Source of the DNA: a virus
IMG/VR virus record: IMGVR_UViG_3300042923_000607
Span: 52,240-116,239 of that record
DNA: 64,000 bases
Direction: 5' to 3' (one strand)
The notes beneath the pieces were generated by a model. That model was not told the DNA's origin, made no database searches, and worked only from the letters and a program-made list of their open reading frames with translations. The first letter of the stretch is position 1. Each line of letters begins with the position of its first letter. Both the position numbers and the translations under genes were made by a program. Below, in pieces: positions 1-64,000 of the stretch.

Positions 1-260
1 CAAAAGAGGATGTTAAGAAGTTCAGCGAAAACATTGAAAATTCTAAATTTGAAGAACTTAAACATTCTGTAGACGAAAGAGTTCTGGAATACGCTGAAAG
101 AAAAGAAGATACAAAGGCTGAAGAAATAAAGAATTCTTATCAGACATCGGCCTCAAATTTCGGAGCAGTTGATCCAGTAGTATTTGAAACAAACAAAAAC
201 AAACCTAACGACCTTGATTCAATCACCAAAAAATCAGGCGTTAAAATAAAAACTAATTAA
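1..260 (+). CDS. C-terminal end of a head gene (scaffold-like), partial
   Basis: The window opens inside a gene; the frame from position 3 is open for 85 codons to a TAA at 258-260. The visible part is very rich in Lys and Glu, looks helical, and ends in a low-complexity Asn/Lys tail. It lies directly before the decoration-like and capsid genes, where a scaffold or a protease-scaffold fusion usually sits. That assignment comes from position and composition only. Confidence 0.5.
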   Translation, partial: KEDVKKFSENIENSKFEELKHSVDERVLEYAERKEDTKAEEIKNSYQTSASNFGAVDPVVFETNKNKPNDLDSITKKSGVKIKTN

Positions 261-284
261 TTATTCTATAGGAGGAATTCAATT

Positions 285-833
285 ATGGCAAATAGACTTG
301 CACGTCCCGTTACAGCAGTACCCGAATATGCAGTATTAAATTTTAAAGTACCTACAGGTAAAACATACTATGCAGGTGATGTATTTGTATTGAATACATT
401 AGATACAGACCTAGTTAATAATTTTAGTACATTTGCACCGACTGAACCAGCTACCGCAAATCTCGGAAAACAAATGGCTATTGTAATTAATAGCGGATTC
501 GAGCAGTTGGAAGACGGAAGACGTCCCGACGGTCAGCCAGATTTTACACAGTATTCATTTGTTGCTGGTGACATTGTAACCGCAGTTCTCTTAGTTCAGG
601 GATTAAGATTTGAAATTTCTACAGATTGTTTTACTGGAACAGCAACAGTGGGATATTCTATTCATCCAGTAAATGCTGATACAAAGATGGCAACTGCTTC
701 TGCTACTCCCGCTGGTACATATAGTTCTCTTACTACTTTGGCTAAGAAATATTTCCGTATCGGTGGCTTATTTGCTGCTCAGTCAATCAACACAGTTGTG
801 GCTATGGTTAAAGAACCTACCCCTGCGGCTTAA
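285..833 (+). CDS. Probable head accessory/decoration protein
   Basis: A 182-aa protein starting at ATG 285 behind a GGAGG ribosome site. It is rich in Thr, Ala, Val and Gly, mostly beta-like, with no membrane segment. It sits 26 bp before the major capsid gene, the classic place for a small head decoration or stabilising protein. I recognise no specific family. It is clearly part of the structural operon, with an alternative role as another minor head protein. Confidence 0.55.
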   Translation: MANRLARPVTAVPEYAVLNFKVPTGKTYYAGDVFVLNTLDTDLVNNFSTFAPTEPATANLGKQMAIVINSGFEQLEDGRRPDGQPDFTQYSFVAGDIVTAVLLVQGLRFEISTDCFTGTATVGYSIHPVNADTKMATASATPAGTYSSLTTLAKKYFRIGGLFAAQSINTVVAMVKEPTPAA

Positions 834-859
834 TTTAAAATAATAGGAGGAACTATAAT

Positions 860-1993
860 ATGAATAAAGACTTTACTGAAATTAAATACTCTCTCGCTTT
901 AGCTGACGATTCTGATGCTAAAGTAATAGTTAAAAATCTTGAGGAAGTAGTTCTTGCAGCTGCTACTAATGAATATGGGAAACGCAGTATGACAAAGAAT
1001 TTTTCAATGGATGGTGCTACATATACTGAAAAAGAAGATAAAGTAAGAAAAGCACTATTGGCATTTGCTGCTTCCAAATCTGGTATCACTAAACTAGAAG
1101 ACAAAAGAGATATCATAATGGCGTTTGATAATCCTCAGTTTGTTTCAGTGTTAAATAGTATTGTATCTGAAACATTAACCGGAGTTGTTATTAATGCAAA
1201 CGGAAGTCAGTTGCTTTCTATGTGCAATGTTTCAGATGTTGAGGTTGGTGATAGCAAGACTTTTACAATTGAACCAAAAGGACTGCCTATCGCACAGAGA
1301 GGTTCTTACATGAATAACGTTGCTTTTCTTGACGGATATTCAGCAAGCTCTCTTACTGTGGTTCCTAAATTATATACAGCCGGATCTTCCATCGATTACA
1401 TTAGAATCCTTGCGAATGGATTTGATTGGGGTAAGGAATTAGCAAGAGTTGCTATGGGTATGTTATATGCTCAGTATAAGTTAGTTGCTGGTTTATTATT
1501 TGACACAACTAACGTATCAAGCACTCCTTTATATCAGGCAACATTTGACTCATCTAAATACACATTGATGATTCAGTATTTACAGGCATTAAATAAAACA
1601 GGAGTTAAAGCGTATGGCACACTTCCTGCATTCCAGAAGCAGGGAACTACTGCCACCACTAACTATGGTTTTGTACTTCAGGATACTATGATCAAAGACG
1701 GATATCTTGGAAGCGCTTATGGTGTAGATAACGTTCTTATTGATCAGGCAACTGATTTATCTGCGCCATTTGTTGATGCTAATCTTTCTAGCTTATTATT
1801 AGTACCAAATAACAAGATTCTTTTAGTTTCTGACGCAGGAGACAAGCCTGTTAAATTAGTTAGAGAGAATTTCGTTAGAACATACAGCAAGCCAGCTCAG
1901 GATGGAGCGTTATACAGACAGGAATATTCATATACCATGTCTTTCGATGCAGCCATCATTACATCTGGTCACTATGCAATTCAGGCAGTTTAA
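860..1993 (+). CDS. Major capsid protein
   Basis: A 377-aa protein behind a strong AGGAGG site. The first 100 residues are charged and helical, like a delta/N-arm region. The rest alternates beta strands and helices in the manner of HK97-fold capsid proteins, with a soluble, Gly/Ala/Ser-rich body and no signal or membrane segment. Length, position after a scaffold-like gene and before connector-like genes, and a hairpin right after the stop that would set expression apart all fit the major capsid protein. Assigned by context and general character, not by a diagnostic motif. Confidence 0.65.
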   Translation: MNKDFTEIKYSLALADDSDAKVIVKNLEEVVLAAATNEYGKRSMTKNFSMDGATYTEKEDKVRKALLAFAASKSGITKLEDKRDIIMAFDNPQFVSVLNSIVSETLTGVVINANGSQLLSMCNVSDVEVGDSKTFTIEPKGLPIAQRGSYMNNVAFLDGYSASSLTVVPKLYTAGSSIDYIRILANGFDWGKELARVAMGMLYAQYKLVAGLLFDTTNVSSTPLYQATFDSSKYTLMIQYLQALNKTGVKAYGTLPAFQKQGTTATTNYGFVLQDTMIKDGYLGSAYGVDNVLIDQATDLSAPFVDANLSSLLLVPNNKILLVSDAGDKPVKLVRENFVRTYSKPAQDGALYRQEYSYTMSFDAAIITSGHYAIQAV

Positions 1994-2012
1994 TATAAAA
2001 CATTGAGGGGTT

Positions 2013-2040
2013 GGGGAGTTTATCCTTCTCTTCCCCTTTC
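2013..2040 (+). terminator. Hairpin after capsid gene (attenuator)
   Basis: A GGGGA/TCCCC stem with a short loop followed by TTTC lies 20 bp after the capsid stop. The U-run is weak, so partial termination is likely. This would raise capsid transcripts over the downstream connector genes. Confidence 0.5.
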
Positions 2041-2074
2041 AATTTAAAATTATTGAATAAAAAGGAGTTATAAA

Positions 2075-2764
2075 ATGGCAAACGTAAAAAAAACAAAAAC
2101 AGAAGTAGATAACTTAGAAACAAGCAATGTCGCATCCATAGTTGTAGATACCTCGTCTTCAGACAATTCAAAAGATCAAGAGATAAGTGCTTTACAGAAG
2201 CAACTTCAAGAAATGCAGAAGGTTATCCTTGCAATGCAGTCTGCTCAATATCCAAATTCTCAGAAAGAAGACTCTTCTGAAGTTCTTTATGAAATTGGAA
2301 CTAGGTTTGTAAATGGTGTAACAATCTTCTCTCCTATGAAAGACGTAAAGATTGAGATGGATTTTGGTAAATTATACGAAATTGAGTTACACGAATTAAA
2401 TTCTCTTTTAAAAAATCCTCAAAACAGAGAGTGGTTGGAAAAGGATATTCTTTTCTTTACAAACTCAGAAGTCTATAAAAAGAAAAAGCTTAACAGGCAG
2501 TATTTTTTAGATGATGATACTCTGACGGAGTTAATCATGTCTAAAGATACAGATGTATTAAAGTCCATCTTTAATAAAATGACAGAAAATATGAATTATG
2601 ATCCTATGATTTATTGCTTGTTTTATAGGATTGTAGAACTCGCTTATTCTGGAAAACTAAATAGCATGAGCCATCCTACCAGGCAAATGATAGAAAAAAT
2701 GTTCAAGTTCAACTTGGATAATGCTGAGATGTTATTCCAGAGATACAAAGAGGTTAGTCGTTAA
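2075..2764 (+). CDS. Structural operon protein with N-terminal coiled coil
   Basis: A 229-aa protein, ATG 2075 behind AAGGAG. Residues 1-35 are polar and disordered, about 37-60 form a Gln/Leu-rich coiled coil, and the remainder is an acidic mixed globular domain. It follows the capsid gene and precedes a 235-aa gene by 20 bp, so a head completion or head-tail joining role is plausible. No family recognised. Confidence 0.5.
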   Translation: MANVKKTKTEVDNLETSNVASIVVDTSSSDNSKDQEISALQKQLQEMQKVILAMQSAQYPNSQKEDSSEVLYEIGTRFVNGVTIFSPMKDVKIEMDFGKLYEIELHELNSLLKNPQNREWLEKDILFFTNSEVYKKKKLNRQYFLDDDTLTELIMSKDTDVLKSIFNKMTENMNYDPMIYCLFYRIVELAYSGKLNSMSHPTRQMIEKMFKFNLDNAEMLFQRYKEVSR

Positions 2765-2783
2765 AAAGGGGAGGTGTTAAATT

Positions 2784-3491
2784 GTGGGAACTAAGTTCGC
2801 AGCTGTTTATGAGAAAATGGATATTATCAGAGACGATAATAGAATAAGAAATAAGAGGACTAATGATATTTATAGACTTTACTATGACTACTTGACTTTT
2901 GCTATTGCCCAGTTCTATAGAACATGTAAAAAAGTTAGTTCCAAAGATTTAACTCAGAATACACCTTTTCAGCAGATAGAGTATGGATTTATTAGTGATG
3001 GAGTAGACACTGAGTTCGTACTCACAAGTCCAAGTGTTCCTTTAGAAGACGGATGTTTTTACGTTGGGTTTTCTCCTGACGCTACTACTTCTTTCACTGA
3101 AATAACTTCTGATAAGTATTCTTACGACAGTGTAACAAATACTATCACTGTTACGGGAATTTCAATACCTGAAAACTATATTGTGTACATATCTAGTTAT
3201 TTGATAGGCGAATTCAATGATAACCTGGTTTATGATGAAATATCTATTTTGGCAAATGGAGCTATAATCCCATATCTGCAAGAGCAACAGAATAGAACAA
3301 GTTTAATGACTCAGTATGTATATGGTGCTTCCATGAAGATGTTTTCTCAAGCTGAACATATATCTTCGGTTCATAATGTTGTAAATTCTCAAGAGGATAA
3401 AGTTACAAATATGATAACAAAATATTCTTATTTAGCATCTCAGAACCAGCTAAAGGGGCTAGGAGGTGTAGGGTATGAACAAACAGTTTAA
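2784..3491 (+). CDS. Probable connector/head-tail joining protein
   Basis: A 235-aa protein using a GTG start at 2784, placed 9 bases after GGGGAGG; the TTG two bases upstream is in another frame that stops early. The N-terminal 60 residues are helical. The middle (about 65-145) is a beta-rich module of the kind seen in phage adhesin-like inserts, and the C-terminus is helical. The end overlaps the next gene by 17 bp, indicating coupled translation. Function inferred from position only. Confidence 0.5.
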   Translation: MGTKFAAVYEKMDIIRDDNRIRNKRTNDIYRLYYDYLTFAIAQFYRTCKKVSSKDLTQNTPFQQIEYGFISDGVDTEFVLTSPSVPLEDGCFYVGFSPDATTSFTEITSDKYSYDSVTNTITVTGISIPENYIVYISSYLIGEFNDNLVYDEISILANGAIIPYLQEQQNRTSLMTQYVYGASMKMFSQAEHISSVHNVVNSQEDKVTNMITKYSYLASQNQLKGLGGVGYEQTV

Positions 3492-4536
3492 TATAAATTG
3501 TAACATAAACGAATGGAGAAATGATGTTCTCGGTTATACAAATACTCGGTTGGATTTAACGAGGAATGTATTTGACAAAGTAAAAGAAGGATTTACCACT
3601 AACCTATATTACAAGCTAGTACATAAAAATCTTGATGAGAATTCAAATTATCATGTTTGGATTTTCGATGGAAACAATAAGGAAAAGAAAATTAAAAAAT
3701 TCCAGTCTTATCCTTATCCCGCTGTTCAGTTTAAATCCGGTGACTATATAAGTTACACTGACGATAGTGGAAACTATCAGATTTGGCTAATTATCGATTT
3801 AGATCAGACAAATGAATGGGAAGTTACTGGTGAAGTTCGTCAATGTGTTTATGAATTAAAATGGCAAAATGCATCTGGCGATATTATTCATCGTTGGTGC
3901 ACCATTGACACTTACAGTGTTGGAGACGGTCTACAGGTAACTGATGTTATTAGAGCATTAGATGGGACATTCAAAATAAAACTGCCATTTGATAATGAAA
4001 CTAAATTGCTCAAAGAAGACAAGCGGTTTCTTATTGATATTGAAGGATTGTCGGAACCACATGCTTATAAGACTACAATGAACAACATGATCACACAAAA
4101 CTTTGGAGCAAACGGAAATATTGTTGAGTTGACCGTGACAAAAGATCCTTTTATTGCAGGGATAGATAATGCGGAACTTATGATCGCTAATTATTTTACT
4201 CCCCCGAATGAGCCTAATCCTCCAACAAACGAGCATTACTCGGTTATTTCTTGTAGTAATCCCTTAAATCAAATAAGTATAGGTGGAGCGACTAGAACGC
4301 TCTCTCCTACTTTTTATGATAATCCAGATACGATAAATACTTCTATAATATCATCTTGGACTTACGTTTTACCTTCAGGATATGAAAATCAAATTGTTAT
4401 TACTCCTTCGGGTAATAATTTAAAAATTAAAGCATTAGACAATACTTCTTTAATCGGAAAAATAATTACTGCTACCGTTAGCGATGGAAACAATGATTAT
4501 GTGTCAAGTATTGTAATTACAATTATTGCAGGATAG
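3475..4536 (+). CDS. Structural protein with C-terminal Ig-like domain
   Basis: A 353-aa protein starting inside the previous gene, behind GGAGGTG. Residues about 1-240 are beta-rich with many Trp and Tyr. After a Pro/Asn linker (about 242-255, rich in PPNEPNPP-like sequence), residues 256-353 form a Thr/Ser-rich all-beta Ig-like module. Ig-like add-ons are common on phage capsid and tail proteins and bind surface glycans weakly. The core function (neck or tail completion) is not recognisable. Confidence 0.5.
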   Translation: MNKQFNINCNINEWRNDVLGYTNTRLDLTRNVFDKVKEGFTTNLYYKLVHKNLDENSNYHVWIFDGNNKEKKIKKFQSYPYPAVQFKSGDYISYTDDSGNYQIWLIIDLDQTNEWEVTGEVRQCVYELKWQNASGDIIHRWCTIDTYSVGDGLQVTDVIRALDGTFKIKLPFDNETKLLKEDKRFLIDIEGLSEPHAYKTTMNNMITQNFGANGNIVELTVTKDPFIAGIDNAELMIANYFTPPNEPNPPTNEHYSVISCSNPLNQISIGGATRTLSPTFYDNPDTINTSIISSWTYVLPSGYENQIVITPSGNNLKIKALDNTSLIGKIITATVSDGNNDYVSSIVITIIAG

Positions 4537-4546
4537 AGGTGATTTA

Positions 4547-5134
4547 ATGGCATATAATGAAACTTTTACCTATTTAAGTGCTTTATATAAAAGTAGATTG
4601 CTTAATAGGTTTTCAACCAGTGATGATTTATTTTTCATTATTAGCCCCACTCCTGTACAAGGATTTGATAATGACCAAATATTGCTTGGTGGAGAATTTA
4701 TCATTAATGGGAATAAGACGGTGCTTCAACCATACTTATACGATTTTCAGTTTGTTCCCACGACTCTTACAGAGGCAAAGCTAATAGTATGCGTAGAAAT
4801 AGACCCTACTTCTGTAGAGAATTCAATGATGAGTAATTTTGTTTTTAATGTTTACATTTTTTCTCCAAGAACAAGTATTCCATTAAACGAATATACCATT
4901 CCGAAAAAATCAGAGGTGAACCAACACGGGTTGATAGGAAACAGAATAGATTGTACTTGCCAAATCATAGAACATTTAATGAAAGGTTCTGAATCATTTG
5001 GCTTAGGCAAGATTACAGTGGCTGCGAGAGATTTTACCGCTCCTTTTTCTCCTAATGATGCATATGCTGGGAAACGTATGAAATTTAAGGTTAATGGATT
5101 CTCGCCTTTGGAGGTGGTTACTTGTGGCAATTAA
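4547..5134 (+). CDS. Structural operon protein, probable tail/neck component
   Basis: A 195-aa protein. ATG 4547 is chosen because GAGGTG lies 7 bases upstream; longer versions start without a ribosome site. Beta-rich and soluble, with no recognised motif. It overlaps the next gene by 11 bp. Its position between connector-like genes and the tail tube suggests tail terminator or neck. Confidence 0.5.
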   Translation: MAYNETFTYLSALYKSRLLNRFSTSDDLFFIISPTPVQGFDNDQILLGGEFIINGNKTVLQPYLYDFQFVPTTLTEAKLIVCVEIDPTSVENSMMSNFVFNVYIFSPRTSIPLNEYTIPKKSEVNQHGLIGNRIDCTCQIIEHLMKGSESFGLGKITVAARDFTAPFSPNDAYAGKRMKFKVNGFSPLEVVTCGN

Positions 5135-5897
5135 TAAGGAACTGATAGAACAACTACTTATGTTTGGAGATCCTTATGTGTATGAAGAAAAAATTATTTT
5201 ATATCCCGTACTAATGAGTAATGTGGTTCCGTTTAATATTTACTCACAATCTATAACAGTAAGGAAAGACAGTACTTTTCCAGAAAAAAAGATTATCAAG
5301 ATGCCATATTTACAGTTTTTATACTATTGTTCAAACAATAAAGAACTAGCAGAAAAATATAACATCTTTGATTTGCCAAACTGGTATAGATATGCAATGA
5401 GGTTATTAAAACTTGTTTGTCAAACTGACAATGTTAGGTTTGATCTTAATACTGGTAATTTTTATATAGAAAACATAGAAGTAAATTATAAAATGTTTGA
5501 TGACATAAGAAGAATTATCATATTGCAAAATGAAATAAGCTTCGACATCGATGAGTTTTTGCATTATGAGGCGGAACAAGCTCTCATAGATTCTTCAAAC
5601 AAATTAAACCAAGACAAGATAACATTAGAAGATCAAATAGATAGCTTAATAATTCAGACTCATTACTCGGAGCAAGACATCAAAAATTTAACGATTAGAA
5701 GATTTAATAGACTTCTAAGAAGAATTAATATGAGAGATGATTTTATTATTGCCAAAGAGGCCGAAATGGGAGGAATGGTTAAGTTTAAGAATCCGATAAA
5801 GCATTGGATGATTAGTATAGAAAAACAAGACAAATATTCTGACGTTAAAACTGATAGTAAATCATTTAACGAACTAAAGGGCAAGATTGAATCTTAG
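5124..5897 (+). CDS. Structural operon protein, helical C-terminus
   Basis: A 257-aa protein. GTG 5124 is chosen because it sits 7 bases after GGAGGTGG; an upstream ATG at 5094 has no ribosome site. The first 140 residues are mixed alpha/beta, and residues about 145-230 are strongly helical and charged. It precedes the tail tube gene, where tail completion proteins or assembly chaperones are found. Family not recognised. Its stop codon lies inside the stem of a terminator. Confidence 0.5.
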   Translation: MAINKELIEQLLMFGDPYVYEEKIILYPVLMSNVVPFNIYSQSITVRKDSTFPEKKIIKMPYLQFLYYCSNNKELAEKYNIFDLPNWYRYAMRLLKLVCQTDNVRFDLNTGNFYIENIEVNYKMFDDIRRIIILQNEISFDIDEFLHYEAEQALIDSSNKLNQDKITLEDQIDSLIIQTHYSEQDIKNLTIRRFNRLLRRINMRDDFIIAKEAEMGGMVKFKNPIKHWMISIEKQDKYSDVKTDSKSFNELKGKIES

Positions 5898-5907
5898 CTC
5901 TTTTTTT
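5879..5907 (+). terminator. Terminator overlapping a stop codon
   Basis: The stem combines GGGC/GCTC with AAGATT/AATCTT around a tiny loop and is followed by seven T. It includes the last codons and stop of the preceding gene and isolates the tail tube gene, which is expected to be highly expressed. Confidence 0.7.
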
Positions 5908-5937
5908 ATATGATAAATAAGAAAGAGAGGAAAAAAT

Positions 5938-6939
5938 ATGAAACAAAACGAATTCGTCGCAAGTGCTGCGAATCTTGCATTTTTTGTTAATGATCAGTTG
6001 GCATTCACTGGCACTGCAAACTTAAACTCTACTGTTACCGTGGCAATGCAGGAAACAAATGTAAATGCAGGACAGGGAAATATGCTTCTGTTCTCATACA
6101 AACATTCTAGAGAAATGACGGTAGCCGCCACAGCCGCTGATTGGAAGTTAGAATATCTGGCATCTCAAGCTGGAACAGCCGTATCTCAGGGATTAAAGGA
6201 TTTCTATAAGATTAACGAATGTATTACATTAACTGGCGGGGTAGGCACATTGTCTGAAGTTCCATTAGGCGGAAAAGTCGGAGTTGAACTTCCTTCTGGA
6301 AGTGTAGTTACTGTGGTTCCTACGTCTAGTACCATCAACTTATCTAGTTATGGGTTAACAACTGAATCTGTAAAAGTTACATATAGGTATTCTACCACTG
6401 CAAAATCGGTTGTTATTGATGCTAGTTCTACTCCGCTTACCGGAAAATTAATATTAAGTGCAGGAAAATATCAGAGCAATAGAGGAAAGACTGGAAATAT
6501 TGAAATAATCATTCCAGCATTTCAGTTGTCTGGTAATTTTGAAATTGCTTTAACTCCCGACTCCGTTGTTTCCACAAACCTTGAGGGTAGATCATTGGCT
6601 GTATATGGTGATACCTGTGAGAGTGGAGCTCCTGTATATGCTTATATCAACGAAGAAGATTCTACTGAAGCACTAGCTGTATCTGAAATTTCAGCCGCTC
6701 CTTCTTTCGTGACTGTAGGAGTTGGAGACACCCAAACCCTTACCGTTCTTGGTTTAAATGGAGAATTATACCGCCCAGTGGCGCTTAGTAATTCAGACTG
6801 TACTTTTACATCTGATACTCCTGGAAAGGCAACTGTGAATTCGAGCGGTGTTATAACTGGAGTTGCAACGGGAACTGCTCTTGTTACCGTAGAATATGAA
6901 GGATTAGAAGACGTAGTATCGGTAACTATAGAAGCATAA
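5938..6939 (+). CDS. Major tail (tube) protein with C-terminal Big2-like domain
   Basis: A 333-aa protein, ATG 5938 behind AGAGAGG. Residues 1-250 resemble phage major tail proteins: beta-rich, Gly/Thr-rich and soluble. Residues about 252-333 form a bacterial Ig-like (Big2) domain, recognisable by the pattern of P-G-K-A-T-V, S-G-V-I-T-G-V-A-T-G and T-V-T-I-E-A. Many siphophage tail tubes carry such a surface Ig domain. It is isolated by a terminator before and a hairpin after the gene, consistent with separate high expression. Confidence 0.75.
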   Translation: MKQNEFVASAANLAFFVNDQLAFTGTANLNSTVTVAMQETNVNAGQGNMLLFSYKHSREMTVAATAADWKLEYLASQAGTAVSQGLKDFYKINECITLTGGVGTLSEVPLGGKVGVELPSGSVVTVVPTSSTINLSSYGLTTESVKVTYRYSTTAKSVVIDASSTPLTGKLILSAGKYQSNRGKTGNIEIIIPAFQLSGNFEIALTPDSVVSTNLEGRSLAVYGDTCESGAPVYAYINEEDSTEALAVSEISAAPSFVTVGVGDTQTLTVLGLNGELYRPVALSNSDCTFTSDTPGKATVNSSGVITGVATGTALVTVEYEGLEDVVSVTIEA

Positions 6940-6948
6940 GGATATATT

Positions 6949-6970
6949 GTGGGAGGGGAAACTCTCCCAC
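6949..6970 (+). terminator. Hairpin after tail tube gene
   Basis: A perfect GTGGGAG/CTCCCAC stem lies 10 bp after the stop. The following sequence is only weakly T-rich, so it may act as a 3' stabiliser or partial terminator. Confidence 0.55.
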
Positions 6971-6988
6971 TTATATTAAAGGAGTTTT

Positions 6989-7219
6989 ATGGAAAATATT
7001 GATATTAAAGAGTCAAAAGATGAAAGTTATAAGAAGGTAAAAAAGAAAATCAAACAGTGTAGAATAATTAAATTTGATCCCTTGAGAAAAAGAATCAAAA
7101 TTGATTTTGATGGATATGGCATTGATGTGTCTGATGTTGTGGAAATTAAAAGCGAATATGTTAGAATTGAATATTCAGGTGAAATCGGACGATCAAATTT
7201 TAAGTTTAGGATAATCTAG
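6989..7219 (+). CDS. Small basic protein of unknown function
   Basis: A 76-aa protein behind AAAGGAG. It has a Lys-rich, helical N-terminus and a beta-rich remainder with an F-D-G-Y-G turn. It follows the tail tube, a position often used by small tail assembly proteins. Family not recognised. Confidence 0.5.
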   Translation: MENIDIKESKDESYKKVKKKIKQCRIIKFDPLRKRIKIDFDGYGIDVSDVVEIKSEYVRIEYSGEIGRSNFKFRII

Positions 7220-7226
7220 GAGTCGT

Positions 7227-7451
7227 ATGTGTAAAAATTCATATATAAAACTCAGTTCCACCACAAAAACAGAAATGATATATTGTCACTTATTTGATGA
7301 TGAAAATTCAGATATGCTAAGGATTTGCAGGTTTCAAAAGTATTGTGGACAAGTAAAAAAATATATATTTAATAACGAAAATAAGTGTAAAAGAAAAAAT
7401 ATATTAGAGGATGGGCATGAAAAGTGCAATGAAGATATTAATTTTTCATAG
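7227..7451 (+). CDS. Small cysteine-rich protein
   Basis: A 74-aa protein starting 7 bp after the previous stop, behind TAGGAG. It has six cysteines plus histidines spread over the length, so metal binding is possible. Its end runs into a strong terminator. No family recognised. Confidence 0.45.
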   Translation: MCKNSYIKLSSTTKTEMIYCHLFDDENSDMLRICRFQKYCGQVKKYIFNNENKCKRKNILEDGHEKCNEDINFS

Positions 7452-7491
7452 GCATATGTCCGTTACAAAATGGATGTATGCCTATTTTTTT
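7450..7491 (+). terminator. Rho-independent terminator
   Basis: AGGCATA/TATGCCT outer stem with an inner TCC/GGA pair, followed by ATTTTTTT. It closes the transcript of the two small genes after the tail tube. Confidence 0.8.
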
Positions 7492-7519
7492 ACAAATTAT
7501 AAATGAAAGAAGGGTTTAT

Positions 7520-7729
7520 GTGGAAAAGATAATAACAATAAGATACGACAGTAATGATGTCGTCTATACCGATAACCAAAAAATGGTAGCCTTCTATTTA
7601 GAGCAAGGAGAACAAGTTCTATATACACTATTGGGAAATGAAAAAAAGTTATTATTTGCATTTTCAAAAATAAAAACAGCAGAATCATTTAAGAAGTGGA
7701 CTGAAAATAAACCAAGAAAAAATAAATAG
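7520..7729 (+). CDS. Small protein of unknown function
   Basis: A 69-aa protein. GTG 7520 is chosen because it follows AAGAAGGG by 5 bases, while the upstream in-frame ATG at 7478 lies inside the terminator. It is a small alpha/beta protein with a Lys-rich tail. It begins a second cluster of cargo genes between the tail tube and the tape measure. Confidence 0.5.
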   Translation: MEKIITIRYDSNDVVYTDNQKMVAFYLEQGEQVLYTLLGNEKKLLFAFSKIKTAESFKKWTENKPRKNK

Positions 7730-7739
7730 AGGTGATTTA

Positions 7740-8075
7740 TTGTACAAAGAATTAAAATCGCACAACACATCTTCAGAAATGGGATATGTCTACATATTAC
7801 ACAACCCAGAAAGTAACTTAGTTAAGATTGGGAAAACAAAATTCCCTTATAAAAGATTCTCTAATCTTTCAAATCAAAATGGCAGTAAGTTCAAATATCA
7901 TATTACTGAATCTATGTTTATAGAAGGAATTATAGAAAAAATATTACATAATAAGTTTGCGATGAAAAGAAAATGTGGTGAATGGTTTAATATTAATTTT
8001 GATGATGCTCTTTCGGAGTTAGAAAATATATTAAACAGCGAAGATTTCAAGAGAAGAAATATCAATAAAATATAA
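7740..8075 (+). CDS. T5orf172/GIY-YIG nuclease-like protein
   Basis: A 111-aa protein with a TTG start at 7740 behind GAGGTG. Residues about 15-95 show the T5orf172 branch of the GIY-YIG fold: M-G-Y-V-Y-I-L, then V-K-I-G-K-T, R-F-S-N-L-S, an Arg/Lys-rich helix, and a G-E-W-F motif with conserved Glu. In GIY-YIG enzymes the first Tyr pair and the Glu support metal-dependent cleavage. Single-domain versions occur widely in phages; the role here is unknown and could be a degenerate homing-type nuclease. Confidence 0.7.
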   Translation: MYKELKSHNTSSEMGYVYILHNPESNLVKIGKTKFPYKRFSNLSNQNGSKFKYHITESMFIEGIIEKILHNKFAMKRKCGEWFNINFDDALSELENILNSEDFKRRNINKI

Positions 8076-8097
8076 GTTTGATTTAAGGAGGATTAAC

Positions 8098-8277
8098 TTG
8101 CCAAATTACTATTATGAATGCGAAGACCACGGAGAAATGATTTTGCGATTGAGTATGTCTGAAGTAAAGGATGAAATGGAGTGTCCACTATGCAAAAAGA
8201 AAGTTAAAAGAGTATACTCTCCTACTCCTAGCGTTTGGTGCTGCTCAGGCTCATACAATCAGACAAGAGGTAAATAA
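8098..8277 (+). CDS. FmdB-like zinc-ribbon protein
   Basis: A 59-aa protein with a TTG start at 8098 behind AAGGAGG. It shows the FmdB pattern: a short aromatic N-terminus (P-N-Y-Y-Y), a C-x3-H knuckle at about residue 8, and a C-P-L-C knuckle at about 31. The next gene starts directly after its stop (TAAATG), so the two are translated together. A nucleic acid-binding partner for the adjacent nuclease is plausible. Confidence 0.65.
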   Translation: MPNYYYECEDHGEMILRLSMSEVKDEMECPLCKKKVKRVYSPTPSVWCCSGSYNQTRGK

Positions 8278-8751
8278 ATGGCTAAGAAAAGAACAAGGTC
8301 AAAATTTCATGTAGATATTACATCTAAAGGTATAGAAAAACGTACATATGAGGGAGAAACTTATGACAGTTTAACGGAAATGAGATTCCTTCAAGAGTGG
8401 ATTCTGCCAAAAATGGAAAGCGGAGAAATAGAAAAATGGGAAAGACAAATACCCTTTATTCTGCAAGAGGGATTCACAAGAAAAAATGGCAGCAAGGTTT
8501 TGCCTATAAAATATATAAGCGACTTCATTGTTTATTGGACTGATGGTACCCGTACTATTTTTGATGTTAAAGGTCAGCCGGATAATTTAAGCAAAACAAA
8601 AAGAAAAATTTTCTGGAAGAAATATCCTGACGAAGAATATGTGTGGATGTGTAGAAATATAAAATTTGGAGATGAGAGTCACTGGTTGACATACGAAGAG
8701 TTGGAGCAGAAAAGGAAAATGGAAAAGAAAAACAAGACCTCAAATAAGTAG
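8278..8751 (+). CDS. DUF1064-type PD-(D/E)xK nuclease-like protein
   Basis: A 157-aa protein starting right at the stop of the zinc-ribbon gene. It fits the phage DUF1064 family: S-L-T-E-M-R-F near residue 32, a W-E-R-Q-I-P-F strand, Y-I-S-D-F-I-V at about 84, and an F-D-V-K-G catalytic-like D-x-K at about 98. These acidic and Lys residues match a PD-(D/E)xK (Holliday junction resolvase-like) core. The C-terminus is Lys-rich. The stop codon lies in a terminator. Confidence 0.75.
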   Translation: MAKKRTRSKFHVDITSKGIEKRTYEGETYDSLTEMRFLQEWILPKMESGEIEKWERQIPFILQEGFTRKNGSKVLPIKYISDFIVYWTDGTRTIFDVKGQPDNLSKTKRKIFWKKYPDEEYVWMCRNIKFGDESHWLTYEELEQKRKMEKKNKTSNK

Positions 8752-8759
8752 GTCTTTTA
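8734..8759 (+). terminator. Rho-independent terminator
   Basis: AAGACCT/AGGTCTT stem followed by TTTATTT. It overlaps the end of the DUF1064 gene and separates the cargo genes from the tail genes that follow. Confidence 0.75.
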
Positions 8760-8783
8760 TTTAATCTAAAATGGAGGATTAGA

Positions 8784-9353
8784 ATGAAAACATCAAACAA
8801 CATTGAATTAAAAGATAAAGTATCTTTAGATGACAAGATTAAAATTATTAATACGGTAGTTAATTCATGCTTTTTAAATGGAGAATATACTCCTTATTAT
8901 AAGGATTATACCTTAAAAATGTGTTTTGGATTATATGTTTTAAGTGGAATAGAATTTGAAGAAAACGAAGATATTGCAGAATTAATAGAGGAAAAAAATG
9001 AACTATCTGAACTATGGAGAATGTGGAAAGACGATAGTTTTAGCTGGGAACTAACTCAAGACATCGATGACATTGTAGACTACAAAAAGAAACAATTGTT
9101 GAATGAAAACAATGAGATTAATAAATATTTGATTGACTTATTAAGGGAACAAGTTGAAACAGTAAAATTACAGAAAAAGGTTCTTGAGCAGGCCGATAAA
9201 ATTAATGGTCAGTATTCAAAGGAAGACATCATGAGAATAACTGAGGCTTCTGAGAAATTATCAGATAAATTAAAAGATATTGACGTTCAGAAAGGCTTAG
9301 TTCAAAGCATAAAGAAACCAACCGACCACAAAAGAGCTCAGAGGGCAAAGTAA
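8784..9353 (+). CDS. Probable tail assembly protein
   Basis: A 189-aa acidic, helical protein, ATG 8784 behind GGAGG. Residues 120-175 are a long charged helix. It is linked to the next gene by a one-base TAATG overlap. A helical acidic protein before the tape measure suggests a tail assembly chaperone, but I see no slippery site for the usual frameshift, so this stays tentative. Confidence 0.5.
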   Translation: MKTSNNIELKDKVSLDDKIKIINTVVNSCFLNGEYTPYYKDYTLKMCFGLYVLSGIEFEENEDIAELIEEKNELSELWRMWKDDSFSWELTQDIDDIVDYKKKQLLNENNEINKYLIDLLREQVETVKLQKKVLEQADKINGQYSKEDIMRITEASEKLSDKLKDIDVQKGLVQSIKKPTDHKRAQRAK

Positions 9354-9787
9354 TGACTACATATGGTAGAAACGCGAAAGACTTAGAAAAATACTTAAAG
9401 AATCTTGCGAAACAGGTTTGTGACTATGCTAGCAATGTTGTATATGAAGCGATTAATTACTATTTGAACCAATACTATTTAGAATTTGATCCCGTGTCAT
9501 ATCGTAGAACGGAACAATTATTAAGAAGTGCTTTTAAGACTAAATCTGTTTGGTCAGGAAGTGCATGGACTGCTGAAGTCGGTATTGATTATGAGTCTTT
9601 GGATTACAACGAAGCGACTGGTTACGATGTAATTTCCTATGCGAATCAAGGGTTGCATGGGGGTATAGACGTTGGTTCTGACACTCATGTATATGATGAT
9701 GCAATTAATAAAACAATCAGAAATGGACAATTGATTGAAGATATTATTAAATACATTCAAGATAAGGGTATAAGGGTAACAAGATAA
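9353..9787 (+). CDS. HK97 gp10-like neck/tail protein
   Basis: A 144-aa protein overlapping the previous stop by one base. It starts with a helical segment (A-K-D-L-E-K-Y-L), has a Y-R-R-T-E-x-L-L motif at about residue 46, and an aromatic, Gly-rich middle. This matches the general look of gp10-like head-tail joining or minor tail proteins. Ends 10 bp from the convergent XRE gene. Confidence 0.55.
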   Translation: MTTYGRNAKDLEKYLKNLAKQVCDYASNVVYEAINYYLNQYYLEFDPVSYRRTEQLLRSAFKTKSVWSGSAWTAEVGIDYESLDYNEATGYDVISYANQGLHGGIDVGSDTHVYDDAINKTIRNGQLIEDIIKYIQDKGIRVTR

Positions 9788-9797
9788 AAGCAGTATT

Positions 9798-10019
9798 TTA
9801 TATTGAATAATCCTCATTACTCTCCTCTTCTATTATCAACAACTCTTCAACTCCACAATTCAATATCTTGCATAATTTTTCTAGTATGTCAAATCTAATA
9901 CTTTGAGTTTTCCCGTTACATAAATTATGTAAGTTTTTATATGTGCAACCAGCCCCTTTCGCTACTATTGCCATATTAAGATTTTCTTCTTGAATTTTGT
10001 TTGCTATATTAATTATCAT
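9798..10019 (-). CDS. XRE-family (Cro/cI-type) transcriptional regulator
   Basis: A 73-aa DNA-binding protein read against the tail operon. ATG 10019 is chosen because a GGGGGC site lies about 9 bases upstream; a longer form from 10097 lacks one. It is a whole helix-turn-helix domain (helices about 2-12, 16-23, 27-35, 43-55) with the usual I-R-F-D-x-L-x-K-L-C-x-x-L motif near the end. A dyad-symmetric site and two promoters lie just upstream, so it probably represses its own gene and the divergent 109-aa gene. Not expected inside a late tail operon. Confidence 0.8.
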   Translation of the reverse strand: MIINIANKIQEENLNMAIVAKGAGCTYKNLHNLCNGKTQSIRFDILEKLCKILNCGVEELLIIEEESNEDYSI

Positions 10020-10127
10020 GTTTGAATTGCCCCCACAAAGAATATACCATAACTTACCATATTTGTCAATTTTTATGTAATATTTATTACCTAGCAAATA
10101 ACTCGGAATTGTATCATATAGAAAAAC

Positions 10128-10151
10128 AATTATGTCGATATCGACATAATT
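10128..10151. promoter_or_regulatory. 24-bp perfect palindrome, probable operator
   Basis: A fully symmetric 24-bp element with the central 12 bp GTCGATATCGAC. It lies between the XRE gene and a + strand promoter whose -35 starts 4 bp away. It is the obvious binding site for the XRE protein as a dimer; this is inferred from symmetry and place. Confidence 0.7.
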
Positions 10152-10154
10152 ATA

Positions 10155-10183
10155 TTGACAATTTATAGGGACTATAGTATGAT
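10155..10183 (+). promoter_or_regulatory. Sigma-70 type promoter
   Basis: TTGACA (10155-10160) and TATGAT (10178-10183) with 17 bp between. It lies 4 bp after the palindrome, so a repressor bound there would touch the -35 side. A GGGGGGAGG site followed by a 6-codon ORF at about 10221 lies downstream and may be a leader peptide. Confidence 0.75.
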
Positions 10184-10288
10184 ATTCCTAAGGAAAAAAT
10201 AGGGGGGAGGATTGCACATAATGTACATGATTATTTTGTAAACAATACACTATAAAACAAGTTTAATTAAATCTTAATCTTTGCAATA

Positions 10289-10317
10289 TTGACATTTATT
10301 GGAACAAGACCTATAAT
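10289..10317 (+). promoter_or_regulatory. Perfect-consensus sigma-70 promoter
   Basis: TTGACA (10289-10294), 17-bp spacer, TATAAT (10312-10317): full consensus in both boxes. The TTG of the -35 would be the first codon of the longest ORF here, so that long ORF start is not real. Start of transcription expected near 10324, ahead of the AGGAGGGG site of the 109-aa gene. Confidence 0.85.
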
Positions 10318-10363
10318 AAAAATTGTTAAAATTAAACAATTCACCCGATTGCGAGGAGGGGTT

Positions 10364-10693
10364 ATTACGGAAAATGAAAGAATTGGTTTTGACGAGCTAG
10401 AAGAAGATTTATTAATGTTAATTTTTTATCACGGCAAAGAAAAATTTAGGATCACTGAGGACTTGGTGAATACAGTTACATACACCGTAGAAGGCATTGG
10501 ATTTGAACAAGAAGATGATGAAGTCGTCGTAGGAAGCGATATGTATGATTATATGATATTAAAAAATACATTTTTGTCATGTTTCAATTTAATTCAAATT
10601 GTATGTATAACTCGTTATCGAGATGAAAATAGATTACCATGTTGCTATGAGTTACATGTGACAGAAGGGCATGTATCGATTGAAGTTCTATAA
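10364..10693 (+). CDS. Acidic protein controlled by the XRE island, unknown function
   Basis: A 109-aa protein if it starts at ATT 10364, just after GAGGAGGGG; no in-frame ATG, GTG or TTG is well placed, and the upstream TTG at 10289 is the -35 box of its promoter. The sequence is strongly acidic with clusters of Asp/Glu and three cysteines, and has no signal peptide. It stands between a consensus promoter and a double terminator, facing the XRE gene. An antirepressor, toxin or other lysogeny-linked role is possible but nothing identifies it. Confidence 0.55.
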   Translation: MTENERIGFDELEEDLLMLIFYHGKEKFRITEDLVNTVTYTVEGIGFEQEDDEVVVGSDMYDYMILKNTFLSCFNLIQIVCITRYRDENRLPCCYELHVTEGHVSIEVL

Positions 10694-10712
10694 AAAATAA
10701 ATAATAAAATTT

Positions 10713-10750
10713 AAAGAGCTATTTAGTGAAAACTATTTGGCTCTTTTTTA
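10713..10750 (+). terminator. Rho-independent terminator
   Basis: AAAGAGC/GCTCTTT stem with an inner TTAGT/AACTA stem and a T-run. Ends the transcript of the 109-aa gene. Confidence 0.85.
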
Positions 10751-10765
10751 ATGAAGAAAAATATC

Positions 10766-10790
10766 ACACTCCTTTCAGGGGTGTTTTTTT
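10766..10790 (+). terminator. Second rho-independent terminator in tandem
   Basis: ACACTCC/GGGGTGT stem followed by seven T, 20 bp after the first one. Tandem terminators seal the regulatory island off from the tape measure gene. Confidence 0.8.
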
Positions 10791-10836
10791 ATGTGAAAAA
10801 TAACCCGTGAGTTAGAAAGGATGGTGTTACTTATAG

Positions 10837-13800
10837 ATGGATGATTTTAAAACCCTGTTGAGCGTTGCCTATAGTATAAAGCAAGCTCAGACTGAAACAA
10901 ATAAAGTAATAAAAGAGGTACAAAAAAACGCTAAAATACAGCTTGACTTGGATATTACAGATAAGGAAGCCAAGAAAGTAATAAATGAAACAAGAAAAGA
11001 TTATCAGAATTGGTGGAAAACTGCTTTATCTCAGGAGTCTAATTTGCAAAAGCAAAAAGATAACTTTAATAAAAAAAATCTTTCGGCTATAGATTTAGAG
11101 ATAAAAAAAAGAAAAGAACAGTCCACACAGTTTAGCAATCAAATAAAATCACAGATGTTGGAAGCTCAAAAACTTGCTAAAGCTCAACAATCGGCAATCT
11201 CCCTAAGCCAAGACAGAGATACTCTTAAAAACAGAATAAACTCTTATGTTAAAAATAATCCAGCTTTAAAGGAAATGTCTTCTGATTTTATTAAACTAAG
11301 AGATTCGGTTGAAGGATTAGATAAAGTGGGATTATCTTCTGCTAATAAAGAATTTAGATTACTACAGTCTTCTGCTGAATCTTTAGGGAAAACCGGAGAT
11401 ACTTATTTCAGTAAATTAGGAAAGAATGTTCAACAGTTTGTTGGTTTCTTGGGTTCCGCTACGGTAGTAATGACAGGAGTTAATGCTATTCGTAATATGA
11501 TTACCGAGGTTTATAATTTAGACCAAGCCTTGGTTGATTTGCAAATGGCTACTGGATACACTCACGAACAAGCAAAAGAACTTCTCAGCACATATATTGA
11601 TTTAGGAAAACAAATGGGTGCTACTGCAACTGAGGTTGCTGCCGCTGCCGGTGACTATCTTAGACAAGGTATGACAATAGCTGAAACAAACAAGTTAATA
11701 AAGGACTCCCTAGTACTTGCAAAGTTGGGCAATATTGATACGGCACAAGCAACTACTTACTTAACTACGGCAATGAAGGGCTATAAAGTTTCAGTCGAAG
11801 ACGTTATTGGGATTGTAGACAAACTGTCAGCAGTAGATTTAGAATCAGCTACGGATGCTGGAGGACTGGCAGAAGGCATGAGCGAAGTGGCCAATAATGC
11901 TAGAATTGCCGGAGTTGAGATGGATAAACTGTTGGGTTATCTTGCGGTAATTGGAGAAACGACAGGTGAATCCATGTCATCTGTTGGAGTTGGACTAAAC
12001 GCAATCTTCTCTCGTATGGGAAATATTAAGCTTGCCAGGCTCAAAGACTATCAGAATAATGGCGAAGATTTATCAAATGTTGAAACCGTTTTGAGTGGCT
12101 TGGGAATTAAACTAAGAGACTCTGTTGATCAGTTTAGAAATTTTGGCGATGTATTAGATGAAGTTGCCACTAAATGGGGATCATTCAGCGATGTAAGTCA
12201 AAGAGCTTTAGCTAGTGCGTTTGCGGGCACTAATCATATGGAAGAATTCCTTGTGCTTATGGAAAATTATGGTACAGCTCTTAATTATAGTGAGGTTGCA
12301 GCTAATTCAGCCGGAACTGCAATGCAGAAGTTTGGAGCATATCAGGAAAGTTTAGAAGCAAAAACAAAAAGGCTTAGTGCATCATTTCAAGATCTAGCAA
12401 ATGATACCATAGATAGTGGAATAGTCAAAGGATTTTTAGATTTATCAAACTTCTTAATTAACGTTACCGATAATATAGGACTGCTAAACATTGCACTTGT
12501 ATCACTAGCAGGAGTTATGGGAGCTAAAACAACCGCTGGAATAAATCTGTTTGCACAAGGATTACAAGGATTAGCTTCAAGAATGGGAGCAACTACTGCT
12601 CTAGCCGGAACAATGATGTCGGCATTAAGTATTGCACTCCCAGTAGCTGCGGTTTTAGTTGCGGTTGCAGCATACAATCATTTTAACGTTACATTAGAAG
12701 AAACCAGAGCTAACCTGGCAAAACAAAAAGACGCTTATGATTCTGAGGTTTCAAATGTTCAATCACTAACAAACGAATTGGAGTCAACAAGAAAAAAATT
12801 AGAAGAATTAAACAGTGTTGGCGGAGCTGTAGTTACTAAGGATGGAGAAAAAGAAAAACTTCAAGCCCAAACCGAAGAATTGCAACGACAATTAGATATT
12901 GCAAAAGAAACTCAAAGAATAGCCGGGTTAAAAGCAGAAAACACAGCAACGGAAGCTCTTAGTAAAAAGATTGAAAGCAAATACATTACTGGCAAAGTTA
13001 GTAATGATTATGCCGGATATGACGTAACATTTGATAAGGTCACAAGAGATGTCGAGTTAGAAAGAGCAATTAATGAATATAATAAACTGGCCAAGTCTTA
13101 TGAAGCGGTAGAAAAAAAACAACAGGATTTAGCAAATGCTCAAAAGGGAAATAGTAAAGAATTTAAAAACAATCAAAAAACTTTAGATTTATTAAACAAG
13201 TCAATGTCAAATGCCAGATCCTACGCCAATGAACTAGCAACTGGAATGCAAGAAGATTCTAATAGTTTGATAGGCGCTACAGTGGCCGGAGACAATCTAA
13301 AGAATGTGGTAGATAGATCTCTTAATAGTTATAGTTCATGGACTTCTTCAATCAGTAGTGCAAATGATGCGCTTGGAGATACTAGTGACATATCTTCAGA
13401 GGTGGTTTCTGGAATAGATTCCACGACTGCAAGCGTAGAGGATGCAAATAAGGCTATAGATGCGTTCCAGACTTCTATGTCTTCAATAAAAAATGCTCTC
13501 TCAGATGTATCTTCTCTTTCAACGAATGACATCATTGATTTAATGCAAGAATTTAAAGAATTTGATTGGAATTCATACGGGGTCACTGGAGTTGAGGGAG
13601 TTGGAGATTTAACTGGAGCATTAAAAACTTTAGCCAAGCAACAATATGATTCGATAACTTCAACCAATGGAAGTAGTGTAGCGTTTAGTAATCTATATCA
13701 AGATGCAATTAAAGTTAAAGATGGAATACAGGGAATCTCCTCTTCTATCTCTTCCCTTGATAATTTGAATAGTTCATTGTCGTCGTTGGATTCTGCATAT

Positions 13801-16506
13801 GCTAGTTTAATTTCCAAACAATCTGTTTCACTTGATGATATAACTAAATTAAACGAAGTATTTGGAAATACTGCAGGGTTTAATGATTTTATAAACACGG
13901 TATCTTCAGCAAAATCTGTTACTGGAGACGTACAAAACGCTTTTAACGACCTTGTTACCACTTATTTATATTCAAGCGATATATTAAACACATTGACAGA
14001 CGACACAAAAAGTCTGGTAATCACGCAACTACAGCACATAGGAGTTTCAAATGCTGAAGAAGTTGTAACCTCAAAACTAGCCGAGCAGAAAAAAATATTG
14101 GCGGAAACAGGATTAGATGTTAAGGACGCAACGGTTGAAGAAATAATAGAATTAATTAATGAGGGAAACGTTTCAGATGATACAAGAAATTCCCTATCTG
14201 GGTTAGCCGCTCAAAAGTTAAATGTTAACAATGTAGCGCTCAGTACTTCTGGAGATATCGCAAATCTTATCAGCCTTATGTCTATAACAAACTCAACCAC
14301 AGAAGCCTTACAAGCATTACAGATGGCAAAAGAGGGTAAAGTCCCTATGTCTATTGCTAGGCCTGGGGATATGGAATCCATGATTAGTAGAGCCCAAGCC
14401 GAGGTTGAGAGTTATTATAAAGGACTAGGGAATTCGCAAAATATTAAGTATACGGGTGGTTCAAAAACATCCTCTGTAAAAGATAAGGCCAGTAGTAAAA
14501 AAACTGAGTTTTCTCAACAGATTGACCAAATAGCAAGATCTGTTGAATTAGCGGAAAAAGCACTGTCTAGATTAAACGAAGCTATTGACGATGATGCTCC
14601 CTACAAAAAACAAATTACGAATTTACAAGCATTGATTAAAGGGCAAAAAGAACTGTTATCTACTTACAACAAATCCGCTACCGCCTATGAATCTCAATAT
14701 AATAAATCAATTTCTGGACTATCATCAAAATATGTAAAGCAAATTCAATCCGGTGGAACATTCAAAGTTCAAGACTTTAAAGGAGAATCCGGAGAAAAAT
14801 TATATAATCAGATAATTACAGCTCAGAAATATTGGGACGAATATCAAAACTCTCTTGATAAATCAAACAAAACTACTAAAGAAATTGTAGAAAACACAGA
14901 AAAACTTGCTAAAATAAAAATAGACCTAAAGCTTGATAAATTTGAAAAGCAAAAAGAAAAACTTTCCGGATTAGATGATGACATACAGAATGCCTTAGAT
15001 TTAGTTGAATCTGGAAGTAATGAATCAGTATTGCTCTTACAGGCTGGATATAAAAATGCGTCTGATTCGGTTGCTAACTTAAAGAAGGAAATTACGGCTT
15101 TAAACAAAGCATATGCCGGAAACAAGTCAGATGAAACATATAAAACAAGACTTGCTGACTTAGAGGAACAATTAAACTCGGCAGCTTCATCAATGAAAAG
15201 CTACAAAGACCAAATAATTGACGCAATGAAGCAAGGCTATGAAGAACAAACCGATAATTTAAAAGACGCCTTAGATGAACAGCTAGATGCAATAGAAAAA
15301 GCGCATGATGCCATAATTGATAGTCTCAATGATCAGTTAGACGCTTATAAAGAAATAATTGACGCCAAGAAAGAATCACTGAGAACAACGGAAGATGAAT
15401 ACCAGTATCAGAAGAAAATCGCAGAACAGACTAATAATATTAACAAAATTAATTCCAGAATAGCTGAACTATCAAAGGCTGCAAGCTCCGGTGATCGAGC
15501 TGCGGCTGCCGAAATGAAAAAGTTGCAAGACGAATTAGCCGAAGCACAATCATACTTGGACGACACTCAGCATGACAGAAAAATAGAACTTGAAGAAGAG
15601 GCTCTTGATAAAGCTTACGATGATTATGAAAAGTTAATTAACGGTCAGATAGATTTAGAAAATAAGGCTTATGAAATGCAGAAAACCATGGCACAAAAAG
15701 CTTATGATTCTAAACTAGCTAATCTGACAAGTTTATATACGACCGAGATGGATTACATAAAACAGGCAGCAGAATTAACAACATCTGCTTTTTCAGAAGC
15801 TTTTGCGGGAATCAATCAACAGTTGGCTCAATATGGTTTATCGATATCTTCTGATTTGTCTGGAGCATTATTTAACACAAATTCATCATTAAACACTTCT
15901 CTTTCAAGCGTATCAAAAACTTCATCGTCATCATCTTACGATCCTGTATTGAAATTGCTTAAAAACGGAACTGGAACTACAGGAAATAGTAATCTTAATA
16001 AATATATAAGCTCTAACTATGGATCATATCTTACATTTTCAGAGATGTTGCAATTGGCAAAACTCATGGGAGTATCAGGAATAAGCTCGCTAAAAGATGT
16101 TGAGGAAAGTGGGACTAACAGAAATAAAATATTAGATGCATTAAAATCCTCTGGTTATAAGAATGGTGGAATTTTAGGAGAAGTTAACAGTACTATTAAA
16201 GGAATGGGAGAAGATGCTTTATTTGTAGGAAGTAAAGGAGAATCTGTTTTAACAGAACCAGAAACAAAAGCCTATAGGATGACAGGCGGATATCTGGCAG
16301 AAATGGTTAATCTGCTTAAGGCCCACAATCTAAATCCAGCCAACTACTCTAATAACACAAACAACTCTCCTAATATTCAAATCGAAAGTCTGCTTACAGT
16401 TCAGGGAAATGTTAACAAAGATGTGGTCAATGATTTAAATGCTTCTATGAATTCACTAGTTGAAAAAGTTTCGGACGATATAATGAAAAAGATGCGTAAG
16501 TTCTAA
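10837..16506 (+). CDS. Tape measure protein
   Basis: An 1889-aa protein that sets tail length. Residues 1-200 are a Lys/Gln-rich coiled coil. Residues about 225-520 match the TP901-type tape measure domain, with a Gly/Ala-rich core around T-G-Y-T-H-E-Q-A-K-E-L and A-A-A-G-D-Y-L-R-Q-G-M. A hydrophobic Ala/Val segment (about 590-620) may enter the cell membrane during DNA entry. The rest is long coiled coil (650-900, 1250-1620) with Ser-rich linkers. The length implies a tail of roughly 280 nm by the usual 1.5 A per residue rule. It follows the sealed regulatory island and precedes the distal tail gene. Confidence 0.95.
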   Translation: MDDFKTLLSVAYSIKQAQTETNKVIKEVQKNAKIQLDLDITDKEAKKVINETRKDYQNWWKTALSQESNLQKQKDNFNKKNLSAIDLEIKKRKEQSTQFSNQIKSQMLEAQKLAKAQQSAISLSQDRDTLKNRINSYVKNNPALKEMSSDFIKLRDSVEGLDKVGLSSANKEFRLLQSSAESLGKTGDTYFSKLGKNVQQFVGFLGSATVVMTGVNAIRNMITEVYNLDQALVDLQMATGYTHEQAKELLSTYIDLGKQMGATATEVAAAAGDYLRQGMTIAETNKLIKDSLVLAKLGNIDTAQATTYLTTAMKGYKVSVEDVIGIVDKLSAVDLESATDAGGLAEGMSEVANNARIAGVEMDKLLGYLAVIGETTGESMSSVGVGLNAIFSRMGNIKLARLKDYQNNGEDLSNVETVLSGLGIKLRDSVDQFRNFGDVLDEVATKWGSFSDVSQRALASAFAGTNHMEEFLVLMENYGTALNYSEVAANSAGTAMQKFGAYQESLEAKTKRLSASFQDLANDTIDSGIVKGFLDLSNFLINVTDNIGLLNIALVSLAGVMGAKTTAGINLFAQGLQGLASRMGATTALAGTMMSALSIALPVAAVLVAVAAYNHFNVTLEETRANLAKQKDAYDSEVSNVQSLTNELESTRKKLEELNSVGGAVVTKDGEKEKLQAQTEELQRQLDIAKETQRIAGLKAENTATEALSKKIESKYITGKVSNDYAGYDVTFDKVTRDVELERAINEYNKLAKSYEAVEKKQQDLANAQKGNSKEFKNNQKTLDLLNKSMSNARSYANELATGMQEDSNSLIGATVAGDNLKNVVDRSLNSYSSWTSSISSANDALGDTSDISSEVVSGIDSTTASVEDANKAIDAFQTSMSSIKNALSDVSSLSTNDIIDLMQEFKEFDWNSYGVTGVEGVGDLTGALKTLAKQQYDSITSTNGSSVAFSNLYQDAIKVKDGIQGISSSISSLDNLNSSLSSLDSAYASLISKQSVSLDDITKLNEVFGNTAGFNDFINTVSSAKSVTGDVQNAFNDLVTTYLYSSDILNTLTDDTKSLVITQLQHIGVSNAEEVVTSKLAEQKKILAETGLDVKDATVEEIIELINEGNVSDDTRNSLSGLAAQKLNVNNVALSTSGDIANLISLMSITNSTTEALQALQMAKEGKVPMSIARPGDMESMISRAQAEVESYYKGLGNSQNIKYTGGSKTSSVKDKASSKKTEFSQQIDQIARSVELAEKALSRLNEAIDDDAPYKKQITNLQALIKGQKELLSTYNKSATAYESQYNKSISGLSSKYVKQIQSGGTFKVQDFKGESGEKLYNQIITAQKYWDEYQNSLDKSNKTTKEIVENTEKLAKIKIDLKLDKFEKQKEKLSGLDDDIQNALDLVESGSNESVLLLQAGYKNASDSVANLKKEITALNKAYAGNKSDETYKTRLADLEEQLNSAASSMKSYKDQIIDAMKQGYEEQTDNLKDALDEQLDAIEKAHDAIIDSLNDQLDAYKEIIDAKKESLRTTEDEYQYQKKIAEQTNNINKINSRIAELSKAASSGDRAAAAEMKKLQDELAEAQSYLDDTQHDRKIELEEEALDKAYDDYEKLINGQIDLENKAYEMQKTMAQKAYDSKLANLTSLYTTEMDYIKQAAELTTSAFSEAFAGINQQLAQYGLSISSDLSGALFNTNSSLNTSLSSVSKTSSSSSYDPVLKLLKNGTGTTGNSNLNKYISSNYGSYLTFSEMLQLAKLMGVSGISSLKDVEESGTNRNKILDALKSSGYKNGGILGEVNSTIKGMGEDALFVGSKGESVLTEPETKAYRMTGGYLAEMVNLLKAHNLNPANYSNNTNNSPNIQIESLLTVQGNVNKDVVNDLNASMNSLVEKVSDDIMKKMRKF

Positions 16507-16510
16507 AACA

Positions 16511-16543
16511 GGCTACCTAGCAGTCAAATGTTGGGTAGCTTTT
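16511..16543 (+). terminator. Rho-independent terminator after tape measure
   Basis: GCTACC/GGTAGC stem, loop of about 16 bases, then TTTT. It probably reduces readthrough into the distal tail gene. Confidence 0.75.
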
Positions 16544-16572
16544 CTAATAAATATATGAAAGGAAGTGTTTAA

Positions 16573-17352
16573 ATGGCAACAATTAATGGGCTTAATTGTA
16601 TTTTTGCGAATCAGTCATCAGAAGAATTTGGAGTAAAGATGGGATTCATCGGAAGCAACAACCGAGATTCAAACGATGAACAATGGAATTTAGTACAAAC
16701 AAAAAATGTTGTTCAAGAAATTTTTAATTATCACGGTAAATACAGCAGCGAACCTTTACAGTTTAAGCTTACTTTTTTCAATGATGATGGAAGTTATATA
16801 GATGCTGACAAGCAAGAAGATTTGAAAAATTGGCTTATCCGAGATGATTTTTCTTGGTTAGTTGTAGACCAGGAAGACTTATGTGACAAAGAGTTTCGGT
16901 GTACAGGGTTAAGTGTTGGATTAGAAGATGTTGGACTGAGAAATGCTGGGTTAACGGTTCAAATGACGTGCGACTGTAATCATGCTTGGACAGGAATAAG
17001 AACTAAGCCCTACTCTTCTACCACTACCGCTTCCTATCAATTTATTAATCCAGCTAAATTTAATAAGTATATAGTGTATCCCCAGCTAACCATTACTCCC
17101 ACATCAAACGGAGACATCACGGTAAAGAATAACACAACAAATAGAACAATGTCGATTCTTAATTGTGTTACAACGGAGACTATCTATATTGATTGTAGAA
17201 ACGAAATAATTAAATCTTCTAATGGAAGAAATCTTTTGGACGATTTCAATAAATACTTTTTAGAATTAATACAAGGGAATAACTCTCTTACTCTTACAGG
17301 AGCATTCACAATGAAAATGGAATATCGTCTTCCTGTTCGTATAGGTGGATAA
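16573..17352 (+). CDS. Distal tail protein (Dit)
   Basis: A 259-aa protein, ATG 16573 behind AAAGGAAG. Length, beta-rich make-up, the N-terminal I-N-G-x-x-C-I-F start and the position between tape measure and Tal match Dit proteins, which form the hexameric hub at the tail tip. A galectin-like second half begins near residue 150. No extra carbohydrate-binding insert is visible. Confidence 0.8.
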   Translation: MATINGLNCIFANQSSEEFGVKMGFIGSNNRDSNDEQWNLVQTKNVVQEIFNYHGKYSSEPLQFKLTFFNDDGSYIDADKQEDLKNWLIRDDFSWLVVDQEDLCDKEFRCTGLSVGLEDVGLRNAGLTVQMTCDCNHAWTGIRTKPYSSTTTASYQFINPAKFNKYIVYPQLTITPTSNGDITVKNNTTNRTMSILNCVTTETIYIDCRNEIIKSSNGRNLLDDFNKYFLELIQGNNSLTLTGAFTMKMEYRLPVRIGG

Positions 17353-17371
17353 TTTATAGAAAGGAGGAAAA

Positions 17372-20365
17372 ATGCAACAGTCCTATAATGCAAATAATAG
17401 ATGGCAGCAACCAAGGTTATTTTTGGCTAACCCTCAAAAAACATATGTAAAAAATGGGGTTATTCCTTATGTAAAAGACTTAAATTTGTCTCTAAAATTC
17501 AATAATATAAAGGAGATGACTTTTAAGTTATATGAATATGAAGATGGGGTTAAAAACGAATTTTATGACCTTATTGAGCCTAATAGGCTTATTGAGCTTC
17601 AATATATAGACTGGTTTCAAATTGATGAACCACCGGAAACTTATTTGGATAATGACAAGATACCCTACAAAACAGTCAAGTGTCTATCAATGGAAAATCA
17701 ATTAGTAAGAAAAAGAATTGATGCAATTGATGGAGTATATTCTTTGTATGACGTTGCAAATCCTTCTTATAGTATCTTGCATATTGTTCACGCCTTATGC
17801 GGATGGAACATTGGACACGTTGACGCTGACCTGCTATCTCTGTATCGTACTTTTCAAGTAGACACTGATTTTATATATAATTTTCTTACTACAACCATTA
17901 GTCAATCATTTGACTGTATTTTTGTCTTTGACAATTATTCAAAAACCATATCTGCATACAAACTAGATAGTATTGAGAATTTAACAAATATAATTATTAG
18001 CGAAAAGAATTTATTAAATCAAGCAACCGTTGAAACCTACTCTAATCAGATCGTGACTAAATTACTAGTTAAAGGAAATGATACTTGCGATATAAGGGCG
18101 GTTAACCCCAACGGAACAAATTATTTAATAAATGTAGATTATTATTTGACGAAAATATCTGAAGGCGGTTGGATGTCAGATGGATTAGTTGATAATTGGA
18201 ACGCTTACAAAACTGCTTATGCTAGTGCTCAATCTACATGGATTTCATTGATAAATTCTTTAAAGACTAAAAACGGGGATTTGACGGTTTTAAAAGCTGA
18301 GTTAACAGATTTAAAGTCTGCTCAAACTGCTCAGAGTGACGTATACTCTTCTATCTTACAAAACAATAATGGTGTTGTGCCACCAGTTGGTTCTCCTGAT
18401 TATACAATATATATAGCGGCATGGAATTCATATAATTCATATTTTACATTAATTGCAAATAAGCAAGTCCAAATTAATAGTAAAGAAGTCGAAATAGCGT
18501 CAATTCAAGCATCACTAGATTCATTATCAAGTTCGTTAGATGAAAGCAATTATCTTACAACCAATCAAATTGCAGAATTGGAAACCTTTCTAATTGAAGG
18601 CGATTCATATCAAGACGATACCTTTGTAATAACTGATACAATGACCGAAACCGAAGCTATACAGATGAAACTTGAGCTTATGGACAACGGTTCTAAGCAA
18701 TTGGCAATGTACTCACATCCGCAGTATACATACAAAATATCTGCAAAAAATCTTTTCTCAATAATAGATAATCCTGAAAATGTCTGTAAATTTGAAGATT
18801 GGCGTGAAGATTTAGATGTTGGGAATATGGTTACTATAAAACTGAGAGCCGATTACTGGGTAACCACCAGGATAATGGAGATTGACATTGACTATAACAA
18901 TTTAGAAGAAATTCAGATTGTACTTAGTGACAAAACCAGAGAAGATACTAGAACCACTCAAATGGCAGCGTTGTTTGCGACAGCCGGAAGAACAAGTGCT
19001 GCTTTAAATCTTTACAAGTATGGATATAGTCAAGCAAGTGGTCAAGTTTCTGACGTTAGGACGTTTTTAAATAGCAGTTTAAATGCGACTCTGAATTCGG
19101 TAGTAAACAACGATAATCAAGACTTATTAATAGACACATACGGTTTGCATATGCGTAAGTGGCTACCAGATCAAAATAAGTACTCGGATTATCAAAGTTG
19201 GTGGCTAAATAACGTTCTGTTGTTTACAGACGACGGATTTCAATCTGCTACTACTGCTATCGGATTACTTACTGCTCCAGATGGGTCAAATTATTGGGGG
19301 TTAAATACCGAGGTATTGGTCGGATCTCTTATTATGGGAGAAAAGATGATTCTTACTAATTCATCTGGCAATTACACTTGGGACAATAATGGTATGGTTG
19401 CTACTGCTACAGTAGGATCAAACACGTATTTGGTTGGGATTAATCCAAGTACTCCTAGCAACATAATTAGGATAGCCGTTAATGGTAGTAACAAGTTTTA
19501 TATTGATACTATTACAAATAACTTAGTTTTTAGTGGAAACCTACAGGCCGCAGGGGGAACATTCTCTGGTGCTTTAAACGCTGCAACTGGAACTTTTAGT
19601 GGTAGTTTGTCCGCTGCGTCTGGTACCTTTACAGGAAATTTAGTGGCGGCCGGTGGTACTTTTACAGGAACATTACAGGGTGTAAATGGTACCTTTTCGG
19701 GCACCATTAGTGCGAGCACCATAAATAGTTCATCTCTAACTGGAGTAGATATAAAGGCAGTTTCTTTTGAAGTGCAAGGAACATCCTCGGCTAAGACATT
19801 TATTACAGGATTAGATGTTGATACTACGTATGTAAACTGCACAAATGTGTCATGTGACACTATAAATAATTCCACTCCTGTTACCTTTAGTAACGTAGCC
19901 GGTTCACATACTCACAACTCAAGTAATATCATAGCAACAGTTGTTAGCTCTAGTTATATAAATTTTAATGGGGGAAATGCGGCTGGATATCAATGGGTTA
20001 TAAATAACTTTGAACCAAAGTCATCGTCAGATAGAAGGTTGAAAAAAAATATTAATGACTTATCCCTATTGCCCATAGAAATATATTTAGAATTGAATCC
20101 GGTGCAATTTGAATTTATCGACGATCCATATAATAACGGTATTGTTTTTGGATTTATTGCTCAAGATGTGATTGATGTATTTGCTAAATATGGATACAAT
20201 GCATTGGATTATAATCTTGTTCAAAATGTTCCAATAAGAATGGATTCTGTTGATGAAAGTAAATACATAGAAGATGGGTTTAAGTATATAATTAACTATA
20301 CAAATATGATTTCATGGAACAAGTTAATTATCAAGAAGATGTGGGATAAAATACAATATTTATAA
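17372..20365 (+). CDS. Tail-associated protein (Tal) with S74 self-cleaving chaperone
   Basis: A 997-aa protein behind AAAGGAGG. Residues 1-380 resemble the prophage tail hub (gp27/Tal) domain. Residues about 300-420 include coiled coil. Residues about 725-785 hold at least five tandem copies of a ten-residue unit with G-T-F-x-G-x-L, likely a trimeric beta stem. The end (about 883-997) is a peptidase S74 intramolecular chaperone: S-S-D-R-R-L-K-K-N-I followed by Y-L-E-L-N-P-V-x-F and G-F-I-A-Q-D-V. In this family the chaperone trimerises the shaft and cuts itself off at the Ser. No lytic enzyme domain is evident. Confidence 0.85.
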   Translation: MQQSYNANNRWQQPRLFLANPQKTYVKNGVIPYVKDLNLSLKFNNIKEMTFKLYEYEDGVKNEFYDLIEPNRLIELQYIDWFQIDEPPETYLDNDKIPYKTVKCLSMENQLVRKRIDAIDGVYSLYDVANPSYSILHIVHALCGWNIGHVDADLLSLYRTFQVDTDFIYNFLTTTISQSFDCIFVFDNYSKTISAYKLDSIENLTNIIISEKNLLNQATVETYSNQIVTKLLVKGNDTCDIRAVNPNGTNYLINVDYYLTKISEGGWMSDGLVDNWNAYKTAYASAQSTWISLINSLKTKNGDLTVLKAELTDLKSAQTAQSDVYSSILQNNNGVVPPVGSPDYTIYIAAWNSYNSYFTLIANKQVQINSKEVEIASIQASLDSLSSSLDESNYLTTNQIAELETFLIEGDSYQDDTFVITDTMTETEAIQMKLELMDNGSKQLAMYSHPQYTYKISAKNLFSIIDNPENVCKFEDWREDLDVGNMVTIKLRADYWVTTRIMEIDIDYNNLEEIQIVLSDKTREDTRTTQMAALFATAGRTSAALNLYKYGYSQASGQVSDVRTFLNSSLNATLNSVVNNDNQDLLIDTYGLHMRKWLPDQNKYSDYQSWWLNNVLLFTDDGFQSATTAIGLLTAPDGSNYWGLNTEVLVGSLIMGEKMILTNSSGNYTWDNNGMVATATVGSNTYLVGINPSTPSNIIRIAVNGSNKFYIDTITNNLVFSGNLQAAGGTFSGALNAATGTFSGSLSAASGTFTGNLVAAGGTFTGTLQGVNGTFSGTISASTINSSSLTGVDIKAVSFEVQGTSSAKTFITGLDVDTTYVNCTNVSCDTINNSTPVTFSNVAGSHTHNSSNIIATVVSSSYINFNGGNAAGYQWVINNFEPKSSSDRRLKKNINDLSLLPIEIYLELNPVQFEFIDDPYNNGIVFGFIAQDVIDVFAKYGYNALDYNLVQNVPIRMDSVDESKYIEDGFKYIINYTNMISWNKLIIKKMWDKIQYL

Positions 20366-20375
20366 TTTACAATAT

Positions 20376-20388
20376 AACATATAAAACA
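20376..20388 (+). repeat. Intergenic 13-bp motif, copy 1
   Basis: AACATATAAAACA, 11 bp after the Tal stop and before the promoter of the secreted protein gene. One of eight copies of AACATATANAACA, each read in the direction of the local genes. Confidence 0.6.
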
Positions 20389-20400
20389 TTTAACTTTCTA

Positions 20401-20429
20401 TTGCATATTATTTTATTATATTGTATAAT
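20401..20429 (+). promoter_or_regulatory. Promoter of secreted protein gene
   Basis: TTGCAT (20401-20406), 17-bp spacer, TATAAT (20424-20429). It lies 44 bp before the ATG and gives this accessory gene its own transcription within the tail operon. Confidence 0.75.
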
Positions 20430-20472
20430 ATTAGTAGAGTATGATATAATAAAATTTGGAGGTGGAAATTAT

Positions 20473-21303
20473 ATGAAAAAAGGAATAATATTCTTAATGC
20501 TTTTATTTTTAGTTTCAACAAGTTTGGTGATTTACAACAAGGAAAATGTTAAGGCCAGTACCGATGAGGCTGTGTTTGACGGCAAAATATCTCCCACAAG
20601 ACCTTTTTATCAAGGAGAGAATATTTACTATAGTGATTTTAAAATGAGTGGTAAATTTACAGATACTAAAACAGGAAAAGAAATACCCAAGGATGAATGG
20701 AAAATTTTTGCTTATAAGCCTGCCAGTTCAAATAGCATAACTCTAAACATTGTGCATCTTCCATCATTTGAAACCAACAAGTATCAAGATATAAAATATA
20801 AAGTGAAAATAAAAACAGAAAAATTTTCACCTTATTTAATCAGCTCATATAAAGATAATACTATCTTTAAAAATCTCGAATGTGTAAAGCCACAATTTAA
20901 AAATTCATTAGGATTAAAAATTGATGGAGACGTGCTATATTCTTACAATGAAAAGAAAAAATCTCTGGATTATACGTTTATTCCAAGTAAAAGATATGTT
21001 GATACTGACGAGTTATTATATGAATATAATATATTCAGAGGGTCAATAATTGTTGAAAAACTTGAATCTCCTATTTTTGAAAATAGTTATATAGAACTTT
21101 CTGAAAAAGATGTGTTTTATTTAAGAATAAAGAATCCAATTCCTAATAGTTCTTATAATTGGTATTCAGATGATCCTACAAATGTAAGTGTTGAAGACGG
21201 AAAAATAAAAGCTGAATCTCTTGGATTTTCAAAGATATATTGCGAAGTTGCTCTGCCAGACGGAGAATCAATAACCTTAAAATGTTATGTCGTAGTTAAA
21301 TAG
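20473..21303 (+). CDS. Secreted protein with C-terminal Big2-like domain (moron)
   Basis: A 276-aa protein. ATG 20473 is chosen for its GGAGGTGG site; an in-frame upstream ATG lies in the promoter. Residues 1-28 are a signal peptide: M-K-K, a strongly hydrophobic stretch, then a V-K-A cleavage site. There is no lipobox. The middle is beta-rich, and the last 70 residues resemble a Big2 Ig-like domain with a short S-D-D-P-T-N-V-S-V-E core. With its own promoter and terminator it looks like a lysogenic conversion gene whose product leaves the cell. Function unknown. Confidence 0.7.
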   Translation: MKKGIIFLMLLFLVSTSLVIYNKENVKASTDEAVFDGKISPTRPFYQGENIYYSDFKMSGKFTDTKTGKEIPKDEWKIFAYKPASSNSITLNIVHLPSFETNKYQDIKYKVKIKTEKFSPYLISSYKDNTIFKNLECVKPQFKNSLGLKIDGDVLYSYNEKKKSLDYTFIPSKRYVDTDELLYEYNIFRGSIIVEKLESPIFENSYIELSEKDVFYLRIKNPIPNSSYNWYSDDPTNVSVEDGKIKAESLGFSKIYCEVALPDGESITLKCYVVVK

Positions 21304-21312
21304 CCAAATGAT

Positions 21313-21340
21313 AAAAGCACTTCTATAATGAGGTGCTTTT
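21313..21340 (+). terminator. Terminator of secreted protein gene
   Basis: AAAAGCAC/GTGCTTTT stem with T-rich 3' side, 10 bp after the stop. With the promoter at 20401 it frames a one-gene transcription unit. Confidence 0.8.
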
Positions 21341-21376
21341 ATTATACTTAAAATTAAATAGAGAGAAGGTTGTTTA

Positions 21377-21457
21377 ATGGTAGAAAAAGATAGGAAACTA
21401 TTTACAAATAGCATATGCGTAGGATTAGTAAGTATCAATATTTTAAAAGAAAAATAG
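21377..21457 (+). CDS. Tiny 26-aa ORF
   Basis: ATG 21377 behind AGAGAAGG, 26 codons, TAG at 21455. The Lys-rich, hydrophobic-centred peptide has a G-L-V-S-I-N-I-L-K-E pattern faintly like the C-terminus of XkdX-type tail proteins. Good ribosome site but no other support; may be a remnant. Confidence 0.3.
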   Translation: MVEKDRKLFTNSICVGLVSINILKEK

Positions 21458-21482
21458 AATATATTGAAAGGTGGCGAATTAA

Positions 21483-21653
21483 TTGAGTATCGAAGAAGAA
21501 AAATCCTTACTAAATGAAATTGATACACTAAGGAAAGACAATGAACGTAAAGCAAGAGTTATACTAGGGCTTTACACACTTATTCTTAAAACTGAGGATA
21601 TAAATTTAATAGCAGAAGCCGGAGCTATGACGTTGGAAGCACAGGCAGGCTAA
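21483..21653 (+). CDS. Small helical protein, 56 aa
   Basis: TTG 21483 lies 7 bases after AAAGGTGG; 56 codons to TAA 21651. The first half is a charged coiled coil (E-E-E-K-S-L-L-N-E-I) and the second half an Ala/Gly-rich tail. It lies between the secreted protein unit and a bidirectional terminator, in line with the tail genes, and may be a small structural or chaperone protein. Confidence 0.5.
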   Translation: MSIEEEKSLLNEIDTLRKDNERKARVILGLYTLILKTEDINLIAEAGAMTLEAQAG

Positions 21654-21681
21654 CATTTAAAAAACTAGAAAATAAAATAAG

Positions 21682-21705
21682 GGGAGTGTTTTCCGCACTC
21701 CCTTT
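21682..21705. terminator. Bidirectional terminator between convergent genes
   Basis: GGGAGTG/CACTCCC stem, T-run to the right and A-rich sequence to the left. It separates the + strand 56-aa gene from the - strand 217-aa gene. Confidence 0.8.
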
Positions 21706-21714
21706 GACTCGAAA

Positions 21715-22368
21715 TTAATAATGGTATCTAATGGTGAATATTGGATCATTTTGATACATGAAGCTAACAATATTTCTACCAATATTATTAATTGGAGTGA
21801 TTAATTCTTCTATTTTTAATCCGTTAATATCAACACCTTCAGTGACGATTGGATCTACTTGAGAATTCAGAGGCATGATAATGGTCATTTGAACTTTACC
21901 ACCAACAGCAACCCCTAGGCCACTAAAAGGGAGTTGAACCTTGAAATCAAATATGTTAGTTGTATTAACCTGAGGAAATATTTTATAGTCATATGATAAT
22001 CTGTACATATTAGTAGTTCCGGTGATTGGCTCTAATGCTTGTTTTTTCATTAAAGACATCATCATTAATTTAGAAGTGTCTTCGAGAACGCCATCAAAAC
22101 TACCAGCTTTAGCTTGATCAATAACATCAGAGGTACCGGCTAATAATTCATCTTCTGACATTGGATACATTGACATATTTTTTGCATTAAAAATCATGTC
22201 AGCGATAGGATTGGATGTTACCCCATTTGGCACGTACCAAAATTTATCATGGGGGATTGGTTCGTCGGTTTGGATAATATTCTCCACGTGCACTAAATCG
22301 TATTGACCACCATTAGATTGAGAAACATTGTGAATCATTGCAGTCAAATCTTGTAATCTTACATTCAT
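21715..22368 (-). CDS. Opposite-strand accessory protein, unknown function
   Basis: A 217-aa soluble protein read against the tail operon. ATG 22368 lies 8 bases after AGAAGGGA. It has a mixed fold, a Met-rich central stretch (S-K-L-M-M-M-S-L-M) and a beta-rich C-terminal half, with no signal or membrane segment. It has a near-perfect promoter and shares a terminator with the opposite strand, so it is an independent unit likely expressed in the lysogen. I do not recognise the family. Confidence 0.7.
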   Translation of the reverse strand: MNVRLQDLTAMIHNVSQSNGGQYDLVHVENIIQTDEPIPHDKFWYVPNGVTSNPIADMIFNAKNMSMYPMSEDELLAGTSDVIDQAKAGSFDGVLEDTSKLMMMSLMKKQALEPITGTTNMYRLSYDYKIFPQVNTTNIFDFKVQLPFSGLGVAVGGKVQMTIIMPLNSQVDPIVTEGVDINGLKIEELITPINNIGRNIVSFMYQNDPIFTIRYHY

Positions 22369-22411
22369 GTTTTAAATTCCCTTCTGTGAAATGTTAATTA
22401 GTTACAGGAAT

Positions 22412-22439
22412 ATTATACCATATTCAACAGATATGTCAA
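22412..22439 (-). promoter_or_regulatory. Strong promoter of the 217-aa gene
   Basis: On the - strand, TTGACA (22439-22434), 16-bp spacer ending in TGG, TATAAT (22417-22412): consensus boxes plus extended -10. It lies 44 bp before the ATG. Confidence 0.85.
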
Positions 22440-22751
22440 TATATAGCTATTGTAAAATTTGTAAAATACAATATATAGTGCTTTACTATGAATATAAGAA
22501 AATGATTCTGATAAAGATTTTTGCCCAGAGTGTGGCATTTATAAATAATTACTAGTCCCATATACCCACTGAAACAGGCTACATAAAATGATAAACTACA
22601 ATAGCATTGTAGGTATGCTGTGCTCTGTTTATAGGGGTGCAGCATTACTTATATAATCGTATTTTCAATTTTGCAAAATAATCAAACATTTATGTAACTC
22701 AAAAAGTACAATTTGCCCTTGATATCCAAAGGAAAATGAGTTACAAAGTTG
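22440..22751. other. Gene-free stretch before the toxin-antitoxin locus
   Basis: No credible gene on either strand. It holds a frameshifted zinc-ribbon-like fragment near 22433-22548 and, at 22693-22745, a perfect inverted repeat TGTAACTCA/TGAGTTACA with 35 bp between the arms. The repeat ends 6 bp before the -35 of the antitoxin RNA promoter and could be an operator. Confidence 0.5.
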
Positions 22752-22780
22752 TTGACTTTATATGTATTTAATGCTAACAT
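22752..22780 (+). promoter_or_regulatory. Promoter of the type III antitoxin RNA
   Basis: TTGACT (22752-22757), 17-bp spacer ending in TGC (extended -10), TAACAT (22775-22780). Transcription should start near 22787 and run through two pseudoknots to the terminator at 22937. Confidence 0.65.
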
Positions 22781-22786
22781 ATAGAT

Positions 22787-22962
22787 GTAATAAATATTAA
22801 GATTATTTTAGGAGCAATCCTATTATAATATATGAGACATGGTTCAGGAGTGTCTGGCTAAAAATAACCTGAAAATATTGCGGGGGCTTTCTCGATGTCA
22901 CCCGGCTAATAAAAAATCGAAAAATTAGTTTTAAAGAGGAAGCTTTGGCTTCCTTTTTTACT
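22787..22962 (+). ncRNA. Probable type III antitoxin RNA, two pseudoknot repeats
   Basis: A roughly 175-nt transcript between a promoter and a terminator, directly before the toxin gene. Two units 46-47 nt apart each fit an H-type pseudoknot. Unit 1: stem 1 AGACA (22835-22839) with TGTCT (22851-22855), stem 2 TTCAGG (22843-22848) with CCTGAA (22868-22873). Unit 2: stem 1 CGGG (22881-22884) with CCCG (22901-22904), stem 2 TCGAT (22892-22896) with ATCGA (22916-22920). The stems differ in sequence but keep pairing, while the A-rich third loop is conserved (GGCTAA then W/A). In type III systems such repeats wrap and inhibit the toxin. A 29-codon ORF inside is probably chance. Confidence 0.65.
22937..22959 (+). 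terminator. Terminator between antitoxin RNA and toxin gene
   Basis: AGGAAGC/GCTTCCT stem with a four-base loop and six T. A terminator just before the toxin is the hallmark of type III loci; it sets a high RNA to toxin ratio. Confidence 0.85.
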
Positions 22963-22975
22963 GGGGAGAATAGTG

Positions 22976-23491
22976 ATGAAATACTGTTATATTGAAAAAT
23001 CATTTTATGATGACCATCCATGTTTAAAGAAAATTCTAGATCAATTTGATGAAGAAAAACGTGGGTATCGCACACATTTATGCTTGAATATTCAATATAA
23101 GGGAAATAATATACTCATTCCTCTCAGAAAAAACATGGGTTTAGCTGATCGAAAATTTGGAAATATTGGTCATCAAGTATCAAGTGAAAGCAAACCATTG
23201 GCTGGACTAGACTATAGATATATTATGATAATAAACGATATGAGATATCTAAGATTTGATACTCCACGAATACCTAATAAACAAGCCAGTATAATAGATA
23301 AAGATTTCTTAGAAATTGAGAGAGAAGCTATTGCGTATATTGAAGCATATATAAGAGTTGCAATAAAAAATCGTGCTGAAAGAAATGCTAGATTTCGAGA
23401 ATCAAGTCTTATAAATTTTCATAAAGAACTATTTTTTGTAGAAAGTGTTGAAGACATTGCAGTAACAGATGAATCAGAAACTAATACATAA
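22976..23491 (+). CDS. TenpN/ToxN-like type III toxin (endoribonuclease)
   Basis: A 171-aa protein. ATG 22976 is chosen because GGGGAG lies 7 bases upstream. The layout matches the TenpN/CptN/ToxN fold: N-terminal F-Y-D-D-H-P-C-L-K, the K-R-G-Y motif at 28-31, a strand ending in I-P-L-R-K-N (48-53), G-L-D-Y at 77-80, then a helical C-terminus. In ToxN the equivalent Lys and the Ser/Thr-rich strand after P-L form the active site for mRNA cleavage. It follows its RNA antitoxin and a terminator and ends in another terminator. Family by motif memory, strengthened by the locus layout. Expected roles: phage exclusion or lysogen maintenance. Confidence 0.7.
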   Translation: MKYCYIEKSFYDDHPCLKKILDQFDEEKRGYRTHLCLNIQYKGNNILIPLRKNMGLADRKFGNIGHQVSSESKPLAGLDYRYIMIINDMRYLRFDTPRIPNKQASIIDKDFLEIEREAIAYIEAYIRVAIKNRAERNARFRESSLINFHKELFFVESVEDIAVTDESETNT

Positions 23492-23499
23492 AACAAGAT

Positions 23500-23531
23500 A
23501 AGGCACCTGTAAAGAATACAGATGCCTTTCT
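23500..23531 (+). terminator. Terminator after toxin gene
   Basis: AAGGCA/TGCCTT outer stem and CTGT/ACAG inner stem followed by TTTCTT. Closes the toxin unit. Confidence 0.75.
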
Positions 23532-23580
23532 TATATAATTTCATTTTCCAAATACAACCAAACGTTCTATCTTCCATCTC

Positions 23581-23609
23581 TTACCAATTTGTCGTAAATA
23601 GGATATTAT
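23581..23609 (+). promoter_or_regulatory. Possible promoter of the MazF/PemK-like gene
   Basis: TTACCA, 17-bp spacer, TATTAT (23604-23609), 22 bp before the start codon. The -35 is weak; the -10 is good. Confidence 0.45.
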
Positions 23610-23631
23610 ACCTAGGATGAGAGGAAGAGGA

Positions 23632-24258
23632 ATGAAGCAGGATATTATTGATGAAATTGACTCAACTTTAAAGTATATAAAGGGGGAACTTATTAGTTCA
23701 TTTAATGAAGAAGACGCTGATCTTTATATTAAATGGGCAAAAAAGAAAGTTTATGATACAATACAAAATGAAAAGGAATTTATAGTTAATCAAGAAATTA
23801 AATCTGTAAAGGCTAAAACTCCAATTGATTATAAACTTATAAAAACATTAAAGAAGAAAAAGAAAAAATACGAACATCAAAATTATAATCACGATCTAAA
23901 AATAGGTGACATTGTTCATGTGGACTATGGATTTGGATACTGTGGTGAATTATCAATAGGACATTATGGAATAATAATGTCAGAAATAAAAAACAATATG
24001 TATTTTATAGTTGCGCTATCTAGCGATCCTTTAAATAGTTTTCCATTTTATTTTGAAAATTTAAGTTTGCCAAATGCTGATTGTGATAAAAATAAAAAAT
24101 CGTATGTAAGGTTTGAACAATCTAGATTTCTACATTATAGAAGAATAGAAAATATTACTATTAATAATATGGTGATAGAAAAACACCTTGACGCTCCACA
24201 AATAGTAGAATTAAAAGAAAAATTCCTTGAATTTATGAAATTAACTGTTGACAAATAA
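23632..24258 (+). CDS. MazF/PemK-like protein with helical N-terminal extension
   Basis: A 208-aa protein. ATG 23632 is chosen for its AGAGGAAGAGG site; an upstream in-frame ATG overlaps it. Residues 1-85 are helical and very Lys-rich at 69-80. Residues about 88-200 look like the PemK/MazF barrel: K-I-G-D-I-V-H-V-D-Y-G, then G-E-L-S-I-G-H-Y-G-I-I-M, a F-I-V-A-L-S-S-D strand and V-R-F-E-Q-S-R-F. MazF enzymes are sequence-specific endoribonucleases. No antitoxin gene is adjacent, so the N-terminal part may serve in its place, or the protein may be a regulator using the same fold. Confidence 0.65.
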   Translation: MKQDIIDEIDSTLKYIKGELISSFNEEDADLYIKWAKKKVYDTIQNEKEFIVNQEIKSVKAKTPIDYKLIKTLKKKKKKYEHQNYNHDLKIGDIVHVDYGFGYCGELSIGHYGIIMSEIKNNMYFIVALSSDPLNSFPFYFENLSLPNADCDKNKKSYVRFEQSRFLHYRRIENITINNMVIEKHLDAPQIVELKEKFLEFMKLTVDK

Positions 24259-24276
24259 ATATGAATAGCATATTAT
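24248..24276 (+). promoter_or_regulatory. Promoter overlapping the MazF-like stop codon
   Basis: TTGACA (24248-24253), 17-bp spacer, TATTAT (24271-24276). It drives the hairpin RNA at 24283-24390 and perhaps the DUF1617 and baseplate genes. Confidence 0.75.
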
Positions 24277-24282
24277 AAAAGT

Positions 24283-24390
24283 GTACACATTATATAATGT
24301 CACTAAGATATTTGGCGAGAGCTGAAAATCTGAAATATATTTTTAAAAAGCAACCACTTAGAGACTGGCGAGAGCTGGTCTCTTTCGCGT
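24283..24390 (+). ncRNA. Candidate RNA with two homologous GAGA-loop hairpins
   Basis: Two hairpins share the 12-mer TGGCGAGAGCTG (24313-24324 and 24366-24377). The first pairs 24306-24316 with 24321-24331 (one A/A mismatch), the second 24360-24369 with 24374-24383; both have a GAGA tetraloop of the GNRA class. Their lower stems differ in sequence but both pair. No ORF with a ribosome site spans them. It could be a leader RNA for the downstream genes or a free RNA. Confidence 0.5.
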
Positions 24391-24433
24391 TACACTCAAG
24401 AAATTACAACAATTAAATATATAATCCAATCTG

Positions 24434-24462
24434 GCACTCTTCCACTCGGATGGTGCTTTTTT
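24434..24462 (+). terminator. Terminator-like hairpin before DUF1617 gene
   Basis: GCAC/GTGC base with an inner CC/GG pair, followed by six T, 37 bp before the GTG start. It may attenuate transcription from the 24248 promoter. Confidence 0.65.
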
Positions 24463-24498
24463 GATGCAAAAATATAAGAATGAAAGGATGATTTTATC

Positions 24499-24912
24499 GT
24501 GAAAATTACTCTTAAGAATTATCAATTAATAAACGGAATCACGGCAATAAAAGAACTCATTAATAATCCAGAAATGAGTACTAAAACTAAATGGAATTTT
24601 ATTAAAAACTTGAATAAATTTCAGGCTATTATAGATGATTTTTCAAAAATGGAAATAGATCTTGTTAAAAAATATGCGGTGAAGGACGAAAACGGCGATG
24701 TTGTAGCGTATGAGTTGGATGAAGATGGTTTTAAGAAGGGTGATGCAAAATTTGCCCCAGGAAACCGAAGTAAATTTATAACGGAAAGAAATGAATTACT
24801 TCAGTGCGAAAGCGATGTTGACGTACATCTCATAAAACTTGATGACTTGCCGAATATAGACAATGGAAACACTCTTCTACTCTGTTCGTTCTTAATTGAT
24901 GACAGCGAATAA
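24499..24912 (+). CDS. DUF1617-like phage protein
   Basis: A 137-aa protein with a GTG start behind AAAGGATG. The helical first 60 residues and the D-E-N-G-D-V-V-A-Y-E-L-D-E-D-G-F middle, with a short acidic end, match small DUF1617-type proteins encoded near phage baseplate and lysis genes. Function unknown. Family call from memory. Confidence 0.55.
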   Translation: MKITLKNYQLINGITAIKELINNPEMSTKTKWNFIKNLNKFQAIIDDFSKMEIDLVKKYAVKDENGDVVAYELDEDGFKKGDAKFAPGNRSKFITERNELLQCESDVDVHLIKLDDLPNIDNGNTLLLCSFLIDDSE

Positions 24913-24914
24913 AC

Positions 24915-24927
24915 AACATATAAAACA
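24915..24927 (+). repeat. Intergenic 13-bp motif, copy 2
   Basis: AACATATAAAACA, two bases after the DUF1617 stop. Confidence 0.6.
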
Positions 24928-24947
24928 ATACATACAGCCATGTTAGT

Positions 24948-24970
24948 GTAAAAGCTATCGTGGCTTTTAC
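24948..24970 (+). terminator. Hairpin before baseplate gene
   Basis: GTAAAAGC/GCTTTTAC stem with a short loop, followed only by TATTATC. Possible partial terminator or RNA stabiliser. Confidence 0.5.
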
Positions 24971-24991
24971 TATTATCAAAGGAGGTAAAGC

Positions 24992-26077
24992 ATGGCTGAT
25001 TTGATTACTATTCCAGAGGGGTCAATCGTTTATGACATATCACTAGATTTACATGACCTAATTACTGGACAAGTGGTTAGAGCAAAACAGTACGATACTA
25101 GAACAAGATATATACGAGCAACAATTTTTAACGATGGAGACTTATATCCTATTACTCCAGACAAATTAATATCTTTTTCAGCTACAAAGCCAGATGGGTA
25201 TGGAATTGATAACTCAGCCGGAATAGACGCTGATGGAAAAATAATTTACATGATTACAGATCAAACTACCGCAAAAGACGGAGTTTTTGATGCTGAATTT
25301 AGGATATATGATACAGAAACTATCTCTGGGATAACTTATTCTAGAAGAAAAACATCGTTTAGTTTTAAAATGTCAGTTGTAAAATCGGCACTAAATGATG
25401 CTACTGTAATTAGTTCTTACGAATTTAATCAATTGACAGAACTCATGGGAACAGTTGGAGATATTGTAACAGACGGAACTGCCTTAATTTTGGAAATGCA
25501 AGTCCTCATAGAAACGGGAAATACGTTGATAAATTCTATGACGGAATTAGAAACAACAGTTGAATCAAACGAAGAGATACGAATCGAAAATGAAGACGCC
25601 AGATATAAACAGTTCTACGTTACTCAGGCTCAATATAATACACTACCACAAGAAGACAAAGATAACCCAAAATATGTTTATGAAATTACGGATAATCCAG
25701 ATGCTACACTTATTGCTACTTTGACCGATCTTTTAAATCAAATTAATATTGCTTTAGCTGCGGTTGAAGAATCCACCGTTGACATTAACAATATAAACGA
25801 TTTAATAGTCACAACAATTCAGACGTGGTCTAGTTCTAAAATTGTATCTAGAATTAGAAATTTTAAATATACTGCATCTTCCACGGTATCAAGCATAACT
25901 CACGGGCTAGATTATAACTCAACAACTGACGATCTTCAAGTTTATTATAATGGGTTGTTGTTAGAGGAAGGGGTTAATTTTACCAATTCAACAGACTTTC
26001 ACACAATAAACCTTACTTCTTGGACTGTATCTAGTGGAGACAGGGTTTACTTTAAGTTATACAAATACGTTAAGTAA
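24992..26077 (+). CDS. Baseplate upper protein (BppU-type)
   Basis: A 361-aa protein behind GGAGG. Residues 1-140 match the BppU N-terminal domain seen in Firmicute siphophages (opening I-P-E-G-S-I-V-Y-D-I-S-L-D-L, with I-R-A-T-I-F and S-R-R-K-T-S-F-S-F). Residues about 150-200 form a coiled coil, and the last 90 residues are a small beta module of the fibre-tip type. BppU anchors receptor-binding proteins to the tail hub, which fits the two spike genes that follow. Confidence 0.8.
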   Translation: MADLITIPEGSIVYDISLDLHDLITGQVVRAKQYDTRTRYIRATIFNDGDLYPITPDKLISFSATKPDGYGIDNSAGIDADGKIIYMITDQTTAKDGVFDAEFRIYDTETISGITYSRRKTSFSFKMSVVKSALNDATVISSYEFNQLTELMGTVGDIVTDGTALILEMQVLIETGNTLINSMTELETTVESNEEIRIENEDARYKQFYVTQAQYNTLPQEDKDNPKYVYEITDNPDATLIATLTDLLNQINIALAAVEESTVDINNINDLIVTTIQTWSSSKIVSRIRNFKYTASSTVSSITHGLDYNSTTDDLQVYYNGLLLEEGVNFTNSTDFHTINLTSWTVSSGDRVYFKLYKYVK

Positions 26078-26088
26078 GGAGTGAAAAC

Positions 26089-28590
26089 ATGAGCGATTAC
26101 ATACCTAAAATAATGAAGGGAGGAGCCGAACTAACATCTCCTTCTCTTATAGCAAGTGTAATATTAACAAACAACACTATAAATCAACAAGAGGCAACTA
26201 GGCAGTCTCATGAAGCTGATAGGGAATTTGCTGAAACACAAAGAGATTCTGCTGAGTCTGCCAGAGTTGCCGATGAACTAACAAGAGAGTCAAATGAAGA
26301 AACTAGAGTTGCCGATGAAATTACTAGACAAGACTACTATAATGCATATAAAGTTTTAGTAAATTACAACTCTTCTACTGATTATATTATTGGGAATAAG
26401 GTTACGTATCAAGGTGGAACGTATCAATGCATAACAAATACAACAGGAAATCCCCCAACTTATAATACTGATAATACTTGGTGGAAATGTATTGCTGCAA
26501 AGGGAACCGATGGCGCTGGTGGTGACATGTTCAAATCCACTTATGATCCCAACAATAAGAACACAGATGCTTTTAATTCAGAAAATCAAGTATACGACAA
26601 CACGACCAGCGGATTGTCTGCGACGAATGCTCAAGCCGCAATAGATGAATTAAAACTAGAAACAGACTCCTTGGGCATCGCTGTTTCTAGTAAGGCCAGT
26701 CAGTCCGACTTAAATTCAACAAATTTTACAGTAAGTCAAAAGGCAAATCAATCTGACTTAAGCGCAATTTCTGATGATTTAAGTAGTTTGCAAGGACTAG
26801 TAGATTCTAATTACATAGTTTTAGATGGAAAGATAAATAGTCAAGCTAGTGGTTCACCAAAGGGGACATATGCAACTTTAACTGCTTTAACATCTGCATA
26901 TCCTGCGGGCAATAGTAATATTTATGTTGTTACAGCAGATGGCAATTGGTATTACTGGAACGGGACTGCGTGGACGGCAGGAGGAGTTTATCAGAGTACG
27001 GGAATAGCGAATAATTCAATTTCAGAAGAAAAGCTTTCTTTTGTTCCGGTAAACGGAATACCGAGTAAAAATAAATTCAATAAATCTACCGCTATCGTTG
27101 GATACTATGTTAGATATCAAGACGGAGTTTTAATCGCAAATGCAAGCTATACTGCAAGCGATTTTATTCCCGTATTACCAAGCACTGCATATAGAGTTTC
27201 AGGGTCTGGAGGAGAGCAAGGAGCTTTTTATGACATAAATAAGAATTACATTAGCGGATTAGTATTTATGGGGGACTTATCGACGACTCCATCTAATTGC
27301 TACTATGTTAGACTTACTGTAAGAAATGAAAATATAAACATCACGCAAATAGAAAAAGGAACTGTTGTAACACCATATGAACCATATGGAAATAAAATTA
27401 AAGCAAGTCAGGTTATTGGATTAACATCTATCAGTTATACAGACATCATCGTAGATTTAAATGGCGGGGGTGACTATACAAATATATCATCGGCGGTTGC
27501 AAGTATATCAGAAAATAGTTACTATAATAGATATAACATCATAATAAAACCGGGAACATACAACATATTTGCAAATTTAACCTCTACAGAGTTGGGTAAT
27601 TATGGGCTCGATATACCAGATTATGTTAATCTTATAGGAGAGGGAAATCCTATTTTAAATGGGGAAATACCTTCGGGTATAGCTACACTTGACAATACAA
27701 CGAGAATATCAACTCTGAATACATACAGAAACAATGAACTTAAAAATTTGACAATAACAGCAAAGAATATGAGATACGCTGTTCATGATGACAGCGGGAA
27801 TACCATAAAAAACTGGGAAAGAAGAGTTGAAAATTGTACATTTATACACTACGGGAACGACCCTGGAATGTGGCTTTACACCAATGCATGGGGAGAAGGG
27901 TGTTCAAGTGGTTCTAAAAGTTATTTCAAAAACTGTAGGTTTATAAGTAGCACAACTAACCCAGCGTATAGTACGCATAATAATGTTTCATTTTTAACTC
28001 CGTCTTTTCATGAATTTGATTGTTGTAATTTTATAAGTTTAGCAAATAATGGAGTTTCTGCCAGATTTGGCTCAATGGGAAGTGGTCAAATAGACAGGGT
28101 GATAATGAAGGGCTGCGGATTTGCCGGATATATTTCCATTATTGAAGAATTAGGTAATGGAGTAGGAATAGACTTTAAATTTGATGGATATTCCAATCAA
28201 AAAACCCCCTATGGATTTAGCTATACGAGTGTAAATAACTACTTGAAAAATCTAGCTTTTGAGGATGAAGTATATACAGTATTGAATCTTTCTGGGTCGA
28301 GCATATCACCCAAGGATATTGTTAAAATCACAGGAATAAATCAAGTTTCTGTTATGAATACATCAGACAGTGCAGTCAGATTCTATGGTATAGTATTAGA
28401 GTCTATTCCAAATGGATCATATGGCAAAGTAAGGGTTTGTGGATATATGAGATTAAGTGATACAAACCTACCAACAATTAATGTTGGGGATAAAGTAGGA
28501 ATTGTGAGTGGAGCTCTTGCAGTTGTAACGAGTGGAGACTACGTCGGAACATGCGAGGTAGATGGATACATTAGGCTAACAAACAAATAA
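26089..28590 (+). CDS. Tail spike/receptor-binding protein with beta-helix
   Basis: An 833-aa protein behind AAGGAG. Residues 1-80 include a charged coiled coil of repeated R-V-A-D-E-x-T-R units. About 90-145 look like a small carbohydrate-binding module (Y-Q-G-G-T-Y-Q-C and W-W-K-C). Further coiled coil runs to about 230. About 320-430 are beta-rich. About 450-720 look like a right-handed beta-helix of the pectin esterase type (D-L-N-G-G-G-D-Y-T-N-I-S-S-A-V). A short C-terminal domain ends it. Probably cuts or binds a surface glycan. Catalytic residues cannot be named. Confidence 0.8.
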   Translation: MSDYIPKIMKGGAELTSPSLIASVILTNNTINQQEATRQSHEADREFAETQRDSAESARVADELTRESNEETRVADEITRQDYYNAYKVLVNYNSSTDYIIGNKVTYQGGTYQCITNTTGNPPTYNTDNTWWKCIAAKGTDGAGGDMFKSTYDPNNKNTDAFNSENQVYDNTTSGLSATNAQAAIDELKLETDSLGIAVSSKASQSDLNSTNFTVSQKANQSDLSAISDDLSSLQGLVDSNYIVLDGKINSQASGSPKGTYATLTALTSAYPAGNSNIYVVTADGNWYYWNGTAWTAGGVYQSTGIANNSISEEKLSFVPVNGIPSKNKFNKSTAIVGYYVRYQDGVLIANASYTASDFIPVLPSTAYRVSGSGGEQGAFYDINKNYISGLVFMGDLSTTPSNCYYVRLTVRNENINITQIEKGTVVTPYEPYGNKIKASQVIGLTSISYTDIIVDLNGGGDYTNISSAVASISENSYYNRYNIIIKPGTYNIFANLTSTELGNYGLDIPDYVNLIGEGNPILNGEIPSGIATLDNTTRISTLNTYRNNELKNLTITAKNMRYAVHDDSGNTIKNWERRVENCTFIHYGNDPGMWLYTNAWGEGCSSGSKSYFKNCRFISSTTNPAYSTHNNVSFLTPSFHEFDCCNFISLANNGVSARFGSMGSGQIDRVIMKGCGFAGYISIIEELGNGVGIDFKFDGYSNQKTPYGFSYTSVNNYLKNLAFEDEVYTVLNLSGSSISPKDIVKITGINQVSVMNTSDSAVRFYGIVLESIPNGSYGKVRVCGYMRLSDTNLPTINVGDKVGIVSGALAVVTSGDYVGTCEVDGYIRLTNK

Positions 28591-28640
28591 AATCGGTGTT
28601 TTATCGTGTTTTTAAATCAAGCTATTGTGTTATAGAATTT

Positions 28641-28668
28641 TAGACATACTATATATTGTATGTATAAT
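28641..28668 (+). promoter_or_regulatory. Promoter between the two spike genes
   Basis: TAGACA (28641-28646), 16-bp spacer, TATAAT (28663-28668), followed at once by a terminator hairpin. Confidence 0.55.
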
Positions 28669-28670
28669 CT

Positions 28671-28698
28671 GAGAGAATCTTAGATGGTTCTCTCTTTT
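28671..28698 (+). terminator. Terminator between the two spike genes
   Basis: GAGAGAA/TTCTCTC stem followed by TTTTATTT. It ends the transcript of the first spike or attenuates the promoter just before it. Confidence 0.75.
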
Positions 28699-28718
28699 AT
28701 TTAGAAAGGGGGAAATAA

Positions 28719-30044
28719 ATGAGTAAACCTTATGTAGAACAAAAATTTGATAATGTTGAGTCGCAATTGGCACAGGTTGCGAATGATATCAATTCATTGA
28801 CATTTTTTCCAAGAATAGTACCAGAAACTAACGATTATCCAAGAATGATAAGAGCCATTGACAATACATCTACAGGGGGATTATTAAAAATCCCTAATGG
28901 AACATACGATTTAAATAGCAATGATGTTCGTCTAAATAAAAAAGTAACCATTCAAGGAGAAGGAATTAATAATACCATATTTATTAACGGGGGGTTTTCA
29001 TTAGAAACTTCTGACATACAAATATCGAATTTGTTTGTTAATTGTCCTAGTTTAGATAACGGATTTCAAATAAATCAAGCAGTTGCATCAAATATATTAA
29101 TAAGTAACTGTAAATCGACAGCGAGGGATCATTCATTTTTGATAGAAAGCTACAATGGAATAGTTCAAAATGTAACAATTGAAAATTGTGTATCAGAATC
29201 ATCAATACATGGTTTTATTTCTAAAGCGATAAACGTTAGATTTATAAATTGCAAGGCTATTAACCATACTGGATTTGCTTTTGGATTTATAAGTGATAAT
29301 ATACCATCCAGTGCTCAAATTGCCAATTGTATATCAAGTAAAATATTGAATTGTGAAGTTGATAGCTGTGGAACTGGATTTTTTAGTTATTGTCGAGATA
29401 AATGGAGTACTACGTGTGCCCCTCGTGTAAACAATAATAGTATTGATGGATTAGTTATAAATAATACTGGCAATCCTCTTGCGGTTGGTGAAGAAATAAT
29501 TCCTACTGGATATTTATCTATCTATAGAATAGATTTTATGACAATTAATAATGTAAGAGTTATAAATCCTTCTCAAAATGTTTGGGCTATATCTCTGAGA
29601 AATTGCTATAGATGCATTGTAGATAATTGTATATTACCTTACAAACTAGAGCAAAAGACAACAGCACAAGAATGTTTAATAGGAAACATAATTGTTGAGA
29701 ACTCACGACCACATACGAAGCCAATCACTTTAAGTTCGACTGGAACAAGTGGTGTATTGGATACATCGTTGAATAGCGTATTCGAAATTATGATTAGCGG
29801 GAACCCTACTGATACAGTAATACTTACTGGTTTGCCGAAAAATGGCTCTACAGTTACTATTATAGTAAGGGCAACGAGTTCAACTTCTTTTGCTGGATTT
29901 AACTCCAGTAATATAAAATTAGCAGGTAATACCATATTAACAAATTTTGTTTTTAATCACGGTCAAATTAGTCAATGGATGTGGGTTACTGGACTAAATA
30001 AGTTTGTTTGTATTAGCACTTCCACTGACATTGATTTAGTTTGA
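28719..30044 (+). CDS. Second tail spike, pectate lyase-like beta-helix
   Basis: A 441-aa protein behind AAAGGGGG. A short N-terminal coiled coil (1-28) is followed from about 40 by a beta-helix: L-K-I-P-N-G-T-Y-D-L, V-T-I-Q-G-E-G-I-N-N-T and repeated I-x-N-C-x-x rungs with stacked Asn and Cys, to about 320. The last 110 residues form a beta tip. It is shorter than the first spike and unrelated in its start, so it may be an alternative or accessory receptor-binding protein. Confidence 0.8.
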   Translation: MSKPYVEQKFDNVESQLAQVANDINSLTFFPRIVPETNDYPRMIRAIDNTSTGGLLKIPNGTYDLNSNDVRLNKKVTIQGEGINNTIFINGGFSLETSDIQISNLFVNCPSLDNGFQINQAVASNILISNCKSTARDHSFLIESYNGIVQNVTIENCVSESSIHGFISKAINVRFINCKAINHTGFAFGFISDNIPSSAQIANCISSKILNCEVDSCGTGFFSYCRDKWSTTCAPRVNNNSIDGLVINNTGNPLAVGEEIIPTGYLSIYRIDFMTINNVRVINPSQNVWAISLRNCYRCIVDNCILPYKLEQKTTAQECLIGNIIVENSRPHTKPITLSSTGTSGVLDTSLNSVFEIMISGNPTDTVILTGLPKNGSTVTIIVRATSSTSFAGFNSSNIKLAGNTILTNFVFNHGQISQWMWVTGLNKFVCISTSTDIDLV

Positions 30045-30375
30045 TAAATCTTCAGAGACAAACATACCTGTATAATCTATGTATCATAAACAATCGGTAG
30101 AAAATGCGACACAAATAATATAAATGAAAGATATGTTTTATTATGTTATATATAAAAGAGCCTGATTAAAGGCTCTTATTTTTGTGTTAGAGACAGGATT
30201 GCACTCAGGGGATTGAGCCTGTCTCTATTTATTTTAATCTATAGTTAATTCTAAACGATGGGTCGTATGAAATTTTGGGAGATCAATAAACCCATCGTTA
30301 CCAACTAGTGGTGTATTTATTATACCACTTCTCTCCTAGTTCTTCAAGACTAAGAGTATAAATCGAAAGGGTGAG
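30045..30375 (+). other. Gene-free stretch with four hairpins
   Basis: No credible gene. From left to right: AAGAGCC/GGCTCTT with T-run (30156-30183); AGAGACAGG/CCTGTCTCT, 9 bp, with T-rich tail (30189-30229); AACGATGGGT/ACCCATCGTT, 10 bp perfect (30254-30299); and AGTGGT/ACCACT (30307-30329). The first two are terminators for the spike genes; the last two have no T-run and may be regulatory elements of the lysis operon. Confidence 0.65.
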
Positions 30376-30387
30376 GTGCGATGTAGT

Positions 30388-30840
30388 ATGGAATGGTTGT
30401 ATGATAACGCGGGGCTTGTTATTGTTATAGGTCTAGGACTAATTAATATAGTAGGATGGATATTTAGTAATTTTAATAAGGTTTATAAAATTAAAAAGAA
30501 TAACGAAGAGTTTCATGAAACTGTTGATGAACATTCTAAAATAATAGAATCAATGTCATCAAAGATAGATAATGTTTCATCCGTCCTAACAGATTTTGTT
30601 TCGGAAAATAAAAAGAATAATCAAGTTATTTTTAGAGATAAAATTTATGATACATATAAACTTACTCTTCAAAAGGGATACATTCTTGAAAAGGATTCGA
30701 AAAATTATCATTATGCTCTCGAAAGGTATAAAGCTAATGATGGGAACAGTTATATTTGTGACGAAATAGAACCCAGAATGAAAACATTTCAAGTATTTAA
30801 TACAGACGAAGAAGCTGAAGAGTACTTTAAAAACAAGTAG
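30388..30840 (+). CDS. Membrane-anchored coiled-coil protein before holin
   Basis: A 150-aa protein. ATG 30388 is taken because GAGGTG lies 9 bases upstream; a GTG at 30376 overlaps that site. One N-terminal membrane segment (about 8-27), then a charged coiled coil (35-75) and a small soluble end. Position and shape resemble XhlA-type helper proteins of phage lysis cassettes. Exact role not recognised. Confidence 0.55.
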   Translation: MEWLYDNAGLVIVIGLGLINIVGWIFSNFNKVYKIKKNNEEFHETVDEHSKIIESMSSKIDNVSSVLTDFVSENKKNNQVIFRDKIYDTYKLTLQKGYILEKDSKNYHYALERYKANDGNSYICDEIEPRMKTFQVFNTDEEAEEYFKNK

Positions 30841-30848
30841 GTAATGTT

Positions 30849-31106
30849 ATGAAAAAGAAAAAAGAGAAATCATATGCTAAGTCATTATTGCCATGGATTA
30901 TTATGGCTGTATTGGTTTATACCGTAGCTTCATTTGTACTACAATTTGTAACATCAGTTGAGATATCTCCTACTCTCACAACTGCCTATTTCGCATTTTG
31001 GACTGTAGAAATAATATCGCTGGCAGGTATAAAGACAATTAAGGTAAAAGGTAAAAAAGAAGAAATTAGAGAAGTTGAAGATGATTCTTCTGAAACAGAT
31101 AATTAA
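30849..31106 (+). CDS. Small two-helix membrane protein, holin-like
   Basis: An 85-aa protein with a Lys-rich start (K-K-K-K-E-K), two hydrophobic segments (about 13-34 and 44-62) and a charged, acidic tail. It lies 8 bp after the previous gene and before a second holin-like gene. Topology fits a small holin or antiholin. Confidence 0.6.
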   Translation: MKKKKEKSYAKSLLPWIIMAVLVYTVASFVLQFVTSVEISPTLTTAYFAFWTVEIISLAGIKTIKVKGKKEEIREVEDDSSETDN

Positions 31107-31114
31107 CTATTGAT

Positions 31115-31139
31115 GAGCCATAATTCAGGCTCTTTTTTT
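31115..31139 (+). terminator. Terminator inside lysis cassette
   Basis: GAGCC/GGCTC stem followed by seven T. It would reduce transcription of the next holin and the endolysin from upstream. Confidence 0.75.
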
Positions 31140-31154
31140 ATAGGAGGATTCACT

Positions 31155-31544
31155 ATGAATGAATTTTTACAAAACTTATTATATGCAGTCATAACTACTT
31201 CTCTTCCACTTATTGTTGGATATGGAGTTAGCTATCTCAAGGCGGTACGTGCAGAAAAATTACAGCAAATTGATAATAAATATGCAGAAAAAACGATTAC
31301 ACAAGTAACAGACATTATTATGGATGCTGTAGATACGGTGTCTCAGACTTATGTTGATAGTCTTAAAAAAGAGGGGACATTTAATCAAGATAAGCAAAAA
31401 GAAGCACTTAATATGGCAATAGAAAAGGCTAAGGAGCTTATTAATATTGAATCTGAAAATCTTATAGTTGAAAAATACAATGACCTTGATACATTTATTC
31501 GAAATACTATTGAAGCATATATTCGAAGCACAAAACCCATGTAA
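31155..31544 (+). CDS. Phage holin, LLH-like
   Basis: A 129-aa protein; ATG 31155 is behind TAGGAGG. One N-terminal membrane segment (about 7-27) is followed by a long amphipathic, charged helix up to residue 125. This single-pass layout with a coiled-coil tail matches LLH-type (Phage_holin_6_1) holins, which form membrane lesions at lysis. Adjacent to the endolysin. Confidence 0.7.
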   Translation: MNEFLQNLLYAVITTSLPLIVGYGVSYLKAVRAEKLQQIDNKYAEKTITQVTDIIMDAVDTVSQTYVDSLKKEGTFNQDKQKEALNMAIEKAKELINIESENLIVEKYNDLDTFIRNTIEAYIRSTKPM

Positions 31545-31574
31545 CTTTTTTGAAAGTTTGAAAGGATTAAAAAT

Positions 31575-32333
31575 ATGAGTAAGAAATTATCAGGTAAAGA
31601 ATTAAGTGTTTTTGCATTGTCTAAACTTGGAGTGCCTTATGTTTACGGTGCTAAAGGATTATATGGTACATTTACTAAGAGTCAATTAGATGGACTAGCT
31701 AGAAGTTATCCTAACATGTTTACTTCATCTTACATAGCAAAAGCCAATAAGTTTATAGGAAAAGTGTGTACAGATTGTTCTGGCCTTATATCCTGGTTTA
31801 CTGGTAAAAATATTGGTTCAGCTCAGATGTATTCTACCGCAACAAAAAGAGGACTAATTAAAGATGTGACTAAAGCTCCCATCGGTGCAGTATTGTGGAA
31901 GACTGGACATGTTGGCGTAAAAGTTGATGGAACATATTGTGTCGAAGCAAAGGGGATAAACTTCGGAACAATTAAATCAAAAATAAGTGACACCAAATGG
32001 ACTCATTGGCTATTGTTTGAAGATATCTTGACTTATGAAGAAGTGAAAACCCCCGTTGTAACAACTGCAAAACCTAAAAATCCATACAAAGAACCTTTAG
32101 TTTCTATAAGAAAGAATATGACTGGTGAATCAGTTAAGTGGCTTCAGTGGGAGCTTGTAGAGGCTGGATATACAAAGGTAAAGGTAGGACTAGCCACTAA
32201 AACACTTACTATTGATGGAGAGTTTGGATCTATTACAGATACTTCTCTCAGGTTATTCCAACAGTCGTCTAAGCTTATAATAGATGGCATCTGTGGTAAA
32301 AAAACAATTGCTGCTTTGTTAGCAAATAAATAA
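31575..32333 (+). CDS. Endolysin: NlpC/P60-like domain plus peptidoglycan-binding domain
   Basis: A 252-aa protein behind AAAGGA. Residues about 8-150 form an NlpC/P60-type cysteine peptidase domain, with the catalytic Cys68 in D-C-S-G and His112 in G-H-V-G-V. Residues about 175-250 match PG_binding_1 (V-K-W-L-Q, I-D-G-E-F-G, F-Q-Q, G-K-K-T). There is no signal peptide, so it should reach the wall through the holin. The enzyme probably cuts stem peptides. Confidence 0.85.
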   Translation: MSKKLSGKELSVFALSKLGVPYVYGAKGLYGTFTKSQLDGLARSYPNMFTSSYIAKANKFIGKVCTDCSGLISWFTGKNIGSAQMYSTATKRGLIKDVTKAPIGAVLWKTGHVGVKVDGTYCVEAKGINFGTIKSKISDTKWTHWLLFEDILTYEEVKTPVVTTAKPKNPYKEPLVSIRKNMTGESVKWLQWELVEAGYTKVKVGLATKTLTIDGEFGSITDTSLRLFQQSSKLIIDGICGKKTIAALLANK

Positions 32334-32354
32334 ACATAAAAGAGAGATTTTATA

Positions 32355-32386
32355 GGGATAGACTTAGTTGTCTATCCCATTTTTTT
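32355..32386 (+). terminator. Strong terminator ending the late operon
   Basis: Perfect 9-bp GGGATAGAC/GTCTATCCC stem followed by ATTTTTTT. It closes the + strand late genes before the convergent ligase gene. Confidence 0.9.
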
Positions 32387-32448
32387 ACTTTTATTAGTTT
32401 CCCATAGATGTTGATGGATTCTTTAAATTTATAGCCCCAAGTAAGTGG

Positions 32449-33387
32449 CTATTTTAAATTAGTTAATTGACACTCACTGGCAAGTTTATCATCTCTAAAT
32501 CCCTTAAATACGGCTTGTCTGTACGATGATTTATCTGTAGGCATATATTCTATAATGCATACATTTTCAGGTTCTATCCAAATTGCTTTTTCATTCCCCT
32601 TAATTTGATATCCGAACGGGGAGCATTCTATTTGCTTAAACCCTTGCTGGTACAACTTTTTAAGAGTAACTCCAAGTGTTACGTGTCCTTTATACTTCAA
32701 TTTATCCCCATCATACTGCCCTAAAATTAGGCTTGTCATATTTTTTTCTTTAAAAATATACCCACAAACAATACAGTCATCAGTAAACATTCTTTTACAC
32801 TTAATCCAGTCCTTGCTTCTCTTCCCTTGCCAATAACTACTTGTCTTTCTTTTAGCAACAATACCTTCTAACTTCTTCTCTTCTACTTGTTTATATAATT
32901 CTACTCCATAGGTTTCAATAAATCGAGATACAATAAGTCTTTCATTTTCAATTATTGCCTCTTCTAATAACTTTTTTCTTTCAATTAAAGGAGTATATAG
33001 CACATCGTGATCCTTGTAATAGAGTATGTCATAAGTGATTAGACTTACAGGCAATTGCTTCATGGCTATGTTAATTTTCATTTGATTAGTCATTACGGAT
33101 CGTCTCTGTACTTCATAAAAATCAGGATAACTACCCTTTAGAACGACCAGTTCACAGTCTAATATACATTTGCATTTCACTTGCTTATTTAATTCGGCTA
33201 ATTCAGGAAGTGTTGGTAGCATCATCTTATTTTTCTTGTTTCTTATATCTACTGAATTTTCATCAATATAAGTAATTACCCTGATGCCGTCCCATTTAAT
33301 TTCATACAGGAAATCTTCAGAATCAAATGCTTCTTTCATCTCGTATATCAACATGGGTTTAATATTCTTATTCTCAAACAAATCCAT
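32449..33387 (-). CDS. ATP-dependent DNA ligase
   Basis: A 312-aa enzyme sealing DNA nicks. ATG 33387 behind GAGGTAAC. Motif I is E-I-K-W-D-G-I-R with the adenylated Lys31, followed by an E-L-V strand, the E-G-I-V-A-K motif, and K-D-W-I-K-C-K as motif V. An OB-fold follows (about 205-310). Similar to LigD-type ligase domains. The first gene on the - strand, next to integrase; likely for phage replication or repair. Confidence 0.9.
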   Translation of the reverse strand: MDLFENKNIKPMLIYEMKEAFDSEDFLYEIKWDGIRVITYIDENSVDIRNKKNKMMLPTLPELAELNKQVKCKCILDCELVVLKGSYPDFYEVQRRSVMTNQMKINIAMKQLPVSLITYDILYYKDHDVLYTPLIERKKLLEEAIIENERLIVSRFIETYGVELYKQVEEKKLEGIVAKRKTSSYWQGKRSKDWIKCKRMFTDDCIVCGYIFKEKNMTSLILGQYDGDKLKYKGHVTLGVTLKKLYQQGFKQIECSPFGYQIKGNEKAIWIEPENVCIIEYMPTDKSSYRQAVFKGFRDDKLASECQLTNLK

Positions 33388-33464
33388 ATGTTACCTCAAT
33401 CAAATATTTATCATTAATGTGTGTTATTAAGACTTATAATATACGGGTAATCAAATAAAACTGG

Positions 33465-34715
33465 TTAGTGAACATTACTGTCCCTTTTTAACTCTTCTTC
33501 ATTTATTTTATTCATTTTGTTTAGTACATCTTTAGCATTAATTCCCATCTTTTTTATATATCCAATATAAGTGTCCATAGTAAGTGAAACGCTAGCATGT
33601 CCCATTAGAACTGATATTGTTTTAATATCTACCCCATTCAATAGAAGCATTAATCCATACGCTTTTCTAATTGAATGTATTCCACATTTATTAACTTTAC
33701 AGTTAGCTCTAACTTGCATTGCATTTAAGGTTCTTGTTATGTTTCTCTCAGACTTTGGTTTACCATCTGTACCTAATAAAACTTTATCCGTAGGATTATG
33801 ATTTGGATTAGATTTTTCTAACTCTTTAAGTGCTATAAGTGCTCTTTCAGGAAGGGGGATTGTACGGTAACTATTTTTTGTTTTTGGAGTTTTAATTTCT
33901 TTAATAACATGAGCTACTCCATTCTCATTTTTTTCTACGGATGCAGCTGCTCTTCTTATAATAATTTCTTGTTTTTCATATGATATATCTTGCCACTCTA
34001 ATGCTAAAAGCTCACCTATTCTAATTCCAGTATAAGCAACTAATACTATAGCATAAGCATTATCACCATAAACTCGTGTGCCCTCTTTTCCAGTAAAACA
34101 GAATCCTGCAACATTTAATCGTCCAGCCTCTTTAAATAATAGGTCAACGTCTTCAGGTTCTGGAATCACATATTCTTTCTTTTTATTTGATACGTTTGAT
34201 TCGCTTGGCATTTTTACAATAGTCATAGGATTTCTTAATATATCTCTTTTAGTTAATGCATAATCAAAGCAAAGATTGTATAAAAAGTATGCTTTACTAA
34301 CAGTACTTCTAGCATATTTAGATGCCAGTATATTTATGTGCTTTTGAATTACATCGGAATCTAATGCTGCCATTTGCATATTTATTGGATCATAACCCTT
34401 AATTTGATTTTCATATGTTTTCTTGTTAGTTAAATAACTAGATTTTTCTACCTCATTTATCCTGACGTTATAGAGCCAGTCTTCAATATAAGTTTGAAGT
34501 GTTTGCTTTTTTATTTCTTTGCTTGTTAAATAGTGGTTACTAGATTCAAAGTTCTTAATTTTTTCTTTAACTTCTCGCTGAGTTAAACCATAGAAATCTT
34601 TATATCTACCATTATACTTTTTTCGAAAATGGAAATACTCGATATCTTTGATTGTTTTCTTTCCCCAAGATCCTTCGCCTTTTGGCCGTCTCTTTTTACT
34701 AGCAGAACTATCCAT
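33465..34715 (-). CDS. int: Tyrosine site-specific integrase
   Basis: A 416-aa recombinase. The second ATG (34715) is used because AAGGAG lies 6 bases upstream; the first overlaps that site. An N-terminal arm-binding AP2-like part (about 10-60) and SAM-like core (65-160) precede the catalytic domain: R232 in Y-T-G-I-R-I-G-E, H347 and R350 in H-S-I-R, H373 in M-G-H-A-S and the nucleophile Y383. It adjoins the attachment region and excisionase, the classic temperate phage block. Confidence 0.95.
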   Translation of the reverse strand: MDSSASKKRRPKGEGSWGKKTIKDIEYFHFRKKYNGRYKDFYGLTQREVKEKIKNFESSNHYLTSKEIKKQTLQTYIEDWLYNVRINEVEKSSYLTNKKTYENQIKGYDPINMQMAALDSDVIQKHINILASKYARSTVSKAYFLYNLCFDYALTKRDILRNPMTIVKMPSESNVSNKKKEYVIPEPEDVDLLFKEAGRLNVAGFCFTGKEGTRVYGDNAYAIVLVAYTGIRIGELLALEWQDISYEKQEIIIRRAAASVEKNENGVAHVIKEIKTPKTKNSYRTIPLPERALIALKELEKSNPNHNPTDKVLLGTDGKPKSERNITRTLNAMQVRANCKVNKCGIHSIRKAYGLMLLLNGVDIKTISVLMGHASVSLTMDTYIGYIKKMGINAKDVLNKMNKINEEELKRDSNVH

Positions 34716-34743
34716 AAACATCTCCTTTAATATAATAAAATTG

Positions 34744-34777
34744 TTTACATTATTAAAGTAATTTGATATAATGTAAA
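34744..34777 (-). promoter_or_regulatory. Integrase promoter inside an inverted repeat
   Basis: Perfect 10-bp arms TTTACATTAT and ATAATGTAAA with 14 bp between. On the - strand they overlap a promoter with TTTACA (34777-34772), 17-bp spacer and AATAAT (34754-34749). A bound dimer would cover both boxes; likely control point for int. Confidence 0.6.
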
Positions 34778-34813
34778 TATTGTATCATGATTAAAGGGCT
34801 AATGCAACAGCGT

Positions 34814-35174
34814 TACCACTTATTTATTGATCTAATGAATATTTTACCCTTTAAGTTACCCATTATAGAATTGGAAACCATGGTAAAAGGGATGCAAATA
34901 AGGTATTTAATGTGATATATAGTAAACTAAATAAATTATTCGAGCCAAATAAGACATAAAAAATCCAGTAAAATCAAGTATCTAAGGCTCTTATAATATA
35001 CAATGCATCTATAGCTCAGTGGATAGAGCAGAAGCTTCCGAAGCTTTTACTCTAATTAACTAGGATTAGTTGTTTTCAATATATTTAAGCGTTCTTAATG
35101 TAAAATTACCACTTGTTTACCACTTATAGAACAAATATAAAAAAATACCACTTACTATTAAGCCTTAAGTGGTA
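34814..35174. other. Phage attachment region (attP)
   Basis: A gene-free stretch between int and xis. TACCACTTR occurs at 34814, 35107, 35118 and 35146 and inverted at 35166, forming probable arm-type sites left and right of a core. The core is the tRNA-like segment 35005-35048. This arm-core-arm layout fits attP of a tyrosine integrase. The 35146 and 35166 copies also form a terminator stem. Inferred from layout; needs the host junction to prove. Confidence 0.65.
35005..35048 (+). other. 5' half of tRNA-Arg(CCG) in attP core
   Basis: It reads as a tRNA from base 1 to the variable loop: acceptor strand GCATCTA, D-arm with GCTC/GAGC, anticodon stem GAAGC/GCTTT around TTCCGAA, anticodon CCG. 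The T-arm and 3' acceptor strand are absent, so it is not a working tRNA. A TATAAT box ends 8-10 bp before it. This suggests insertion into a host tRNA-Arg(CCG) gene with the phage supplying promoter and 5' half. Confidence 0.7.
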
Positions 35175-35181
35175 TTTTTTT
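35145..35181. terminator. Bidirectional terminator after excisionase
   Basis: An 11-bp stem AATACCACTTA/TAAGTGGTATT with T-run to the right and A-run to the left. On the - strand it ends the early operon before attP. Confidence 0.85.
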
Positions 35182-35223
35182 TAATTCTTTTATGTCGTTA
35201 CCCTTTGTCTTTGTTAATTCTAT

Positions 35224-35430
35224 TTAAAGTATTATTTCTTTTCCCATGTTTGCCTCCAACCATTTAAGATATTTTTGCTCAGGGATTCTATAGCGATTTC
35301 CTATTTTTATCTTTGGGAAAGAACCAACCGCAAGTATTTTTGTCATTGTGTTTTTGCTCAACCCTAAATGTTTCTGAACCTCTTGAACGGTCAGCATTTT
35401 TTCATAATCTTCTATGTTTTTATTATTCAT
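35224..35430 (-). CDS. xis: Excisionase, helix-turn-helix_17 type
   Basis: A 68-aa protein; ATG 35430 is behind AGGAGA, with a longer in-frame start lacking a site. Typical MerR-like winged helix: M-L-T-V-Q-E-V-Q-K-H-L-G-L-S-K-N-T, then a wing with I-G-N-R-Y-R-I-P and K-Y-L-K-W-L. Found next to attP; should bend attP DNA and favour excision by the integrase. Confidence 0.85.
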   Translation of the reverse strand: MNNKNIEDYEKMLTVQEVQKHLGLSKNTMTKILAVGSFPKIKIGNRYRIPEQKYLKWLEANMGKEIIL

Positions 35431-35451
35431 AATTCTTCTCCTCTCAAGCAT

Positions 35452-36018
35452 CTATTTATTCTGGTTCAAATGTTGTTCTACTTCATACCAATTGAAACAT
35501 CTTGTACCAATCCAATCCTCGTTCCAAGTATAAATGTCTCCAAAGCAAATATTTTCTTTTGCATTGCTGGTGTATAAATTTTTAGAAACATCATCAATTA
35601 ATATTCCATCTGATAAATCTAAACATCTTTTGTCTATGTTAGTATCTATGTCTACCCCTATTAGCTTAATAAACGGTAGATTCAATTTTAACCACATATT
35701 CTTAAGAAACAGATTTACATTTGTCCCCATGGATACGCAATAGATATCATAATTAGCCTTAAGTTTGTTTATTATTTCTAAAGCATTATCCATGTATTTC
35801 AAGTTGCTAAAAAATCTTTCATCAGAAAAATATTTATCAATTACATTATTATTTGCCAAGGGCAATTCGGAAAATCCCCATGTGGATATTTCAGTCCAGT
35901 GAACTGGTTTGTAGCTATCTGATTTTGCATAGTCAATATTATAAAGCTCAACCACTTTTTCTATCGTATTTACAATTGTACAGTCAAAATCCAAATAAAG
36001 TTTATTTATTTTAATCAT
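35452..36018 (-). CDS. HAD-type 5'(3')-deoxyribonucleotidase-like protein
   Basis: A 188-aa protein with HAD motif I D-F-D-C-T-I near residue 9, a Ser/Thr strand (V-S-M-G-T-N) near 95 and an acidic I-D-D motif near 140, in the pattern of NT5C-type 5'-nucleotidases. The start overlaps the end of the guanylate kinase gene by 4 bp. Expected to remove phosphate from dNMPs. Fits the nucleotide metabolism cluster with ThyX. Confidence 0.75.
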   Translation of the reverse strand: MIKINKLYLDFDCTIVNTIEKVVELYNIDYAKSDSYKPVHWTEISTWGFSELPLANNNVIDKYFSDERFFSNLKYMDNALEIINKLKANYDIYCVSMGTNVNLFLKNMWLKLNLPFIKLIGVDIDTNIDKRCLDLSDGILIDDVSKNLYTSNAKENICFGDIYTWNEDWIGTRCFNWYEVEQHLNQNK

Positions 36019-36554
36019 CTCCCTTTATATTTTTCTATAATTTCAATAGCTGCTTCATTTGCTGTTTTATTTTCATTGTCAATTACAAATTTGTAGAGAT
36101 GGCCTACAAATGAAAAATCTAACATATCCGCTTTAAATCTTCTTTCAGCTTCTGTATTATTATCTCCACGATGCAATTGTCTCTTTTTTATTTCATCGTC
36201 TGAGACATTTAACAAAAAACTTGTGTGAGTTACATTTTTGTTTATAAGTTTATTTACACCACTAGGAGTTAGAATGATTACATCATTATCAGTAGAATTC
36301 TCGACGCTATCAAGACTTGATCCGTAATACCAAATACCATCAGCTGTTGTATAGTATTTAATTTCAATAAAGAATCCTTCGGTGTATTTTTTAAGAAAAT
36401 CTTTGACGTTGAGAAAATGATAATCAACACCGTCTATCTCACCTTTTCGTTTAGGGCGGGTTGTAAATGTTGTTATGCGAGAAAACCCCATCTCACACAA
36501 CTCTTTTACTATTTGATCTTTACCAGTTGCACTTTTACCTGAGATAACTAACAC
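36015..36554 (-). CDS. Guanylate kinase-like protein
   Basis: A 179-aa protein with P-loop G-K-S-A-T-G-K-D at about 6-13, T-T-R-P-K-R-K-G-E-I-D-G-V-D-Y-H-F at 31-47 as in guanylate kinases, and a lid region with R-x-x-x-R-G near 129. It overlaps the ThyX stop by one base and the nucleotidase start by four. Probably phosphorylates (d)GMP or a modified dNMP. The combination with ThyX and a nucleotidase suggests tuning of the dNTP pool. Confidence 0.85.
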   Translation of the reverse strand: MLVISGKSATGKDQIVKELCEMGFSRITTFTTRPKRKGEIDGVDYHFLNVKDFLKKYTEGFFIEIKYYTTADGIWYYGSSLDSVENSTDNDVIILTPSGVNKLINKNVTHTSFLLNVSDDEIKKRQLHRGDNNTEAERRFKADMLDFSFVGHLYKFVIDNENKTANEAAIEIIEKYKGR

Positions 36555-37165
36555 TATTTATCACCTCTCTCTTCGTGAAACATCTTATTATAGGCGTCAT
36601 ATCGATTTTGCAGGTTTGATATGTATAGATTATTTTTGTCGCAATATTTAAGGAATTTGCTCCAATAACCACAGGGTGAAAACTCGCAGCACCCTCCTCT
36701 ATAAATACAATTTGGGACTAATACGTTTGACTCTAGTGGATGAGTATTATGTAATTCTGATTTAAAGTCTTCCGCTAATTCTCTAGCTTCTTTTGTTGCT
36801 TGATAACATAGTCTTTTTCTCCAAGCGTCTATTAGATTTTGCATGTTTGCATATCCGTCAAAATTAACTAATGCCTCTTGTGTCTTTTTGTCCCTGGGGG
36901 TATCATCTTTTAGTCTATCGTCTCTCTGTGAGCTAATGAATTTTTCAAAGCGATGTCTTGACCACTCAGTCGACAACCAATACTTAATACCTTTCCAACT
37001 CCAATCAAACTCTAATAATCTAATAGGAGAATGTTCTGATATAAGCAACTTCTTCTTGAATGTATCAGTCGCTTCATTGTCTGTAAATTCTTTATTATCT
37101 GTTGTTCTGCAATGATTCTTTACTCTTGTCCAGTCGTCTATAACTTTGTTAAATTTAGTTTTCAA
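36554..37165 (-). CDS. thyX: Flavin-dependent thymidylate synthase-like (ThyX)
   Basis: A 203-aa protein. The ThyX signature R-H-R-x7-S is present in S-R-H-R-F-E-K-F-I-S-S-Q-R (R70-R81), after E-H-S-P-I-R and W-S-T-E-W strands typical for the FAD and dUMP sites. It would make dTMP from dUMP using FAD and folate. The family is usually 210-250 aa, so this is slightly short. The 13-bp motif (copy 3) lies just before it. First of three overlapping genes. Confidence 0.8.
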   Translation of the reverse strand: MKTKFNKVIDDWTRVKNHCRTTDNKEFTDNEATDTFKKKLLISEHSPIRLLEFDWSWKGIKYWLSTEWSRHRFEKFISSQRDDRLKDDTPRDKKTQEALVNFDGYANMQNLIDAWRKRLCYQATKEARELAEDFKSELHNTHPLESNVLVPNCIYRGGCCEFSPCGYWSKFLKYCDKNNLYISNLQNRYDAYNKMFHEERGDK

Positions 37166-37181
37166 TAAAATCTCCTTATAT

Positions 37182-37194
37182 TGTTCTATATGTT
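37182..37194 (-). repeat. Intergenic 13-bp motif, copy 3
   Basis: AACATATAGAACA on the - strand, 16 bp before the ThyX start. Confidence 0.6.
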
Positions 37195-37222
37195 ATATTT
37201 AAAACACTAGCAAAGAATACTT

Positions 37223-38095
37223 TTATGTTGTTTTTACCCTGTTTACAGCTATATTAAACGTGTCTTTATCCTTTTCAATTCCTATGAATTTTCTATGTAA
37301 ATTCTTGCAAGCTAGTCCAGTTGTATTGCTACCTATACAGGAATCAAAAACTATATCTCCATCATTTGTATATGTCTTAATTATTTCTTCTAGTAATGCC
37401 AATGGTTTTTGAGTTGGAGTTAATGCGCACTTTTGAGTGTCCTTAGAAAACTTCCAAACGGATTTAGGAAATCTTTCTGTGCTGTCATATGTATGATTGT
37501 TAATTTCTCCATAGTTACTTGACTGCTTACTATTCTTCTTATGCTCAGCAGTACTAACTTTTCTTAAATGTCCATTTGTCTTTTGAGGATTATACGTTGG
37601 TTGATTCTTATAAAATACACACATATCTTCATGATTTCTCATTGGCATTCTATTAGCGTTCTGAAACCCAGTTGGTTGTGTTTTTTCCCAAATTAAATTA
37701 TATCGCCACATTTCTTTATTACTTCGCATCAAGTCTGCAGTAAACATTCCATTAGCAAATAATACAATTGCTCCATCATCTTTAATTATCCTATTGTATT
37801 CAGTCCAAATTCCAGACCTTTTATTAAAATGGAAATAATCTAATGCTTCTTTATAACTCAATTTACCATTCATATAACAGTAAAGAAGAAAATCATCTAG
37901 GTACATTGTTTTATATTTCTTTCCAATATTTACATCTATGTAGTCATTAAACGGAATTATTATATCCCATTTGTTTCTTGCGGTCTGTCCATATGGAAGA
38001 TCAGTACAAATTAAATCCACAGACTTATCTTTTATATGTTTCATTAATTCTAAACAATCACCTTTATACAAGGTTATATCTTTTAATATTTCCAT
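37223..38095 (-). CDS. Adenine/cytosine amino DNA methyltransferase (beta class)
   Basis: A 290-aa enzyme; ATG 38095 is preferred over a TTG three bases up. The catalytic motif IV appears first as D-L-P-Y-G (about 34-38), and the S-adenosylmethionine motif comes late as F-D-S-C-I-G-S-N-T-T-G near 255, the beta-class order for N6-adenine or N4-cytosine enzymes. The target domain lies between. No restriction gene is adjacent, so it probably protects or marks phage DNA. Confidence 0.85.
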   Translation of the reverse strand: MEILKDITLYKGDCLELMKHIKDKSVDLICTDLPYGQTARNKWDIIIPFNDYIDVNIGKKYKTMYLDDFLLYCYMNGKLSYKEALDYFHFNKRSGIWTEYNRIIKDDGAIVLFANGMFTADLMRSNKEMWRYNLIWEKTQPTGFQNANRMPMRNHEDMCVFYKNQPTYNPQKTNGHLRKVSTAEHKKNSKQSSNYGEINNHTYDSTERFPKSVWKFSKDTQKCALTPTQKPLALLEEIIKTYTNDGDIVFDSCIGSNTTGLACKNLHRKFIGIEKDKDTFNIAVNRVKTT

Positions 38096-38178
38096 CAATA
38101 CTCAGAGTAAAATGCATTTTATCGGTCGACCAAACCTCTTACTCCTTTCCTTTTTATTATCAAATACTCCTTTGTTTG

Positions 38179-38847
38179 TTAATCCATACCTTCGTACAAA
38201 CTTGCTTCTGTTAATCCTTCAGTGTTTTTTTGTTGTTGAATGGCTTGTATTATTTTCAATTTAGTTTCCTTACAAGGTAAGTAACCATACTTAATATATC
38301 TAATCATTCTCTCAAATGTTGAAACGGGGAATGGAATTTTATCATCTGTTACTAGTCTTTTTAAATGTAGATGCTCAAAGAAATTTGAATCACATAGGAT
38401 TTTATATTCTATATGAGATTTATTTTCTTTAGCCTCTGTGCCAACAATTTCTATGTCTTCTTTGTCTAAAACTTCTTCTTTAAAGTAAGCAAACTTTGCT
38501 ATTGTAAAATCAAAATTTTCAAGGATTTGTTTAGGTGTTCCATATATTGTATTTATAAGCTCCAATGCAATCCCTGTTTTAATGTTTTTATATGCTTTAA
38601 CTTTTTTGTTCTCATAATAAAAGCAATATGTACCACCTTTATTATCTTCGCCGCAAAGATTATCATAGTACTTTACGGCCTCTTCAAAGTCTTTTTGTGA
38701 TTCAAAGAAAATGTCTAAATCTTTTACTTTTTCATTGCTGAATATATTTTTAAAACATCCACCAGCAATGAACCCCTTATGTCCTGTCATGTATTCATCT
38801 AACCAATTTAATATGTAAAAGTTATCTCGCTCTTTTTTTACTAACAT
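38179..38847 (-). CDS. Nucleotidyltransferase-like protein
   Basis: A 222-aa protein behind AAAGGAG. It carries a pol-beta-type head: G-F-I-A-G-G-C-F-K-N near residue 24 and D-L-D-I-F-F near 43, matching the GG...DxD of poly(A) polymerase/CCA-type nucleotidyltransferases. The rest is helical. The full CCA enzyme is much longer, so this is a compact phage version of unknown substrate (RNA end or protein). Confidence 0.7.
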   Translation of the reverse strand: MLVKKERDNFYILNWLDEYMTGHKGFIAGGCFKNIFSNEKVKDLDIFFESQKDFEEAVKYYDNLCGEDNKGGTYCFYYENKKVKAYKNIKTGIALELINTIYGTPKQILENFDFTIAKFAYFKEEVLDKEDIEIVGTEAKENKSHIEYKILCDSNFFEHLHLKRLVTDDKIPFPVSTFERMIRYIKYGYLPCKETKLKIIQAIQQQKNTEGLTEASLYEGMD

Positions 38848-38881
38848 TTGTCTCCTTTCTCTGCCAAATATCCGTTTTATG

Positions 38882-39964
38882 CTATTTAATGCTTTTATTT
38901 AAATTCATAAATAATCTATCTAATCCCTTTTCAAAAGCTCCAATTCCTGAAAATAAAGACAGCATTTTCACTTCATTCATAACCTCTGGCAAAACCTTAT
39001 GTAGTTCTTTAAATATGTAATATGGAATAGTAGTAACAATTGAATTACCGGCTTGTTTAGATATCTGTATGTCTGTTACTCCAGCCTTTTTAGCTTTATA
39101 ATAATCTTTATCATCAAATCCCATTAGTCTCATACGCTCTTTTGCAGTCATAAATCTAATTCTATCTTTTGATTCAATTACAACTAATCCTTGTTGAGAG
39201 GCAGTTAGGGTAGGGCAAATGCAACCCTTACCTTGAACCCTTCCTCTTCTTGTCTTACTCATAGGATATGATAGATCTGCAATCCCTCCTAGATCACAAT
39301 TAATGTATCCCTTTTTAGTAGCTTGTGAAATTGGTATGGTGTCATCAATTTCTTCTTTTAAATATCTCCCAATCTTTAATAAATTATTGTTTAATATAAC
39401 ATCAGCTGATATATAGTAAGATTCGTCAGCGTTATCTTCAAGAAAATCTTGTGCTATACAATACAGCTCCTGTTTGACGGGAAACTTAAATTCACCATTA
39501 TCTATATCTTTCCGAATGCTTACGATAAATACTCTTTCTCTCGATTGAGGTATATCATAATCTTTTGAACATAATATTTTATAGTAGGTGTTATATCCGG
39601 CAGCTTCTAAGTCGTTTAAAATAGTGTTAAATTCATTTATAAACTTCTTGGAAAGCAAGTTTCCCACATTTTCTATTATTGATATACAAGGTTTATTTGC
39701 TTTTAATATTCTCATTCCATCATAATATAGTCCGCTTCTTGTATTGTTCCCCATTAAATCTTTAAAGCCAATCATATTGCCAGCCTTAGAAATGTCTGTA
39801 CATGGGAATCCCCAAGTCATCAGATTAAAATTATCAATTTCCTTTTCATTAACCTTTTTTATGTCTCCCAAATTAAGACTTGTATTTGTGTTATGTATTG
39901 CACAATATGATTTGATTGCATGCTTATCTAGTTCGCAAAAGTTAACTAATTTATATTTTTTCAA
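38882..39964 (-). CDS. Circularly permuted C5-cytosine DNA methyltransferase
   Basis: A 360-aa enzyme using TTG 39964 behind AAGCAGGA. Motif order is shifted: motif II (N-F-C-E-L-D-K-H-A) starts the protein, then IV with catalytic Cys55 in G-F-P-C-T-D, VI E-N-V (98-100), VIII Q-S-R-E-R-V-F (140-146), target domain, IX, and X Q-A-G-N-S (304-308). Motif I, L-F-S-G-I-G (337-342), which binds S-adenosylmethionine and normally comes first, is at the C-terminus. All motifs are intact, so activity is likely. A palindrome just before the gene may be its own target site. Confidence 0.9.
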   Translation of the reverse strand: MKKYKLVNFCELDKHAIKSYCAIHNTNTSLNLGDIKKVNEKEIDNFNLMTWGFPCTDISKAGNMIGFKDLMGNNTRSGLYYDGMRILKANKPCISIIENVGNLLSKKFINEFNTILNDLEAAGYNTYYKILCSKDYDIPQSRERVFIVSIRKDIDNGEFKFPVKQELYCIAQDFLEDNADESYYISADVILNNNLLKIGRYLKEEIDDTIPISQATKKGYINCDLGGIADLSYPMSKTRRGRVQGKGCICPTLTASQQGLVVIESKDRIRFMTAKERMRLMGFDDKDYYKAKKAGVTDIQISKQAGNSIVTTIPYYIFKELHKVLPEVMNEVKMLSLFSGIGAFEKGLDRLFMNLNKSIK

Positions 39965-39977
39965 TCCTGCTTTCTAT

Positions 39978-40008
39978 TGGTTGCGCAACCATTTACCTAG
40001 GATTATTT
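39978..40008 (-). promoter_or_regulatory. Methyltransferase leader with 14-bp palindrome
   Basis: TGGTTGCGCAACCA (39978-39991) lies 13 bp before the start codon, preceded on the - strand by AAATAATCCTAGGTAAAT. The same leader occurs before the other C5-methyltransferase but with another palindrome, suggesting an enzyme-specific operator. Confidence 0.6.
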
Positions 40009-40114
40009 CCCTTTCTTTTATGTATTGTTTAATATCTCTATTATCAATCTAAATAAAACGTTAGTTTGGTGTATATTTTATGACTATATATTGTGTTTAT
40101 TAATGTTTACAACA

Positions 40115-40246
40115 CTATATATTGTAATACTTATTTTCTTTTTCTTCCCTCCGGCTTTCCTCTCCTGACACGATGCAGCAACTCAATATAACCATAGTTA
40201 AAATACCCGACACAAATCCAATTGTTAAATTAATCATTTTCTTCAT
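40115..40246 (-). CDS. DUF3789-like small membrane protein
   Basis: A 43-aa protein behind GAAAAGG. One membrane segment (N-L-T-I-G-F-V-S-G-I-L-T) ends in S-C-C-I-V, then a charged tail. Matches the short DUF3789 type found in Clostridia and their phages. Its start overlaps the end of the 42-aa gene. Function unknown. Confidence 0.6.
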   Translation of the reverse strand: MKKMINLTIGFVSGILTMVILSCCIVSGEESRREEKENKYYNI

Positions 40247-40358
40247 CCTTTTCATTAAAATCCTCATGTAGTTGTTTGTTATATCTTCTTCTTAATCTTT
40301 CTTCTTCTGCTATGTAATAATCTAAAATATCGTAGTTATCCGGGATTATGTCTTTCAA
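40230..40358 (-). CDS. Small charged protein, 42 aa
   Basis: TTG 40358 lies 6 bases after GGAGAGG; 42 codons. It has an Arg-rich helix (E-E-E-R-L-R-R-R-Y) and an acidic tail. It overlaps the DUF3789-like gene by 17 bp, so the two are translated together. No family recognised. Confidence 0.55.
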   Translation of the reverse strand: MKDIIPDNYDILDYYIAEEERLRRRYNKQLHEDFNEKDEEND

Positions 40359-40390
40359 ATATGTACCTCTCCTTTATGTGTTTATGTTTG

Positions 40391-41053
40391 TTATTTATAA
40401 AATGAGTGCCCGCTATTATCTGTGAACAAATATTTTAAGGCCAAGAACCACTTCTTATTTTTTGATGATTTCACATCGTTTGGGTTACAAAAAAACAATG
40501 CCTCGTTAACGACTCCATTAAGTAAAATTTCATCTACTGCTTTCCTGGTATCATCTGTTATAATGACTTCATAATATCGTTTGTCCGCTATTGGCGAAAA
40601 CTGCCTTTTTTGGAATACTACTTTCTCAATTGTATCTGGGAATTCATCGCTTTCTAATCTATTAATTATCACACTAACAACGTTTTTCTTTGATTCTATA
40701 TCTCCACCTGTTACTTCAGCTTCGGTAATTCTTTCAAGTATTTCAACCTCACTCTTGCTGAAATTATATTTATATGTATCCTTAGCACCAGAGAGAGGTT
40801 TTGATTTCTTTTTACTCTCTCCAGTGGTAGATGGGGTGGGTGTTACAGTAGGAGTTATATATTCAACACCAATCGTTGGTGTAGGTGTCGGATCGCTAAT
40901 ATCCGACTGCGTGTAATAAATCTCATACTTATATTCTCTGCCTTCCTCATGAACGGAAGACTTATTCTTTTGCTTCCACTCAAATGAGCTGACTAGTAAG
41001 GTCATGGCGATTACTACAATTAAGCCGCCACTTAGTAGACTCTCTTTTCTCAT
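40391..41053 (-). CDS. SleB-type cell wall hydrolase, membrane-anchored, early gene
   Basis: A 220-aa protein with an N-terminal membrane segment or uncleaved signal (8-24), a Pro/Thr-rich spacer (about 54-80) and a C-terminal hydrolase_2 (SleB/CwlJ) domain: E-A-E-V-T-G-G catalytic Glu region near 115, V-V-S-V-I-I-N-R, and F-Q-K-R-Q-F-S-P-I. SleB enzymes cut peptidoglycan. It is transcribed with early genes, not the lysis cassette, so it may serve wall remodelling or superinfection control. Confidence 0.8.
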   Translation of the reverse strand: MRKESLLSGGLIVVIAMTLLVSSFEWKQKNKSSVHEEGREYKYEIYYTQSDISDPTPTPTIGVEYITPTVTPTPSTTGESKKKSKPLSGAKDTYKYNFSKSEVEILERITEAEVTGGDIESKKNVVSVIINRLESDEFPDTIEKVVFQKRQFSPIADKRYYEVIITDDTRKAVDEILLNGVVNEALFFCNPNDVKSSKNKKWFLALKYLFTDNSGHSFYK

Positions 41054-41086
41054 TTTGTGTTCCTTTCATTATGTTTTATTTGTTAG

Positions 41087-41590
41087 TTATTCAATAATCT
41101 CTATTTTTATCTTTCTTCCATTGAATCGGTCAAGTATATCCGAGATATCAATATCGCCCAGGAGAACTTCTTTCCAACCGTATGCATCATAAGTCACGTT
41201 TACCGTCCCTACGTATTTTGTAATTTGAGCATCTAGGAATCTATTTCTCAATGTTGCATATATTATGTCTTCGCTTAAGTAATTCCCTAGTGGCAAAGCA
41301 TCATCCATCCCATCAGTAAAATCAATGATATTTCCATTTTTGAGCAATAGATATATATTAAATCTATAAAACCCAAATCCATCCACTGGTGAATATCCGT
41401 CTACTTGATCAAAAGTCCTATAATCAGATGCTGTTATTTCATCCTTAAACTCCGCTTTGAGTTTTTCTAATGCCCTATAAACATTCATCGTGTATTCTTC
41501 TCTTCTGTCTATGCAATTGCTTTCGTGTCTTTTATAACTCAGGTATCCTTCTATGTCTTCTCCGCAGCTTTCACAATTATACTTACTCAT
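41087..41590 (-). CDS. Small protein with N-terminal zinc-finger-like motif
   Basis: A 167-aa protein; ATG 41590 is chosen for its GGAGG site. It begins C-E-S-C ... H-E-S-N-C, a CxxC-H-C zinc knuckle, followed by a mixed alpha/beta domain. Copy 4 of the 13-bp motif lies 25 bp upstream. No family recognised. Confidence 0.6.
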   Translation of the reverse strand: MSKYNCESCGEDIEGYLSYKRHESNCIDRREEYTMNVYRALEKLKAEFKDEITASDYRTFDQVDGYSPVDGFGFYRFNIYLLLKNGNIIDFTDGMDDALPLGNYLSEDIIYATLRNRFLDAQITKYVGTVNVTYDAYGWKEVLLGDIDISDILDRFNGRKIKIEIIE

Positions 41591-41614
41591 ATTAACCTCC
41601 AGATAATATTTTAA

Positions 41615-41627
41615 TGTTGTATATGTT
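41615..41627 (-). repeat. Intergenic 13-bp motif, copy 4
   Basis: AACATATACAACA on the - strand; variant with C at the variable position. Confidence 0.55.
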
Positions 41628-41657
41628 ATATAGTATGCTATATTCATTAACTTGTTA

Positions 41658-41723
41658 CTAGAATTTACTCTGGGGTATATGTACGATTAGTTTTTCATTC
41701 TGTATAGTTCTAGCTCTAAGCAA
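41658..41723 (-). CDS. 21-aa ORF behind a consensus promoter
   Basis: TTG 41723 lies 6 bases after GAAAGGAG; 21 codons, Arg-rich start. It is the first ORF behind the promoter at 41743-41771 and may be a leader peptide or tiny protein. Confidence 0.4.
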   Translation of the reverse strand: MLRARTIQNEKLIVHIPQSKF

Positions 41724-41742
41724 CTTTTCTCCTTTCAATTAC

Positions 41743-41771
41743 ATTATATGTTCTATATGTTATTTTGTCAA
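41743..41771 (-). promoter_or_regulatory. Perfect-consensus early promoter with 13-bp motif in spacer
   Basis: On the - strand TTGACA (41771-41766), 17-bp spacer, TATAAT (41748-41743). The spacer contains AACATATAGAACA (copy 5, 41749-41761). It should drive the 21-aa ORF and downstream early genes. Confidence 0.85.
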
Positions 41772-41808
41772 CAGATTTATTTAAGATAAAATCCTAATTC
41801 TGTATCGT

Positions 41809-42147
41809 TTATTTAACTTTTTTAGCAACCCTTTCATAGACGTATCTCTCTTCGGTTAAGTTTTCTTTAATATAAATCTCCGCTTCTTCTTTTTTTGAAA
41901 ATAATGCATCAACGAAATATATCTTATTATCAGGAGACGTTTCGACACAATGTTGGAATTTCATATTCTCAGTGTCAGTTAAAATTGTCCCCATATAATA
42001 CCCACACCAAGAATCATATCCTTTAAATAGAGTTGTTGCCGTTTCTACTTCATATGGGTGTACAAACCAGCATAACCTTCCTAAATCGTACGGTAAATAC
42101 ATAACATTATCATTAACTACATTTGTATAATAATCAAAATCGTACAT
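41809..42147 (-). CDS. Small protein of unknown function, 112 aa
   Basis: ATG behind AAAGGAG. Tyr/Asp-rich N-terminus, a W-F-V-H-P-Y strand and a charged helical C-terminus with a final A-K-K-V-K. Soluble. Start of the early cluster of short genes before the SLOG-like gene order. No family recognised. Confidence 0.5.
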   Translation of the reverse strand: MYDFDYYTNVVNDNVMYLPYDLGRLCWFVHPYEVETATTLFKGYDSWCGYYMGTILTDTENMKFQHCVETSPDNKIYFVDALFSKKEEAEIYIKENLTEERYVYERVAKKVK

Positions 42148-42161
42148 ATTGGTTCTCCTTT

Positions 42162-42368
42162 CTATTTTATCTTATATATTTTATTGATGTCCATTTTTTT
42201 ATCTTGTGATAAAATGTCGTATTCTGATTGAGTCATTAATATGGGCATCTTTCCATACTTCCTGACTTTATTTTCAAATAAATCGTCCATTAAAAAATCT
42301 ATTAATTCTTGCTTTTCTTCTTCGTCCAAAGTTTCACTTAAATAATATTTCAATTTACCAATTGACAC
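42162..42368 (-). CDS. Small protein of unknown function, 68 aa
   Basis: GTG 42368 shares its first base with the TAG stop of the upstream SLOG-like gene, so translation is coupled. Helical, acidic N-terminal half with S-E-T-L-D-E-E-E-K-Q-E. No family recognised. Confidence 0.5.
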   Translation of the reverse strand: MSIGKLKYYLSETLDEEEKQELIDFLMDDLFENKVRKYGKMPILMTQSEYDILSQDKKMDINKIYKIK

Positions 42369-42901
42369 TAGGCGTTACCTCTCTCTTTGTTGATTTTCAA
42401 TGAATTGATAAAATTATTCAGTCTTTCAGCCACTCCATCGTTTCCTCCCATGTCAAAAACTGGGATGTTATGTGCCTTTGCAATTCTAATGGCCTGACCC
42501 GTTCCTCCTGAACCACTTCCATTTTTAGTCCAACAAATAATAAATGAACTTGGAGTTTTTAAATCGTACCCTAGTACTTGATAACAGTTTCTGGCTTGCA
42601 ACTTTCTAGCTCCATCAGATAATTTACTCCAATATGGGTGGAATTCTTCTGCTATTTTAAGGGCTTCCCCTGATGTGTTATATAAAGTAGATGAGGAATT
42701 TTCAAAACCTTTCCATGGAAGAAATATTTCTTTCTGGCCTCTAACACTATCACATCCAATTTCAAAAGCACTATCGGCTCCTTTAGCACCACCTGATCTT
42801 AAGACAAATCCTTTTTTCGCAAATATCATAGCAGCGTGTTCAAATTTTAGTAGCATATCTTTAGGGGTTTCTCTTGATCCTATACCTGCGTAATAAATCA
42901 T
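42368..42901 (-). CDS. SLOG/DprA-like nucleotide-binding protein
   Basis: A 177-aa protein opening with A-G-I-G-S-R-E-T-P, then L-R-S-G-G-A-K-G-A-D-S-A-F and later G-G-T-G-Q-A-I-R-I-A, the Rossmann-type pattern of the SLOG superfamily (DprA/LOG/YspA). DprA itself loads RecA; many SLOG proteins bind or cut nucleotide ligands. Phage single-domain versions are common with unknown role, and defence-related nucleotide sensing is a possibility. Confidence 0.7.
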   Translation of the reverse strand: MIYYAGIGSRETPKDMLLKFEHAAMIFAKKGFVLRSGGAKGADSAFEIGCDSVRGQKEIFLPWKGFENSSSTLYNTSGEALKIAEEFHPYWSKLSDGARKLQARNCYQVLGYDLKTPSSFIICWTKNGSGSGGTGQAIRIAKAHNIPVFDMGGNDGVAERLNNFINSLKINKERGNA

Positions 42902-42926
42902 AATACTTCCTTTCTGAATAGAAATC

Positions 42927-43229
42927 TTATTTTACGTTAATTATATCATCTACAAGTTTAAACAATTCAAGCAAAGCATTCTGAACGTTATTTGTGTTAA
43001 TAACCTCATCAGACAAGTTGTCATCATTTAATTCAAGCAGCCAAAGATATTCTTTTTGATAATATGTAGCATCTCCTATAGCATCAGTTAATTTTTTATA
43101 TCTTCTTAAGTAGTTGATTGCCGTTGCTATTGCCAATGTTTCTATATTTTCTGTATAGCTACATCCTTGAACGCTTTGAGTTCCACAGGTTTGCTTTGCC
43201 CATTCAAGCCTCTTTATTAAATCTTCCAT
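42927..43229 (-). CDS. Small helical protein, 100 aa
   Basis: ATG 43229 chosen for AAAGGAG; a longer ORF start lacks one. Helical, with C-G-T-Q-S-V-Q-G-C near residue 16 and a Leu-rich end. No family recognised. Confidence 0.5.
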   Translation of the reverse strand: MEDLIKRLEWAKQTCGTQSVQGCSYTENIETLAIATAINYLRRYKKLTDAIGDATYYQKEYLWLLELNDDNLSDEVINTNNVQNALLELFKLVDDIINVK

Positions 43230-43257
43230 TATTTCTCCTTTTATAAATAATTTCTTT

Positions 43258-43590
43258 TTATTTATCTTTGATGGTATACAAATCTCCATCTTTTACCAAT
43301 ATTTCATATTTTTCATTGAACTCAATCAAGCTAACTTCATTACTTATTGTAACTTTGTATTCATATTTGCCAGTATTGAATCTTATAGGTTCTTCTATCA
43401 TCATCATTATTGATATAAAAGCTGTACAAGCTATAATGATACCTAATGCCCTAAGTATAACATGTTTGTGCTCTATGACTAAGTACAATCCGTAAAACAG
43501 TAAAATGCAAGCAACAATTACAATTATTATATTAATTTCAGTATTTGTTTCATATATTTGTATCTTACTTAATACGTCCAATCCATCCAA
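43258..43590 (-). CDS. Two-pass membrane protein, 110 aa
   Basis: TTG 43590 lies 6 bases after GGAGGTG. Hydrophobic segments at about 20-38 and 47-65 are followed by a soluble beta-rich tail. Phage early membrane proteins of this type may act in superinfection exclusion; nothing specific here. Confidence 0.55.
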   Translation of the reverse strand: MDGLDVLSKIQIYETNTEINIIIVIVACILLFYGLYLVIEHKHVILRALGIIIACTAFISIMMMIEEPIRFNTGKYEYKVTISNEVSLIEFNEKYEILVKDGDLYTIKDK

Positions 43591-43606
43591 TTAATTCACC
43601 TCCAAA

Positions 43607-43819
43607 TCAATGTTTGATAGCATAGTTTTTTATTTTTTCTTTAAACTCATCTCTTGTACATCCATAAAAAGATATTCTATTCAGTTGAAGTTTTTTGATT
43701 AAATACAGTTCCCTCTCACAAGACTCTAGCCAACATTCATCTTTGTTAGTTTTTTGTTCTTTGTCTTGAATCCTGGCGATTTCAGTTCTTAGCAAATATT
43801 CACATATCAATTCGTTCAA
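43607..43819 (-). CDS. Small charged protein, 70 aa
   Basis: TTG 43819 behind AAAGGAG. Helical, with T-E-I-A-R-I-Q-D-K-E-Q-K and two cysteines. No family recognised. Confidence 0.5.
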   Translation of the reverse strand: MNELICEYLLRTEIARIQDKEQKTNKDECWLESCERELYLIKKLQLNRISFYGCTRDEFKEKIKNYAIKH

Positions 43820-43866
43820 AGATACAACTCCTTTCTTAAATCACGATAAAACGACTCTTTCATACA

Positions 43867-44103
43867 CTATTTTTCATTAGTATCAACTAAATCCATAGGT
43901 CTGAAATGCCTAATGAATCCAACAGTACTTGTTTTGTCTATCGTGTGTTCACACTTTACAATACTCTTCGTTTTATCAGGGCTGTTCCATTGCCCTTTTT
44001 TATATATTTCTAACACCTTAACCCATCCATAGTATTGAGTGAATTGTCCGCCTGTATTATTCAATCGATAATATTTCCCAACTTGAATATCTTGTAGTCT
44101 CAT
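43867..44103 (-). CDS. Small SH3-like beta protein, 78 aa
   Basis: ATG behind AAGGAAAT. It opens M-R-L-Q-D-I-Q-V-G-K-Y-Y-R-L, reminiscent of small KOW/SH3-like barrels, with W-V-K-V-L strands. Could bind nucleic acid. Tentative. Confidence 0.5.
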   Translation of the reverse strand: MRLQDIQVGKYYRLNNTGGQFTQYYGWVKVLEIYKKGQWNSPDKTKSIVKCEHTIDKTSTVGFIRHFRPMDLVDTNEK

Positions 44104-44135
44104 TTAGATTTCCTTTCTTAATTAGTGAAGCAAAT

Positions 44136-44540
44136 TTAGATTTGGTCTACTTTACCATTATTGAAAAACCATTTCCATGTAGCTTCATCTTCTCCTTCAA
44201 AACTTAGATAAGAATCAGATTCAACATATTGAGCTAAGGAATTAAAGAACACATCTTCGTCCCCATATTTCTCTCCCGTAAATTCTACATCGCATATGTC
44301 TCCGATTGAATTATATGTAGGCTTATATCTTATTTCTTCCAATGCTTCTTCGAGCGTCGTACTTTCTAGAACTGTTTGTGTGTCAACCCAACTAAAATGA
44401 GGATGCTCTTCCCCATTGATATAATCTTTACAGGTCATATTTTCAGGAATAAACACGCTTTTCAAGCTTTCCAAAGCTTTTGCAAAATTCTCTTTTTTAA
44501 TAGAAAAGCTACTATCTGTCATTTCAATGCAATATCCCAT
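44136..44540 (-). CDS. Small acidic protein, 134 aa
   Basis: ATG behind GGAGAAA. Alpha/beta, acidic, with a C-terminal W-K-W-F-F-x-N-G-K-V-D-Q motif that resembles phage proteins of the DUF-type WKWFF group. Function unknown. Confidence 0.5.
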   Translation of the reverse strand: MGYCIEMTDSSFSIKKENFAKALESLKSVFIPENMTCKDYINGEEHPHFSWVDTQTVLESTTLEEALEEIRYKPTYNSIGDICDVEFTGEKYGDEDVFFNSLAQYVESDSYLSFEGEDEATWKWFFNNGKVDQI

Positions 44541-44602
44541 ATTCTTATTTCTCCATTTCTTGATCTAAAATTTGACTCGTGAACAAAATACATCTTTGAT
44601 AA

Positions 44603-44881
44603 TTATTTAATACCATCATTGTATAAAAGAGGATCACCTTCTGAGTTGAGTAGGACTGTCAGTCCAGCACCGTTGCCTCTTTTTATAAACAGATACTGCA
44701 CATTGGTGTTCTTATCTACATATATCCAACCATCTAATGAACTGACTTTCATAAATCTACTATCTTCTGCTTTTGTAGTATATGTACCTTCTGATGATGG
44801 CAGTGTAATTCCCCTTCCACATCCTGATAATGTTATAATGAAGCATAAAATTAAGCTTAGAACTAACATCTTCTTTCTCAT
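44603..44881 (-). CDS. Predicted lipoprotein, 92 aa
   Basis: ATG 44881 is preferred because it starts a lipoprotein signal: M-R-K-K, hydrophobic stretch, lipobox L-S-G-C at 19-22. Longer in-frame starts (to 45103) would bury the signal. The mature part is about 70 residues, beta-rich with a W-I-Y-V-D motif. Surface-anchored; phage lipoproteins of this size can block superinfecting phages. Role inferred. Confidence 0.65.
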   Translation of the reverse strand: MRKKMLVLSLILCFIITLSGCGRGITLPSSEGTYTTKAEDSRFMKVSSLDGWIYVDKNTNVQYLFIKRGNGAGLTVLLNSEGDPLLYNDGIK

Positions 44882-44927
44882 TTCTCTCTTATTCCTTTCT
44901 AAGTAAAATGTACCTTTTATGTGCATA

Positions 44928-45344
44928 TTATTTTTGAAATCTATTCTTCCACTCCATAGTACTATGTATTTCTTCATCGTCTTCATTCTTTTTATACTGA
45001 TCAATCTTTGTTCTATACTTCTCAATGTAAGGAATGATGTCTCCCGCATATCCAGAACCAAACTCAAATTTACAATCATAATAATCTTCATATTTTGATC
45101 CATCCCATTCTGTAGTTATGCTCTCTAAGAACGGACAATCTTTACACTCATATTCTTTTTCTTTACAAGCTATATGCTTAAGAGCATACCAATCTTCTAT
45201 TACATCTATCCTCTCTAATAAAGACAAGTTGTTCTTTCTTGATGCAGTATCAATATCGTTTTGAAGAATATTTAATTGCTCATTAATATGTTTCATAGCC
45301 ATCTTGGCCTTTGATAATGGTCTATCTTCCCATGTTTTACTCAT
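44928..45344 (-). CDS. Small protein with cysteine cluster, 138 aa
   Basis: ATG behind AAGGAG. Helical N-terminal half; E-C-K-D-C-P-F-L near residue 67 and another Cys at 91 suggest metal binding. No family recognised. Confidence 0.5.
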   Translation of the reverse strand: MSKTWEDRPLSKAKMAMKHINEQLNILQNDIDTASRKNNLSLLERIDVIEDWYALKHIACKEKEYECKDCPFLESITTEWDGSKYEDYYDCKFEFGSGYAGDIIPYIEKYRTKIDQYKKNEDDEEIHSTMEWKNRFQK

Positions 45345-45454
45345 TTAAACTCCTTTCAAATTTCACAAACAAACCCTCATTTGGTTGACAATTCGTGTTA
45401 TATTTATTAGTTATCCGTGGGTATATACATAATTTATACATATGTTTTAAATAA

Positions 45455-45655
45455 TTATTCACGACTCCACTTGCCATCAAACGTATCGTCCACACACTCC
45501 TTATGTCCGCAATCAGGGCATTCTAAATGTGAACATGAAGTTCTTTTTCTTCCGGTCTTATATTGCCATTCCCCCGTTGTTTTATATTCTTCTTCTGTGA
45601 ACCAAATTGGATGTAGTTCACTTCCGCATCTCGGACACTCACCGTATTTACTCAT
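45455..45655 (-). CDS. Zinc-ribbon protein, 66 aa
   Basis: ATG behind AGAAGGGAG. Two knuckles, C-P-R-C at 7-10 and C-P-D-C-G-H-K-E-C near 46, plus a Cys-Ser-His-Leu motif. Typical small phage zinc ribbon of unknown target. Confidence 0.65.
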   Translation of the reverse strand: MSKYGECPRCGSELHPIWFTEEEYKTTGEWQYKTGRKRTSCSHLECPDCGHKECVDDTFDGKWSRE

Positions 45656-45688
45656 AAAACTCCCTTCTGAATCAATCGTTGATTTTAT

Positions 45689-45973
45689 TTATAATTTACC
45701 ATATACTACAATCTCATAAAGATTAACATTATCTGATTCATTATTAATTACAGTAAACCAGCCTTGATCGTTTAATTCTTCTTGTCTTTCATAAACCTGT
45801 TCCAATTCCAAATTGTGAATCTTCCAAATTTCAATTAATTGAAACCCGTTATTTAGTTCATTTTTGTCTTTAACAGAATCAATTATCCATGACGCAGCTT
45901 TTCCTATTGATAGAATGGGAATCCATCCAATTAGGAAAAACAAGTATAAAAACATAATTAAACCGTCTTTCAT
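45689..45973 (-). CDS. Membrane-anchored small protein, 94 aa
   Basis: ATG 45973 behind AGGAGG, sharing one base with the upstream stop. N-terminal membrane segment (about 6-22), then a soluble acidic domain ending in E-I-V-V-Y-G-K. No family recognised. Confidence 0.55.
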   Translation of the reverse strand: MKDGLIMFLYLFFLIGWIPILSIGKAASWIIDSVKDKNELNNGFQLIEIWKIHNLELEQVYERQEELNDQGWFTVINNESDNVNLYEIVVYGKL

Positions 45974-46083
45974 CAATTATCCTCCTCAATCCAAGTAACA
46001 CCAACGAGTTTGCTAAATTCTAACGCATTTTCTCTTTCAGCAATTATTTTATACTGTCCATATCCATAGAATATCAAATACAT
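45973..46083 (-). CDS. Small protein, 36 aa
   Basis: ATG 46083 behind TAGGGGG. Ends W-I-E-E-D-N with a TGA that overlaps the next ATG, so the two genes are coupled. Short alpha/beta peptide; real gene by its ribosome site and overlap. Confidence 0.5.
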   Translation of the reverse strand: MYLIFYGYGQYKIIAERENALEFSKLVGVTWIEEDN

Positions 46084-46092
46084 ATTTTCCCC

Positions 46093-46320
46093 CTACATAG
46101 TTATTAGCTTATAGTCATTTACTGCAAAATCGGTTATTCTTTCAATATCTTCCATTTCCTTTAGTGTAAACCAATTATCAAACCAGATCGAATAATTTTC
46201 TTCATTAACATTCATATGTAAATAATACTTTTTAGGACAACCGTATTGAATCTGAATTCCCCAAATTGAACCGAAATGTTCATTGCCATTCTTTACAACC
46301 TTAAACGTATTATCTTTCAT
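46093..46320 (-). CDS. Small protein, 75 aa
   Basis: ATG 46320 behind AAGGAAG, overlapping the HAD gene end by 11 bp. Aromatic, beta-rich N-terminal half with H-F-G-S-I-W-G. No family recognised. Confidence 0.5.
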   Translation of the reverse strand: MKDNTFKVVKNGNEHFGSIWGIQIQYGCPKKYYLHMNVNEENYSIWFDNWFTLKEMEDIERITDFAVNDYKLITM

Positions 46321-46891
46321 GGGACTCCTTCCTGTTTAATATTTTAATTGCTTGTTTTACGTGTTTTCTTTTTAAGCCAGTGTCCTCATATGAGAGTCCT
46401 TGAATCATATCTCCCTCTGCCACCATACTTGTTTTAACCAATTCTTTGCCTACAAAAGATTGTAAGTCAAACGACTCATCATCAAGTATTACAAATCTAT
46501 CAACTTTAATATTAGTTTCTCTTAACCACTGATTTATTTCATCTTCTCTTTTGCCATGTTTGCTACTAGGAGTTATATCTATTACTTCTAGTTTGTATTT
46601 TGTAAGCAGGTCGTGGAGCCTTTTTTGATCATAATGCTTTTTCTCATATGGGGTATTCCAATATCCATGCCTCCAAGAACTTGACATTACTATTTTAGCC
46701 CCGGTCTTTCTTATTATTTTACTAAGTCGTCTTACATATTTTTCTTTCACTTCGAAGATTTTTAGAAAATTACGTACATATCGTGTGGGTATTTTTAATG
46801 CTTTTGATACATTAATAACAAAATACGTCCACTTGTTATATCCATTTAGAACGCCGTCCACGTCGAGGAAGCATATTTTAATAGTAATCAC
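46310..46891 (-). CDS. HAD-like protein (SAK-type HAD domain)
   Basis: A 193-aa protein with HAD motif I F-L-D-V-D-G-V-L-N near residue 8, V-M-S-S-S-W-R-H-G near 68 and I-L-D-D-E-S near 135, the pattern of HAD_SAK_2 proteins linked to nucleic acid repair in phages. GTG 46891 is called, but the AAAGGAG site is better placed for an ATT codon at 46882. Overlaps the upstream gene by 4 bp. Confidence 0.75.
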   Translation of the reverse strand: MITIKICFLDVDGVLNGYNKWTYFVINVSKALKIPTRYVRNFLKIFEVKEKYVRRLSKIIRKTGAKIVMSSSWRHGYWNTPYEKKHYDQKRLHDLLTKYKLEVIDITPSSKHGKREDEINQWLRETNIKVDRFVILDDESFDLQSFVGKELVKTSMVAEGDMIQGLSYEDTGLKRKHVKQAIKILNRKESHER

Positions 46892-47031
46892 TCCTTTACT
46901 TTGCCAATTAATTTTTCAATTTCTTCATATGTTAACCAGTCCATCCTACTAACAGCTTCAACTCTCTTCGTTTCGCAGTGCTTCTCATAAGCAAGATAGA
47001 TAAACATTAATAACATTAGAATTATTATCAT
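46888..47031 (-). CDS. Small membrane protein, 47 aa
   Basis: ATG 47031 behind AAAGGAG; 47 codons with an N-terminal membrane segment (1-14) and a charged helical tail. Its TGA overlaps the next GTG. No family recognised. Confidence 0.55.
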   Translation of the reverse strand: MIIILMLLMFIYLAYEKHCETKRVEAVSRMDWLTYEEIEKLIGKVKE

Positions 47032-47044
47032 TTAAACTCCTTTC

Positions 47045-47242
47045 TCACTTTAATATTTTATACTTGTTACACAATTTTTTAGCGTCACAATCATTTCCCA
47101 TATAACCACAATTATCACAACTTGAAACTATAGGTGTCGCTCCACATTCAATTAACATTTTTTCAAATTCTTCATCACTAAGATTATTAAAAAAATCATC
47201 TATATATTTTAGTTCGTCCTCTAGATCCTTCCCATTTACCAT
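47045..47242 (-). CDS. Small cysteine-rich protein, 65 aa
   Basis: ATG behind AAAGGAA. Acidic helical N-terminus, then five cysteines (S-C-D-N-C-G-Y, D-C, L-C) in the last third, probably binding one zinc. No family recognised. Confidence 0.55.
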   Translation of the reverse strand: MVNGKDLEDELKYIDDFFNNLSDEEFEKMLIECGATPIVSSCDNCGYMGNDCDAKKLCNKYKILK

Positions 47243-47266
47243 GTGTATTCCTTTCTCTATAAAACT

Positions 47267-47557
47267 CTAGTTCTTTGTAGATTTTAATTCCTCGATAATA
47301 AGAGAGTCTTTTAATATCTCATTTTCTAAATGTACTTTTAGCATCTCGACTACTTCAGATTTAGCGTCGTCTAACGTTTTAGCCTTCAACCATGAATAGT
47401 CATCTTCTTTATATGTTCTTGCGATAGATCCTTTATCTCCTTGTTTTAAGTATGCGACGTCATAACACCCATTGAACACAGATAAGACAAATTCATTTTC
47501 ATCATTTCTCCATTTAAAGCCTATCTCAACCACCTCCTTATTCAAACAAAAGTTCAA
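47267..47557 (-). CDS. Small protein, 96 aa or shorter
   Basis: The longest form starts at TTG 47557 without a ribosome site. The only good site (AAGGAGG) is followed 8 bases later by an in-frame ATA at 47524, giving 85 aa. Alpha/beta, with an F-N-G-C-Y-D turn and a Leu-rich helical end. No family recognised. Confidence 0.5.
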   Translation of the reverse strand: MNFCLNKEVVEIGFKWRNDENEFVLSVFNGCYDVAYLKQGDKGSIARTYKEDDYSWLKAKTLDDAKSEVVEMLKVHLENEILKDSLIIEELKSTKN

Positions 47558-47559
47558 TT

Positions 47560-47757
47560 TTATATCTCAATATCAATTAACGGGCATTCAGCAGCACGCT
47601 CCGATGTTACTTTTGTGGTACCATTTAGATGTACACCTTTTCCACTGCCATAGCACAATCTGTCCGGATTCTCATACGGCCTCTTTTCGGAAGAATAGTA
47701 AACGCACTTATTACAGCACTTCGGGAAATCAGCCATGACACTTTTTGAAACTATCAT
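47560..47757 (-). CDS. Small cysteine-rich protein, 65 aa
   Basis: ATG behind AGAGGAT. Cysteines in C-C-N-K-C-V, L-C-Y-G and E-C-P-L, probably a zinc-binding fold. No family recognised. Confidence 0.5.
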   Translation of the reverse strand: MIVSKSVMADFPKCCNKCVYYSSEKRPYENPDRLCYGSGKGVHLNGTTKVTSERAAECPLIDIEI

Positions 47758-47782
47758 AATATTATCATCCTCTCTTCATCTA

Positions 47783-48058
47783 TTAATATTTTACCTGCGA
47801 AATAACTTCATCAAATTCATTAACGAATTTTTGTGCGATTAAATTAAAATAAGCTTTATTCTTTGTCTTTATTTTTATAACCCAGTTATTGTATTCGTCT
47901 GATGTTACTCCAATAAATTCAGTTCTAGTAACTTTATTTGCTTCGTCACACAATTTCATTATGTAGGATGTAAACAAATGTGTTCTAACCTGGTAAACGT
48001 CATTTGATCCACGTAGACCCTTCCCATTATGAAATTTCAATTTTCTTGTTCTGTACAT
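47783..48058 (-). CDS. Small basic protein, 91 aa
   Basis: ATG behind AAAGGAT. Lys/Arg-rich N-terminus (R-T-R-K-L-K-F), mixed alpha/beta body. Could bind nucleic acid. Copy 6 of the 13-bp motif lies 44 bp upstream. Confidence 0.5.
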   Translation of the reverse strand: MYRTRKLKFHNGKGLRGSNDVYQVRTHLFTSYIMKLCDEANKVTRTEFIGVTSDEYNNWVIKIKTKNKAYFNLIAQKFVNEFDEVISQVKY

Positions 48059-48102
48059 TTTACATCCTTTCTAAAAAACTCAATCAAACTTTTGTTTTAC
48101 GT

Positions 48103-48115
48103 TGTTCTATATGTT
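48103..48115 (-). repeat. Intergenic 13-bp motif, copy 6
   Basis: AACATATAGAACA on the - strand, between the ParB-like and the 91-aa gene. Confidence 0.6.
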
Positions 48116-48118
48116 ATA

Positions 48119-48409
48119 TTATTCTTTTATGTACTTCACGCTTATTTTGTCTATTCCAAATTCTTTACATACTAAGTATCTTACATACCCGTCTACTAGG
48201 CACTTTTTATTTCTTCTAATCTCAATCGTTACCGGGGTATCAATGTATCCTTTTTCTTTTACGAACTCCCTGCACTTATCCATTTTCCATTTCTTTGGAA
48301 TTGTTACCTCAAAATCTTTCGTTATATGTATTTCATTGATGTCTATTACTTCTTCTGTTCCATATGGCTGCTTATGTAAAAATTCATAAATACTCTCCCT
48401 AAGTTTCAT
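48119..48409 (-). CDS. ParB-like single-domain protein, 96 aa
   Basis: ATG behind AAAGGAG. Residues about 55-95 match ParB/sulfiredoxin-like domains: D-T-P-V-T-I-E-I-R, L-V-D-G-Y-V-R-Y-L-V and I-S-V-K-Y-I. Such domains can act as CTPases or nucleases or simply bind nucleotides; here there is no DNA-binding HTH. Role unknown. Confidence 0.65.
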   Translation of the reverse strand: MKLRESIYEFLHKQPYGTEEVIDINEIHITKDFEVTIPKKWKMDKCREFVKEKGYIDTPVTIEIRRNKKCLVDGYVRYLVCKEFGIDKISVKYIKE

Positions 48410-48427
48410 TTAAATCTCCTTTCTTTG

Positions 48428-48440
48428 TGTTTTATATGTT
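48428..48440 (-). repeat. Intergenic 13-bp motif, copy 7
   Basis: AACATATAAAACA on the - strand, 18 bp before the ParB-like start. Confidence 0.6.
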
Positions 48441-48462
48441 ATATACAAAAATGTGATACCAA

Positions 48463-48521
48463 TTAACTCAAGCATCCCTCGCTGATAAGTTAATGATATC
48501 ACACTCTAAATCATCTGTCAA
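48463..48521 (-). promoter_or_regulatory. Promoter with inverted repeat at its start site
   Basis: On the - strand TTGACA (48521-48516), 17 bp, TATCAT (48498-48493), then arms TTAACT/AGTTAA (48463-48493) covering the transcription start. A repressor there would block the ParB-like gene and those following. Copies 7 and 8 of the 13-bp motif flank it. Confidence 0.65.
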
Positions 48522-48522
48522 T

Positions 48523-48535
48523 TGTTTTATATGTT
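48523..48535 (-). repeat. Intergenic 13-bp motif, copy 8
   Basis: AACATATAAAACA on the - strand, between the dUTPase end and the promoter. Confidence 0.6.
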
Positions 48536-48546
48536 ATTTAGTAAAA

Positions 48547-49068
48547 TTATTTTGTTGTACTTCCGAATCCACCGTTTCTTATATCTTCTACTGCATCGTC
48601 TTCTGTTATGCCGTATTCAACAAATATTCCTTGCATAAATCCTTCACCCTGATTGACAACAACTTCCTTTCCTTCGTTTCCATCGTTTGTCAGTTTAGCA
48701 AAGATATGCCCCTCATTGTCAGAGAAATAATAATCACTGTCAATTATACCTACTGTGTTGTCAAGTTGCAATCTGAATTTAAATCCCAATCCAGATCGTG
48801 GATAGCATTTAAGAACCCATCCATCATTCATTTTAACCCTTATTCCAGTGGGTATTTTTATTGATTCTTTAGGTAAAAGAAAGATAGAAATTGGTGCTTT
48901 AAAATCATACCCCGCCGAGTATTTTGTTCCTCGTGTGGGCAATTCTATGTTATCATAAACGAATTTTATTACTTCATCAGTATAAGCAGACAATGCCCCC
49001 GGAAGACTTTTCCAATCCTTTTTAAACTGTTCAAAACTAACTTTTTCAAATTTCGCCATTCTTATCAT
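48547..49068 (-). CDS. dut: dUTPase
   Basis: A 173-aa trimeric-type dUTPase; ATG 49068 follows GAGGAA. Motif 1 S-A-G-Y-D-F, motif 2 P-R-S-G-L-G-F, motif 3 with N-T-V-G-I-I-D-S-D-Y, and motif 5 N-G-G-F-G-S-T. It converts dUTP to dUMP, feeding ThyX and keeping uracil out of DNA. Overlaps the upstream gene by 23 bp. Confidence 0.9.
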   Translation of the reverse strand: MIRMAKFEKVSFEQFKKDWKSLPGALSAYTDEVIKFVYDNIELPTRGTKYSAGYDFKAPISIFLLPKESIKIPTGIRVKMNDGWVLKCYPRSGLGFKFRLQLDNTVGIIDSDYYFSDNEGHIFAKLTNDGNEGKEVVVNQGEGFMQGIFVEYGITEDDAVEDIRNGGFGSTTK

Positions 49069-49393
49069 CAATTATTTCCTCTTCCTCTGATTTAAATTTT
49101 CTAATAGTTCCAGATTTCTGAGCATCCTTAACCACTTTGCTTGCTTCATTTCTTTTAAGAAAAACTCTGTTCCCTAACAATGTGTTTGATATAAACTGTG
49201 CTGTTTTTGTAACAGTGTCAATCGCAACAAATGAGGTGTCATATATAGTCCTAACAACTAAGGTTTGAACATAACATATTCCAACTCTAGGAATTATTCT
49301 AGCATAAAATACCTCAGTCCCTTTCTTGATTGTTATATTGTTAATAGTTATTTCATCCAATGTTGCAATTGGTGAGATTATTTTATTCTTCAT
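49046..49393 (-). CDS. Small protein of unknown function, 115 aa
   Basis: ATG behind AAAGGAG. Beta-rich first half, helical Lys/Glu-rich end. Overlaps the dUTPase start. No family recognised. Confidence 0.5.
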   Translation of the reverse strand: MKNKIISPIATLDEITINNITIKKGTEVFYARIIPRVGICYVQTLVVRTIYDTSFVAIDTVTKTAQFISNTLLGNRVFLKRNEASKVVKDAQKSGTIRKFKSEEEEIIDDKNGEI

Positions 49394-49402
49394 AAGACTC
49401 CT

Positions 49403-49618
49403 TTAATCGGTATACCGTAGAATCTCTTCTTCTGAAGGTTCAAACGGCAGCAACTCTTTCTGTATGTATTTTTGATCCCAGTCAGGACTTTGTCTGTTGC
49501 CCAAAATAGATGGACTAAATGCCACGGTAATTGAATCCATAATATACTCGGCTTCACAATCCTCTAATCTGGGGAACACGGCTTTTACTCTTCTTTCTAA
49601 TTCTTTTTTACAGGTCAT
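49403..49618 (-). CDS. Small protein of unknown function, 71 aa
   Basis: ATG behind AAAGGAG. Helical start with C-K-K-E-L-E-R-R, acidic end. No family recognised. Confidence 0.5.
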   Translation of the reverse strand: MTCKKELERRVKAVFPRLEDCEAEYIMDSITVAFSPSILGNRQSPDWDQKYIQKELLPFEPSEEEILRYTD

Positions 49619-49672
49619 CTTTACTCCTTTCTAAACAAGTTGTTTGTTGTGTTTCATACTTATCTAAATAAT

Positions 49673-49930
49673 TTATTCATAATAGTCCTCGCCCCATGCA
49701 CTATATGCACTATTTAGCTGCTTGTTTAAAACTTCTATCCTCGATAGAAGTTCTTTCTTCTCTGTAATAAAAGAAGAATCAATCAAGTCTAATTGTTGGA
49801 TAATATCCCTTAATCTGCTAGCCAATATTTCATCTGACAACTTCTCAGTATGAAACTGGAGCTCCGCCATACAATCAAAAATTAACTGCATTGCAACCTT
49901 TAATGAATATCTTGGTTTGATTTCTTCCAT
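49673..49930 (-). CDS. Small coiled-coil protein, 85 aa
   Basis: ATG behind AAAGGAAG. Mostly helix with heptad Leu/Ile and an E-L-L-S-R-I-E-V-L coiled coil. No family recognised. Confidence 0.5.
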   Translation of the reverse strand: MEEIKPRYSLKVAMQLIFDCMAELQFHTEKLSDEILASRLRDIIQQLDLIDSSFITEKKELLSRIEVLNKQLNSAYSAWGEDYYE

Positions 49931-49964
49931 TTTTATCCCTTCCTTTCACAATAGAAATATACTT

Positions 49965-50435
49965 TTATTTACCTTTTAGCTCTTTGATAAATTCTTTTAC
50001 TAATTCTTCTTCCATGATACTTATTCTACCTTGTTTTATATATTGTCTAACTACGTCTGCCTGACAATTGATGGTATTTCTACCCTTAAACATGTCATGA
50101 AAATCGTCAAACTGGTTAGCATATTCCACTAGCTCAGGATGCATATCTAAATACTTTACCCATAACAATTTATAGAATGGAGTTAAATATTTTTTGTCTA
50201 ATCTTATACCATTAATAACTAAGTAATCTGGTTGTTTACCTTTCGCTTTATCTATTGTGGTATCATTAAATCTCTTGCAGCTTTGATAGTGGGTTTCTAT
50301 GTTTGCGTTTTTGCCATACAAGGTTATCCAAGCAAAGAAAGCTGAAAACCTCTTATCTCCTTTTGATGAACACTCTAAAACATTTAGCAATAATATTCCT
50401 CCGTTTCTTTTATAACCAAATAGCTGTTTCATCAT
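49965..50435 (-). CDS. Phage protein coupled to the C5-methyltransferase, 156 aa
   Basis: Its ATG overlaps the methyltransferase stop by 4 bp, so the two are made together. Conserved-looking segments include Y-L-D-M-H-P-E-L-V-E-Y-A, F-D-D-F-H-D-M-F and N-C-Q-A-D-V-V-R-Q-Y. I have seen similar proteins near phage methyltransferases but cannot name the family. May modulate the enzyme or bind DNA. Confidence 0.6.
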   Translation of the reverse strand: MMKQLFGYKRNGGILLLNVLECSSKGDKRFSAFFAWITLYGKNANIETHYQSCKRFNDTTIDKAKGKQPDYLVINGIRLDKKYLTPFYKLLWVKYLDMHPELVEYANQFDDFHDMFKGRNTINCQADVVRQYIKQGRISIMEEELVKEFIKELKGK

Positions 50436-51373
50436 GCTACTTCGTTTAATATTATCTTTCTAAATATGCTTTCAAATATTGGAACCGCGATACTATTTCC
50501 TGCTTGCTTGTACATTGGCATACAGTATCTACCTATCTTTTCATGAACTGATCTTGCTTTTGCATAATCCTCATCTGAATACCCTTGTAATCTCCAACAT
50601 TCCAATTCAGTTAAATATCTGTATCTTCCATCTCCACAATCAATTACCTGAGCTGGTGTTCTGTCTTGTCTCGTTGTAATTGTATAGGCAAAATCTTTAA
50701 TAACTGTAGCTCTTTTTATTCCGGAATGACCAATAACATTATAAACGCTAGGTTGAGTAACATCATAAACTTCTGAGACTTCATCATTGCTTTGTAGATA
50801 ATGTTTTATATCTTTCATGGTTGTTCTAACCAACTCATTAAAGTTGAATTTCTCTCCATTAATAACGGATACTGTGAAGACTCTTTCTCTTGCTTGTGGC
50901 AAACCAAAATCTCTAGCATCTAGAATTTCATAGTTATTTATATAACCCAGTTTCTCCATTTCTAATAGATACCTATCGAAGTTAACCTTCATATGTTTTG
51001 ATAAGACATTCTTAACATTTTCCCAAATAACATATTTAGGTTTCCAATCTCCCATGTTTTGTATAATATGTATTGTTTCCCACATCAAACTAGATCTTGT
51101 TTCACTTCCTTCATCAGCACCTTTCTGTTGACCAGCTATACTGAAGTCTTGGCAAGGACTACCGTGAATAAGAATATCGGGTCTAAGATTCCACCCCACA
51201 ACTGATTGAGTCTTATATTCTAGTTCATTTTTAAACATTGCATTGTAACTTCTTACTGCCTTATTATCTATTTCTACATAGTCAATTGCTTTGACAGGTA
51301 CTCCAATATTACGTAGGGCTATTCTGGGGCTACCTATTCCACCAAATAATTCTAGTATTTGTAATTGCTTCAA
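50432..51373 (-). CDS. C5-cytosine DNA methyltransferase, standard order
   Basis: A 313-aa enzyme from TTG 51373 behind AAGGAT. Motif I L-F-G-G-I-G (9-14), IV G-S-P-C-Q-D with catalytic Cys74, VI E-N-V (118-120), VIII Q-A-R-E-R-V-F (160-166), a short target domain, IX E-L-E-C-W-R-L-Q-G and X K-Q-A-G-N-S. All intact. Methylates a cytosine at C5 in a short site; its leader palindrome centres on GGCC. Confidence 0.9.
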   Translation of the reverse strand: MKQLQILELFGGIGSPRIALRNIGVPVKAIDYVEIDNKAVRSYNAMFKNELEYKTQSVVGWNLRPDILIHGSPCQDFSIAGQQKGADEGSETRSSLMWETIHIIQNMGDWKPKYVIWENVKNVLSKHMKVNFDRYLLEMEKLGYINNYEILDARDFGLPQARERVFTVSVINGEKFNFNELVRTTMKDIKHYLQSNDEVSEVYDVTQPSVYNVIGHSGIKRATVIKDFAYTITTRQDRTPAQVIDCGDGRYRYLTELECWRLQGYSDEDYAKARSVHEKIGRYCMPMYKQAGNSIAVPIFESIFRKIILNEVA

Positions 51374-51387
51374 TAATCATCCTTATC

Positions 51388-51419
51388 GTCTGGCCAGACA
51401 TTTTACCTAGGATTATTTT
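51388..51419 (-). promoter_or_regulatory. Methyltransferase leader with 12-bp palindrome
   Basis: GTCTGGCCAGAC (51388-51399) lies 14 bp before the start codon and is preceded on the - strand by AATAATCCTAGGTAAAAT, nearly the same leader as at 39978-40008. Only the palindrome differs. Confidence 0.6.
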
Positions 51420-51496
51420 ACCTTTCTTTAATGTTGTAGCTATTACTTCTATTTGTTTAATATTTCTATTATAATTCAATCAAATCGTAGATTGAT

Positions 51497-52006
51497 TTAC
51501 ATTTCTAATAACACAATATTTTCGTTATTCTCTAGTGTCTTCTTGATATCAATAACTGATTGGTTCGTACTTCCCGCCCATCGATAGTTTATATCAGATA
51601 ATTCTTTAATGTACCTTCCATCTACAAGCACGTCACACAACTTTACCACATCATACTTTACAGGATAGAATTCTTTTAAATCATTAAAATAATATCCGGT
51701 GTATAACCAAATATCTTTTGTTCTATATCTTTGTTTTATTTCTAATATAAAATCTTTTACTTCTAAGCTATTGTTATCATGTAGAGGATCTCCGCCCGTA
51801 ATTGTTATGCCTTTGATATAATCCTTTTCTAATTCAGCAAAGATTTCTTCTTTGGCTTCCAAGTCAAACTTTATTCCGCTGTTACAATCCCATGTTTGCG
51901 GATTATGACACCCTTCACACTTGTGAGAGCAGGAAGACAACCACAATACTACCCTTAATCCATTTCCATTTAACATATCGTCCTTAGTAACATTGTGATA
52001 TCTCAT
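51497..52006 (-). CDS. nrdG: Anaerobic RNR activating enzyme
   Basis: A 169-aa radical SAM protein. The iron-sulfur motif C-S-H-K-C-E-G-C (C26, C30, C33) is followed by T-G-G-D-P. It generates the glycyl radical on NrdD using S-adenosylmethionine. The ATG shares one base with the nrdD stop (TAATG), so expression is coupled. Confidence 0.95.
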   Translation of the reverse strand: MRYHNVTKDDMLNGNGLRVVLWLSSCSHKCEGCHNPQTWDCNSGIKFDLEAKEEIFAELEKDYIKGITITGGDPLHDNNSLEVKDFILEIKQRYRTKDIWLYTGYYFNDLKEFYPVKYDVVKLCDVLVDGRYIKELSDINYRWAGSTNQSVIDIKKTLENNENIVLLEM

Positions 52007-53934
52007 TACATGCTCTTCCTTTCTTTTATTTCCGACATCTTAGCATCATTCAATCTCGTGTCTCCTTTAACTCTTGAATATGAAAGATAGCCGTTCATTC
52101 TTTCGATCTTAGTAAGATTAGAGCTGTTACACTTAGGGCACTCAGTCATTTCTAACTCTTGATGCCCACAATCATTGCAATATGCCAAGGATAAATTAAC
52201 CCCTTCATAATTTCCTAGGGACATTGCTCTACGGACTAATGTTTTTATAGCATCAATATTATATGGTATAGGATATTTACAATACTGAATTCTTCCACCC
52301 TCACAATGGTTCCAAAATCTGTTCTCCAAGTCCTGTTTTTGAATAGGGGTAATGTCTTCTGTTACATGACAATGAAATGAATTAGATACATATGGACGAT
52401 CAGAAACTCCCTCGATAATTCCATATTTTTTACGAAACTGCTCTACTTGCAACCCACAATTATGTACTAATAATCCCTCTTTTCCACCCACAAAAAAATT
52501 ATGGTTATCATCAACTTCGATATCATAAACATCAACTAAATCTTCTAGATACTCAACGCTTTTCACTTTATGATTTAATTCAATTAAATCTTGGCATTCG
52601 TCACTATAATACCAATAAGAGTTACTATAATAGTGATTTCCTTGTGCTACAGCCCTTGTTCCCATACAAGCTTTTTTAATTAAATGACGTGTATAACCCA
52701 TTTTTTTCGCATCCTCTATACATTCAAAATGCTCTAAATGTGTAAAATCTCGGTCAAATCGTTCTATACTTCTTCCTATATGTTTATTTCTATTAATTAA
52801 TTTTGATTGACCCGTGTGAAGTTTGCCATAAAATGAATTTTTTTTACCGTTTTGGGATTCAGATGTGTATGAAAACTTTGATATATTGTCATTCATATGT
52901 AGCCTTCTATGGTCAGCATCTTTCATATAGATCAAATTGGTAATTTCATTATTTGATTTATTCTTGTCTTTATGGTGCACCACATATTTAATTGGTTTAC
53001 TTCCAAAGAAATATTCAGAATTTATATCTTGTATTAATTGTTTCTTTCCGTTATGGTAAATCGAGCATTCTGTCCTCTCATTTTCATTTATGTGAATATA
53101 ATTTGACTTAATTCTATCTCCTAAAGTCAATTCATGTGCTGGAACAAACTCAATATACTCAGCACCATTAAATTTTCCAGTAGTAATTTCTTTACTTGAT
53201 CTTCTAACAGCAAAGCTATGTTCTGGTGTGCAAGTAATTACTTGATCATTATCGAATGTGACTTTAACAACTACCGCATTCCTTTTAGTCATTTTAGATT
53301 CAATTACTTTTTTAAGCTCTATTTTATGCCTAGTTTCACTAAATGAATAAACTAAATCTCCCCTTTTTATATCTTTTATTTTTGTCATTCCATTATATGC
53401 TTGAATTTCAGTGTCTCCATGGAAACATAAATTTTCTGCTGGAGTACCATAAATGGCATATAACAAACCATCTTCTGATTTAAACTGTTTCACTTTTTCA
53501 TCTATATACTTAAGAGTTTCTAGTGCGAACTCACCGTCTTGAGCAATTGATTTCCCGTTATAAAGTTGCTGTAACTCGTTCAAAGCTGTAATACCAAATG
53601 ATGCAGTCATTGGTTTTAACAAAGGTTTAATCTTATCATGTAGATCTAAATTACCACCATAAAATCCACCTTCACAATAACCTAAAGGATTAGTGGAAGC
53701 TCTCATTTCACCTAAATATTCATAGGTTCTAATATGCAATTTTCTTATCAAGTTAAGGTAAAAATCTAAAACATCAAAAAAATCTTTGCTTTCCTGCCTT
53801 GCTTTTGCTAGTATCATTGGTAGATGTAGGCTAATAGCTCCAATGTTGAATCTTCCAACAAATATAGGTTCATCATTTTCATCCTTTGGATTGATTCCCC
53901 CTTCTTTATACCAAGGGGAAAGAAATGCTCTGCA
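52006..53934 (-). CDS. nrdD: Anaerobic RNR large subunit, 3' exon (contains intein)
   Basis: Second exon of nrdD, from the catalytic-loop codons C-R-A-F-L to the end. It holds N-I-G-A-I-S-L, then an intein (52459-53427), the Zn-binding C-N-D-C ... C-P-K-C set and the C-terminal glycyl radical region M-N-G-Y-L. An apparent ATG at 53937 lies in the intron and is not a real start. With the 5' exon and without the intein, NrdD is 705 aa, near the usual length. Makes dNTPs from NTPs without oxygen. Confidence 0.9.
   Translation of the reverse strand, partial: CRAFLSPWYKEGGINPKDENDEPIFVGRFNIGAISLHLPMILAKARQESKDFFDVLDFYLNLIRKLHIRTYEYLGEMRASTNPLGYCEGGFYGGNLDLHDKIKPLLKPMTASFGITALNELQQLYNGKSIAQDGEFALETLKYIDEKVKQFKSEDGLLYAIYGTPAENLCFHGDTEIQAYNGMTKIKDIKRGDLVYSFSETRHKIELKKVIESKMTKRNAVVVKVTFDNDQVITCTPEHSFAVRRSSKEITTGKFNGAEYIEFVPAHELTLGDRIKSNYIHINENERTECSIYHNGKKQLIQDINSEYFFGSKPIKYVVHHKDKNKSNNEITNLIYMKDADHRRLHMNDNISKFSYTSESQNGKKNSFYGKLHTGQSKLINRNKHIGRSIERFDRDFTHLEHFECIEDAKKMGYTRHLIKKACMGTRAVAQGNHYYSNSYWYYSDECQDLIELNHKVKSVEYLEDLVDVYDIEVDDNHNFFVGGKEGLLVHNCGLQVEQFRKKYGIIEGVSDRPYVSNSFHCHVTEDITPIQKQDLENRFWNHCEGGRIQYCKYPIPYNIDAIKTLVRRAMSLGNYEGVNLSLAYCNDCGHQELEMTECPKCNSSNLTKIERMNGYLSYSRVKGDTRLNDAKMSEIKERKSM
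52459..53427 (-). mobile_element. HNH-containing intein in NrdD
   Basis: 323 residues inserted between A-E-N-L and C-G-L-Q-V. It starts with Cys (C-F-H-G-D-T), has the block B T-P-E-H motif, an HNH-type endonuclease core (V-H-H-K-D-K-N-K-S-N-N then N-L), a NUMOD3-like N-S-F-Y-G-K-x-H-T-G, and ends with V-D-D-N-H-N-F-F-V and the splice motif V-H-N before Cys. All splicing residues and probably the nuclease are intact, so it should be active and mobile. Confidence 0.9.
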
Positions 53935-54206
53935 CATCTATATGTCACCATATAAACTGACTATATGTTCTCTCCGAGTTCCCTAGTCTCATCAACGAGC
54001 CGACTGCTCTGAATTGGTGCTTATCTCCAATCCTCTTGTGGTACACTCATCCCACCTTAGTCGATACACACTACCTCATATGAGGTTTGGCACGGTACTC
54101 ATCTTACATCATAGAATTTCTTCTCCTTAAGACCTATCCGTTAGCAGCTATCAAGCCACACCCTTTAGCAAGGTTCAATCGGTTTTACATGGGCTAATTT
54201 ACACTT
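53935..54206 (-). ncRNA. Group I intron in nrdD (IA2-like, no ORF)
   Basis: A 272-nt intervening sequence. The exon end ATGGGT pairs with GCCCAT in the intron, leaving the needed U-G pair at the 5' site (P1). A conserved GTGCCAAAC with a CCTCATATGAGG hairpin fits P4-P6. P7 pairs CGACTA with TAGTC, and a 3' P9 hairpin ATATGGTGACATAT follows, close to T4 td. The intron ends with G before TGC. Removal restores M-G-C-R-A-F-L. Otherwise the frame stops 13 codons in. Confidence 0.85.
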
Positions 54207-55364
54207 ACCCATAGGGCTTACTACTTTTCCATATTTGTGGTACATTTTAGATAAGGTTGTGTCCCCATCTAAACTTAACCAATCTGGATACATTGTTTTT
54301 GCAGAGGTTAATATTCCTTCCTCAAACAAATCCTCATTGATCCTACCATTTCCATGAAGATTCTCAGTATAAAGAAATACTAATTTGGGGAATAATACAG
54401 GGATTTTATTATTTTTCTTACCTTGCCCTTCTCTATGAACCTGAAGGAATGTTTTAGATGCCAACTTTTCAAACTTGTCAACACCAAGCCCAAAGGTAAT
54501 TGCAATAAACGGATAATCGCCTCGACTTGAAGATACCGAATTGAATTTATACTCCCATCCTTGATATCCTTGTTTCATTTCGTTTACAGTCTCTTTCCAT
54601 GCTTCTTCTTTTGCAAATTCTTCAAAAAATCCTAATCTAAGATATTTTTCTAATTGTGTATTATATGTTTTTTCAGCATATGGCTTTAATAATTTATCGA
54701 CTTCTGGAACTGTAAAACCACCATATTGTTGAGAAGCAGCACTCAGTACAATATCCCCAATTACGTCAAATGCAACATCCAGAGTTTTAGGTTCGTTATA
54801 CCACAAGTTCCCCATCTCAAAACCGTTTTCTAATACGTGTTTAACATCAAAAAGGCAGCAATTCATGGTATCTCTTCTTGCAGACATATCATGGATATAA
54901 ATGTACCCATCTCTGGCGGCTTGTAGTTCCTCTGTAGTTAGGAAGAACTTCTGGTAAAGCTCCTTATTCAACTGATTGAAGATAAGACTTCTTTTGGTTG
55001 AAACCAGTGCACTATCGGTATTACTATTTTCTTTATCTCCAATATACATTATTGATTGCGCTTTATTGTATACTTCGTCTAACATATGTACAAAATCCGT
55101 CTTGTAATTTCTATAATCTCGGTAACTCTTTGCGATAACAGGGTTAAAATCCTCTAGTGCAGCCTCTACAATATTATGCAGCTCCGATATATCTATTAAT
55201 TCATCATCTAATTCTTCTATTTGTGCCCAAACATTATTGCAAATTTGACTATATTCACTTGGCGAAAGCTCAATCATCATCCTTCTAGCCGATTTTTGCA
55301 CTGCATTGATAATCTTTTGTTCATTAAAGCCTTCTAATGTCTGATCTTTTTTAATTATTTGCAT
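54207..55364 (-). CDS. nrdD: Anaerobic RNR large subunit, 5' exon
   Basis: First exon, 386 codons from ATG 55364 (behind GAGAGGAC), ending in M-G. It carries the N-terminal ATP-cone (about 1-95) and the catalytic barrel up to the active loop, including M-N-C-C-L near residue 167. The upstream 63-aa gene ends directly at its start codon. Confidence 0.95.
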
Positions 55365-55556
55365 TTACTGTCCTCTCTTAACTAGTGTTATTTTGTATCC
55401 TTGAATTCCTTTTCTGTAAAATTCAATCTCCTCAGCAACATTCCAACCAAACTGAAACATCCATCTTCTAAAATAAGACAATTCAAAATCCGTCACAAAA
55501 TAAATTAATTCGTTGTCTTTAACAGACATCAATGTTCCGATTACATATTGATCCAT
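55365..55556 (-). CDS. Small protein before nrdD, 63 aa
   Basis: ATG 55556 chosen over a longer form; GGAG lies 9 bases upstream. Beta-rich with aromatic W-M-F-Q-F-G-W. Its TAA touches the nrdD ATG. No family recognised. Confidence 0.5.
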   Translation of the reverse strand: MDQYVIGTLMSVKDNELIYFVTDFELSYFRRWMFQFGWNVAEEIEFYRKGIQGYKITLVKRGQ

Positions 55557-55599
55557 ACCTTCACACTCCATTGTGTTGTATAAGTTGTATATTACTCTC

Positions 55600-55860
55600 T
55601 TATAACTCTTCTAAGTAATATTCAGTATTCATAGTTGTGATATGTAACTTCTTTCCACTTTCAGAAAATGATTCTATAGGAGAAGTCCTCATCATTCTTC
55701 CGGAGTCTCCACTCCATACAAAGCAGAAACTATTTCCTACTTGCATAAATTCTTTATATATTATTTCTCCTGTCATATCAGGACAAATTGACCGGATATC
55801 TTCTAATGCCGTTAATTTAACAACTCCACTTTTATCTGTAACATTAATTATCTTATACAT
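55600..55860 (-). CDS. Small protein, 86 aa
   Basis: ATG behind AAAGGAAG. Beta-rich, D-K-S-G-V-V-K-L-T start and an M-M-R-T-S-P turn. Its ATG directly follows the stop of the 55-aa gene. No family recognised. Confidence 0.5.
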   Translation of the reverse strand: MYKIINVTDKSGVVKLTALEDIRSICPDMTGEIIYKEFMQVGNSFCFVWSGDSGRMMRTSPIESFSESGKKLHITTMNTEYYLEEL

Positions 55861-56028
55861 TTAAACTTCCTTTCTCCAAACAGTTATATCATCTGCATAA
55901 CAGCAATGTTCTAACACGTCATTTTGAGACAAGTCACATCTATCATCATTTGTATCTGTGTTAAACATGCAATCTTTGTGATCGCAATATGTATCATTAA
56001 ATCCACTTTTCTTGTCAATAATTATCAT
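55861..56028 (-). CDS. Small cysteine-rich protein, 55 aa
   Basis: ATG 56028 about 10 bases after AAAGG. Acidic, with Y-C-D-H-K-D-C, R-C-D and H-C-C cysteine/histidine sites, probably metal-binding. Confidence 0.45.
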   Translation of the reverse strand: MIIIDKKSGFNDTYCDHKDCMFNTDTNDDRCDLSQNDVLEHCCYADDITVWRKEV

Positions 56029-56064
56029 ATAATCAATGCCTTTCTTTATTTATTGATACTAAAC

Positions 56065-56238
56065 TCAACTTTGCTTGTATTTTTCTATTAATCGTTTAGC
56101 TTTCAGGAGCCCAATCCATACTCCCTCATTTCTTCCACTATCAAATATGTCATCATCCTTTTCATCTTCATTGAAAACTATTTTACAATAATGATCAATT
56201 AGCTCCTGTAATTCATTACGCAAATCATTTACTTTCAA
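56065..56238 (-). CDS. Small helical acidic protein, 57 aa
   Basis: TTG 56238 five bases after GGAGGTG. Helical, with a D-E-K-D-D-D acidic loop. Not recognised. Confidence 0.5.
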   Translation of the reverse strand: MKVNDLRNELQELIDHYCKIVFNEDEKDDDIFDSGRNEGVWIGLLKAKRLIEKYKQS

Positions 56239-56257
56239 TCACCTCCAATTAGTCAGG

Positions 56258-56638
56258 CTATCTTAAATCTTCATAATACAATATCTGGTATTCCTCTGGT
56301 ACATTTGATGCTGCTAGATTATAAGTCTTTATTTCATTAATTAATTCATGTTGGTTTCTATCTTTAGTACCAATACTAAATCTTTTATCATCAAATAATA
56401 TTAGTTGATCAAATCTTCTTCCTCGTAATCTCATTCCATATGTAATAGCCATAATCTTTGTCCCATCGTTTAAATATAATGAATGGTGCCATGGGTTTTT
56501 AATATATTGCTTTATCTGCTCTTTGTTGTTGTCTGCGAATTGCCGTAGTCCATAATTTGATAATTCACTGGTATATCCTAGTAATGCAATTTCCAATACT
56601 CTTGGTTCATCTTCATATCCAACAACATATGTTGCCAT
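56258..56638 (-). CDS. Small protein, 126 aa
   Basis: ATG 56638 chosen for GGAGGTGATTAG. Alpha/beta with a Y-G-M-R-L-R-G-R-R-F basic motif. Possibly nucleic acid-binding. No family recognised. Confidence 0.5.
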   Translation of the reverse strand: MATYVVGYEDEPRVLEIALLGYTSELSNYGLRQFADNNKEQIKQYIKNPWHHSLYLNDGTKIMAITYGMRLRGRRFDQLILFDDKRFSIGTKDRNQHELINEIKTYNLAASNVPEEYQILYYEDLR

Positions 56639-56666
56639 TCTAATCACCTCCACTTAGATAAAAGAG

Positions 56667-56948
56667 TTATTTCATAGTGTCGTAATCTAACACATATTGT
56701 AACCCTTTAATTATCTTTTGAATTTCGTCTTTAGTACAATTTAGCACATTGACATTACTAGGCAATAAAACTACCTTATTATCTCTAAATGTAGTTTGTA
56801 ATCCGTCATATAATATTTTTTGTTCATGTTGTGTTAATGTGTGAGGCTCATACTCACAAATTATGTAGTCATTGGATAATGGATTAATTAATGTAACTCC
56901 TCGTTCATTTTTTAACTTTGTCTTACTCAATATCTCTTTAAATCCCAT
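56667..56948 (-). CDS. Small protein, 93 aa
   Basis: ATG behind AAAGGAG. Alpha/beta, with N-E-R-G-V-T-L-I-N-P and a final D-Y-D-T-M-K. No family recognised. Confidence 0.5.
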   Translation of the reverse strand: MGFKEILSKTKLKNERGVTLINPLSNDYIICEYEPHTLTQHEQKILYDGLQTTFRDNKVVLLPSNVNVLNCTKDEIQKIIKGLQYVLDYDTMK

Positions 56949-56988
56949 TTAAACTCCTTTCAAATGAAAACCTGAATTGGTATTGTTA

Positions 56989-57238
56989 TTATTCATTATA
57001 GCTGTAGTATGGTAAGTAGCACCACTCAACAACCTTATAATAACTTCCTTCACAATCAAAATATTTGTATCCGTTATCATCTATGTATCTACCAACCATA
57101 GGAATGCGATATGCGATAAATCGTCTATCTTTTTTAAAGCAAGGCTCGTATTTGTTGCAATAACATAATACGTCTGTTTTAAATGTGGCTTTTCTTTTTC
57201 TGCATCTTTAAATCACTATCTTCTAAATTATAAACCAT
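56989..57238 (-). pseudogene. Frameshifted small gene
   Basis: ATG 57238 behind AAAGGAG opens a frame that stops after 19 codons. A +1 shift near the A-rich run after codon 11 continues 70 codons with good gene-like sequence (L-C-Y-C-N-K-Y-E-P-C, then G-R-Y-I-D-D-N-G-Y, ending V-V-E-W-C-Y-L-P) to TAA 56989. A one-base change or a rare programmed shift is possible. Ends with a W-C-Y-L-P motif similar to small Cys-rich phage proteins. Confidence 0.6.
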
Positions 57239-57276
57239 ATTATCTCCTTTCTATAAATCCAAACCAAAGTGGAATT

Positions 57277-57489
57277 TTACTTAGAAAAATATTTTTCATA
57301 ATCTTCTTTTGTACTATCCATTTTATTAATTGCTAAATCATCATCCCATTCAAATTCTTCTGACGAATCAACATTAATAAATTCAGGATATAAATCATAC
57401 ATACGAAGTCCACAAACAACTAAATCTTCAATATCGCTATCTCCTTCAATATCTGTGACGAACATCGTAACCTTATGCACCTTTGCCAT
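57277..57489 (-). CDS. Small acidic protein, 70 aa
   Basis: ATG behind AAAGGAG. Acidic with D-S-S-E-E-F-E-W-D-D-D and Lys-rich ends. Not recognised. Confidence 0.5.
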   Translation of the reverse strand: MAKVHKVTMFVTDIEGDSDIEDLVVCGLRMYDLYPEFINVDSSEEFEWDDDLAINKMDSTKEDYEKYFSK

Positions 57490-57545
57490 AGTTGAAACTC
57501 CTTTCTATTAATTCAATATAAATCTATAATTTGAAATATATTTTA

Positions 57546-57803
57546 TTAATACCTATGTCTAATTGCCATATATAAAAATTTCTTGTTATTTCGATTTATT
57601 GATATCATTGAATCATCAATAATCTCGTATGAGTATGTATTATCATCATCTTCTATAATTCCAGTAGTAAGTAATGTTTCTTTTAAAGTTGATTCGTTAT
57701 TAGTATCAATTGCAAATATCTTATCCTGACATGCTAAAACCATATGTCTTCCAATTGAATCAACTATAGTATCAATTCCACAAGGGTTTCCAACATAAAC
57801 CAT
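57546..57803 (-). CDS. Small protein, 85 aa
   Basis: ATG behind AAAGGAG. Beta-rich, opening V-Y-V-G-N-P-C-G. Not recognised. Confidence 0.5.
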   Translation of the reverse strand: MVYVGNPCGIDTIVDSIGRHMVLACQDKIFAIDTNNESTLKETLLTTGIIEDDDNTYSYEIIDDSMISINRNNKKFLYMAIRHRY

Positions 57804-57840
57804 TCTGCTCTCCTTTCTAAATCAATACCAATTGATATAT

Positions 57841-58320
57841 TTATCTTGTATATGCTTTACTTAAATCAAAATTCCATGTCTTAGGAATTAATTCAGGATT
57901 ATCAATGACATTTCCTAACTTAACAATTGAATCCCAAGGATCAAAAGATTTAACATAGTCATCACAGTATCCATACTGAACAACAAATTTTCCGTTTTTA
58001 TAAATGATTAATCCTATTTCATCTTTGATATTAAAGTATTTTAAAGATATTTTAACAATATCTAATTCATATAATGAATCTCCGTTATCATCATTCCTAT
58101 CAACAAATTGCCCTACAGTGTCTTTAATTACTTCTGTGTGATCTATATATCCTAATCCAGATGTATTAAAATCAACTATGTATGCCCTATGTGAATTTAT
58201 ATCTTTGTTGCCATAGCAACTGTCATAATAAAACCCACCATAAATCCAACTAGGTTTATGTGTTTCTGCATTGAATACAAATGGTTTAACTGGTTTTGCT
58301 CTAAAATATATTCTTCTCAT
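57841..58320 (-). CDS. YopX-family phage protein
   Basis: A 159-aa protein with the YopX pattern: I-Y-F-R-A-K-P at the start, W-I-Y-G-G-F near 27, T-V-G-Q-F-V near 68 and a D-S-L-Y-E-L-D-I-V segment near 80. YopX proteins are common in Firmicute phages and prophages with unknown function. Confidence 0.75.
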   Translation of the reverse strand: MRRIYFRAKPVKPFVFNAETHKPSWIYGGFYYDSCYGNKDINSHRAYIVDFNTSGLGYIDHTEVIKDTVGQFVDRNDDNGDSLYELDIVKISLKYFNIKDEIGLIIYKNGKFVVQYGYCDDYVKSFDPWDSIVKLGNVIDNPELIPKTWNFDLSKAYTR

Positions 58321-58344
58321 TATATATTCCTTTCATTGTTATAT

Positions 58345-58584
58345 TTATTTGCTACTACGTTCCACTAAATTCATCATGAAATCATATAATGTATTTCTTT
58401 TGTCGTTAGCAGTTAGCTTAAACATTTCGTTTGGTTCACCATGTTCTCCAGCATCTATATAGCTATCTTCAAAGTCAGAAGTATTCAATCGTTCAAATAT
58501 GAATTCAATAACATCTTCTTCCTCTTCAAAACTTCCTTGAAATGCGTGCCACCAGTCATTATTTAGTTTTGCTATATGTACCAC
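58345..58584 (-). CDS. Small acidic protein, 79 aa
   Basis: GTG 58584 is called but nearly touches its AAAGGAAG site; an ATA at 58575 is better spaced and would give 76 aa. Acidic with E-E-E-E-D-V-I-E-F and a basic, helical end. Not recognised. Confidence 0.45.
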   Translation of the reverse strand: MVHIAKLNNDWWHAFQGSFEEEEDVIEFIFERLNTSDFEDSYIDAGEHGEPNEMFKLTANDKRNTLYDFMMNLVERSSK

Positions 58585-58617
58585 TTCCTTTCATTTCCTA
58601 CCAAATTGATATTTGTT

Positions 58618-58776
58618 TTATATAATTACGACAACATTCCTATCAGAGTGAAGTAAATAAGATATAAAAATTTCATCAATATCTTTATAGTCATTTTTTG
58701 TAATAACTACATCAACATCACCCACTATATTTTTTATGTTTTCTAATTCATTAATCACATCAGATATCCTTTTCAC
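58618..58776 (-). CDS. Small protein, 52 aa
   Basis: GTG 58776 behind AAGGGGGTG. Helical then beta end R-N-V-V-V-I-I. Not recognised; strong ribosome site. Confidence 0.5.
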   Translation of the reverse strand: MKRISDVINELENIKNIVGDVDVVITKNDYKDIDEIFISYLLHSDRNVVVII

Positions 58777-58820
58777 TTATTCACCCCCTTTTGAATATAA
58801 AATCCAGATTTGACTGTCTT

Positions 58821-59114
58821 TTAGTGTTGATATTTTTCTTTTGGGAATATCTCTTTCAAATCTAAATAATCCCCAACAGCAACACACATGTCGATACAAA
58901 TACAATCTTCTTGCATTCTTGCATCAAAACCACCCTCATCGAAAACGCCATAACCGAATATATTTTTCAATTCTTTTACAAAGTCATCAATCCAAATGTA
59001 TGAAACCCATACACAAAACTCTTTGTCAGTTATCCAACCCATTTCTTGAACATAACTGAAATCATTTTCATCTAGTTCTGTTAATAGCTTATATAATTTT
59101 AATTCATCGCTCAT
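58821..59114 (-). CDS. Small protein, 97 aa
   Basis: ATG 59114 behind AAAGGGA, overlapping the upstream gene by 11 bp. Acidic with W-V-S-Y-I-W-I-D-D and several cysteines. Not recognised. Confidence 0.5.
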   Translation of the reverse strand: MSDELKLYKLLTELDENDFSYVQEMGWITDKEFCVWVSYIWIDDFVKELKNIFGYGVFDEGGFDARMQEDCICIDMCVAVGDYLDLKEIFPKEKYQH

Positions 59115-59400
59115 ATATGTCCCTTTCACTCATTAATCCTTCTGATTTAACAATTCTATCAGCCATTTCTCCGTTTGATTTTTCTAATCTATTAATAATA
59201 TCTACTTGTAAATCATGAGCAAACTTAATTGTTTTATATTTATGGTTTAAGTCAAGTACTTCACAAAGTGAGCCAGCTGCACGATACATTCTCAATTCTT
59301 TTAAATAATTAAAAATACGAAGATGATCTAGAATACTCATGGTAATTTCTTTTTCTGAATTGAATTTTTCTATATAACAGTCTAATTCCTGATTATCCAT
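59104..59400 (-). CDS. Small helical protein, 98 aa
   Basis: ATG behind AAAGGAG. Almost all helix, with Leu heptads. Overlaps the next gene. Not recognised. Confidence 0.5.
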   Translation of the reverse strand: MDNQELDCYIEKFNSEKEITMSILDHLRIFNYLKELRMYRAAGSLCEVLDLNHKYKTIKFAHDLQVDIINRLEKSNGEMADRIVKSEGLMSERDIYER

Positions 59401-59432
59401 ACTCTCTCCTTTTCTAAAGTCTCAATCAAACT

Positions 59433-59621
59433 TTACATTGCTTCTTTATTCAACCAACTTATTTCAGCCTCAACTGCTATTTTATATACCTCATCCCCGT
59501 GTTCATCTGAACTGAATCTGCCAACATCATTTACATATGTATAACCACAACTGTAACTAACACATTTAGTTCGCTGTTTGGCAATCTCTTCTAGTGAAAA
59601 CAACTTTTCATAATTAGTCAT
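59433..59621 (-). CDS. Small protein, 62 aa
   Basis: ATG 59621 overlaps the stop of the 50-aa gene by 8 bp; a longer form would lie in that gene. Contains S-Y-S-C-G-Y-T-Y. Not recognised. Confidence 0.45.
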   Translation of the reverse strand: MTNYEKLFSLEEIAKQRTKCVSYSCGYTYVNDVGRFSSDEHGDEVYKIAVEAEISWLNKEAM

Positions 59622-59766
59622 TATACATTTCGCTTTCTTCCTGGGCTTTTGATTTTTCCAACGCAATTATTAATGATTCTGCTTCGGCTCCTGACAACTC
59701 TATTACTGGTTCACACAGTCTACAATCGACACATTTTTCATCCTTTAAATATTTGCACTTTTTCAT
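59614..59766 (-). CDS. Small cysteine-cluster protein, 50 aa
   Basis: ATG 59766 behind GGAGAGG. It begins with four cysteines (K-C-K-Y, K-C-V-D-C-R-L-C) that could bind zinc, then an acidic helical tail. Overlaps its neighbours on both sides. Confidence 0.55.
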   Translation of the reverse strand: MKKCKYLKDEKCVDCRLCEPVIELSGAEAESLIIALEKSKAQEESEMYND

Positions 59767-59929
59767 TATTCCTCTCCATACATACAAATTTCACACATAT
59801 AAAACATTTCCCGCAATTATTATCCCAATATTGATTAAATTCTTCTTCAGTAATTTCACCGGATTCTCTGTCATAATACATTTCAGCATCTTTAAATCCG
59901 CAAGTTTTAGACATATCTTTTTTGTCCAA
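59738..59929 (-). CDS. Small acidic cysteine-rich protein, 63 aa
   Basis: TTG 59929 eight bases after GAGG. Acidic middle (S-G-E-I-T-E-E-E-F) and C-G-K-C-F-I-C-V-K-F-V-C near the end. Metal binding likely. Overlaps the next gene by 29 bp. Confidence 0.5.
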   Translation of the reverse strand: MDKKDMSKTCGFKDAEMYYDRESGEITEEEFNQYWDNNCGKCFICVKFVCMERNNEKVQIFKG

Positions 59930-59975
59930 ATCAAGTACCTCTTTTCTATGTTTTATTTATTTTGTATTTATATAC

Positions 59976-60206
59976 TTATTTGAATTTTTTCTTAAATAAA
60001 TCTCCTAAAACTCTAAACCAATAATAAATAATTAGTACAGTCGTTGCTATTCCAAATATTGCAACTGTAAACGCTATAGGCGTATATACAAATATCTTAA
60101 ATTTATAAATAGCTATTAGTAACATCGTCGGTAGTACACATGCAATAATTTCTCCGATCCACCATGCTAATCTTCTTCCTTTTAAATTTTCTAAATGTAA
60201 TTTCAT
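59976..60206 (-). CDS. Two-pass membrane protein, 76 aa
   Basis: ATG behind AAAGGAG. Hydrophobic segments at about 20-36 and 43-63, basic ends (K-K-K-F-K). Role unknown; superinfection exclusion is a common use of such proteins. Confidence 0.55.
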   Translation of the reverse strand: MKLHLENLKGRRLAWWIGEIIACVLPTMLLIAIYKFKIFVYTPIAFTVAIFGIATTVLIIYYWFRVLGDLFKKKFK

Positions 60207-60242
60207 TTATTACTCCTTTCAGGTTGACATAGAACCAAATAT

Positions 60243-60410
60243 TTAGTATAGAAATTGTAAAGTTATAAAACCAACAATTCCTATTGTTTGTAATAGCATT
60301 CTTTCGGTTGAATGTTTATCTGTAACCCCTCTTGTAACTCCGTCTATTTTATGAAGTAAAAAGTATACTGCTAAAAACAGAAAAATAATCTTAAAAACTA
60401 AAATTACCAT
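60243..60410 (-). CDS. Small membrane protein, 55 aa
   Basis: ATG 60410 after AAAGGA. N-terminal membrane segment and a second hydrophobic end. Next to the other small membrane gene. Confidence 0.5.
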   Translation of the reverse strand: MVILVFKIIFLFLAVYFLLHKIDGVTRGVTDKHSTERMLLQTIGIVGFITLQFLY

Positions 60411-60524
60411 ACGATTTATTCCTTTCAAAAATTTTATGAAATATAGTTTTACAATGACTTTTCCTAATACTGTACATCAGCTTTCAAATAAAAAGTTTCC
60501 AGCTCCACACAGGGCAACAGCTTA

Positions 60525-60689
60525 TTATTCATCTTCTTCAGCTGTAAGTGTTTCCATCATAAATTCCATTTGTTTATTTAATTCGCGGCTTAGTTCGGCA
60601 TATTTGTACGCTACTTCAGTTACGGTAGTGCAGTCAGCTAAACACTCTTGAATTGCATTTCTAGTCTCATTTACTAACGTTAATTCCAT
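60525..60689 (-). CDS. Small helical acidic protein, 54 aa
   Basis: ATG 60689 behind AAAGGAG. Helical with C-L-A-D-C and an acidic end. Not recognised. Confidence 0.5.
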   Translation of the reverse strand: MELTLVNETRNAIQECLADCTTVTEVAYKYAELSRELNKQMEFMMETLTAEEDE

Positions 60690-60724
60690 CTCCAATCTCC
60701 TTTCCACTTAAAAGATTGATTTTA

Positions 60725-60913
60725 TTATCTTGCCGATTGTAATACTATCTTATTATTACATTGCGGACATTTTAAATATTTTTGAGCATAAGAATCTCGT
60801 TGTGTTACATATTTTTCTTCTTCCTTAATATCTTCAAGCATATAACTTAATAACGCACCGCAATTATTACATTCAACTCTATTTTTTGTCCCTTGTTTAA
60901 TAATCTCTATCAT
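60725..60913 (-). CDS. Zinc-ribbon protein, 62 aa
   Basis: ATG 60913 behind AAGAGGCG. C-N-N-C-G at about 15 and C-P-Q-C-N-N near 49 form a ribbon separated by a charged helix. Unknown role. Confidence 0.6.
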   Translation of the reverse strand: MIEIIKQGTKNRVECNNCGALLSYMLEDIKEEEKYVTQRDSYAQKYLKCPQCNNKIVLQSAR

Positions 60914-60970
60914 AAATACGCCTCTTCTTTCCATGTAAAATCACAATTCTATTCGCAATTTATTGTACTA

Positions 60971-61186
60971 TTAATCTGGTATGTAATCCATAATTGCCCG
61001 TATGTCTTCTTCATTATAATTTAATTTTTCCATAGCACTTATTAAAAGTGTAATTCTTTCCCTAAATGATGGATCTGAACCATCGGGAAATAAAGTATTT
61101 TCAAAACTATACAAACTTTCGTGATCTGCTATTTCAATACATCTTAATATCACATATCGTTCTTGATCGGTTAATTCTACTTTCAT
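60971..61186 (-). CDS. Small helical protein, 71 aa
   Basis: ATG behind AGGAG. Opens T-D-Q-E-R-Y-V-I-L-R-C; helical. Not recognised. Confidence 0.5.
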   Translation of the reverse strand: MKVELTDQERYVILRCIEIADHESLYSFENTLFPDGSDPSFRERITLLISAMEKLNYNEEDIRAIMDYIPD

Positions 61187-61197
61187 TTCATTAACTC

Positions 61198-61431
61198 CTA
61201 TTTTATTGGTTTGTCGCTTATTTCTATAGATACTACATCTGAAACTTTAAAAGACATATTACTGTTTTTACTATCATTCCCGTAAATAGTATTAAAATTA
61301 CCTTGATTTAAAGGTTTTCCTACTAACATAAGTTTGTTAAACTCTTCGTCTGGACGACTACATTCATTTTCAGTATATCCATATTGAACTGCTCCACTGT
61401 TAAAAATTATTCTTACATACCATTTATACAT
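61198..61431 (-). CDS. Small beta-rich protein, 77 aa
   Basis: ATG behind AAAGGAG. Y-K-W-Y-V-R-I-I-F and G-A-V-Q-Y-G-Y-T strands; similar to small ph-like phage proteins of unknown role. Confidence 0.5.
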   Translation of the reverse strand: MYKWYVRIIFNSGAVQYGYTENECSRPDEEFNKLMLVGKPLNQGNFNTIYGNDSKNSNMSFKVSDVVSIEISDKPIK

Positions 61432-61475
61432 ATATTTTTTCTCCTTTCAAATTCAACATCAAAGACCGATTTTGT

Positions 61476-61655
61476 TTACTCTTCGTTATCATCATAGTCA
61501 TAATCCTCATCACATAAATGTGAACTACAATAGAATTTTTTCATTGTAAACATATTTAAATGCTTACAAAAATGGAAATCTGGGTTAGGGGCTATATAAT
61601 CCTTATTCCAATTTTCACAAGTGTCACAACTCGCTCCAGTACATTGTAATGCCAT
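61476..61655 (-). CDS. Cysteine-rich small protein, 59 aa
   Basis: ATG 61655 six bases after AGGAGA. Six cysteines (Q-C-T, S-C-D-T-C, F-C-K-H, Y-C, L-C) and an acidic tail. Likely zinc-binding. Confidence 0.55.
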   Translation of the reverse strand: MALQCTGASCDTCENWNKDYIAPNPDFHFCKHLNMFTMKKFYCSSHLCDEDYDYDDNEE

Positions 61656-61690
61656 AATCATTCTCCTTTAAAAACACGTTACATTCACAT

Positions 61691-61972
61691 TTAATTTTTA
61701 TCCATAATCTGTTCTAACTCATTTTTAAATTTACTTAACATTTCAAGTTTTACGATAACTTCATTTGTTTCATATTCTAATGCCAATTTTTCCGTTTCAG
61801 AAATTTCAGCATTAACATCAGTAAGCAATTGATTAATTTTAGGTTCAATATTTGGTTTTTGTGCCATATCCAATACTGATAATATTAACGTTTTAATAGT
61901 CATATCTTTTAAAGAATCTACCTCTAAATTTTCCACAAAACTAATACAATCTTCTACTCTTATAACTCCCAT
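61691..61972 (-). CDS. Small helical protein, 93 aa
   Basis: ATG behind AAAGGAG. Helical with long Leu-rich segments. Not recognised. Confidence 0.5.
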   Translation of the reverse strand: MGVIRVEDCISFVENLEVDSLKDMTIKTLILSVLDMAQKPNIEPKINQLLTDVNAEISETEKLALEYETNEVIVKLEMLSKFKNELEQIMDKN

Positions 61973-62015
61973 AATTTTATTCTCCTTTTAATTTTTATTA
62001 AATCAAATACGTTTT

Positions 62016-62285
62016 CTATAGTGATACTTTTGGTAATTTTGCAAACAATTCTACTCTATCTGTTACATCTTCTGTTCCATACCCATGAGGATTTGCTACA
62101 TAAAATTTAGAGTTATTATACCAAGCTTTCTCAAATCCATAACTAGAAACCCAATCGGAATAATCCAAATCACCATCTTCACACTCTTTCCAATTCTTAG
62201 GTTTTAGCACAACTAGATACCATCCGAAGTTAATTATTGGATTACTATATTTGAATTCTTCCCATTCTATTAATGTTGTTTTCAT
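62016..62285 (-). CDS. Small aromatic protein, 89 aa
   Basis: ATG behind AAGGAGAG. F-G-W-Y-L-V-V-L-K-P and V-T-D-R-V-E-L-F-A-K-L-P resemble DUF551-like small phage proteins with tryptophan-rich strands. Tentative. Confidence 0.5.
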   Translation of the reverse strand: MKTTLIEWEEFKYSNPIINFGWYLVVLKPKNWKECEDGDLDYSDWVSSYGFEKAWYNNSKFYVANPHGYGTEDVTDRVELFAKLPKVSL

Positions 62286-62297
62286 ACTACACTCTCC

Positions 62298-62618
62298 TTA
62301 TCGTAATTTTAAATTCCAACTTTCTGAAAACCCATAACAATGTTTAGACTCGTAATTATTATTAGCTATATAAAATTCTTTCATAGTTTCTGAATTATCG
62401 CCATCTTTAGTCCATACAACTTTATCGCCACTCATCACCATATCAACTTCGTTTTCTTTTAGTTCTTTCAACTTACAAACCGTTAAGTCATGATTAGCAA
62501 AACTCCGATTAGAACATCCGTGATGTGCAATTACAGTTCTATCTTCTAGTACTAAATCATAACGCCCAGCACCATCAAATAAAGAGCTGTTATTACATAA
62601 TACATAAGCAATTTTCAT
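62298..62618 (-). CDS. Small protein, 106 aa
   Basis: ATG 62618 behind AAAGGAG. Opens K-I-A-Y-V-L-C-N-N-S-S-L-F-D-G-A; alpha/beta. Not recognised. Confidence 0.5.
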   Translation of the reverse strand: MKIAYVLCNNSSLFDGAGRYDLVLEDRTVIAHHGCSNRSFANHDLTVCKLKELKENEVDMVMSGDKVVWTKDGDNSETMKEFYIANNNYESKHCYGFSESWNLKLR

Positions 62619-62666
62619 AAATTCTCCTTTCAAAAAATCACTCCAAATATTCTATTTATTCTCCTA

Positions 62667-63167
62667 TTACTCTTCGTTTCTATCTAAAACCACAACACTT
62701 AAATCTGTTTTATTTGTAATGTCAATCATCTGTTTATAACACTCATTCATCGCTACGCTAAATTCATCTTGAGTGATTTCAGTCCATTTCTTAAAACTAG
62801 ATATTGAACAAAATATTCCTTCATTACAGAAAGTAAATGGTTCGCATTCGATTGTTGCATCTGGATATGTATCATATGCCTTCATTAATTTTCTGTTAAA
62901 CTTATAGAATAAAGGGAGACTAAATTCAAAGCATTCTACATGATATTCATTTTCACTGACTTCACTAATGATTTTAATATATTTTGTAAATTTTTCATCA
63001 TTCCATCCATCATTGGATAATCTAGTACTTTCAGTTTTATAACATTTACCTACATATTCTTTATGTGATGCAATCGTATCTAGCTTTTTCTGTGTGTCAG
63101 ATTCTTTAAGTTTTCTTTGAATTTCTCTCATTTGATTTTCTAAATCTTTTTCTTCTTCTCTTGTCAT
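62667..63167 (-). CDS. Early protein, 166 aa
   Basis: ATG 63167 is chosen because GGAAAG precedes it; a longer form lacks one. Charged N-terminal coiled coil (1-35), then a mixed soluble domain with C-E-P-F-T-F-C-N. Not recognised. Confidence 0.5.
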   Translation of the reverse strand: MTREEEKDLENQMREIQRKLKESDTQKKLDTIASHKEYVGKCYKTESTRLSNDGWNDEKFTKYIKIISEVSENEYHVECFEFSLPLFYKFNRKLMKAYDTYPDATIECEPFTFCNEGIFCSISSFKKWTEITQDEFSVAMNECYKQMIDITNKTDLSVVVLDRNEE

Positions 63168-63221
63168 ATTTATCTTCCTTTCCGAATGACTAGCAAACAT
63201 TCATTTGATATTGATTTTTTA

Positions 63222-63623
63222 CTATTGAATATTCAACTGTTCTTTTAATTTAGCAATCTTTTGATTTATAAGATAAATCTGAGATTCCAAATATTCTGGT
63301 TCACGTTTTAAATTAGCTATATCAACTAACTTTTCACTAACAGACATTAAGGTACTGGTATTCCAATTTTTAACTAAGTCTGCTAAATCATATGTATCAC
63401 GATATCTACTACTAAATCTTATATGATCAAGCATATATGATGCAATCGGCATAGAAATTTGTTCTAATTCTAGTTTACATATTTTTAATCTTTCGTTGTA
63501 TTTATCTCTCTTGTTTTGTAATTCATGTATCTCACCAATTAAGGAACATTCGCTAGTATTTTTATCTGCGTTACAAAAGGGTTCTGGCTGATTAGTTACT
63601 TGCTTATTTTTCTTAAATATCAT
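63222..63623 (-). CDS. Coiled-coil protein, 133 aa
   Basis: ATG behind GAAGGGA. About residues 28-60 and 105-130 are charged coiled coil. Not recognised. Confidence 0.5.
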   Translation of the reverse strand: MIFKKNKQVTNQPEPFCNADKNTSECSLIGEIHELQNKRDKYNERLKICKLELEQISMPIASYMLDHIRFSSRYRDTYDLADLVKNWNTSTLMSVSEKLVDIANLKREPEYLESQIYLINQKIAKLKEQLNIQ

Positions 63624-63852
63624 ATTTTATCCCTTCCATAATCATTTTTCCTACAATCTTATCTGACATAATAAAACCATGTGACATCATAAAGTCTATA
63701 CTTTTCATATCTTCGGTGAAATCTTCTGGTTTAATTTTTATTTTTTCTCCATCTTCATTTATATAAAACATTCCACCTTTACCTTTTTCAACAGTATTTA
63801 CGTCTAATCCATATTGTTCAGCTATCTTAGTCATTTCTTCTATACTTAATAT
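63613..63852 (-). CDS. Small protein, 79 aa, possible ATA start
   Basis: An in-frame ATG at 63903 lies too far from the only good site (GGGAGAGGG), which is followed 9 bases later by ATA at 63852. Alpha/beta with a G-K-G-G-M-F-Y-I-N-E-D-G turn. Overlaps the next gene by 11 bp. Confidence 0.45.
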   Translation of the reverse strand: MLSIEEMTKIAEQYGLDVNTVEKGKGGMFYINEDGEKIKIKPEDFTEDMKSIDFMMSHGFIMSDKIVGKMIMEGIKYDI

Positions 63853-63893
63853 GACCGCCCTCTCCCTTCTAAATTCAAAATAAAAACAGTGAT

Positions 63894-64000
63894 TTATTGG
63901 CATCTTGTAAATACATAAGAAAAATCACCATTTTTCAAATCTCTCTTATTCTTTACAACTACTGGGATTTCTTTGTCTCTAATTTTTAAGATACACTCCA
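63894..64000 (-). CDS. C-terminal end of an early gene, partial
   Basis: An open frame enters from the right edge and ends at TAA 63894, giving 34 visible residues, Lys-rich with V-F-T-R-C-Q at the end. Start and family lie outside the window. Confidence 0.5.
   Translation of the reverse strand, partial: ECILKIRDKEIPVVVKNKRDLKNGDFSYVFTRCQ

What the first reader, a model, noticed from the sequence alone, without database searches (positions are those of the whole stretch)
22752..23531. Probable type III toxin-antitoxin locus with two covarying pseudoknot repeats in a phage tail operon
Directly seen: a promoter (TTGACT, 17 bp, extended TAACAT), a leader with two H-type pseudoknots 46-47 nt apart, a terminator, and 13 bp later a GGGGAG-led gene for a 171-aa protein with K-R-G-Y and I-P-L-R-K-N motifs, then another terminator. 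The stem sequences of the two pseudoknots differ but each pairs (AGACA/TGTCT plus TTCAGG/CCTGAA; CGGG/CCCG plus TCGAT/ATCGA), while the A-rich third loop is kept. Known: type III loci (ToxIN, TenpIN, CptIN) have RNA repeats, a leaky terminator, then an RNase toxin. In known loci repeats are nearly identical; here they are strongly diverged, which would be a new antitoxin RNA layout. Location inside a tail operon is unusual.
Basis: partly seen in the sequence, partly recalled or inferred. Interest (0 to 1): 0.85.

Follow-up and report, generated by a model that had tools for sequence, protein, structure and literature searches.

The report
Phage-borne TenpIN-like type III toxin-antitoxin
A temperate gut or rumen phage carries a small toxin gene preceded by an RNA antidote made of two different knotted RNA units; it is a distant branch of a known toxin-antitoxin family (TenpIN), and its unusually mismatched antidote units and its repeated lodging in phage tail genes are the new parts.

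Summary
The 171-aa protein (22976-23488) hits the NCBIfam TenpIN type III toxin model (E 4e-19, 69 bits, below the equivalog cut-off of 90). Its predicted structure (pLDDT 73) finds ToxN of Pectobacterium and of E. coli as its two best PDB matches. Eight further loci carry the same layout: two pseudoknots, terminator, toxin. Four are in tail regions of virus or prophage-like contigs; three of the others have chromosomal neighbours. The 93-nt RNA is 90-98% conserved while the toxin is 54-65% identical. Both pseudoknots show compensatory changes (5 pairs, 0/500 shuffles).

The nearest outgroups have two near-identical repeats of the repeat-2 kind. Repeat 1 has been remodelled in this clade, and the pair is 62% alike against 79-100% in other TenpIN loci here. 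Both unlike repeats are kept in all nine loci. Toxicity, RNA processing and anti-phage action are inferred, not shown.

Surprise: in one relative (L067) the module sits inside a group I intron-like element in the tape-measure gene, and in two others it lies in a tape-measure insertion. Verdict: new, phage-associated variant of type III TenpIN.

The parts
22752..22780 (+). putative promoter (TTGACT-17-TAACAT, TG before the -10)
   Evidence: weak match by itself, relatives have a TATAATATAA box upstream of the RNA
22809..22822 (+). 5' leader hairpin UAGGA-GCAA-UCCUA, found at a comparable place with varying sequence in most TenpIN loci examined
   Evidence: individually weak in the window, p=0.41; the pattern across loci is the evidence
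22834..22879 (+). antitoxin repeat 1 (R1): H-type pseudoknot, S1 22835-22839/22851-22855 plus U22840-G22850, S2 22844-22848/22868-22872 (outer pair 22843-22873 not conserved), A-rich loop 22856-22867
   Evidence: two S1 pairs with changes on both sides in relatives
22880..22926 (+). antitoxin repeat 2 (R2): H-type pseudoknot, S1 22883-22885/22901-22903, S2 22892-22896/22916-22920, A-rich loop
   Evidence: S1 pair 1 and S2 pairs 2 and 4 change on both sides; same type as the near-identical repeats of L065 and L059
22934..22960 (+). intrinsic terminator between antitoxin RNA and toxin (expected to be leaky)
   Evidence: -12.9 kcal/mol, z=-3.0; stem conserved in relatives
22963..22968 (+). Shine-Dalgarno GGGGAG
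   Evidence: sequence
22976..23491 (+). TenpN-like toxin, 171 aa, ToxN/MazF fold (predicted)
23497..23533 (+). terminator downstream of the toxin
   Evidence: -13.6 kcal/mol, z=-5.4

Best explanation
This is a type III (RNA antitoxin / RNase toxin) module of a divergent, phage-associated branch of the TenpIN family. A promoter drives a short RNA that begins with a hairpin and carries two pseudoknots. Most transcripts stop at the terminator, giving excess antitoxin RNA; read-through makes some toxin mRNA. The toxin, a ToxN/MazF-fold endoribonuclease, is held inactive by the pseudoknots, which it probably releases by cutting in the A/U-rich linkers (GAAAAUAUU and GAAAAAUU). Because the two units have different sequence and geometry and both are kept in all nine loci, I think the inhibited complex contains both RNAs (for example two toxins closed by one R1 and one R2). 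During lysogeny the prophage would use it as a moron: loss of transcription on infection by another phage, or loss of the prophage, would free the toxin (abortive infection or stabilisation). Shown: the anatomy, homology, covariation, conservation of the unlike pair, and its place in phage tail regions. Inferred: toxicity, cleavage, a mixed complex, anti-phage or maintenance role.
For: NCBIfam TenpIN model E 4.3e-19 over residues 7-152. Profile-profile match to canonical TenpN: 99.9%, E 6e-35. A family profile finds only CptN (4rmo) and ToxN (4ato) in the PDB, weakly but over the P-L-x-x motif. AlphaFold model pLDDT 73: top PDB folds 2xd0 ToxN (prob 1.00, E 2.3e-3) and 7d8o ToxN (0.99), then MazF and 4ato ToxN. 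Eight relatives with the same RNA-terminator-toxin layout. Covariation: 5 of 20 pairs change on both sides, covariation score 0.179 against 0.080 shuffled, 0/500; single R2-type units 0.326 against 0.137, 0/500. RNA 90-98% identical while the toxin is 54-65% identical. Temperate phage: integrase at 33465-34721. The literature describes type III loci as RNA repeats, terminator, RNase toxin, with about two repeats typical of TenpIN and CptIN (PMC5086642, PMC12373285).
Against: Score is below the NCBIfam equivalog cut-off (69 against 90 bits) and there is no Pfam or PADLOC hit. Foldseek E-values exceed 1e-3 and TM-scores are about 0.47. The toxin has R-K-N where many TenpN have R-S or R-T (CptN S-S, ToxN T-S); but residue 52 varies (K, N, S, E) across the near relatives, so it is probably not essential. 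No expression, toxicity or cleavage data. Only a few independent compensatory events can be counted in eight related RNAs.
Confidence: 0.85

Rival explanations
1. Type III toxin-antitoxin in which the two pseudoknots are not processed into separate units but act as one linked tandem RNA (as proposed for the two-motif RCd22 RNA of the C. difficile AbiF system), so the difference between R1 and R2 reflects two fixed positions on a toxin dimer.
For: Only two units, always together, in fixed order and spacing; each unit conserved at its own position in all nine loci; PMC12373285 describes an unprocessed two-motif antitoxin RNA.
Against: A/U-rich linkers with poly-A stretches resemble the A-rich cleavage sites of ToxN/AbiQ type toxins (PMC5086642); toxin homology is to ToxN/TenpN, not to Abi_2 (no Pfam hit).
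Confidence: 0.3
2. Only one repeat is the true antitoxin. The other is kept for another job, such as leader folding, control of terminator read-through or toxin autoregulation.
For: A single CptI repeat is enough to neutralise CptN (PMC4627078); at least one canonical-type locus (L012) shows a single repeat.
Against: Both repeats have the same conserved loop motif (GGCTAA then A-rich), both covary, and R1 changes as slowly as R2.
Confidence: 0.2
3. Degenerate toxin: the module survives only as an RNA or a toxin decoy (anti-defence antitoxin RNA) and the protein no longer cuts RNA.
For: Clade-specific R-K in place of R-S/T at the motif aligned with the CptN/ToxN active site; phage-encoded pseudo-ToxI RNAs are known to help phages escape ToxIN (PMC5086642).
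Against: The toxin frame is intact in all nine loci, with R32, P49, R51, D79, Y125 invariant in the 18-sequence family alignment; terminator and Shine-Dalgarno kept.
Confidence: 0.1
4. Chance: unrelated ORF behind a riboswitch-like or attenuator leader of a tail gene.
For: Location in a tail operon.
Against: Homology, fold, covariation and the same pairing of RNA and toxin at unrelated genomic sites.
Confidence: 0.02

Closest known systems
TenpIN (type III toxin-antitoxin, NCBIfam NF047358; Photorhabdus type locus)
   Same: Toxin homology end to end, two upstream pseudoknot repeats of about 45-50 nt, terminator between RNA and toxin, leader hairpin.
   Different: Toxin about 22% identical to canonical Lachnospiraceae TenpN and under the equivalog cut-off; repeat 2 has a 3-bp stem 1 with a 6-nt loop 1; repeat 1 and repeat 2 strongly unlike; often in phage tail regions.
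TenpIN-like intermediates found here (L026, L044, L057, L058-L060, L065)
   Same: Closest outgroups of the toxin and of repeat 2 (AGG[..]TCGG[..]CCT[GGCTAATAAAAA]CCGA).
   Different: Where compared, their two repeats are 79-91% alike; repeat 1 is not remodelled.
ToxIN / AbiQ and CptIN
   Same: Fold, locus layout, H-type pseudoknots, motif region of the active site.
   Different: No significant single-sequence similarity; ToxI repeats are 34-36 nt; arrays described as repeats of one unit.
AbiF with RCd22 RNA (C. difficile prophage)
   Same: Prophage-borne, two RNA motifs of unequal length, toxin downstream.
   Different: Unrelated toxin (Abi_2, Cas13-like) and unrelated RNA motifs; sits in the lysis module.

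Membership tests
Type III toxin-antitoxin (general) | RNA gene with tandem pseudoknot repeats directly upstream of the toxin | tested here: met
   two covarying H-type pseudoknots
Type III toxin-antitoxin (general) | Rho-independent terminator between RNA and toxin | tested here: met
   conserved in relatives
Type III toxin-antitoxin (general) | toxin of ToxN/MazF fold | tested here: met
   predicted model only; top PDB hits ToxN 2xd0 and 7d8o, then MazF and 4ato ToxN
Type III toxin-antitoxin (general) | toxin is an endoribonuclease neutralised by the RNA | not testable with these tools
   needs expression assay
Type III toxin-antitoxin (general) | toxin cuts the RNA into single repeats | not testable with these tools
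   A/U-rich linkers are compatible with it, no more
TenpIN | toxin homologous to TenpN over its length | tested here: met
   E 4.3e-19; hhalign 99.9%
TenpIN | score above NCBIfam equivalog cut-off (90 bits) | tested here: not met
   69.1 bits; other clade members 63-68 bits
TenpIN | near-identical tandem repeats | tested here: not met
   31 identities in 50 columns, against 39-48 of 48 in canonical loci
ToxIN | sequence match to ToxN family | tested here: not met
   no Pfam or PADLOC hit; no PDB hit by phmmer
CptIN | sequence match to CptN | tested here: inconclusive
   family profile to 4rmo E 0.067 only
AbiF (Abi_2) | Abi_2 domain | tested here: not met
   no Pfam hit

The most novel reading that the evidence does not exclude
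A type III system with a two-part, heterotypic antitoxin: two pseudoknots of different geometry are jointly required and form a mixed toxin-RNA complex, and the module spreads among temperate phages as a passenger of tail-gene insertions, including a group I intron of the tape-measure gene (L067), where the intron would be coupled to a toxin-antitoxin.
Probability: 0.3. Interest if true: 0.75.

Novelty: new variant of a known kind. Interest (0 to 1): 0.58.

Why it matters
In the type III systems described in the papers read, the antitoxin is an array of like repeats. A clade in which two unlike pseudoknots are each kept nearly unchanged while the toxin drifts makes it directly testable whether type III complexes can be heterotypic and why two repeats are needed at all. 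Relatives with near-identical repeats (L065, L059) give a natural before-and-after series. The recurrence in tail regions, with Kiwa-like and AAA-ATPase genes beside it in L040 and inside an intron-like element in L067, points to the tape-measure gene region as a cargo site for defence genes.

Tried and rejected
Rfam, gathering and relaxed, over the locus: no type III antitoxin or other convincing family. Pfam, PADLOC and single-sequence PDB searches of the toxin: nothing. First structure model with five close sequences was too poor (pLDDT 48) and was replaced. Single-protein scans of viral and genome collections found nothing; alignments did. BFVD fold search: no meaningful match. Considered that R-K-N means a dead active site: residue 52 is variable in near relatives, so not concluded. 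Considered that L002 (MT835727, 'Bacteriophage sp.') is a phage copy: its flanks are pyrimidine and other housekeeping genes, so I take it for a bacterial contig and do not count it as a phage. Scan for relatives of the window phage by its Dit protein: none, so no empty-site comparison for the window itself. The whole virus record was not available as a file. Rfam did not confirm an intron in L004 or L040.

Full report
What was checked. The ORF from ATG 22976 encodes 171 aa, with GGGGAG just upstream of the start. The intergenic stem 22934-22960 folds at -12.9 kcal/mol (z -3.0) and the downstream stem 23497-23533 at -13.6 (z -5.4). Promoter-like hexamers in this AT-rich region are hardly above chance (26 found, 18.1 +/- 4.0 in shuffles); the promoter rests mainly on relatives, which have a TATAATATAA box upstream of the same RNA, although the window's box is further from the leader hairpin than theirs.

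Toxin. The protein has no Pfam or PADLOC match and no single-sequence PDB match, but matches NCBIfam TenpIN with E 4.3e-19 over residues 7-152, 69.1 bits against a cut-off of 90, and an unnamed PHROG, phrog_8049. A profile of 18 family members finds in the PDB only CptN (4rmo, E 0.067) and ToxN (4ato, E 0.5), both aligned over the P-L-x-x motif. hhalign against canonical TenpN: 99.9%, E 6e-35. A seven-sequence AlphaFold model (pLDDT 73, pTM 0.70) has ToxN of Pectobacterium (2xd0, probability 1.00) and E. coli (7d8o, 0.99) as its two best matches among 350,542 chains, with MazF structures and Bacillus ToxN (4ato) next; TM-scores are modest (about 0.47).

Related loci. Close relatives, 54-65% identical in protein to the window, were found in IMG/VR contigs (L004, L040, L067), Lachnospiraceae, Butyrivibrio and Clostridiales MAGs (L005, L006, L007), another genome of the same family (L028) and a 'phage' record that looks bacterial (L002). 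All have the same order: leader, R1, R2, terminator, toxin. The 93-nt double repeat is 90-98% identical to the window's in the six relatives measured, while toxin DNA is 66-71% and the 110 nt upstream 55-63% identical. The toxin tree groups the clade with L026 at 100/98 support, and these with B. subtilis plasmid pBS72 at 100/99, apart from canonical Lachnospiraceae TenpN.

RNA structure. On eight clade RNAs the two-pseudoknot structure (20 pairs) is paired in 97.5% of cells; slid versions reach at most 47%. Five pairs have changes on both sides, two in R1 stem 1, one in R2 stem 1, two in R2 stem 2; covariation score 0.179 against 0.080 shuffled, 0/500. Adding repeat-2-like units of near outgroups gives 99% paired and score 0.326 against 0.137, 0/500. 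L040 alone changes TCGAT/ATCGA to TTGCT/AGCAA, keeping every pair. The window sequence alone beats chance for two adjacent pseudoknots (0 of 300 dinucleotide shuffles).

Are the diverged repeats new? Canonical TenpIN loci from the same bacterial family have repeats 81-100% alike. The nearest outgroups L065, L060, L058, L026 and L044 have 79-91%. The window's pair is 31 identities in 50 columns. Repeat 2 of the window is of the same type as the near-identical repeats of L065 and L059, so repeat 1 is the changed one: longer stem 1 (five Watson-Crick pairs and a G-U), short loop 1, and the shared GGCTAA...A-rich loop. Its geometry is close to canonical TenpI units such as those of L013. This layout is the same in all nine loci.

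Context. The window lies in a 116,239-bp virus record. An integrase (33465-34721) marks it as temperate. The module sits between a minor tail protein gene (17372-20365) and a BppU-type tail gene (24992-26077), after the tape measure (10837-16506) and Dit (16573-17352), beside a weak MazF-like ORF (23617-24258). In L005 the module lies just before the tape-measure gene. In L040 it lies in a 7.7-kb stretch that interrupts the tape-measure gene, with a KwaB (Kiwa)-like gene, an S24 repressor-like gene and an AAA_15 ATPase. In L004 it lies between tape-measure pieces; the L004 and L040 interruptions fall at about the same point of the protein (window tape-measure residues 564-565). In L067 it lies between two tape-measure pieces, with Rfam group I intron matches at 5380-5588 (E 2.8e-6; the convincing part is the 3' end) and 4237-4569 (E 0.05), both below the gathering score; the frame can be continued from about 4247 to about 5637 across the element. 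Rfam did not support an intron in L004 or L040, and nothing suggests one in the window. L002, L006 and, by its near-identity to L006, L007 have chromosomal neighbours; the flanks of L028 were not examined gene by gene.

Mechanism. From established type III biology (PMC5086642, PMC4627078) I infer excess antitoxin RNA by termination, a toxin that cuts the A/U-rich linkers, and a closed toxin-RNA complex. The new step I propose, a complex that needs both unlike RNAs, rests on conservation only. As a prophage gene with its own promoter it would serve abortive infection or prophage stabilisation. None of this was tested.

Verdict. Type III toxin-antitoxin: very likely. TenpIN-like: yes by homology and layout, but it fails the curated equivalog score and the like-repeat feature, so I file it as a new variant of a known kind rather than as a plain TenpIN member.

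Noticed in passing
L067:4248-5636 (IMGVR_UViG_2854395284_000001): TenpIN-like module inside a group I intron-like element in the C-terminal part of the tape-measure gene; the tape-measure frame can be continued across the element. No report of a toxin-antitoxin in a group I intron was found in the papers searched.
   Followed up: partly
L040:3005-10700 (IMGVR_UViG_2531839014_000003) and L004:1926-4000: Tape-measure gene interrupted at about the same point in two phages by cargo. L040 carries a KwaB-like gene, a KwaA-like membrane ORF, the TenpIN-like module, an S24 repressor and an AAA_15 ATPase: a possible defence cargo site inside a tail gene.
   Followed up: partly
L031, L032, L034, L035 (upstream of the match): A separate TenpN-like subfamily (about 150 aa, FAVPIRSN...HYIKMFPVT...YLIRYRTEGN) preceded by a conserved, covarying RNA that is not a tandem repeat (10 of 28 pairs with changes on both sides in 4 sequences): maybe a type III system with a single-unit antitoxin.
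   Followed up: partly
window 23617-24258: 213-aa ORF with a weak MazF-like PHROG match (E 1e-5) directly downstream of the TenpIN-like module.
   Followed up: no
window 21715-22368 (-) and 22412-22439: Reverse-strand 217-aa ORF of unknown family in the tail operon, with a perfect TTGACA-16-TATAAT promoter (12/12 with TG): another moron.
   Followed up: no
L002 (MT835727.1): GenBank 'Bacteriophage sp.' record whose stretch is flanked by pyrimidine and other bacterial housekeeping genes: probably a bacterial contig filed as a phage.
   Followed up: partly
G004:C11 and C46 (L010, L007, L055): One Clostridiales genome holds three TenpN-type toxins: two canonical and one of the window's clade.
   Followed up: no
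upstream of R1 in most TenpIN loci: A 5-9 bp hairpin of varying sequence follows the -10 box closely in most canonical and near loci: perhaps a general 5' leader hairpin of TenpI RNAs.
   Followed up: partly
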